Positions 1 through 34,265 of a stretch of 34,265 nucleotides of DNA are shown here, in pieces. Positions within the stretch are counted from its first letter, which is position 1. Every line of letters starts with the position of its first letter. The position numbers and the translations under genes were made by a program. Location: the NCBI GenBank assembly GCA_012031415.1, contig JAAUTN010000029.1, positions 1 to 34,265 on the forward strand. The letters run 5' to 3'. The notes under the pieces were generated by a model. That model did no database searches. It saw only the letters and a program-made list of their open reading frames with translations, and was not told where the DNA came from. The stretch comes from Leptolyngbyaceae cyanobacterium SM1_4_3 (GTDB taxonomy: Bacteria; Cyanobacteriota; Cyanobacteriia; Elainellales; Elainellaceae).

Positions 1-1304
1 GCCCGATGGCAGCACGGCTAAGGTGACGCTTCAGCAGCGATTTGAGTTAGCGATCGCCAAGCTGATGCCATCCTTTCCATGCCCCTGCGCCGTCTCACCG
101 GGCTAGAGCGACAAAACTGCAAGACAACTACGACCAGCTTACTCAGCGAATGCAAGAGCTACACGAACTGCTCAACAATCGGCGAGAGTTGCTCAAAGTA
201 CTGAAAAAAGACCTGCGTACCCTCAAGCGCAAATACACCGACCAGCGCCGCACTCGCATTCAAACCGAAGCAGAACGCGCCAAAGAGTCTAAGCGTCTGG
301 CAGAAACAACCGCTGATGAGGTCGAGGTTGAACAAGCCGTTGTTCTAGAATTCACCCACCGAGGATATATTCGCCGCCTGACTCCAAGAGCCTTCAAGCG
401 GCAGCAATCCCAAGAAACCCAGAATGGCGCGACGCTGATTGAGGGGGACTTTACGGTTAAAGTGCAAACTGCAAAGACGAAACAGGAGCTACTCATCTTG
501 ACTCGCAGCGGCAAAGCTTACACCACTCTAATTGGTGACATTCCTCAAACGCCCAGAAACTCCAGAGGAACGCCGCTGATTACGCTGTTGCCGTCGGCGG
601 CACATGGCGACCCAGAGACTATCGTTGAGCAGTTTGTCTTGTCGGACGCGATCGCCAATCACGACCTGATCCTGCTTACCCGCCAGGGCAGAATCAAGCG
701 CCTGCCTCTGACAGAGTTTGCTAACTTAACTGGGCGAGGACTCACCGCGCTAAAGCTCAAAGAAGGCGATGAGTTGCTGTATGCCGTTCCAGCCGAAACT
801 GGAGAACATCTGGTTCTGGCAACGTCAGGCGGGCGAATGCTGCGGTTTGAAGTGAACGATCAGCAGGTGCCCGTTCAAAGCCGCACGGCTCAAGGATCGG
901 CTGCAATTCGACTGGGTAAACAGGAACAGCTAATTGGCTGTGTCGCACTCCAGGTCAAGGATGAAGTCTTTCTAGTTTCAGCGAATGGCTATGGAAAACG
1001 AATGCCCGCTAGCGCCCTACGCCTCGCCAATTGTGGAGATTTGGGACTTCAGGCAATGCAGTTTGCGACCAAAACCGATACGTTGGTTGGCGTTACTCCT
1101 GCCTCACCCGCAACAGATGTGACGTTGCTAACGGATGCAGATCGACTGGTGGTGCTGCCTCTTACACAGGTTGCGGTGCAGGGCAAAGATGGCGGGGGCG
1201 ATCGCCTCTTTAAGCCCAACAAGCGCGAAAAAGTGGTAGCGGTGACAATAGTGTCATCTAAAACCGATGAACAAGCTGATGAAATGGATTCTGAGGAGTC
1301 TTAG
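1..1304 (+). CDS. DNA gyrase/topoisomerase IV subunit A, C-terminal part (cut by window edge; two apparent frameshifts)
   Basis: This is the C-terminal part of a type IIA topoisomerase A subunit, which cuts and rejoins duplex DNA with GyrB/ParE. The first 150 bases encode the conserved end of the breakage-reunion domain (SMPLRRLTGLERQ), but in three successive frames: a base seems missing near 49 and another near 117. From 150 the frame stays open through six beta-propeller blades, each with a pattern like RQGRIKRLPLTEF or GGRMLRFEV. The first blade reads RGYIRRLTPRAFKRQ and no GyrA box (QRRGGKG-like) is visible, so this may be the second, ParC-like A subunit that cyanobacteria carry rather than true GyrA. 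The tail is acidic (DEQADEMDSEES). Family assignment is secure; GyrA versus ParC is not. Confidence 0.85.
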
Positions 1305-1328
1305 TTTAGTTTTGGGCCATTTGGTGGC

Positions 1329-1499
1329 TCAGGTGCGGGTGCATTTGAGAATAGAAACTGTAGAGGCGATCGCCTCTTGCTTATTCTCAACGGCATACTG
1401 CACCGTAATTCCATCCCCAAGCTGAATGATCAGACACAGCTTAGAACTTTCTTCTTCTGCTCTCGCTCCCGTGAGCAGTTTCTTTTCCATGAGAAGCAT
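1329..1499 (-). CDS. small hypothetical protein (56 aa)
   Basis: I do not recognise this ORF. It starts MLLMEKKLLTGARAEEESS and ends ILKCTRT, with a central stretch LCLIIQLGDGITVQYAVEN that looks like beta strands of a small folded domain. A good Shine-Dalgarno sequence (AGGAG, complement of 1506-1510) lies 6 nt before the ATG at 1499, which is the main reason to believe it. A second ATG three codons in is a possible start. It converges on the topoisomerase gene with a 24-bp gap. A HIP1-like GCGATCGC lies within it, which is compatible with coding sequence here. No signal peptide or membrane segment is visible. Function unknown. Confidence 0.45.
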   Translation of the reverse strand: MLLMEKKLLTGARAEEESSKLCLIIQLGDGITVQYAVENKQEAIASTVSILKCTRT

Positions 1500-2013
1500 G
1501 GGTCACTCCTAAAAAGCGTAATGTTAAGCACCAAAGTGACACCCTGACGGATAGTTTTTCGTTCAAACAGCCAAAGGAGAATGATTCCTTAGAATCTCCG
1601 GCGCGATGTCTGCCTGATCAGCAAAAAAAGCAGCAGCGCGGAATAAACTCAATTGCATTTTGAACAAGACTATCTCTTAACAAACTCATAGCTTTAACAG
1701 TACTGAACTAAATTTTTACCGCTCAAAACCGTAGAGTTAAGCGTCAAAATTGGATTCAATAATCCTGTAATGCCTTTTTAATTAAGTCCAGTCCGGATCG
1801 CACCCTTAGAATAGCTGGACTATACTTTCAGTGTAAGCACCCATTCAGGTGAGCAAATCTCACTCTATACATAAAGCTTGACCCCTCTAAAGACAGGTTT
1901 TATCAGGTCATCAACACAGTTGCCGCTATTACTTTTCAGGCGGCAACGCCATTCTTTGAGGCAATAGGGGAAAATAAGCTGAAACACTTAAACATAGGGA
2001 ACACGGGCTTACT
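1500..2013. other. intergenic region, 514 bp, leader of the ABC ATPase gene
   Basis: I see no convincing gene. It is AT-rich and lies between two divergently read genes, so it should hold promoters for both. The clearest structure is a perfect 8-bp inverted repeat GTTGCCGC/GCGGCAAC (1919-1926 and 1940-1947, 13-nt loop) about 65 bp before the GTG start at 2014. It lacks a T-tract and so looks like a leader hairpin or operator rather than a terminator. Confidence 0.4.
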
Positions 2014-3342
2014 GTGGCGCAGGTTGTTTTAGAGAACGTATATAAAAGTTTTCTGCGGCATCAAAGCAGACAAACTAGCGTTGTGACGGCAGGCGCTCTT
2101 GTGCCGCCTATAGAGGAAGCACTGACCGAAACGCCAACGACAACGACCGCTTCAATGGTGAATGTCTTGAGGCGCATCAACCTGGGGGTCAAAGATGGGG
2201 AATTCATGGTGTTGGTGGGTCCATCCGGCTGTGGTAAAAGCACCCTGCTGAGACTGATTGCCGGACTGGAGCCAGTGACGGGTGGCAACATCTGGGTGGG
2301 CGATCGCCAAGTCAACGACCTGCCTCCCAAACAGCGTGACATTGCAATGGTGTTTCAAAACTACGCGCTGTATCCCCACATGACGGTTTACGACAACCTG
2401 GCATTTGGGCTACGCCGCACGAAGGCAGCGCACCGCTCTGCCACACCCCAAACTTTAGATGCCAAAACTCAGAGCCGTAGTTTTGCCTGGACAGAAAATT
2501 TTTTGACCACGCTCACCCGCCCCTTCCCCAAACGACTGCGCTACTGGTCGCAGCAAGAGCGGGAAATCGACCAGCGAATCCGCGCTGTTGCCCAAATTCT
2601 GCAAATTCAAGCGCTGCTCGAGCGCCTGCCCAAACAGCTTTCAGGCGGACAAAAACAGCGAGTCGCCCTCGGTCGAGCAATGGCGCGAAACCCACAGGTG
2701 TTTTTGATGGACGAGCCGCTGTCTAACCTGGATGCCAAACTTCGCACCGAAACCCGTGCCCAAATCGTCAACCTTCAGCGTCAACTGGGCACCACAACCA
2801 TCTACGTCACTCACGACCAGGTTGAAGCGATGACGATGGGCGATCGCATTGCCGTCATGAACGCCGGACAAATTCAGCAAATTGCTCCGCCGCTAGAACT
2901 CTACAACCGCCCTGCCAATCGATTTGTGGCAGAGTTTATCGGTTCGCCCCAGATGAATTTCTTACCCGTCCAAATTAGGGCACCGCTGACGATAGTTCAC
3001 CCGCAGTTTCGGTTAACTCTGCCTGAAATTTGGGAAACTGCACTAAGCCAGTACACTGGGCGATCGCTCACCCTGGGAATCCGCCCCGAACACCTCAGCC
3101 TCAGCGTTGCCGCTCCCAAAAACATTCCCGTCCGGGTAGAACGGGTGGAAGCTTTGGGCAATGAAACTCAACTGATCCTGAGTCTAATAGAGTTGGCTGC
3201 TACATCTGAGCCAACAGTTCTAAGATCGCGAGTTGAGCCAGATCGAAGGATTAGCCTGGGAGAAGAACTGTGGCTGGCGATCGCCACCGACAAAGTTCAT
3301 CTATTCGATCCTGAAACAGGAGAGGCGATCGCTCACCACTAG
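2014..3342 (+). CDS. CUT1-type sugar ABC transporter ATP-binding protein (MalK/UgpC family)
   Basis: This is the cytoplasmic ATPase of a carbohydrate importer of the MalK/UgpC/GgtA type. Visible motifs are Walker A GPSGCGKST (about residues 69-77), Q-loop Q115, signature LSGGQ (209-213), Walker B VFLMDE (229-234), H-loop H267 and a C-terminal TOBE-like regulatory domain (about 315-442). At 442 residues it is longer than the usual 360-380 because of two insertions: a Thr/Pro-rich stretch at about 16-48, inside the first beta-sheet before Walker A, and about 45 residues at 137-185 between the Q-loop and the signature. The start is GTG. No permease or binding protein is next to it, so it probably serves permeases encoded elsewhere; in cyanobacteria one such ATPase may serve several systems. 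The substrate cannot be read from the sequence. Confidence 0.9.
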   Translation: MAQVVLENVYKSFLRHQSRQTSVVTAGALVPPIEEALTETPTTTTASMVNVLRRINLGVKDGEFMVLVGPSGCGKSTLLRLIAGLEPVTGGNIWVGDRQVNDLPPKQRDIAMVFQNYALYPHMTVYDNLAFGLRRTKAAHRSATPQTLDAKTQSRSFAWTENFLTTLTRPFPKRLRYWSQQEREIDQRIRAVAQILQIQALLERLPKQLSGGQKQRVALGRAMARNPQVFLMDEPLSNLDAKLRTETRAQIVNLQRQLGTTTIYVTHDQVEAMTMGDRIAVMNAGQIQQIAPPLELYNRPANRFVAEFIGSPQMNFLPVQIRAPLTIVHPQFRLTLPEIWETALSQYTGRSLTLGIRPEHLSLSVAAPKNIPVRVERVEALGNETQLILSLIELAATSEPTVLRSRVEPDRRISLGEELWLAIATDKVHLFDPETGEAIAHH

Positions 3343-3474
3343 ATAACTCTCGCCCAATTACCCAAGCCCAAGTTTTTTGCTCTCGCCCCCGCTTGCTCCA
3401 TACAACATCAACAATAAGTAGACAAAATAGGCGTAAAGTTACCTGCCAGATCATTGCGACTTATGGAACTGGCA

Positions 3475-3492
3475 GTTACATTAGTTAACGAA
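3475..3492 (+). promoter_or_regulatory. candidate HLR1 (RpaB-binding) site upstream of hli
   Basis: GTTACATT, a 2-nt spacer, then TTAACGAA resembles the HLR1 consensus of two (G/T)TTACA(T/A)(T/A) octamers two bases apart. The first half matches fully and the second at 6 of 8 positions. HLR1 is the known binding site of the response regulator RpaB at high-light genes, and this copy lies 36-53 bp before an hli start codon. A CTGCCAG/CTGGCAG inverted repeat overlaps just upstream (about 3443-3475). Confidence 0.45.
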
Positions 3493-3527
3493 GGTTGGCA
3501 AAACATTACAAAATTGGAGTTCAAGTT

Positions 3528-3680
3528 ATGCAGAACGAAAACCGCAACGCATGGAACTGGGGCTTCACTCCCGGAGCCGAAACCTGGAACGGTCGTCTGG
3601 CTATGATCGGCTTTGTTGCTGCTGTCGCCATTGAATATGGTTCTGGTCAAGGTGTGCTTCACTTTTGGGGTCTGATGTAA
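3528..3680 (+). CDS. hli: high-light-inducible protein (Hlip/Scp, one-helix LHC-like)
   Basis: A 50-residue one-helix member of the light-harvesting-like family. These thylakoid proteins bind chlorophyll and carotenoid, protect photosystem II assembly intermediates and chlorophyll synthesis, and are induced by high light. The chlorophyll-binding signature is clear: ETWNGRLAMIGFVAAVAIE, with Glu, Asn and Arg as the usual ligands and salt-bridge residues, in a single helix at about residues 19-37. I chose the ATG at 3528 because a GGAG lies at 3516-3519 and because family members start just before the N-N/P-rich lead; an in-frame TTG at 3495 would add 11 unlikely residues. It is monocistronic, followed by a terminator hairpin, and is preceded by a candidate HLR1 site. 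Confidence 0.93.
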   Translation: MQNENRNAWNWGFTPGAETWNGRLAMIGFVAAVAIEYGSGQGVLHFWGLM

Positions 3681-3734
3681 TCTCTCTAAGAGCGCTGCTT
3701 GCACTGCAAGTCAAGCACTCATAGGGCTAAAGAA

Positions 3735-3769
3735 AAGTGCCCCGCATTTGCAAGGGCACTTTCTTGTTT
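3735..3769 (+). terminator. Rho-independent terminator after hli
   Basis: Perfect 8-bp stem AAGTGCCC (3735-3742) with GGGCACTT (3754-3761), 11-nt loop, followed by a T-rich run TTCTTGTTT. It lies 55 bp after the hli stop. The A-rich left flank (AAAGAAAA) means it could also act on transcripts from the convergent sigma factor gene. Confidence 0.75.
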
Positions 3770-3839
3770 CCTGAGCGTCCTAAATGCAGGAAGGGAAATT
3801 ATCCAAAAATGGGACGCTCCGCCAATTCCAGAGAAATTC

Positions 3840-4961
3840 TTAGCGGATATATTCCTTTAGGACACTGTTGCGGTTTGGATGGCGCAGCTTCCGAAGCGCC
3901 TTTGCCTCTATTTGACGAATCCGCTCACGGGTAACGTTAAAGATTTGACCGATTTCTTCCAGGGTCTTCATCCGTCCGTCGTCCAGACCGTAGCGCAGGC
4001 GCAACACATCGCGTTCGCGCGGGCTAAGAGTACCTAAAACGCTCTCCAGGTCTTCTCTAAGCAAATTCTTAGAAACCTGGTCTTCAGGAGTTTCACCATC
4101 AGACTCAATGAAGTCGCCCAGGCGAGAATCTTCCTCTTTACCAATCGGAGTTTCTAACGAAATGGGCAATTGAGCCGACTTTGCAATGAAGCGCAGTTTC
4201 TCAATTGTCATTTCCATCCGGGTTGCAATTTCTTCCTCGGTAGGCTTCCGTCCCATTTCCTGAGAAAGCAGCTTGGTGGTTTTCTTGATCCGAGAAATGG
4301 TTTCGTAGAGGTGGACGGGAAGACGAATGGTACGAGACTGGTCAGCGATCGCCCGCGTAATAGCCTGCCGAATCCACCAGGTTGCATAGGTTGAAAACTT
4401 GTAACCCTTTTCATGGTCAAACTTTTCAGCCGCACGAATCAAACCCAAACTGCCTTCCTGAATCAAATCTTGAAAGGAAAGTCCCCGGTTCATATACTTC
4501 TTGGCGATCGACACTACCAACCGCAGGTTTGACTGCACCATCTTATCCTTCGCTCGGCGGCCCACATGAAGACGATGGCGAAAAGCAGGGAGAGGCATAT
4601 CAACCGCGTTAGCCCATTCTTTATCAAAAGGCTCTCGCTCTAAATCCTGGACAAGCTGTTCGCGAATTCTTTCAAGCTCCAGCAAATCTGCGATCTTACG
4701 AGCAAGCTCAATTTCTTCATCTGCTCTCAGGAGTCGGATTCGACCAATTTCCTGTAGGTAGAGCCGGATCGAGTCTTCAGTGTAATGTTTCTTCTTGGCT
4801 TGTGCCCGACGACGGTTGGTCTTTCCTTTCGTGACCTTCCCATCCTCTTCATCAGGCTGAGCATCAAAGATTTCGTCTCGATCATCTCCGTCCTCAATCA
4901 AAAGCTCTAGCTCGCTTTCGGGCTGATCAATGGTTTCGAGTACGTCGTTAGCCTGGGTCAT
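3840..4961 (-). CDS. sigA: RNA polymerase primary sigma factor SigA (RpoD)
   Basis: Group 1 sigma-70 factor that directs RNA polymerase to housekeeping promoters. After an acidic/basic N-terminal segment (residues 1-58) come region 1.2 (about 60-95, [18 protein letters not shown]), a short non-conserved region, region 2 (about 141-213, including [17 protein letters not shown] and the core-binding [17 protein letters not shown]), region 3, and region 4 (about 295-365) ending in the -35-binding helix-turn-helix [21 protein letters not shown]. The N-terminus [15 protein letters not shown] and the 373-residue length are typical of cyanobacterial SigA, which lacks the long region 1.1 of E. coli. 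The ATG at 4961 has AGGAG 7 nt upstream. It stands alone, with a long upstream spacer, fitting a complex regulated promoter region. Confidence 0.95.
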
Positions 4962-5735
4962 GCCGCGCTCCTCATGCTCCTTAGGTCAAAAAGTCAAAGG
5001 CTTGTAAAAAACAGAAGGATAACATGAACTGCCTCTTTTGATAGAGGGATGTCCATGAATTTTTTCAGACAATCATTAAACTCTTGCTATTGAATTTTTT
5101 TAATTAGTGGGAATGGAGATCTTTGCCCTTACCCACACTAACCAGCAAGAGAGCTAGCGCTTAGTGGTCTAGCACACGTTAATCAACAAGGCATACTTCT
5201 CCCAAGACATTCAACATCGGGTAGAGGCACCAAGATGTAAATTTGCCCTGCGAGTTTCGCAAAGATGTCTCCGATTGTAGCTTTTCTCACAAAATTTGCA
5301 CGCTTTGATCTAAATTCTTGTTGCAGCTAGGGCTAGCAAAATGAAGCTCTTCTCCAAAAAGTCAGCGTTTCATCACAGTTCAACCGAAAGGCTATTCCAT
5401 GATTAGACGATACTTACAAGGTTAACGGCGTTTTAGGCAAAGTATATTGTGACAAACAGCCTAACCGGATTCAGCCATTCTAATGAATCCAGGGAGAAAA
5501 GGGGAGAAAAGCGCATAAAAATATCTCAAATCAAATCTTGCCTCCAATCATTTATTTTTTATAGGGCTAATCATTAGGTTTTAGAATCATGGACTAAATA
5601 AAACCTGATATGTTTTGGAAGTGCCGTGTGGAGTGCGGCACTTCCAAAAATATCGCAGGTTAATCAACTCACGATCCTCAAGGAGGGGAGGCTTGCCTCC
5701 TGCGTTCAACCTGTACGATTACAGCTAGAGCTGTG
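4962..5735. other. intergenic region, 774 bp, sigA upstream region
   Basis: I find no gene on either strand. The part near 4962-5100 is AT-rich and should hold the sigA promoters and leader. A short direct repeat AGGGGAGAAAA occurs near 5490-5512. The right third carries a palindromic repeat element described separately (5602-5700). Confidence 0.4.
5602..5700. repeat. palindromic repeat element (long hairpin plus GGAGGC hairpin)
   Basis: An imperfect inverted repeat spans 5602-5661: AACCTG...ATAT.TTTTGGAAGTGCCG against its complement, with the inner ten bases GGAAGTGCCG/CGGCACTTCC paired perfectly around a 9-nt loop. It is followed by a second short hairpin GGAGGC-TT-GCCTCC at 5687-5700. The two-hairpin layout is that of a dispersed cyanobacterial intergenic repeat; transcribed leftward or rightward it would form a strong stem. 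No coding capacity. Confidence 0.6.
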
Positions 5736-6380
5736 TTACTTTTGCTGAGTTGCACCTGTACTGGGCTGAAGCGCCTTGATCTGACTGGCAAACAGTCCGG
5801 CTCCAGTACCTACTACAGCTAGCAAAAAGCCGAAGGTGCCTGCCCCGGATTGGTTTTCAAGGCGTAGCTGTAAGTTTATGCGCTCTGGAGTCTGGAGAAA
5901 ACGATTGATATCTTCTGTCACCTCTGTTTTCCAGTCCCGTTTTGTAGGGGAAGAAGTGGTTAGGGGAATTTCACCTGTGTGGGTAAGTAGAACAACCTGG
6001 TAGCCCACATGATAGTGATGACGGTGTAGCTGTGCTAGCTTCGCTTCATGCAAATCGGTTAGCGCTATTTCTTGAGTGGTAGAAACAAGGGGTCTGTAGG
6101 TGGTCAGTTTACAGATGCCCTCCGAAGTGGAGTGGTTAATTAGTGAAGCGTGACGCTGGCAAGTTAGAGTTGTAAACCCACCTGCACCCATCAGTACAAT
6201 ACCTGTCATTGAGATCAGAACGCCAAGCAACCAAACTCCTGTTGGCTGAGGAACTGAATAATCTTTAGACTTGATTGGCTCTAGAATAACCATACTTTCG
6301 AGATTTTGAGTTGGGTGTCTGCTGTCGCTCTTGTCCCTTCTTATTTCTTCTAAATATGGCATTGTCAAGAAGGAATGCAT
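5736..6380 (-). CDS. two-helix membrane protein of unknown function
   Basis: I do not recognise a named family. The 214-residue protein has a charged N-terminus, a hydrophobic helix at about 48-70 (GVWLLGVLISMTGIVLMGAGG), a soluble middle with alternating hydrophobic residues and a pleckstrin-like feel (CKLTTYRPLVSTTQEIALTD, then YQVVLLTHTGEIPLTT, then INRFLQTP), and a second helix at about 183-201 (FGFLLAVVGTGAGLFA). This two-helix-with-beta-domain plan is common among uncharacterised cyanobacterial membrane proteins. Internal Met codons at residues 7 and 30 are alternative starts. It is divergent from the TIGR02450 gene with only 16 bp between start codons, so the two promoters must lie inside the opposite genes or in overlap. 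Confidence 0.7.
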   Translation of the reverse strand: MHSFLTMPYLEEIRRDKSDSRHPTQNLESMVILEPIKSKDYSVPQPTGVWLLGVLISMTGIVLMGAGGFTTLTCQRHASLINHSTSEGICKLTTYRPLVSTTQEIALTDLHEAKLAQLHRHHYHVGYQVVLLTHTGEIPLTTSSPTKRDWKTEVTEDINRFLQTPERINLQLRLENQSGAGTFGFLLAVVGTGAGLFASQIKALQPSTGATQQK

Positions 6381-6396
6381 CAGGCTAAGTAGATAG

Positions 6397-6642
6397 ATGC
6401 CTAAGAAACAAAAATTTCCTTATCTGGTAGGCTCTCGATGGACAGCACAACAGACCACTTGGGGGTGGCGACATTTTCAAGTTGTAAATCGCAAGAATGA
6501 AGGTCGCTGGGTGTTTGCTGAAATGGTTGCAGCCTGTGATCCAACGGTTCGCTTTTGGCTGAATGCGAAACAGCTTAAGGATAGAGAGTTGTGGTTAGCG
6601 GGGTGGCAGTCGTTGGGGGAAAGGATGAGGGATGAGAGATGA
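6397..6642 (+). CDS. TIGR02450 family Trp-rich small protein
   Basis: An 81-residue Trp-rich protein of a conserved cyanobacterial family of unknown function. The family core is evident: LVGSRWTAQQTTWGWRHFQV, then EGRWVFAEMVAACDPTVRFW, then the WLNAKQLKDRELWLAGWQSL tail. No signal peptide or membrane segment. The last six residues (RMRDER) and the stop codon are encoded by a GATGAGG heptamer repeat array (6624-6658), so the natural C-terminus seems to have been replaced or extended by repeat sequence. The gene lies 42 bp upstream of the GH116 gene on the same strand and might be cotranscribed with it. Confidence 0.85.
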   Translation: MPKKQKFPYLVGSRWTAQQTTWGWRHFQVVNRKNEGRWVFAEMVAACDPTVRFWLNAKQLKDRELWLAGWQSLGERMRDER

Positions 6643-6658
6643 GGGATGAGGGATGAGG
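6624..6658 (+). repeat. STRR-type heptanucleotide array (GATGAGG)5
   Basis: Five tandem 7-bp units: GATGAGG, GATGAGA, then three GATGAGG. It overlaps the 3' end of the TIGR02450 gene and supplies its TGA (6640-6642). The same unit forms the array at 15901-15942. Confidence 0.9.
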
Positions 6659-6684
6659 GGGATTTTGAGCGGTAGAATCTGGGG

Positions 6685-9114
6685 ATGATGAATTTGCATT
6701 TGCCTGCTGGAATTCCTGCTTGCGCCTGGAAACGCCCTATTGGTCAGGGTTGGGACGCACCTTATACAGTTCGCTATGAAAGTAATTTAGATGATGGACC
6801 GTGGCATGGGATGCCTCTGGGTGGGTTTGGGGCGGGCTGTATGGGTCGTTCTTCGCGGGGAGATTTTAATTTTTGGCATATTGATGGCGGAGAGCATACG
6901 TTTCAATCGATGCCTGCGTGTCAATTCAGTGTGTTTGAGCAAGCGGAGGGTCAGTCTGCTGATGCTTATGCGCTCTGTACGCGATCGCCCAACAACAGCT
7001 TAAGCACATGGCAGTGGTACCCAGACCACGTGGAAACCAACACGACGGGCGAATATCACGCACTCTATCCGCGAAGCTGGTTTGTTTACCAAAATGTGTT
7101 TCGAGCAACGTTAATCTGTGAGCAGTTTTCGCCAGTTTGGGCAGAAAATTATCAGGAGACGAGCTATCCGATCGCCATTTTTGAGTGGACAGCGTACAAC
7201 CCAACAGATCAGCCGCTAACGCTGAGTATTATGCTGACCTGGCAGAATATGTCGGGTTGGTTTACCAATACGCTTAAGTCGCCCCAGGTGCAGGTGCGGG
7301 ATGATGGCAGTCCGGTTTATCAATATCAGCCGCGTCTGGGCAAGAGCAAAGGCAATTTTAACCAGTGGAAGGGCGATCGCCACCATTCCGGTTGTGTAAT
7401 GGATCGGACTAATCGCCAGGAAACTTCTCAAGAGGGCGATGGGCAGTGGGCGATCGCCACTCTCAGTCATCCTGATGCAGAAGTTTTTTATAACACCCGC
7501 TGGAATCCGGCTGGGGATGGGGCAGAACTTTGGCAAACGTTTTCTCAAGACGGTTCGCTGCAAGCTGTGGACGATCCAACCCCGGCGGCTGAGGATGAGC
7601 AGGTTGGGGTGGCGATCGCCGTTCGCTTTACCCTGGCTCCAGGTGAAACTCGACAAGTTCCGTTTGTGCTGAGTTGGGATTTTCCGGTGACGGAGTTTGC
7701 GGCTAGGGTGAATTATTTTCGTCGCTATACAGATTTTTTTGGAACCAGTGGTAGAAATGCCTGGGCGATCGCCCAAACTGCGCTCAATTCTTACCCAACC
7801 TGGCAGCAGCAAATTCAAACCTGGCAGCAGCCGATTTTGGATGACCCAGATTTGCCTGACTGGTTCAAAATGGCGCTGTTTAATGAGCTTTATGACTTAA
7901 CCAGTGGTGGCACACTCTGGAGTGCAGCAAGCGATCGCGACCCTGTAGGTCAGTTTGCCGTTTTGGAATGCCTTGACTACCGCTGGTACGAAAGCCTGGA
8001 TGTGAGGCTATACGGTTCTTTTGCGCTGCTGCTGCTGTGGCCGGAGCTAGACAAGTCAGTGCTAAAGGCTTTTGCCAGAGCAATTCCAGCGGCAGACGAT
8101 ACGCCTCGCGTGATTGGCTACTACTACACGATTGGGGCAGAAAGTCCGATCGCCGTTCGCAAAGCTGAGAACGCCACGCCTCATGATTTGGGGGCACCGA
8201 ATGAGCATCCCTGGGAAAAGACGAACTACACCAGCTATCAGGACTGCAACCTATGGAAAGATCTGGGCAGTGACTTCGTGTTGCAGGTCTACCGAGATTT
8301 TGTGATGACGGGCAGCACCGATTATAAGTTTTTGGCGGAGTGCTGGCCCGCGATTGAAAGGGCGATCGCCTACCTCAAAGCCTTTGACTTGGACAACGAT
8401 GGCATTCCCGAAAACTCCGGTGCGCCCGATCAAACCTTTGATGACTGGAGGTTACAGGGAATCAGCGCTTATTGTGGCGGGTTATGGATTGCGGCACTGG
8501 AGGCGGCGATCGCCATCGGTCAACTCCTCCAAAACCCAAATTCACCCGTTCCCCACCTACTCCCTACTCCCTACCCCCTACCTCTCACCCCCTACCAAAC
8601 CTGGCTCACCCAATCCCGTCCCGTTTACCAAGAGAAGCTCTGGAACGGACAATACTACCGTCTCGACAGCGACAGTGGTTCTGATGTTGTCATGGCAGAT
8701 CAGCTTTGCGGACAGTTTTACGCCCGACTATTAGGGTTGCCTGATGTTGTGCCAAGCGATTGTGTACAGTCTGCTCTCAAAACGATTTACGAGTCTTGCT
8801 TCCTCAAATTTCACGACGGCAAATTTGGCGCGGCGAATGGAGTCAGACCTGACGGCTCCCCAGTTAACCCTCAAGACACCCATCCTTTAGAAGTTTGGAC
8901 GGGCATCAACTTTGGTTTAGCCGCTTTTCTAGTGCAGATGGGAATGAAAAATGAAGCATTTCAAATGACTGAAGCTGTAGTTCAGCAAATTTATCAGAAT
9001 GGACTACAGTTTCGCACACCAGAAGCGATTACCTCGGCAGGTACGTTTCGCGCCAGTCACTATCTCCGGGCAATGGCAATCTGGCTAATTTACGGGGTTT
9101 TGCGTGGCTTGTAG
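6685..9114 (+). CDS. GH116 family beta-glucosidase (GBA2-like glucosylceramidase fold)
   Basis: Glycoside hydrolase family 116, retaining beta-glucosidases related to human non-lysosomal glucosylceramidase GBA2; the bacterial substrate is probably a beta-glucoside but is not fixed by sequence. The N-terminal beta domain (about 1-380) opens with DGPWHGMPLGGFGAGCMGRS. The (alpha/alpha)6 catalytic domain follows. By comparison with TxGH116 the nucleophile should be E436 (in DYRWYESLDVRLYGSFAL) and the acid/base D586 (in PDQTFDDWRLQGISAY, with Phe in place of the usual Tyr). No signal peptide, so it is cytoplasmic. Residues about 619-637 (PVPHLLPTPYPLPLTPY) are low complexity and come from a heptamer repeat inserted in the gene (8557-8591). 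A wobble-containing hairpin (9114-9134) begins at the stop codon. Confidence 0.92.
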   Translation: MMNLHLPAGIPACAWKRPIGQGWDAPYTVRYESNLDDGPWHGMPLGGFGAGCMGRSSRGDFNFWHIDGGEHTFQSMPACQFSVFEQAEGQSADAYALCTRSPNNSLSTWQWYPDHVETNTTGEYHALYPRSWFVYQNVFRATLICEQFSPVWAENYQETSYPIAIFEWTAYNPTDQPLTLSIMLTWQNMSGWFTNTLKSPQVQVRDDGSPVYQYQPRLGKSKGNFNQWKGDRHHSGCVMDRTNRQETSQEGDGQWAIATLSHPDAEVFYNTRWNPAGDGAELWQTFSQDGSLQAVDDPTPAAEDEQVGVAIAVRFTLAPGETRQVPFVLSWDFPVTEFAARVNYFRRYTDFFGTSGRNAWAIAQTALNSYPTWQQQIQTWQQPILDDPDLPDWFKMALFNELYDLTSGGTLWSAASDRDPVGQFAVLECLDYRWYESLDVRLYGSFALLLLWPELDKSVLKAFARAIPAADDTPRVIGYYYTIGAESPIAVRKAENATPHDLGAPNEHPWEKTNYTSYQDCNLWKDLGSDFVLQVYRDFVMTGSTDYKFLAECWPAIERAIAYLKAFDLDNDGIPENSGAPDQTFDDWRLQGISAYCGGLWIAALEAAIAIGQLLQNPNSPVPHLLPTPYPLPLTPYQTWLTQSRPVYQEKLWNGQYYRLDSDSGSDVVMADQLCGQFYARLLGLPDVVPSDCVQSALKTIYESCFLKFHDGKFGAANGVRPDGSPVNPQDTHPLEVWTGINFGLAAFLVQMGMKNEAFQMTEAVVQQIYQNGLQFRTPEAITSAGTFRASHYLRAMAIWLIYGVLRGL
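8557..8591 (+). repeat. degenerate heptamer repeat inside the GH116 gene
   Basis: Five 7-bp units: CTACTCC twice, CTACCCC, CTACCTC, TCACCCC, followed by CTACC. They encode the Pro/Leu/Thr/Tyr-rich loop at about residues 625-636. Pyrimidine-rich heptamers like this are the STRR type known from cyanobacteria, normally intergenic. Confidence 0.75.
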
Positions 9115-9134
9115 CGCTGGGCTACGCCTAGTGC
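9114..9134. terminator. possible bidirectional terminator hairpin between convergent genes
   Basis: Nine-pair stem with two G-T wobbles, GCGCTGGGC (9114-9122), loop TAC, GCCTAGTGC (9126-9134), placed between the convergent GH116 and HmpF-like genes. There is no T-tract, so it may only be a stabilising 3' hairpin. Confidence 0.35.
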
Positions 9135-9174
9135 AGAGTGGCGGAAGTTTGGCAACCGAAATCTACTAGAGAGG

Positions 9175-9789
9175 TTAGCTAGCAGAAGTATTGGTTTTAA
9201 GCTGAGAAATCTGGGCAGCCTTCAACTCAAGCTGTTTTCTTTCGATCTCAAGCTGTTTCTTCTCTCGCTTCAGGTTTTCTTCTAATTCCTGAATCTGGTC
9301 ACGCTGGGCCTTTAGTTCTAACAGGTCTTGAACCTGCTTTTTTTCAAGTTCAAGCTTTTCTCGCTCAAGCTCAAGCTGTTTCTTTTCCCGCTTCAGGTTT
9401 TCTTCTAGCTCCTGAATCTGGTCACGCCGAGCTTCCATTTCCAGGGCGCGTCGTCCAAGCTCCTGACTCTGTAAAGTCAGGGATTGTCGCCACTGCTCAG
9501 CCCGCTGCACTTCTTGCTGCAAAATATCTGGGGTTACGCCCGTCGCCAAATACTGCTGAATGATTTCGACCAGCCAGCTTGCCGAATCCTCGGTGTTTTG
9601 AACCTGTCTCAAATCGGACAATTGGACAAGCAAAAGCGCTCCGTTCCCAAAATCACAACGCTCTGCATAGACAATATTGTCTTCTTCAGAGAAAATTGCC
9701 CAGGCATATTCGGCTTTTTGGTAGGCAAGCAGTTGCAGTCTTGTCTTGCCTACAGCATCCTTTTCCTGCACCTGAGCCAAATAGAGCAT
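9175..9789 (-). CDS. short HmpF-like coiled-coil protein
   Basis: The N-terminal 100 residues resemble HmpF, the cyanobacterial coiled-coil protein that governs type IV pilus activity and phototaxis in motile filaments: MLYLAQVQEKD, TRLQLLAYQKAEYAWA, then GALLLVQLSDLRQVQ, then EQWRQSLTLQSQELGRRALE, all in the HmpF order. The rest (about 105-200) is a highly charged coiled coil. At 204 residues it is much shorter than full HmpF (roughly 550-650 residues), and the coiled coil contains a 41-residue tandem duplication of the RDQIQELEENLKREKKQLE segment, matched at DNA level by 55-bp near-identical copies at 9250-9304 and 9373-9427. It could be a paralogue modulating pilus function, or a truncated copy. 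Assignment from memory of the family; a role in motility is inference. Confidence 0.65.
   Translation of the reverse strand: MLYLAQVQEKDAVGKTRLQLLAYQKAEYAWAIFSEEDNIVYAERCDFGNGALLLVQLSDLRQVQNTEDSASWLVEIIQQYLATGVTPDILQQEVQRAEQWRQSLTLQSQELGRRALEMEARRDQIQELEENLKREKKQLELEREKLELEKKQVQDLLELKAQRDQIQELEENLKREKKQLEIERKQLELKAAQISQLKTNTSAS
9250..9427 (-). repeat. 55-bp direct repeat within the HmpF-like gene
   Basis: Two near-identical 55-bp copies, 9250-9304 and 9373-9427, 123 bp apart (41 codons), so the duplication keeps the reading frame and the coiled-coil register. Differences are few and mostly silent, which suggests a recent duplication. Confidence 0.85.
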
Positions 9790-10069
9790 TTCAGCAACAA
9801 GATTAACCGATTCTTGAATGACAGTATATCTTCATATCTTGTCTGACACCCAGCTAAAGATGTCTCGATTCTATGAAGATATTCGAGCGAAGTTTAGGGA
9901 AATCAATTTTATAAGAAGCAAAAAATAATTCGCTGACCTTACAACCAACCTTTAACACGTTAGCTGGGTCTGATCCGGATTAAATGATGCATCTTACTGA
10001 ATTTACTCAGACAGCTTGATGTTTTCTAAAGATCAACCTAACTCAGTAAGAGCCACAATCATAGGAAAT

Positions 10070-13000
10070 TTAGAGACGGCTGAGGCGATCGCGCAAAATT
10101 TCTGCCTGCTTTTCTGCCTCAGCTAGCGAGCCTCTAGCCGCCTGAACCACATCTGCTGGGGCTTTATCAACAAATTTGGGGTTGCTGAGGCGATCGCGCA
10201 AGATCTGGCTTTCAGACTCTGCTTTTGCTAGATCCTTTCTTAGCTTAGCTTGCAGCGCTTCGACATCGACTACGCCTTCCAGCGGAATGAGAACCTGTAC
10301 GGTGCCCACAACGCCAGCGATCATCTGCTGCTGGGGCAGCTTTTCGACCGTCAGCGTTTGGGTGGGTGTTAGCGGCTGTGGTGAGGGTTCTTGAGACTTA
10401 GAAGATATTCTGCCTGCAACTTGTGCAGACAGCGCGTTTAGCTGTTGAGCAAAATCCTGGCGATCGTTTGCACGCAGCAAGAAGCGGTAGACAAACCAAA
10501 CAGTATATCCTAATCCAATTAGTTTTAAGAAGGGCGAGATCAGCAGCAAGCTATCGACTGTGTTTAGCACAGCCAACGTGACTTTAACGACAATCAGCAC
10601 CGCCAGAATTAGCCCCAGGGCGATCGCTGGCTTACGGTACGACTTCAACGGCTCAGTGTCGGGTCTAAGAGGTCGCGGAATTACCGGACGTTCGATCGCT
10701 TCAATGGTCAAATTCTCAACTTTGGCAAGGTCTTTGATGTAGTCCTGCCCTGCGGTGAGGATTTGCTGTTCGCGATCGCTCTCGGTCTGCAAGTTAGTTT
10801 GAATCCTAACCCCTGGCTTAATGTCCGCTTCAGCCCGGAGGTTACGAACGGTACGAATGGTGCCAATGAGCAGATCAAACTGAGATTCTAGATCAGCATC
10901 AATCAGACTTTCATCTACTTCGGGGTAAGCCTGAAGTGCTAGATAACGATTTTCCTCAGCCTGCGTGAGCGTATGCCAAACTTCTTCGGTAATGTGAGGC
11001 ATGAATGGGTGCAGCAGGCGCAAAATGCCGTCTAGCACGTGGGCAAGCGTTTGCTGAGCGACTTCCCGCGATCGCAGTTCGGCTGGGCTAACTTCGGCTG
11101 ACTGGGCCTTAAACAGCCTGGATTTAACCAGTTCGATGTACCAGTCGCAGAAATCGCCCCAGATGAATTCATACAGCCCTTTGGCGGCTTCTCCTAACCC
11201 GTAGTTATCAATGTAGTCACGGGTCTGGCGGACTACCTGGTTATAGCGGGAGAGAATCCAGCGATCGCTCAATTCCAGTTCACCCGCCTGGGGTTTACCC
11301 AACTGCTCTGGCGTTTTGCCGTCCAGATTCATCATCACAAACCGGGACGCATTCCACAGCTTGTTGGTAAAGTTGCGCGATGCCTCAACGGAAACCGACT
11401 CATCGGTCTTGCGGTTATATTCCAGGCGAATGTCTTGCCCTGCCCCGGCAACTTCTCGAATCAGCGTATAGCGCAGGGCATCCGTGCCGTACTTGGCGAT
11501 TAGAATCAGCGGGTCGATACCGTTGTTTGACGACTTCGACATCTTTTTGTTATTTTCATCCCGCACCAGACCGTGAATGTAAACCGTGCTGAACGGCATC
11601 TTTCCGGTAAAGTGCCCCGCCATCATGGTCATTCGGGCGACCCAGAAGAAAATAATGTCGAATCCCGTGACTAGCGTGGTGGTGGGATAATAGCGCTCCA
11701 GATCGGGCGTTTGCTCCGGCCAGCCCATTGTTGAGAAGGGCCACAAACCGGACGAGAACCAGGTGTCTAGCACATCCGGATCTTGGGCAAGCTGAACGTC
11801 ATCGCCAAACTGCTGTCGGGCTTGTTCCCAGGCGTTTTCCTCACTGGTGGCGACGACAAAGGGTGTGTCGTCGGTAATCTGCCCGTCAGTTTTGTTGATG
11901 GCGTACCAGGCGGGAATTTGGTGCCCCCACCAGAGTTGGCGAGAAATGCACCAGTCTTTCAGGCTGACCAGCCAATCCCGATACACTTTCGTCCAGCGTT
12001 CAGGGACGAAGACGGGATCGTCTTGCTGGTCGAGAAATTCCAGCGCCCGGTCTGCCATAGGGCGAATTTTGACAAACCACTGGGTTGAAAGCAGCGGCTC
12101 GATGGGGACTTTGCCGCGATCGCTATACGGCACCGTGTGTTTATAATCCTCCACCTTCACCAGGAAGCCTTCCTCTTCCAGGCGCTTCACCACATTCTTT
12201 CTCGCCTCAAACCGATCCTGTCCCTCAAACGCTCCCACATTTGCATTGAGTGAGCCGTCTTTGTTCATGATGTTGATGAAGGGCAGGTTGTGGCGTTTGC
12301 CCATCTCAAAGTCATTCGGGTCGTGGGCAGGCGTAACTTTTACACAGCCCGTACCAAAGCTGGAATCGACGTATTCATCTGCGATAATCGGAATTTCGCG
12401 CCCCATGATCGGCAGGGTCAAAGTCTTGCCTACTAGATGCTTGTAGCGCTCGTCGTTGGGATTGACGGCTACAGCCGTGTCACCCAGCATCGTCTCAGGG
12501 CGCGTTGTTGCGACTTCAACGGAACCGGAACCATCCGTTAGCGGATAGCGGAAGTGCCAGAGGTGTCCGTTGACCTCCTGGTTTTCAACCTCCAGGTCAG
12601 ACACGGCAGACTGGCTGGCAGGGCACCAGTTCACCAGATATTGACCGCGATAAATTAGCCCTTCATTGTAGAGGCGCGAGAAGGCTTCCAGGACTGCTTT
12701 GGAAAGACCTTCATCCATCGTGAAGCGTTCGCGCGACCAGTCTACGGAAACGCCCAAGCGCCGCAGTTGTCCTACAATCGTGCCGCCCGATTCTTGCTTC
12801 CATTCCCAGGCTCGTGTTAGGAAGGCTTCGCGCCCAACCTGGTCACGGGTTTTGCCTTGCGATCGCAACTCCTTTTCCAAAATGGTCTGCACGGCAATGC
12901 TGGCGTGGTCAGTTCCCGGTAGCCACAGCGTATTGCGCCCAATCATCCGGTGATAGCGCACCAGCGTATCGATCAGGGCGTTCTCAAAGGCGTGACCCAT

Positions 13001-13162
13001 GTGCAAACTGCCCGTCACATTGGGCGGCGGAATCACGACGCAATATGGCTCACCCGGTTGATTAGGGTCTGCTTTAAAGACCTGATTGTCTTCCCAGTGC
13101 TGCTGCCATTTGGCTTCCGTCAGGGAGGGGTCGTATTGGCTGGGCAAGTTGGTTGCAGTCAT
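10070..13162 (-). CDS. valS: valyl-tRNA synthetase with CAAD membrane-anchoring domain
   Basis: Class I valyl-tRNA synthetase that charges tRNA-Val. It has the HIGH-type HMGH (54-57, in [15 protein letters not shown]), an editing domain (about 205-360), the KMSKS loop (540-544), the anticodon-binding helical domain and the C-terminal coiled-coil tRNA arm (about 955-1030). Between these last two sits an extra domain at about 825-925 with two hydrophobic helices ([20 protein letters not shown] and [19 protein letters not shown]). This is the CAAD domain, known in some cyanobacterial aminoacyl-tRNA synthetases and shown in Anabaena to anchor ValRS to thylakoids. This explains the 1,030-residue length against about 900-950. 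The gene is monocistronic and intact, and no purine-rich ribosome site precedes its ATG. Confidence 0.96.
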
Positions 13163-13363
13163 GAAGGAAGGGGGAAGTAAGGGGGCAAGCTTTCCAGCTT
13201 ACTTAAAATTTTGCCATGAGCGATCGCCAAGCTGCCAAGCGAGAATGGTTTGGGTGAGCGATGAAATGGCTAAAACGACGGCAATTTTCAGCTAAAACTC
13301 ATCTAGGGTCAATACACTGCTCTTTAAGAATGAAATCAGGATTGATACGTCGAAATGCAGCGC

Positions 13364-13400
13364 TCAGATCTGCGACTTCTTCGAGAAGTCGCAGATCTGA
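13364..13400. repeat. perfect 17-bp palindromic repeat (AGATCTGCGACT family)
   Basis: TCAGATCTGCGACTTCT and its exact complement are separated by TCG, giving a 17-bp hairpin about 40 bp before the glycosyltransferase start. A related copy is at 17205-17237, so this is a dispersed intergenic family (REP-like). Confidence 0.85.
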
Positions 13401-13439
13401 CCTCCTGTGTAACCTCACAAAGAATTGGAATGAGCAACA

Positions 13440-14090
13440 TTGAAATTAGCAGAAGAGCATCTAATTGTTTTTACCCGCTATCCAGAAGTCGGCAAGACTA
13501 AAACTCGCTTGATTTTGGCATTGGGGGCAGAGGGAGCAGCCATGCTTCAGCGGCAGATGACAGAGTTCACGCTGAAGCAGGTCGCGCAATTAGCTGATCA
13601 GCAGAACTCGAAGCGCGATCGCGCCTCCCATTCTCCCCCATCTGTCGAAATTAGATTTGCGGGGGGCGATCGCACCCTCATGCAAGACTGGCTCGGTTCC
13701 CGCTGGCTCTATCAGCCCCAAGCTACAGGCGATTTAGGAGAACGAATGTGTCAAGCCTTTCAGTTTGCCTTTGAGACGGGCAGCAAGCGGGTTGTGACCA
13801 TTGGGATAGATTGTCCCGAATTGGATGCTGCTACGCTAGCACAGGCATTTCAAGCATTGCAGAATCATGACTTGGTGCTGGGCCCAGCAACCGATGGAGG
13901 CTATTACCTGATTGGGCTGTGTTCCCTGATTCCAGAGTTGTTTAGGGGAATTGACTGGGGAACTGACCAAGTGTTTCAGCAAACGGTCGCTGTCGCGGAG
14001 GCAAAGGACTTGGCGATCGCCACTCTGCTTCCCCTCACGGATGTCGATCGCCCAGAAGACCTGCCCATCTGGGAGGCAACCCAGGCGTGA
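13440..14090 (+). CDS. TIGR04282 family glycosyltransferase (DUF2064, arsenosugar-type)
   Basis: GT-A-fold nucleotidyl/glycosyl transferase of the DUF2064 family, often encoded beside radical-SAM arsenosugar genes. The N-terminal nucleotide-binding signature FTRYPEVGKTKTRL (about 11-24) is clear, as are GDLGERMCQAFQ, TIGIDCPELD and the ATDGGYYLIGL segment that places the sugar-nucleotide. The start appears to be TTG at 13440; no in-frame ATG lies upstream near enough, so a different start cannot be ruled out. It overlaps the next glycosyltransferase gene by four bases (GTGA), so the two are translationally coupled and almost certainly act in one pathway. The arsenosugar link comes from the family name; no radical-SAM gene is in this window. 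Confidence 0.88.
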   Translation: MKLAEEHLIVFTRYPEVGKTKTRLILALGAEGAAMLQRQMTEFTLKQVAQLADQQNSKRDRASHSPPSVEIRFAGGDRTLMQDWLGSRWLYQPQATGDLGERMCQAFQFAFETGSKRVVTIGIDCPELDAATLAQAFQALQNHDLVLGPATDGGYYLIGLCSLIPELFRGIDWGTDQVFQQTVAVAEAKDLAIATLLPLTDVDRPEDLPIWEATQA

Positions 14091-14800
14091 AGCATTCACA
14101 AAATAGCGTCCCTTCCCCAAAAATCTCTATCATCATTCCGGTGCTGAATGAGGCAAATGTAATTCAGCAGATTCTCAACCAGCTTCGCAATGCTGCCGTA
14201 GAGATCATTGTTGTGGACGGTGGCAGTCAGGATCAAACCGTTGAGATTGTAAAATCTTTGGGCGATCGCGTCATTCACTCAAGACCAGGGCGAGCCTATC
14301 AGATGAACGCTGGGGCAAAGGCTGCAACCGGAGAAATTCTGCTGTTTCTCCACGCCGATACTCGATTGCCGACTGGCTTTGCAGACCTGATTTGCCAAAC
14401 TCTAGCCCAACCCAAAACAATCGCAGGTGCCTTTGCGCTGGAGATTGACGGACCGCAACCAGGACTCAGGCTAGTGGAATGGGGCGTGAATGTGCGATCG
14501 CGCTACTTCCAGATGCCCTATGGCGACCAGGCGTTATTTCTCAGAGCAGAAACCTTTGCGCGTTTTGGCGGCTTTCCAGAACTGCCGTTCATGGAAGATT
14601 TTGAGCTAGTTCGGCGGCTGCGGCGAAAAGGGAAGGTGGCGATCGCCCCTGCCTCAGTTCTCACCTCAGCCCGACGTTGGAAAAAGTTGGGTGTTTTGCG
14701 AACAACGCTACTCAATCAGGTGATTATTGCAGCTTATTTGATAGGCGTTTCGCCAGAGAAGATTGTGAAATGGTATCGGGGCGATCGCCGCAAATGCTAA
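14087..14800 (+). CDS. TIGR04283 family glycosyltransferase (GT2, arsenosugar-type)
   Basis: Family 2 glycosyltransferase, partner of the preceding TIGR04282 gene. It shows the GT2 nucleotide-binding start ISIIIPVLNEANVI, the VDGGSQDQT loop, the metal-binding HADT motif and the acceptor-side PYGDQALFLRAETFARFGGF with the conserved MEDFELVRRLRRKGKV. A weak hydrophobic segment (LLNQVIIAAYLIGV) near the C-terminus suggests loose membrane association. The start is GTG, overlapping the previous stop. Together the two genes form a two-gene operon; the usual pathway comprises an ArsM/radical-SAM arsenic step elsewhere in the genome. Function beyond glycosyl transfer is inferred from the family. Confidence 0.9.
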   Translation: MKHSQNSVPSPKISIIIPVLNEANVIQQILNQLRNAAVEIIVVDGGSQDQTVEIVKSLGDRVIHSRPGRAYQMNAGAKAATGEILLFLHADTRLPTGFADLICQTLAQPKTIAGAFALEIDGPQPGLRLVEWGVNVRSRYFQMPYGDQALFLRAETFARFGGFPELPFMEDFELVRRLRRKGKVAIAPASVLTSARRWKKLGVLRTTLLNQVIIAAYLIGVSPEKIVKWYRGDRRKC

Positions 14801-15112
14801 CTCTCTAAAGACATTCAATACTGTTCAAAATATGTTGCGAATCTAGTATTCGAGAAATAGAGTATCAAAGGTATCAGGAAGAGAGGGAGCGATCGCCATC
14901 TTCACGACTTTCATTGTCGGCTGGATAGTGTCTTCCACGCTGGGTGTCAGTGCTTCTTCACGCATCTGCTGCACGTGGCATGGGCATCTTGCCCGTTCAA
15001 AGCAAGCAGTCAGTGTGTTTTTACTACAAAAAATCTTCTGGGACTGGGTAAGATGCTCGTCCCACAAAAGACTTTACTAAAGTCTCACATATTGTCCCAT
15101 TACCGATTTCCA
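14801..15112. other. intergenic region, 312 bp, with dispersed repeat
   Basis: Contains a doubtful 40-residue ORF on the minus strand (14843-14965) and, at about 14974-15067, a copy of the TGTGGGATGGGCATCTTGCCC-type repeat: GTGGCATGGGCATCTTGCCC on the left and TGGGTAAGATGCTCGTCCCA in inverted orientation on the right, with about 55 bp between. A related copy is at 34052-34152. Confidence 0.45.
14843..14965 (-). CDS. possible 40-aa ORF (doubtful)
   Basis: Encodes MREEALTPSVEDTIQPT followed by a segment ending LPDTFDTLFLEY. I do not recognise it. Composition is protein-like and it ends before the repeat copy, but no good ribosome-binding site is visible and length is marginal. It may be a gene remnant or chance. 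Confidence 0.2.
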   Translation of the reverse strand: MREEALTPSVEDTIQPTMKVVKMAIAPSLPDTFDTLFLEY

Positions 15113-15919
15113 ATGCCCCTCTATCTTGCAAAAAACCGCTATGCTCAGCGACCCTGGCTTTTAGCCATCTGGACGATCCTGGTTTATGCGTTTCTGTATT
15201 TGCCGATCGCCACTCTCATCTTCATCAGCTTCAACGATTCGGCAATTCTATCGCTGCCGTTTAAGGGGTTTACGTTTAATTGGTATGAGATGACCTGGGG
15301 CGATCGCTCCCTGCGTCTCTCCCTCTGGAATTCGCTGCAAGTGGCAGCAATGGCGACTATCCTGGCAACGGGTTTTGGGCTACTGGCCGCTTTTGCAATT
15401 TACCGCTATCAATTTTGGGGCAAAAACAGCTTTCGGATTGCCCTGAATTTGCCCATTCTGCTACCCGGAGTGGTGACAGGAGTGGCGATGCTGGCATATT
15501 TTTCTAGCCTGGGATTGGAGCTTTCCCTGTGGACGGTGATTTTGGGTCATGCCATTTTTGGGCTACCCGTAGCGTTAGGGCCGATCTTGACACGGTTGAC
15601 TCAGTTCCCTCACAGTCTGGAAGAAGCCGCTTACGATTTGGGTGCAAAGCCGGGGCAGGTGTTTCGCGGCGTAATTTTCCCTTATATTCGCAGTGCGATC
15701 GTCTCTGGATCGCTGCTGGCATTCACGCTATCGTTTGATGAAGTGATCGTGACAATTTTTCTCACTGGACGCGACAATACGCTGCCAATGGAGATTTGGG
15801 GCAGATTGCGAACAGACATTACGCCAGAAATTGCCGCAGTTGCAACACTGGTATTGTTGGCAAGTACGGGGGTTGTGTTGTTGAGTCAGTGGGTGGGAGG
15901 GATGAGGGATGAGGGATGA
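15113..15919 (+). CDS. potC: PotC-like ABC transporter permease (spermidine/putrescine type)
   Basis: Inner-membrane permease of a polyamine-type ABC importer, with six predicted helices (first ILVYAFLYLPIATLIFIS) and the binding-protein-dependent EAA loop LEEAAYDLGAKPGQVFRGVIFP that docks on the ATPase. I start it at the ATG at 15113 (MPLYLAKNRYAQRP); the frame stays open to 14975, but that part is intergenic repeat sequence. The end is unusual: the last codons (GGMRDEG) and the TGA lie inside a GATGAGG heptamer array. The PotA-like gene starts 17 bp later. No potB or potD is in the window, so the partner permease and binding protein must be elsewhere. Confidence 0.85.
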   Translation: MPLYLAKNRYAQRPWLLAIWTILVYAFLYLPIATLIFISFNDSAILSLPFKGFTFNWYEMTWGDRSLRLSLWNSLQVAAMATILATGFGLLAAFAIYRYQFWGKNSFRIALNLPILLPGVVTGVAMLAYFSSLGLELSLWTVILGHAIFGLPVALGPILTRLTQFPHSLEEAAYDLGAKPGQVFRGVIFPYIRSAIVSGSLLAFTLSFDEVIVTIFLTGRDNTLPMEIWGRLRTDITPEIAAVATLVLLASTGVVLLSQWVGGMRDEG

Positions 15920-15942
15920 GGGATGAGGGATGAGGGATGAGG
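15901..15942 (+). repeat. STRR-type heptanucleotide array (GATGAGG)6 bridging potC and potA
   Basis: Six perfect GATGAGG units. The potC TGA is at 15917-15919 in the third unit and the potA ATG at 15937-15939 in the sixth. Each unit also gives GAGG, which falls 8 nt before the ATG two units later, a good Shine-Dalgarno spacing. Confidence 0.95.
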
Positions 15943-17022
15943 GACGGTAGCGTTGTTTATTTGGATGGGGTGAGTAAGGTTTATCCAACGGCGGCGGGGG
16001 AGATTTTTGCGGCGCGGAATGTGACGATTGATGTGCAGCCGGGAGAGTTTTATTCACTGCTGGGGTCAAGTGGGTCGGGTAAGACGACAACATTGCGGCT
16101 GATTGGAGGGTTTGAAATTCCTGAATATGGGAGCGTTTGGATTGGGGGAGAAGAGGTGACGGAGCAGCCTCCCTATCAGCGTGATGTCCATACGGTGTTT
16201 CAAAGCTATGCGCTGTTTCCACATTTGACGGTGGCTGAGAATATTGCTTATCCGCTACGAATTGCTAAGACGGCTCGTGCTGAAATTGCTGGGCGGGTGG
16301 AGGAGTCGCTGCGAATGTTTCAGTTGGGGGGGATGGGCGATCGCCGTCCTTCTCAACTCTCCGGCGGACAGCAGCAGCGGGTTGCCCTGGCGCGGGCCCT
16401 GATTAGCCGCCCAAAAGTGTTACTGCTGGACGAACCGCTGTCTGCTCTGGATGCCAAAATTCGGGAGGAAGTGCGTCAGGAGCTACGTGATCTGCAAAAG
16501 CAAACTAATCTTACTTTTATCTATGTCACCCACGACCAGGAAGAAGCACTGGCGCTGTCCGATCGCATTGCCGTAATGCATAACGGTCAAGTACAGCAAA
16601 TTGGCACTCCTAAGCAAATCTACGATCGCCCTGGCTCATTGTTTGTGGCTCAGTTCATCGGCAAAGCCAATTTTCTCAAAGGCACGGTTCTCGAAACGAT
16701 TGGGGAAACGGCTGCGGTTGAGGTGAGCGGAATGAAGATTTGGGCTGCCGTAACGGGGCGATCGCCCTCCATTGGCAACGCTGTAACCCTGATGATTCGT
16801 CCGGAGCGAGTGCGTTTAGGCGAAACTGCTAAGACTGCTAAAGCAGACAATCAACTTTCTGGCAAAGTTGCTAGTGTTACCTATGTCGGTCAACTGATTG
16901 AGCTTAAGGTCGAAACGCCCATCGGCTCACTCACCGTCACACAGCTTAGCTCAACCGCAGACTTCAGCCTCGAACAGTCCCTCTCCTGGAATGTTAATGA
17001 CTGCATTCTTTTACCTGACTGA
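15937..17022 (+). CDS. potA: PotA-like ABC transporter ATP-binding protein
   Basis: Cytoplasmic ATPase of the polyamine/2-aminoethylphosphonate/iron class of ABC importers, most like PotA. Motifs: Walker A GSSGSGKT (43-50), Q-loop Q89, signature [15 protein letters not shown] (141-155), Walker B VLLLDE (161-166), H-loop H199, then a TOBE domain (about 280-361). At 361 residues the length is normal. The first three codons (ATG AGG GAC) come from the last heptamer of the array that also ends potC. With potC upstream and an aminobutyraldehyde dehydrogenase downstream, polyamine uptake is the best guess; substrate is inferred from context and similarity. Confidence 0.88.
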
Positions 17023-17094
17023 TACGGAATCCATTTCGTAAAGAAGCACTATTTGGTGTGCGGGCGAAGCATTCGGCAAATGAATTGTCTCATT

Positions 17095-17186
17095 CCCAGG
17101 CTCCGCCTGGGGATGCTCATTCGGGAGGCTCTGCCTCTCGTCATGGGCTTGAGGCTCAGGTTTGTGATTTCCAGGCAAAGCTGGAA
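17095..17186. repeat. three-hairpin intergenic repeat
   Basis: Consecutive hairpins CCCAGGC-TCC-GCCTGGG (17095-17111), GAGGC-TCT-GCCTC (17125-17137) and TTCCAG-GCAAAG-CTGGAA (17169-17186). This CATTCCCAGGCTCCGCCTGG type is a familiar dispersed repeat of cyanobacterial genomes. Confidence 0.7.
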
Positions 17187-17204
17187 ACGAGGGTAAGAGT
17201 ACTT

Positions 17205-17237
17205 AGATCTGCGACTGCTCGAAGAAGTCGCAGATCT
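17205..17237. repeat. palindromic repeat, second copy of AGATCTGCGACT family
   Basis: AGATCTGCGACT (17205-17216) and AGTCGCAGATCT (17226-17237) around a 9-nt loop; same arms as the 13364-13400 palindrome but with a different centre (GCTCGAAGA). Confidence 0.85.
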
Positions 17238-17297
17238 CGACCCGTCACTAGATTCCAATTTTGAATTTTTAACTTTTCATCCATTCAAGAGGTTTTT

Positions 17298-18775
17298 ATG
17301 GACAAGCTGATTCATTATCCAATGGTGATTGGAGAAGAACTCGTCTCTACAGGTAGCGAAGATTTGATTGATCCCGCGACGGGAAAAGTTTTTGCCACTG
17401 TTGCCCTGGGCAGTAAGGCAGATGTTGATCAGGCGGTGGCGATCGCCAAACAAGCTCAAATTGTCTGGGCTGCTCTCTCCTATGGAGAACGCAGCGCAGC
17501 CATGCTAAAACTCGCCGATGCCCTGGAAGCCAAAAGTGAAGAACTGGCAAGGCTAGAAGCCAAAATTCCGGGAAGCCACTGAAACTCACCGTTGAAGGCG
17601 ACATTCCCTTTGCGATCGACAACCTGCGCTACTTTGGCTCCGTGCTGCGTCGTCAAGAAGGCAGCGCTGCCGGAAGCTACATCGGCGGCTACACCAGCCT
17701 GATTCGACGGGAACCGATCGGCGTAATCGGCGCAATTACCCCCTGGAACTATCCCTTTATGATGGCGATTTGGAAGCTTGGGCCAGCCCTGGCAGCAGGC
17801 AACGCCGTTGTGATCAAGCCCGCGCCCAATACACCCATCACCACCATTGAACTGGCGAAAATTGCTCTAGAGTGTGGCTTTCCTGCTGGATTGATCAACG
17901 TCGTCACAGGTGGAGCCGAGGTTGGCGAAGCCATTTGCACCCATCCCGACACCCGCATGATCAGCTTCACGGGCAGCACCCGCACAGGCAAGCGCATCGC
18001 CGAGCTAGCCAGCCCAATGGTCAAGCGTGTCACCCTGGAATTGGGTGGTAAAGCGCCTTTTGTCGTCTTTGCAGATGCCGACATTGAAGCAGCGGCTCAT
18101 GGTGCTGTAGCGGCTTCCTACGTCAACAGCGGACAAGACTGCACCGCCGCCACTCGAATCTACGTGCAAAACGAGGCGTTTGACCAGTTCCTCAGCCGCT
18201 TTACCAATCTGTCTAAGCAGGTGAAGGTCGGCAATCCATTTGAGGAAGGCACGGACATTGGTCCACTGGTCAGCGAAACCCAGCGGCTCAAGGTCAAAGG
18301 CTATGTCGAAGAAGCTCGTCAGCAGGGAATTAAGGTGGCGCTGGGTGGCGAACTGCCAGAAGGCGAAGGCTTTTACTACCCGCCAACCATCCTGGTCGAT
18401 GCGCCCGAAGATGCAAACTGCGTCTGTGAAGAAATCTTTGGCCCTGTCGTCGTTGTCAATCGCTTCTCAGATGAGGCTGAAGCAATCAAGTTAGCAAATA
18501 ACACCCCCTACGGCTTGGCAGGCAGCGTGTGGACGCTCAATGTGCAGCGAGCCATGCGAATGTCAGCCGCGATGGAGTGCGGTACGGTCTGGGTAAATGA
18601 CCACATCCCGATCGCCAGCGAAATGCCACATGGTGGCTTCAAGCAAAGCGGCATCGGCAAAGATATGTCCTACTACGCACTAGAGGAATATACCGTCGTT
18701 AAGCACGTTGTGTTTGACAACACCGGAGAACAGCGCAAACCCTGGCACGCTGTCGTTTTAGGGGAAGCAAATTAG
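17298..18775 (+). CDS. patD: gamma-aminobutyraldehyde dehydrogenase (PatD/YdcW-like), apparent frameshift
   Basis: NAD-dependent aldehyde dehydrogenase closest to bacterial aminobutyraldehyde dehydrogenases that oxidise 4-aminobutanal, from putrescine, to GABA. Segments close to E. coli YdcW include TSLIRREPIGVIGAITPWNYP, MISFTGSTRTGK, catalytic Glu in ELGGKAP (about 248) and catalytic Cys in YVNSGQDCTAATRIY (about 282). The frame breaks at 17562-17565, where AAAA seems to lack one A: adding it restores ...EAKNSGKPLKLTVEGD... and makes 493 codons including the stop. Without the correction the first frame ends at 17582. It lies 275 bp after the PotA-like gene, which fits polyamine import followed by breakdown. 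The exact aldehyde is inferred. Confidence 0.85.
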
Positions 18776-18856
18776 AATAGCCAATTTTGCCAAAATCTTT
18801 CCTGATGAGAGGGGTGCAATGGGAATAAAGGAATGGTAGATGCACCCTGATTTAAT

Positions 18857-18884
18857 CCCTGGCTTTGGCTGGGGGTTTTCTTTT
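18857..18884 (+). terminator. Rho-independent terminator after patD
   Basis: Seven-pair stem (two wobbles) CCCTGGC (18857-18863), loop TTTG, GCTGGGG (18868-18874), then GTTTTCTTTT. Confidence 0.6.
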
Positions 18885-18965
18885 GATACCTACAGTTCTA
18901 AAGATGGAATCAGCCCCTAGGATAGACTTGAGGTAGTGAAAGAAATAGTTTGACTTTAGGGCTGT

Positions 18966-20027
18966 ATGACCACTCGACCAGACGCGATCAGGCAAAGTGA
19001 GTTGCTCAATCAGCTAGTGCTTGACCGTAACAGCCTAGAAGAATTGGGGCGGGTCGAAGTGTTGTGGATATATCCTCTCAAGCATCAGGTATTGGGGTTT
19101 GTCTGCAAGTCGGGTTTTTGGGGCGCTAAAAAGGCAGCGTTTAAGTTAGCCCAGATTTCGACTTTAGGCGCGAACGGCATTTTGACGCAAGGGCAGTTTG
19201 AGGAAACAGATGCCGACAAGGTTCGCAAACTGGAATCTGTAATCGGTCATGAAATCTGGAGCGATGCAGGCAACAAGGTTGGCAAAATCACAGATTATCT
19301 GTTTAGTCTGCGAAGCGGGTCTATTACTCAATACCTCTTCATTTCCAGCGGGTGGGGCGGCATTGCGGGGGATGTATATCAGCTTCCGCCGACTCAAGTT
19401 CTGAGCATCGGCAGCAAGCGAGTTCTAGTTTCAGAAGCCGCAGCCCATAACGGCACCCTCTATCGGGAGGGTATTAAACAGAAGCTAACAAAAGCTGGAG
19501 ATGTGTTGAAGGAAGATTATGTGCAGGCGACCCAGGAGTGGCGATCGCTCACCCAACGCGCCCAATCTGCCACCGAAGACGCAAAAGGACGACTACAAAC
19601 GTTAGCGGAACAGGCAAAAGAACGTGCCCACCTCCTGTCTCAACAGGCAAAGCAAAAAGCCCAAACGCTCAGCGAACAGATCAAGACTGAATCTCAAACG
19701 ATCGCTCAGCAGGCAAAGGAAAGAAGCCAAACACTAGCAGATCAAGTTAAGGAGCGGACTCAAACGATAGGGAAACAGGTAGAGGAAGGCATTCAGACCT
19801 TGACCGTGCAGGCTGAGGAAATCTTTGACCCGGATGTGAAACACGCTCCAAACAGTTCACCATCTGCACCGGATACGACTCCTTCAAATTCAACAACCTC
19901 TTTTAGCGAGTCAGAGATGGCGTGGGATTCGGATGATTGGGGCGATCGCCCCGACGAATCTGCTCAATCTGCTGAGTCTGCTCAATCTAACCAGTCTGGC
20001 AACGACGACGATGAGCCTTGGCTCTGA
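18966..20027 (+). CDS. PRC-barrel protein with apolipoprotein-like helical repeats
   Basis: Cyanobacterial PRC-barrel protein. Two PRC-barrel-like beta domains occupy about 14-90 (LGRVEVLWIYPLKHQVLGFVC) and 93-165 (IGHEIWSDAGNKVGKITDYLF). They are followed by about 100 residues of amphipathic 11-residue-type repeats (QAKERAHLLSQQAKQKAQTL, QIKTESQTIAQQAKERSQTL), as in LEA or apolipoprotein-like helices, and an acidic disordered tail ending DDDEPWL. No signal peptide. PRC barrels bind proteins or RNA in RimM and photosynthetic reaction-centre H subunits; the helical part suggests membrane-surface or stress-related binding. Function is not established. Confidence 0.85.
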   Translation: MTTRPDAIRQSELLNQLVLDRNSLEELGRVEVLWIYPLKHQVLGFVCKSGFWGAKKAAFKLAQISTLGANGILTQGQFEETDADKVRKLESVIGHEIWSDAGNKVGKITDYLFSLRSGSITQYLFISSGWGGIAGDVYQLPPTQVLSIGSKRVLVSEAAAHNGTLYREGIKQKLTKAGDVLKEDYVQATQEWRSLTQRAQSATEDAKGRLQTLAEQAKERAHLLSQQAKQKAQTLSEQIKTESQTIAQQAKERSQTLADQVKERTQTIGKQVEEGIQTLTVQAEEIFDPDVKHAPNSSPSAPDTTPSNSTTSFSESEMAWDSDDWGDRPDESAQSAESAQSNQSGNDDDEPWL

Positions 20028-20032
20028 CCGAT

Positions 20033-20060
20033 GAAAAAAGGCGCACCAGTCTGTGCGCCT
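20033..20060 (-). terminator. Rho-independent terminator for the sugar transferase gene
   Basis: Perfect 8-bp hairpin AGGCGCAC (20039-20046)/GTGCGCCT (20053-20060), preceded on the plus strand by a run of A, which is the T-tract of a minus-strand transcript. The stem may also end transcription of the upstream plus-strand gene. Confidence 0.75.
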
Positions 20061-20107
20061 GTAAATTTATGCTTCAACCGTGCTTCAACCAAATTTGAAG
20101 GTGGGTT

Positions 20108-20806
20108 TTAGTAAGCTCCGCTCTTGTTCAAGACAGACTGAATCGTTTTCAGGATTAGAGCGATGTCATAGCTAACCGACCATTTTTCCTGGTAGGCAAT
20201 GTCCATCTTAACGATGTCTTCAAAATCTTCGACGGTAGAGCGACCGTTAGCCTGCCATTCACCTGTGATTCCAGGCTTGACTAGTAGACGCTGATAGTGA
20301 TGACGCTTGTACTTCATTACCTCGTCCACGGTGGGTGGACGAGTGCCAACTAGACTCATTTCCCCTTTGAGAACATTCCAAAATTGGGGAAGTTCATCCA
20401 GGCTAGTACGGCGCAGGAAGCGACCAACTTTGGTGACGCGAGGGTCGTTGCGGTTTTTGAAGATGTTGCCCTTTGCCTGATTGTGAACCAGATGCTTCAG
20501 GTTATCAGCTTCTACAACCATTGAACGAAACTTCCAGATGCGGAAAGTATTGCCGTTCAGCCCGCAACGGATTTGGCTATAGAAGATTGGTCCAGGGTTG
20601 TCAAACTGGATGGCGATCGCCACTGGAATTGCTACAAGTGTAGTAATCGCTAGACCAACCAGCGCTCCCAGGATATCAATCAGGCGCTTAGCCTTGCTAT
20701 TTATAGAAGGATGCACCTCTGCGGAAGAGGCGATGATCTCGTTCAAGTGAGCCAGCGCAGGTGAGTGAGTTAACAAGGAAGAAGGAGGGTTGGAAGTGGT
20801 AATCAC
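20108..20806 (-). CDS. polyprenyl-phosphate sugar phosphotransferase (bacterial sugar transferase family)
   Basis: Initiating enzyme of exopolysaccharide or lipopolysaccharide unit synthesis, which transfers a sugar-1-phosphate to undecaprenyl phosphate in the inner membrane (WcaJ/RfbP/PglC class, PF02397). After a 38-residue N-terminal tail come the amphipathic KRLIDI lead, a hydrophobic re-entrant helix (about 46-66), the [12 protein letters not shown] motif, WKFRSM (91-96), the catalytic Asp-Glu in [25 protein letters not shown] (134-158), and the C-terminal [12 protein letters not shown]. The domain is the short form without extra N-terminal membrane helices. The start is GTG, with a GAGGAG 13 nt before it. 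It is a single gene here, with no polysaccharide cluster alongside. Confidence 0.93.
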
Positions 20807-20880
20807 GATTCGCAGTTTTCTCCTCTACAGGTCTGTTGGCTGAAAGTCAACCTTCTGTAACTATAGGAGGCAAATCTTTG

Positions 20881-20927
20881 ATCGAGCCAGTGAAATGGGC
20901 TGCATTTGCCCAATCTTTGAACTCGAT
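20881..20927. other. nested inverted repeat upstream of the sugar transferase gene
   Basis: ATCGAG (20881-20886) pairs with CTCGAT (20922-20927) and inside it TGGGC (20896-20900) pairs with GCCCA (20908-20912), leaving two internal strands of 9 nt each and a 7-nt loop. It could be an RNA leader structure or an operator; nothing identifies a binding factor. Confidence 0.3.
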
Positions 20928-21083
20928 TAGAGTTTTATAAAGTTCCAATGTACTGAACTTCCGTAAAAGAATGCTTTTGACAGGGTTAAATATGAGATTT
21001 GGCGGGTAAAAATTCGCACAAATACTGTAGTGCAACACCTGTCATGCAGTCCAACTCTGCCAGTTTCCCAAACTTCTAACGCT

Positions 21084-24000
21084 TTATTCCTGGGTTAGCA
21101 CCCCTAACCCAACGGTGAGCGGTTCTGATAGCTTTTGGTGTGTGCTGGCTGTAATCGTGCTGAGATAGCTGCGGAAGTGATTCCACTGCTGATAGTTAGG
21201 GCGATAGGTTTGGCTCTCGAGTTTTTGGAACAGCGGAGCCGCTAAGAGCATTTGATAGTCTGGATTCTGCCTGGATTGGGGAGCCAGTAAATCAGCGTAT
21301 TTTTCTGTGGGAACCAGTCCAGGCGGAAGGTGTCCTTCCAGGAGAGCAAGAATGTGTAGACGACAAGCTTGGGTATTAATGCCTCGCCGCTCTAACATTT
21401 GCATGATTTGAGGGAGAGAGAGGGGCTGGTCGGGAAAGGCTCTGAGCAATTCCATTAACAAGAAATAGTCGCTGTATTGCTGGCGGGGCAGGTTGAGTAC
21501 CTGGGGATGGAGCGGTAGGGTTGCCAGCCCATAAGCGACTCGGCTACAGGTAGGGAGGCGGTTTTCTTGAGTGGAGCCAGCGCGACTGTTGGTATAAGTG
21601 TCTTGGATGATGGTGGCATTCGGCAGTTTTTGTCGGAGCCAGCGGGCGATCGCCCAAAGGAAGCCGTGCCGCCCGTACAAATCACCTGATTAATCGACTG
21701 AATCGGTACACCAGTTTGAGTGAGCAAAGCATTCAATTCTCGGTTTAGCCGCTGAATGTAAGGCAACAGCACCCGACTGCCCAATTCGCGGCGCATCACC
21801 GTCCACTGCTGGTCGCCCAATTCTAGGTTAAATTGGTCTTGCTGTTGCAGGATAAGTTTCAAGTATCTCGCGGCTTCCAGTAAGCTTTGCCCTATTGGTA
21901 AGCTTTCAAGTCGCTGCTGTAATCGCTGTCGGTTGAGAGGGTCTGGCTCTCCAGGTGAGGGTAGATTCAAGCTCTCTAGTCCTAAGCTATCCCAGGTCAT
22001 CGTTTTAGATGCCGATTCAGACGGCTGCCAGTGCCATCCGTCTACAAAAGCACCCGGTTTGGCGGTCTGCCCTGAACCAATGTAAGTATCAGAATTGCCT
22101 CGACGAGGCTGACGTGACCAGGTAGGATACAGCAATTGGCAAATGATATCCTGATCTAGCGCTTTGCCAGCATAGGGTAAGCTGCGAAGGGTGAAGTCTT
22201 GATAGGTCAAATTTCGTAAATCGCTAGGCAAGTCAACCAGCGCCATCTCGGTGACACTTGCCCCAGCGCTAATGACCAGGGTGTTGCCCTGCCAATCGGT
22301 GTTGTAAAGGTAGGGTTTTTGGGAGAGGTTGTTGGGCAATACAACTGCTCGACCATCTGAACTACGCAATCCAGATAGGAGGGTGGCGATCGCCTCTTCA
22401 ATAAAGAAAATTTGCTCTGGATGGGCAACCAGTTTGGCTCCCAGCACCGCTTCTCGAATGTTAAAGGTGTAGGTGTCTGACCAATTGGCGGGATAGCCCA
22501 TGACTACACCAGCAAGCTGGCGTAGTGCTGTTTGAAAAGTGGCTGCATCCAGTCCAACGGCTGCACAATCTAGGGCTGAAGGGGTTGGGGTAGACAGGCG
22601 ATGATAGCTGAGGGTTGCTAATAGGGTTTGCAAGGACTGATGCAGCCAACTCATTTCTAGCTGATGCTGATCAGACCACTGCAAAACTGGCTCCCAGCCT
22701 GAAGTCTGGGGGGAATAATGGGGAACGCCGAGGCTAAGATAAGGCTTGAAGTCTCGCAGCAATAGTTTGGTGGAATCTGTGTCGATTGCTCCGCTGGACT
22801 GGTTGCGCTGGTTGAGGTCAAGGGCAAGAGAGCCAATTGCCACCGAGGTGACAGCGTTTTGATCCTGGGTTGGGGACGGTAGGTTAGGGTCTGTAGGGGT
22901 GTCGCGCCCAGTAGACAGGTAGGCGATCGCAGGCAATCGAAATGACTTGTCTGCAACAAAGCCGCCTTGATCTTGAGGTCGCGCCTCTGACCAGTAGATT
23001 GGATAAAGTTCGCAGGTTGGGCGGTTAAGCAGAACGGCAGAGATTCCCGTTGTACCAAAGTCAATTCCTAGATACCAATCTTTATCAGTTAGCTCGTCGG
23101 CGGATTCGCCGGATGGAGTTTCACCGTGAAGTTCTGCCTCCAGACCGGGTAGCCCAAAGCTCGGATCAAGCAAAGCAATGTCTGGGAAGGGGTTGGCATC
23201 ATCCAGGCGGACAGCGGGGAGATCGGTCGGGTCATAGTCGGCAGGAAGGCGATCGCTCCAGTCGTCTATTCCATCTTCTTGGGTTTCGGTAGGCGTTTCG
23301 GGGACTGCAATCTCTTGTTCTGGAGAAGGGGCGATCGCAGAGTCGCTCAGGTTATCTTCAGGAACAAGTTCAAGTTCTGCGGCAGGGGTTATTTCAAGGT
23401 CTATCTCAGACTCTAACTTTGGCTCCATCAAATCTGTAGAAGAGTCAGTTAGTTCTTCATCGGGTAAGAGTCCAGACGTTATTTCTGACTCTGGCTCAGA
23501 TTCGACTATCAGATCTGGTGTCAGTTCTGCAAGTTCTGCATCAGCCCTTGCATCTGGGTCAAATGCCTCCGTCAGGTCTGAATTTAGAGTTTTTTTTTCA
23601 GAGTCTTCAGAGTCTGGTGGCTCTATTCCAAGAAAATCAAGATCATCTGATTCAGAACTGGAATCTATCTCAAAGGGAGGTAAATCGGTCGCAGAGCCAT
23701 ACTCAGCCTCAGCCTCTAGCTTGCCCGCCTCAGCCGTATACAAATCAGTTGTAGACCCATATTCAACTGGAGGAAGCGCTTCCAGGAAGTCTAGATCAGT
23801 TGCAGAGCCATATTCGACGGGCGGTTCAGGTTCGGGGAAAGCATTTTCTAGTGTCCAACCTTCAAAGTTAGTCTCTAAATCTGATGATGGCGGCTCAAAG
23901 TCACTAAGTTCGTCAACCTGATTTGACGATACAACGGGAGGTTCTGTTGGTTCTACTTCGGGTGCCTGCTGAAACAGGCTATCTAGCCCTTCTAGGGTGA

Positions 24001-27000
24001 AGGTGTCTGGTTCTTCTCCAACGCTCGATTCCTCTATCTCTTCAAAGTCAGCGAAGTCTAGTCTTGCAGAACTGGATTCGTCAGGTAAAGCAGGCGGGGC
24101 AGAAGAGACGGGCACATTGTCTGAAGCAGAAACCTCTGGCACAAACTCACCCAAAGCCAATTCTTCTGGGACTGTGGACTGTGTGGGTGGTGACAGATCA
24201 AATAGCTCCTCTAAGGTGGTTTCGCTGGCGGTGGTTTCGCTGGCTAAGGAATCACTTGGAGAAACATTTGGGGATGGAACTTCTTGCTCGGTTAGGGTGT
24301 ATTCGCCCTCTGGTAGGGGTGTTGAGGCAAAGTCATCTGGCGGCAGCGCAAACAGGTCTTCTAGTGCCAGGTCATAGTCAGACGGCTGTGAAGGTGGTTG
24401 GCTCTGCTCAACGGACTGGTCAGGTAAATCGGTCTGGTTAAGCGCGTCAGGAGTTTGGGCTTCCGAAGGTAGAGTTGGAGCCGTAGTATCGACTTCAGCG
24501 ATCGCAAACAAGTCTTCTAAAGTTGTTTCTCGCTGCGGTGGAAGTGGGGCAGCCAGATCCTCAAAATCATCACTCAGCAGATCCTCTTCTAATTCCAGGT
24601 CAGATTCAGCCGACGGGTCAGGCAGAGGGTCGAAAAGATCTGCCAGTGTGGTGTCCTGGTCCAGCAGAGGCAATTCGGCTCCTGGTCCGCTGGTAAAAGT
24701 TTCTAGTTCCTGGTCGGCGAAAGTTCCTAGCTCCTGGTCAGCGAAGGTTCCTAACTCCTGATCTTCAAAAGAGCTAATTTCCTGGTCGGCGACTTCAGCA
24801 GCAAGTGCCTCCTGGTAGGAGAGCAAATCTGATAAGTCGGAGGTGTCGGGAAAAAACAGATCTTCTATTGTGTCAGGCGGTTCAGCCGGAATGGGAGAGG
24901 TGTCTGGAGTGGCGATCGCCTCAATTGAGGCTTCAGCAGGCTCAACTGATGGTTCAGTCTCAACTGGTTCCAGAAAATCTATTTCTTCCAGCAGCGGATC
25001 TGGAGCCAGGGCTTCGCTTGGCTCGGCTGTGGGTTCTGCCTCAGTCCAGTCTGCCAGCGTCCAGTCAGGGGATGGCGTTTCTAAGTCCGCCTCCAGATAG
25101 GAAAGGTCGCTGCCCTGCAAGCCTTCCAGGTTTGATAGGTCTGCTGTCAACTGCTGAAGGACATTTGGGTCAAGCTGAAGGTCTACCGGGGGGGGAGATT
25201 CGAGATTCTTCGGTCGCTAGCAAATCTTCATCAGGAGCAGCCGTAACATAGGTATCTTCGGTGGGGGCGATCGCCTCAGGCTCAACCTCAGCGCTCGTTG
25301 ATTCCAGCAAGTCAGACAGGTTAGCAATGGTGTCGATTTCCTCTGGAAGGGCAGGTTGTGTCTGAGGCGGCGGCAAGAGTTCTGCTGTGACATCATCAGA
25401 TTCATCTTCCACAGCAGGCAGCAGTTCCTCATCTGATAAAGCCATCTCCGGCACATCAGCGGCAATGCTGTCTGTTGCATCTAGTGGATCAATGAGTGGC
25501 GTATCTTCTAGAAAGTCAAGCGAAAAGTCTTCCAGGGCTGAGTCTGCTGATGTCTCGGCTAACAAAACCTCTGGCGGCAGCGAAGCTGTCTCGGCTGGAT
25601 CGCTCAATCCGCCAAACAGTTCATCGCTTAACTCACTGCTCAGGAAAGCATCATCGGACAGATCAATGGACTGCTCACTGCTCTCGCTGACCAAATCCCC
25701 TTCATTAACCAGGTCTCCGGGGATGTTAGCCTCCTGGACTGGCTCTGGCGAAGTGGCGATCGGTTCAATGCCTAAATCAGCAGCCAATTCACTGGCTGAC
25801 AGATCGGTGAGGCGAGTTTCAGATCGTTCAGTGGCGGCGGCTCCGCTCGGTTCAAAGATACTGTGATACAGGTCGTCAAGCTGATTGTAGAGGTTGTCGG
25901 GTGAGGCGACGGGCGCAGCAGACAGGGCGGCTGACTCTGTTGGGGGTAAGTCAATCTCGTCTTCGTCGGGTGGTTCTGGGGCGATCGCAGATTCCAACAG
26001 GACGGGCGTTGGTTCCGGTTCGTCCTGAGCAGGTTCTTCGTGCAGTTCGACGCTAAGCTGATTCAGCAAATCAAGGGCGGAATCCAGATCAGCAATTTGT
26101 GGTTCTGTTGGGGTTGGAGAAGCCGAGCCAGTAATGTTGGCGGCGGGGGGTTCCTCAAGCGGGAGGTCAAACGGATCGTCCTGCTGGAATAGAGCAATCT
26201 CTTCTAATGAGGATGAAGAGATTCCTGCTTCGGTAAGCTGAAAATCATCACTAACCTGGAATGCGGTAACGTCATCATCTGCGTCAGCGGGAGCGTCTAG
26301 AGGCAAATCGTCTAGCTCAAAGGTGAGTAAATCTAGATCTTCTAAATCAGACTCGGTGACAGGAGCAACGGGAGCAGGCATAGAGTCTTCTATGTTGGTC
26401 TGCTCGGATGGGTTGGTCTGCTCGGATGCAGTAATAGGGGCGATCGCATTTAGCTCATTCAACAGCTTATCGATTTCAGCATCCGTCACCTGGCTAGTCG
26501 CTGATGGCTCTTCGACTGCCTGCTCAGGTTGAGCAGGTGTAGTTTTGGCTGGGCTGGTCGCAGTTGTTCCAGGTGTGGTGGGGCGATCGCCTTGCAAGGT
26601 TGGGCGCGGCTCCCAGTCTGAAGTTTGAATGGAAGACTGAAGATAAGAAGACGCTCCTCGCCCCAACTCTTCAGCCAGACGGTTCATCAGAGCGGCAAAC
26701 ATGGCTTCACCCTGCTGACCCAGGCTGTGCATTCGATCAAGCCCCTGCCCCAGAGATTCCTGGTAGCTCTTCACACTGTCCTGAAGGGAATCAAACACAA
26801 CCCTGAGTGTGGTGTCCAGCTTGAGAATCAGTTGGTCTGACTGCGTTTGAATCATCTGTAGCTGCTTCAGACGCTCGGCTGGAGTCAACAAAGACTGAGA
26901 AGATTCTGTTCGCAAGTCATTTTCTGGCTCAGATGCCGCCCTCAAGACTCGTTCTGGCGATTGAGATTCCAGTCCGGCTACCATTTGCGCGACCTGCCCC

Positions 27001-27511
27001 GATAGGTCTTCACGCAAACGCGCTGTTAAAGATTGAAAAATTCAGCCGTCAACCGCTGATCGGCTTGGGGCAGGGCATACTGCTGTCGCTCCGCTTCAAG
27101 CTGTTTGAGTTCCTGAATCAGGCTGTCTCGCCGCTGGTTCATCTCGTCCAAGTCTGACCGCAACGGCTGCATGACATTTGCCCGCAGATAGTTCATCTCC
27201 TCTAAGACAGCCTGCAAAACCTGCTGCGCTGACTCTACGGCTGCACCCTGTCCAGGCTGTGGCTCTCGGTTCAAGCCTGATGGCATCGACGAGCCATAGG
27301 CAATCAGATCACTGCCCGGACTGTTTGGCTCAAACTCTGACGCAGAAACCTGTTGTTGAAGAGAAACTAGATAGTTTCGAGTTTGCTCTAAAACTTGACG
27401 TTGTTGGGTTGCATCTCCAGACATGACCCAGGGCAACCGGGGACTGGCTTTACCCAACACACCATCAATGTCATTAATCAGCGCTTGAATTTGAGCTTTT
27501 TGAGGAGTCAC
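21084..27511 (-). CDS. giant Hsp70/actin-fold ATPase with coiled-coil N-terminus and acidic disordered linker (three apparent frameshifts)
   Basis: Open frames at 27511-27026, 27017-25170, 25150-21455 and 21680-21084 form one gene broken by single-base indels: A5 at 27036-27040 (needs one more A), G8 at 25188-25195 (one too many) and a missing base near 21660. Corrected length is exactly 2,143 codons. The GTG-started N-terminus (about 1-295) is helical (KASPRLPWVMSG, DEMNQRRDSLIQELKQLEAE). Residues about 300-1470 are acidic and disordered with recurring TLEDLF-like motifs. A divergent Hsp70-type nucleotide-binding domain follows (about 1478-1950): phosphate-1 GIDFGTTGISAVLLN, degenerate phosphate-2 ISAGASVTEMALVDL, adenosine motif CTGGTAS. 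The tail of about 190 residues is unknown. I know no function. The intergenic context gives no partner. Confidence 0.75.
23688..23826 (-). repeat. threefold YGS(A/T)TDL repeat in the acidic linker
   Basis: The linker encodes PVEYGSATDLDFLEALP, PVEYGSTTDLYTAEA and EAEYGSATDLPPFE in succession, with recognisable DNA repetition. It is one of several internally duplicated segments of this region. Confidence 0.75.
24698..24793 (-). repeat. 24-bp tandem repeat, four units, in the acidic linker
   Basis: Four imperfect 24-bp units (24698-24721, 24722-24745, 24746-24769, 24770-24793), encoding the octapeptide series EDQELGTF / ADQELGTF / ADQELETF. A unit of 24 bp preserves the frame, so copy number can vary without breaking the protein. 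Confidence 0.85.
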
Positions 27512-28097
27512 AATAAAATCCCTGACTAAAACGATGCAGGTCGGCAGGAGCCAAAACAGAGCTACTGCTACTGCCTTAAATATTAGTACTTGATCTCTCA
27601 GAAGTAGCGGTGAAGCGACTCTGAAGAGGAATGGACAGTCGAATTTGCTGAAAGACTTTTTGCTTCTTCAGTCAAATTGATCAAATCGAGTTGCTGGCGT
27701 AACCTGACTCAGCACCGCCTCAACTCTAAGGAAATGAAGTTTAGTTTGTGAGGAGTTGCAGTCCATCGTTACTCAGTTTATATCTAGCTTCTAAAAACAG
27801 GTACTAGGAGCAGAAAATTCAACGCATTTTTCACCTATTTTCACCTAAAGATCTTAATTAGGGTTGCCGCGTGTGGGGCTGTATATCAAAGATGCACGGT
27901 ACTGGAGATGTTAACTGATGACTCAGCTTGAAGAGAATTGATATAAGCCCTATTTCTTCCCCAGGAGATGAGCTTCGTTATTTTTTCAAACAAGCTAAAC
28001 AACTTTTGAAGAAATTGCCAACTGGGGTGGAGCTATCAAATTCTTGTAAAATTATGTTAATTTAACGCCACAGTCGTGATTTGTCAAAGACTCTGCC
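27512..28097. other. intergenic region, 586 bp, between divergent genes
   Basis: No gene found. It separates the giant gene (minus) from prxQ (plus), so it should contain both promoters. Visible: a short direct repeat TTTCACCTA at about 27830-27845, and an AT-rich stretch at 28036-28066 just before prxQ that could be its promoter. No clear riboswitch or terminator. Confidence 0.35.
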
Positions 28098-28664
28098 ATG
28101 ATCTCTCGTCGCGTTCTGCTCCGTGTTCTCTTGATTTGCTGCTTTACTCTAGTCGCTTTATTTAGCGCTACGCCATCTGCCCTGGCTTTGGGTGGAGCGC
28201 AGCCACCGCTCGATCAGCCTGCCCCGGAGTTTACCTTGCCGACCAACACGGGTGATGGCGAAATTTCGCTGTCGGACTATCGAGGGCAATGGGTTGTTGT
28301 TTACTTCTACCCCAAAGATTTCACTTCCGGATGTACCTTAGAAGCGCGGCGGTTTCAGCAAGACCTGCCCAAATATCGGAACAGAAACACGCAGATTCTA
28401 GGCATTAGCGCTGATGATGTCGATTCTCATGCCGAGTTTTGTGATGCTGAGGGGCTGAGGTTCCCGCTGCTGGCTGATGTAGGTGGCGCGGTGAGTAAAG
28501 CATATGGTTCCTGGCTGGGCTACGTTTCGCTGCGGCATACCTACCTGATTGATCCAGAGGGCATTTTGCGGGAGCGTTATGTTGGCGTGAATCCGGCGAT
28601 TCACAGTGCCGAGGTGTTGACCCGACTGGACGAGCTACAGGGAATTGCTTCTGCGGCGGTTTGA
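28098..28664 (+). CDS. peroxiredoxin PrxQ/BCP type, exported
   Basis: Thiol peroxidase of the PrxQ/BCP class that reduces hydrogen and alkyl peroxides with thioredoxin. Residues 1-31 are a Sec-type signal (basic MISRR, hydrophobic core, PSALALG cleavage region), placing the protein in the thylakoid lumen or periplasm. The mature domain has PAPEFTLPTN, VVVYFYPKDFTSGC with peroxidatic Cys79, and LRHTYLIDPEG. The usual PrxQ resolving Cys five residues later is absent (CTLEARR); Cys115 (HAEFCDAEGLRFPLLAD) is the only other cysteine in the mature part and may resolve the sulfenate, or it works as a one-Cys type. The tyrA gene converges on it with a 43-bp gap. Confidence 0.92.
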   Translation: MISRRVLLRVLLICCFTLVALFSATPSALALGGAQPPLDQPAPEFTLPTNTGDGEISLSDYRGQWVVVYFYPKDFTSGCTLEARRFQQDLPKYRNRNTQILGISADDVDSHAEFCDAEGLRFPLLADVGGAVSKAYGSWLGYVSLRHTYLIDPEGILRERYVGVNPAIHSAEVLTRLDELQGIASAAV

Positions 28665-28707
28665 TATCAGTCTTTTACAAGCTTTTACAAAGTTGTCCCT
28701 GATGGGC

Positions 28708-29583
28708 TTAAGCCTCTTTCACAGAGGGTTTGCCCAAATTCTGCGGGTCTGACAAAAACGAAGGGCGGGCGATCTGGGTTTGAGTAAGCCGTTGCTGAAG
28801 GGAATTCCATTTAGACTGTTCAACTTGAGTGATCAACTGGTCAAGCTGGTGACGGTAGGCGTGGAGCGATCGCACCACTTCATCGCGGTTGAATTCAGCC
28901 ATCATTCTACCTAGCTCTGGGTTGCCGCTACCGACTCGGCTAGTGTCTCGGAAGCCAGAACTAGCCAGGGACTGAGCCAGGTTTAAAACCTCTGGACTGG
29001 ACTCACTCAAGCAAGCGGCGATCAAGCTGGCGCTGACCATCACAGGGAGGTGAGAAATCCAGGCCACTGCGCGATCGTGGGCTTCAGGGGAGCAGTAATA
29101 AATTTGGGACTGGAGCGATCGCGCCAATTCTGCCACCGTTCCTACGGCTGTTGTGGGAGTGCTATCAGTTGGTGTGAGTACGTAAGGTCTACCGACAAAC
29201 AAACCAGATAGAGCCGCATCTAGACCGCTTTCGGCGGTGCCTGCCATCGGGTGTCCGCCGACAAAGTTCTGCCATTGGGGAGCGATCGCCCTCACCACCG
29301 CGCCCTTCACCGAACCTACGTCCGTCAAAATGGCGTTAGGAGCAAGGTGAGGGAGTAACTGCGTCACAGTAGCCTCGATTGCCCCCAGCGGTGTGCAAAG
29401 AAAAATTACGTCTGCCTTTGCCATCAGGGATAGGTCGGTGCTGGCTTGATTGACGATGCGGCGAGCGATCGCCTGCTTACAAGTGTCAGGGCGACGACTG
29501 ACCCCAAAAATCGTGTGCTGCTGCCGCAAATCTAGCGCTAACGACCCGCCAATCAATCCCAGCCCAACAATGCCAATATTCAT
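28708..29583 (-). CDS. tyrA: arogenate/prephenate dehydrogenase (TyrA)
   Basis: Oxidative decarboxylation step of tyrosine synthesis; cyanobacterial TyrA uses arogenate and NADP. It has the N-terminal dinucleotide fold MNIGIVGLGLIGGSLALDLR, the FLCTPL strand, TDVGSVKGAVV, the signature VGGHPMAGTAESGLDAA, the catalytic His in WISHLPVMVSASL and the SSGFRDTSRVGSGNPELG segment, all as in Synechocystis arogenate dehydrogenase. I start it at the ATG at 29583, because the dinucleotide fold in the family begins at MNIG; the frame runs 28 codons further upstream to 29667 without family support. With this start the protein has 291 residues. Divergent from the DinG-like gene. Confidence 0.94.
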   Translation of the reverse strand: MNIGIVGLGLIGGSLALDLRQQHTIFGVSRRPDTCKQAIARRIVNQASTDLSLMAKADVIFLCTPLGAIEATVTQLLPHLAPNAILTDVGSVKGAVVRAIAPQWQNFVGGHPMAGTAESGLDAALSGLFVGRPYVLTPTDSTPTTAVGTVAELARSLQSQIYYCSPEAHDRAVAWISHLPVMVSASLIAACLSESSPEVLNLAQSLASSGFRDTSRVGSGNPELGRMMAEFNRDEVVRSLHAYRHQLDQLITQVEQSKWNSLQQRLTQTQIARPSFLSDPQNLGKPSVKEA

Positions 29584-29762
29584 ACCCATTAGTTCAGTAG
29601 GATGTATCCTATCTTTGCATTCTAGTTTTGCCCGTGCCCCGTGTAGAACTGGAATGCCACCGTTCAAATCCGTTCAATGCAGTGGACTTACGGTAGCGGA
29701 TGGCGAGTCCTGGGGTTTGTGTCACAATGAAGTTCATTCATTAGTGGAAGAACTCCAGGCTC

Positions 29763-31352
29763 GTGATTGAGGTAGAAGTCCACCAGCAACTCCGCGCCTT
29801 TCTGCGAGAGCAGGGCGAACCTTATTGGCCGCACCATCTGACGATGGCGCGTCTGGTTGCCCGCGCACTGCGTTTGGGGCGAAGTGCGTTGATTCAAGCG
29901 GGAACTCCTTCTGGCTATCACGGGCGCTATCGTCTCAGCTATTTGATGCCTGCTTTACTGTGGCAGGGGTCTGCCGTTTTGGTCATGCCTGAAGCTGTGC
30001 AGCAGCGGTTACTGATGATTGAAATTCCACGACTGCGGCAGTGGATTCCGGCGTACAAGGCGATCCAGACGGGCGATCGCTGGTTGGGAGACGATTTTGA
30101 AGGGCTGCTGCTGACTTCTCCCCAGTCCTGGCTAGCAGACCGACTGTTTCATCAGGGGCGCTTTCCCGATGGCGTTCCTACCCTGCTGGATGGCGTGGAT
30201 GATTTAGAAACCTGGACTCGCGACCTGCTAACCGCCGAAATTCAGCCTCAGGACTGGGATCAGCTAATGCTGGCTTGCCCCGATCAGGCAGAACTGATTC
30301 GCGATGCCAGAGTGCAACTCACTCGCTCGATTTTTCAGCACCCTGCCAATCCTTATAACTGCTATCTAGTTGAGCCACCAGAACTGGAGATCTTACAAGC
30401 CCTGCATCGAGCCTTGCAAACTGCTAGTGCTGCCTTTGTAGGGCTGGATGAGGGGGTAGCAGGGCAGAGTGAAGGGAAGCGATCGCGCTGTTTGCCCCCC
30501 AATTGGAGCCGCTTCTGGCAAGGACTGCAAGCCGAAAATCAATTTACCTGGACAGAAATTTCTAGACGACAGGGGCAATTTTCGCTGCGCTGCGCCCCCG
30601 CAGAAGTCGCAACCGCCCTGAACCCTATCTGGGCAAAACAGCCCGTTGTGTTAGTTGGCGGTGCCCTGGACTTAGAGCCAGAGGCTCCAATCTATCGGCA
30701 GCGCTTCGGTTTAGAAGACCTGACCTGCATCAAGTTTTCACCCGATCGCCAAAATGAGCTAATTCAGCTTTACCTCCCTGATGGGCTACCTATGCCCAAT
30801 ACGCCCCAATTTCAGCCTGCTCTGATGCAGGAAATGCGGGAGCTTTTAGGACTCAGTACCGCTCGGCAAGGGCTAACCGTTGTGCTAATTGGTGACGTGC
30901 CGCTCAGGGCGCAGGTTGGCTCAGTACTGGCGGCTGAGTTTGGTTCACGGGTTCAGGTTGAAAAAACTTGCCTTGATGATCACGGCATTTTGGTGACAGG
31001 CTGGGAGTTTTGGCGAGAAAGTCAGGCCGTCTTGCCTGCCCCCCATCTGCTAGTCATTGCGACCTTACCGATTCCTTCTCTGGAAGAACCCCTGGTGGCA
31101 GGTCGAGTCGCTTTCTACAAAAAACATCGCCAGGACTGGTTTCGGCTGTTTCTGTTACCTGAGGCGCTGAGCGAATTGCAGCGGGCGATCGCCCCCGTTC
31201 GCGAATCTCAAGGCGTTGTCGCCCTGTTAGACAATCGGGTTAACCACCGCAGCTATGGACATCAAGTTCTCACTGCCCTCAGCCCTCTGGCCCGTATCGA
31301 CTACGTAGACTCCAGCTTGTTCACCCAACTGGACTACTCTATGTTCGACTAG
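29763..31352 (+). CDS. DinG-like (XPD/DinG helicase superfamily) protein with degenerate Walker A
   Basis: A cyanobacterial protein of about 529 residues (GTG start) with the plan of a superfamily 2 DinG/XPD helicase. The C-terminal part matches the HELICc2 domain: ILVTGWEFWRES (motif V region, Trp414), HLLVIATLPIPSLEEPLV, FYKKHRQDWFRLFLLPEALSELQRAIAPVRES (motif VI region) and VALLDNRVNHRSYGHQVL (Asp490). The Walker A site where GxGxGK(T/S) is expected reads AGTPSGYHGRYRLSY (46-60): the lysine is missing. Motif II (DEAH) is also not visible, and no iron-sulfur Cys cluster is apparent. It is therefore probably not an ATP-driven helicase on its own; it may bind DNA or a partner. Divergent from tyrA with a 179-bp gap. 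Confidence 0.75.
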   Translation: MIEVEVHQQLRAFLREQGEPYWPHHLTMARLVARALRLGRSALIQAGTPSGYHGRYRLSYLMPALLWQGSAVLVMPEAVQQRLLMIEIPRLRQWIPAYKAIQTGDRWLGDDFEGLLLTSPQSWLADRLFHQGRFPDGVPTLLDGVDDLETWTRDLLTAEIQPQDWDQLMLACPDQAELIRDARVQLTRSIFQHPANPYNCYLVEPPELEILQALHRALQTASAAFVGLDEGVAGQSEGKRSRCLPPNWSRFWQGLQAENQFTWTEISRRQGQFSLRCAPAEVATALNPIWAKQPVVLVGGALDLEPEAPIYRQRFGLEDLTCIKFSPDRQNELIQLYLPDGLPMPNTPQFQPALMQEMRELLGLSTARQGLTVVLIGDVPLRAQVGSVLAAEFGSRVQVEKTCLDDHGILVTGWEFWRESQAVLPAPHLLVIATLPIPSLEEPLVAGRVAFYKKHRQDWFRLFLLPEALSELQRAIAPVRESQGVVALLDNRVNHRSYGHQVLTALSPLARIDYVDSSLFTQLDYSMFD

Positions 31353-31475
31353 ATCTATGTTCAACTAACGCAAAACTTCTTTACCTGCATTCTTCATTTT
31401 CAAGCGCCTACCGCTTCTAACAAAACGCTATTATCAGCATCAGATGATATTTACTAAGATTGGACAGTTAGAAAC

Positions 31476-31688
31476 ATGGGAGACGCAAAGCGCCGTAAGG
31501 AATCTTTAGGAGACAAATACGGACAGGAAGAAAATATCCTGACCTGGTTGCCAGTTAAGAAAAGCCAGGCTCGCCAATTTGTTAACCTCAGCACACGCGG
31601 CGCGTGGGCAGGCATTGGTCTTTTGGTGGCTTACTGGGTGGTGGTTCGATTCATTGGCCCGAGTTTGGGTTGGTGGGAGGTTAATTGA
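31476..31688 (+). CDS. DUF2839 family membrane protein
   Basis: A 70-residue protein of a conserved family found in cyanobacteria and plastid-bearing algae and of unknown function. The family pattern is plain: N-terminal MGDAKRRKESLGDKYG, then WLPVKKSQARQFVNLSTRGAWAG, then one transmembrane helix (GIGLLVAYWVVVRFIG, about 46-61) and the SLGWWEVN end. The N-terminus should face the cytoplasm or stroma-equivalent side by the positive-inside rule. It follows the DinG-like gene by 123 bp on the same strand but likely has its own promoter. Confidence 0.9.
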   Translation: MGDAKRRKESLGDKYGQEENILTWLPVKKSQARQFVNLSTRGAWAGIGLLVAYWVVVRFIGPSLGWWEVN

Positions 31689-31846
31689 GAGCTACAAATT
31701 ACTTCAACCATCTCTTACTTAAGAATGATGACAATGGCTCAAAATCACCTGAGAGCTAAGTGAATTTACGGTAACGTTCATCAATTTGTGTGAAGCTCTA
31801 GTAAAGCTACGAATAAATAAATAAAGATTAAGTAAATCCTTAATAT

Positions 31847-31886
31847 CTTGGTCTTGGCTTAACCTAACTACACCCTGGCTTAACCT
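31847..31886 (+). promoter_or_regulatory. candidate Pho box upstream of the 5'-nucleotidase
   Basis: Four CTTAACCT-like octamers at roughly 11-bp steps: CTTGGTCT (31847-31854), CTTAACCT (31858-31865), CTACACCC (31868-31875), CTTAACCT (31879-31886). Two match exactly the cyanobacterial Pho-box half-site recognised by the phosphate regulator SphR/PhoB. The box ends 55 bp before the ATG of a phosphatase gene. Confidence 0.6.
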
Positions 31887-31941
31887 CAGATAGATAGCTT
31901 CATGAAGGGTTCCCGCAATTTTACGGATAGGGAGAAACTTC

Positions 31942-33888
31942 ATGATGTCCATTTACAGATTCCTAAAGCCCTCAGTGTTAACTGCGGGTGCAATTAGCCT
32001 GGTTGGTCTACTGAGTGCTAATCCAGCAGATGCGTTTACGCTGACGGTGCTGCACAACAACGACGGGGAATCCGTTCTTCTACCCAGCGGCGACAGCGGA
32101 GAAATTGGTGGGGCGGCTCGTTTTACCAGCCTGATCAAGGACCTGCAAACTAATGCCACCACTGATGGTGTGATTACTTTATCTTCAGGAGACAACTTCC
32201 TGGCAGGGACAGCGTTTAACGCCAGTTTGCAAGATGGCGTTTTCTATGACGCAATTGTTCTAAATGAAATTGGTTACGATGCGATCGCCCTCGGCAACCA
32301 CGACTTTGACTTCGGCCCAGACATTCTGGCTGACTTCATCAGCAGCGACCAGTTCACCACTCCAGTTCCTTTTCTCAGCTCCAACCTCGACTTTAGCAAT
32401 GAGCCTCGTCTGCAAGATCTAGTTGAGCAAGGACGCATTGCCAGCAGCGTAGTAGTTGAAAAAGCTGGAGAGCGGATTGGGGTCATCGGTGCTACTACAC
32501 CTCTACTCGCATCTATCTCTAGCCCCCGCAATGTTGAAATCGACTCCAATATTGCCGGAGCAGTTCAAGCTGAAATCGATGCCCTGGAAGCTCAAGGCAT
32601 CAACAAAATCATCCTAATCAGTCACCTGCAATCCGTTAATGAGGAATTGGCTCTAATTCCACAACTAAGTGGGGTAGACATAGTGGTTGCGGGAGGCGGA
32701 AGCGAACTGCTAGCCAACGAAACCGACCCACTGCTGCCCGATGACGTGCCTGCGGTCAGTGGAGAATCTCCAGTGTTTGGCGCTTATCCGCTGACTGCAA
32801 ACAATGCAGACGGTGAAGCTGTTCCAGTCGTTACAACCAGCGGTGAATATCGATATGTTGGTCAGCTTGAAATTGAGTTTGACGATGAAGGTAAAGTGAC
32901 AGCCTTTAACGGCGGACCTGTTCGCGTTTTTGGCGAAGATGGAATCGGATTTGACCCCACTGTACAAGCTGAAGCCGTTGCTCCAGTTGAGGAATCCATT
33001 GAAGAGTTAGCCGAAAACGTGCTGGCAACCAGCGAAGTAGATCTGGACGGACAGCGAACCGCAGTTAGAACTCAGGAAACCAACTTAGGAAATTTAATTG
33101 CTGATGCGCTGCTGGCAACAGGGATTGACCTGGCAGATGATTTTGGCATCACGACTCCTACGGTTGCCCTGCAAAACGGAGGCGGCATTCGGAATAGTTC
33201 AATTATTTCGGCAGGCGATTTCACCGAGCTGGATACCTTCAACATTCTGCCCTTTGCCAACTTTGTTAGCGTCGTTCCTGAAGTTACAGCAGAGAACTTC
33301 AAGGAAATCTTAGAGAATGCTGTTTCAAATGTTGAAGGCATCGATGGTCGCTTCGCTCAAATTTCTGGCTTCAAGTTTGCCTATGACCCCGCTGGAACGG
33401 CTCAAGTGATTGACCTTGAGACAAGTGAAATCACAACAACTGGCACGCGGGTAACAACGGTCATTTTGGATGACGGTACGGTAATCGTTGAAGATGGGCA
33501 AGTGGTTGCAAATGCGCCTGCTATTTCCATTGCTACGATTGACTTTTTAGCGCGGGGCGGCGACCAGTATCCCTTCGATGGGGCTGAGTTTACTAACCTG
33601 GGTGTGAGCTACCAGCAAGCTCTGGCAAACTATGTGACGAACGTACTGGATGGTCGGATTACTGAGGAACTCTATGCGGCAGATGGCAACACGCGCACTT
33701 TTGTAGGTGAGATTCCAGCCGATTTGATTCCTACTCCAGGAGAACCCGGAACTCCAGGAGAACCCGGAACTCCAGGTGAACCGGGAGATCCGAGCGTTTC
33801 TGTTCCAGAACCTACTTCCGCCCTGGCGATGCTAGTATTTGGAGCGCTAGGTGCAGGTTCCCTCTGGCAGCGCAAGCGCAGAGCATAG
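31942..33888 (+). CDS. secreted 5'-nucleotidase/UshA-like metallophosphatase with PEP-CTERM anchor
   Basis: Exported calcineurin-like 5'-nucleotidase/2',3'-cyclic phosphodiesterase. Signal peptide 1-31 (cleavage ANPADA-FTL). The metallophosphatase domain (about 32-330) has HNNDGES (38-44), SSGDN (81-85), GNHDFDFG (118-125) and ISHLQS; the usual Asp-x-His at the first site is Asp-Gly-Glu here, as in the HNNDGES subfamily. The C-terminal nucleotidase domain (about 365-600) has TNLGNLIADALL, LQNGGGIR, ILPFANFVSVV and FLARGGDQYPF. A collagen-like GEPGTP linker follows, then PEP-CTERM: VPEPTSALAMLVFGALGAG...WQRKRRA, a sorting signal for exosortase. So it is likely held at the cell surface to free phosphate from nucleotides. 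A Pho box precedes it. Confidence 0.93.
   Translation: MMSIYRFLKPSVLTAGAISLVGLLSANPADAFTLTVLHNNDGESVLLPSGDSGEIGGAARFTSLIKDLQTNATTDGVITLSSGDNFLAGTAFNASLQDGVFYDAIVLNEIGYDAIALGNHDFDFGPDILADFISSDQFTTPVPFLSSNLDFSNEPRLQDLVEQGRIASSVVVEKAGERIGVIGATTPLLASISSPRNVEIDSNIAGAVQAEIDALEAQGINKIILISHLQSVNEELALIPQLSGVDIVVAGGGSELLANETDPLLPDDVPAVSGESPVFGAYPLTANNADGEAVPVVTTSGEYRYVGQLEIEFDDEGKVTAFNGGPVRVFGEDGIGFDPTVQAEAVAPVEESIEELAENVLATSEVDLDGQRTAVRTQETNLGNLIADALLATGIDLADDFGITTPTVALQNGGGIRNSSIISAGDFTELDTFNILPFANFVSVVPEVTAENFKEILENAVSNVEGIDGRFAQISGFKFAYDPAGTAQVIDLETSEITTTGTRVTTVILDDGTVIVEDGQVVANAPAISIATIDFLARGGDQYPFDGAEFTNLGVSYQQALANYVTNVLDGRITEELYAADGNTRTFVGEIPADLIPTPGEPGTPGEPGTPGEPGDPSVSVPEPTSALAMLVFGALGAGSLWQRKRRA
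33733..33786 (+). repeat. 18-bp tandem repeat (3 units) coding the GEPGTP linker
   Basis: ACTCCAGGAGAACCCGGA at 33733-33750 and 33751-33768, with a third, slightly changed copy at 33769-33786. It encodes TPGEPG three times, a flexible spacer before the PEP-CTERM signal. Confidence 0.9.
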
Positions 33889-33951
33889 AATGCTCTGAAG
33901 TAGAGTGCTTTGAAGCTTAGCCACGATTTCTAACTGAATACAAACTTCTTG

Positions 33952-33983
33952 ATACCCAGCAGACTGCTGGGTATTTTTCTTGC
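33952..33983 (+). terminator. Rho-independent terminator after the 5'-nucleotidase gene
   Basis: Perfect 10-bp stem ATACCCAGCA (33952-33961), loop GAC, TGCTGGGTAT (33965-33974), followed by TTTTCTTG. It lies 63 bp after the stop codon. Confidence 0.9.
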
Positions 33984-34030
33984 AATGGGGGAAATCCTGG
34001 TAGTGCGGGAGTGATGAAAGCAAGTTGAGG

Positions 34031-34265
34031 CATAGCTGCTCAGTCATTCCGCATAGGATTGCGGATTAAATAACCTGTGGGGTGGGTGTCTCACCTGCCC
34101 GGACGGGCAAAATGCCCATCCCACAAAATGTGCAGCTTATTTAATTCTCATTCCATAGCTGCTCGGTCATTCCGCACTGCTGCTCGGTCATTCCGCACTC
34201 GCGCTCGGTTATTCCGCACTGCGACTCGGTTATTCCGCATAGCGCTCAGTCGTTCCGCACTGCTC
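34031..34265. repeat. 21-bp tandem repeat array running off the right edge
   Basis: Units of the form CA(T/C)(A/T)GCTGCTCGGTCATTCCG: one at 34031-34051, then five at about 34153-34257 (the last 20 bp), continuing past the window. No unique spacers, so not CRISPR. The period of seven codons leaves open frames on both strands (minus strand reads RNDRAAV-like repeats, plus strand ARSFRTA-like), but no start, ribosome site or family is seen. Confidence 0.85.
34052..34152. repeat. palindromic MITE-like element inside the 21-bp array
   Basis: About 101 bp between two array units that share the same variant. It contains an inverted pair ATTAAATAA (34065-34073)/TTATTTAAT and, inside, TGTGGGGTGGG against GCCCATCCCACA plus a CTGCCCGGACGGGCA core. 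The GGGCAAAATGCCCATCCCACA part is related to the repeat at 14974-15067. CATTCC stands at both borders. Confidence 0.6.

Follow-up and report, generated by a model that had tools for sequence, protein, structure and literature searches.

Results

Organization of the gene

The DNA analyzed here (the window, 34,265 nucleotides from Leptolyngbyaceae cyanobacterium SM1_4_3) carries on its minus strand four consecutive open reading frames (ORFs) in alternating frames, at 27026-27511, 25170-27017, 21455-25150 and 21084-21680. A first-pass annotation of this DNA had read them as one gene of 2,143 codons after three corrections, and that assignment is borne out. The frames of the ORFs imply one base missing, one extra and one missing, which by direct arithmetic takes the length from 6,428 nt to 6,429 nt, or 2,143 codons including the stop. 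In genome G001 of the same genus (Cyanobacteria bacterium FACHB-471) the whole gene lies in a single open frame of 2,257 codons from stop to stop, identical to the FACHB-471 gene at locus L051.

21084..27511 (minus strand): complete gene, from a GTG start codon at 27511 to a stop at 21084; three single-base indels in the assembly, intact in G001/L051
27020..27045 (minus strand): missing-base frameshift between the head ORFs, break near 27026-27041; probable assembly error
25180..25195 (minus strand): extra-base frameshift at a C8 run, break near 25187; probable assembly error
21648..21660 (minus strand): missing-base frameshift at a G-run beside GCGATCGC, near 21655; common to genome G002, probable systematic error

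Comparison with the two sister genomes suggests that the three indels are probably assembly errors. A second window gene, of 503 residues (plus strand, 17265-17603 and 17474-18772), is frame-broken here and intact in both G001 and G002, pointing to general indel errors in this draft and making the sequencing errors supposed by the first-pass annotation the likelier source of the breaks. A dead gene with three real frameshifts is a quite unlikely reading of the window copy. The break near 21655 does recur in G002, which is itself broken elsewhere, at other homopolymers, and has only this break in common with the window. Against a dead gene stand the damage to the 503-residue gene, the nature of the C8 and G-runs as typical error sites, and the codons between the window breaks, which are intact and G001-like.

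Domain architecture and predicted fold

The gene encodes a head, a linker, an ATPase and a tail, in this order:

26641..27511 (minus strand): N-terminal head, about 290 residues, predicted long helices/coiled coil; kept in the family
23084..26640 (minus strand): acidic low-complexity linker; composition taken from the G001 ortholog, with a linear motif conserved in relatives
21540..23083 (minus strand): divergent domain of predicted Hsp70/actin fold, an ATPase; from alignment A1, AlphaFold2 (AF2) of the L051 ortholog and Foldseek/VIA
21084..21540 (minus strand): conserved C-terminal tail, predicted mainly helical with a small hairpin; from alignment and AF2 model

Matches to a head HMM occur in 143 of 160 loci. 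The helical head described earlier is recovered in the AF2 model of the L051 head (pLDDT 75, pTM 0.31), with helices of 54, 39 and 86 residues, and on this prediction the coiled coil is probably an oligomerizer. A fold search with the head was rejected, given the pTM of 0.31 and the wide matching of coiled coils. The linker, put forward in the first-pass annotation as huge, acidic and disordered, is indeed acidic, with about 24% D/E and 2% K/R in the N-terminal part of the G001 ortholog; its 1,170 residues, treated there as special, are not, since relatives have linkers of about 250 to 1,700 residues. Within this otherwise variable linker, relatives keep a linear motif, ASPxENLL..VDQLYxSLFG, which in the window lies at about 25850-25950 (minus strand) and reads ASPDNLYNQLDDLYHSIF. 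Linker LxxLF motifs are modestly enriched (108 observed vs 36 expected); as a family-wide linker repeat they were rejected, just 23 of 132 genomes having at least two copies.

The ATPase model of the FACHB-471 ortholog, made from a 50-sequence input (pLDDT 84.5, pTM 0.88), aligns by Foldseek and VIA-align with DnaK at Z 20.4 (rmsd 3.8 over 363 residues) and with MreB at Z 18. As modeled, this part has an actin-like nucleotide-binding fold, closest to DnaK. The first-pass annotation had proposed a divergent Hsp70/actin ATPase and had named the lack of such a fold in the C-terminal part as the result that would speak against it; structure prediction finds the fold. The tail, about 150 residues and mostly helices in the AF2 model of the L051 ortholog, had been called novel; it is real, and it is conserved in the family.

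With the nucleotide-binding domain of Hsp70/DnaK the protein shares the predicted fold (Z about 20), a GIDxGTT phosphate-1 motif (GIDFGTTG in the window) and an adenosine-type GG motif (CTGGTASF). Unlike Hsp70/DnaK, it places the ATPase after a head and linker rather than first, apparently lacks a substrate-binding domain recognizable by sequence, and carries a degenerate AGAxxTELAL in place of the DxGGGT phosphate-2 loop. The degeneracy of this loop had been noticed in the window, where it reads SAGASVTEMAL, and by alignment it is a trait of the family, the AGAxxTELAL type being found in most members of alignments A1 and A2. With such a loop the protein may hydrolyze nucleotide weakly or in an altered manner.

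PilM and MreB are actin-like ATPases of the same superfamily; the protein differs from them in its additional head, linker and tail and in a Pfam score under the cutoff for the member shown. A Pfam and NCBIfam scan of the window pieces and 32 relatives returned weak superfamily matches and no more, with no curated family above its own cutoff for the members shown. PilM_2 was the commonest match (22/32), at 17.8 bits in the first member against a cutoff of 27. HSP70 matched 9/32 (best E 0.0012), never above cutoff, and the first member had no HSP70 match listed at E up to 0.1. A sequence search of the PDB gave weak DnaK/PilM stretches and nothing stronger.

Distribution and gene neighborhood

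The ATPase part has relatives in 47 of 60 near genomes and, across the class, in 163 of 291. The genome collection yielded 301 loci with ATPase relatives, and the 80 kept are all cyanobacterial by title. A search across cyanobacteria recovers homologs with the same order of head, acidic linker, ATPase and tail; this order is constant, and linker length is very variable. By these sequence matches the gene represents a widespread and apparently unstudied cyanobacterial family and is no peculiarity of the window genome; the first-pass annotation was right in calling it cyanobacterial and apparently right in calling it unstudied.

Across 150 loci, a divergent regulator of the Crp family recurs as a neighbor at 99, a DUF2232 membrane protein at 78 and a sugar transferase at 36, the last present in the window as well:

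20108..20806 (minus strand): sugar transferase, recurrent downstream neighbor, on the same strand in 36 of 150 loci

The sugar transferase hints, as a weak lead, at cell-surface polysaccharide. The HmpF and DnaK1 motility systems were also considered for this neighbor, and no tie to them was shown. At L046 (16488-17999, minus strand) and L047 (16112-18001, plus strand), a few kb away from the gene, part of the same head domain precedes a permease sequence of EamA/DMT-like type.

A conserved A-run at which the reading frame changes

Between linker and ATPase lies a feature that the first-pass annotation missed, of the type at which the frame changes in 40 relatives:

23590..23598 (minus strand): A9 run on the sense strand, the longest A-run in the window; candidate conserved slippage/frame-switch site

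The window gene is in frame at its own A9 run. Our survey covered 150 non-redundant genes (86 fused, 48 non-fused and 16 without a visible head, mostly at contig ends), 80 of which have an A9-A11 run between linker and ATPase, exactly A10 in 62 of the 80. Both parts are visible in 134 non-redundant genomes, and 48 of these hold them in different frames or in separate ORFs. In 40 of the 48 non-fused genes the overlap of the ORFs contains an A9-A11 run, of length 9 (n=5), 10 (n=30) or 11 (n=5); 31 require a shift in one direction there (-1, or one added A) and 9 the opposite. The core ORF has no ATG or GTG before the ATPase in 13 of the 40. Over the 60 codons before the run, the head frame has 0 stops and 20% D/E and the core frame 4.1 stops; from the run to the ATPase, the core frame has 0 stops and 17% D/E and the head frame 6.5 stops. 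The acidic coding signal thus changes frame exactly at the run, which argues that one protein is selected across the switch.

Sequencing errors at homopolymers, or decay into pseudogenes, are an extremely improbable source of the split genes. Homopolymers are error-prone and the window assembly errs elsewhere, yet the coding signal is intact on either side of the run, splits are found in the one-contig genomes L036, L043, L046, L156, L160 and L172, and fused genes, the window gene included, conserve the run as well. The frame is broken in 44 of 72 genes with a run of 9 or more and in 3 of 61 without (Fisher p 1.6e-12, a test that ignores relatedness). On a tree of 146 cores, built by FastTree only, there is a minimum of 15 changes in frame state and of 13 in run presence; the genome counts themselves are inflated by relatedness.

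A Nodosilinea-type clade, a distant clade consisting of L041, L176 and L177, and some of the Nostocales lack the run; their genes are simply fused, so that two forms are not needed everywhere. In L171 and L173 the head-linker and the ATPase are separate neighboring genes, each with a possible start, without an A-run; from this apparent gene fission, it seems that the parts are able to function as separate chains. L143, L161 and L165 have the run and also breaks for which it cannot by itself account. The break region of L161 is an assembly gap of N, and L165 has an in-frame stop soon after the run.

Neighboring genes, rather than random ones, served as the chance control for A-runs: A10 or more occurs in 0 of 833 and A9 or more in 5 of 833, and the window's own genome (7.8 Mb) has just 20 exact A9 sites. 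Lysine codons of the core are divided between AAA (315) and AAG (314), and the bases flanking the run are not conserved, indicating that it is the nucleotide run that is kept and not lysine. A slip-prone homopolymer of A9 or longer thus appears to be kept by selection. Phase variation, in which replication slippage in the A-run toggles the full-length protein between cells, would also employ a homopolymer within a coding region, and frame state does differ among related genomes, as between L170 (A11) and L172 (A10). We consider it very unlikely, since run length is steady at A10 in most genes with the run, six related genomes (L153, L157, L162, L164, L166 and L167) all have A10 and the same frame state, and on/off switching would not predict the frame-specific stop described below.

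A frame-specific stop after the run

Two codons past the run of the window gene there is a stop in an alternative frame:

23584..23586 (minus strand): TAA in the alternative frame, which would end a short isoform; sequence GAAAAAAAAACTCTAA

Among genes outside the Nostocales, a stop in one particular frame follows within 6 codons of the run in 55 of 59, compared with 27% of control positions. By class, the nearby stop is found in 8/8 fused, 30/31 split-1 and 9/10 split-2 genes. Most Nostocales with the run have no close stop after it, and slippage there may be incidental. By frame arithmetic, reaching the nearby stop in fused genes takes one A fewer or two more; the same arithmetic led us to reject one extra A as the route. 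Because the conserved stop may have been inherited from recent frame flips, we give it moderate weight.

These frame relations bear on programmed -1 ribosomal frameshifting, in the manner of E. coli dnaX, on A_AAA_AAA or A_AAA_AAG. A suitable A_AAA_AAR heptamer is present in the head frame of all 31 genes with the -1 (or one added A) direction, and structure is slightly in excess downstream of the run (mean z -0.44). The heptamer, however, is unavoidable within A9 and hence weak evidence, and SD-like stimulators lie near the run in just 7 of 57 genes. Moreover, in 9 genes the shift at this type of run has to go the other way, leaving this explanation with 31 of 40, and a -1 shift in the fused genes misses the frame with the conserved nearby stop. 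Ribosomal frameshifting is in our view unlikely.

Discussion

Slippage on an A9-A11 run accounts for all of the frame states, for both directions of shift and for the fact that fused genes retain the run. We infer from these sequence comparisons, with a probability of about 0.74, that RNA polymerase slips on the run in a programmed way and that the gene yields a long form containing the ATPase and a short form of head plus linker. In the proposed mechanism, the polymerase would slip on 9 to 11 As, producing mRNAs that differ in their number of As; some of these would be translated into the long form, and others would meet the stop immediately after the run and give the short form. Both the transcriptional nature of the slippage and the presence of both forms in cells would follow from this reading. 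In IS elements of Nostoc, A8-A10 runs have been interpreted as slippage sites (PMC1088944), which makes slippage by a cyanobacterial RNA polymerase plausible.

Our best guess for the cellular role is a coiled-coil scaffold bearing ATP-binding modules, with the short form setting their number. Mixed oligomers could tune how many ATPase modules each coiled-coil assembly carries, a speculation for which DnaX tau plus gamma offers a comparison. We also put forward, tentatively, the possibility of a frame-neutral gene: with two-way slippage on A10, the downstream DNA frame might drift among its three states while the same two proteins were still made, the short form being a coiled-coil scaffold that subunits with the ATPase would dilute.

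Few examples of programmed slippage are available among ordinary chromosomal genes of bacteria (dnaX, type III and type VI secretion genes, transposases). The present gene would add a candidate that many cyanobacterial families keep, with related genomes storing the same product in different DNA frames, and comparing these genomes offers a test of how far slippage is tolerated and what it is for. Annotation pipelines may show the gene as two ORFs or as a pseudogene in many genomes. The analysis also brings to notice an unstudied and widespread cyanobacterial ATPase.

A9-A10 runs drive slippage in dnaX, with a transcriptional A9 site for tau/gamma in Thermus thermophilus and an A10 site with two ORFs in Chlorobi (PMC1088944, PMC3711429). 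Like dnaX, our gene has an A9-A10 coding run, long and short products (putative here) and lineages that encode a fused or a two-ORF state. Unlike dnaX, it encodes an unrelated protein, its site lies where a disordered linker meets an ATPase, and a single family includes fused, -1 and +1 states. In Citrobacter rodentium tssM, frameshifting in transcription yields two length variants from an interrupted gene (PMC4256274); as presented there, it is a single secretion-system gene and not a site shown to be kept phylum-wide. Among the papers searched, we found none tying slippage to a cyanobacterial Hsp70-like gene, although the 146 recoding clusters in the supplement of PMC3711429 could list it unnamed.

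Elsewhere in the window, the valyl-tRNA synthetase at 10070-13162 on the minus strand contains an inserted CAAD membrane domain. Such an insertion is a known cyanobacterial feature.
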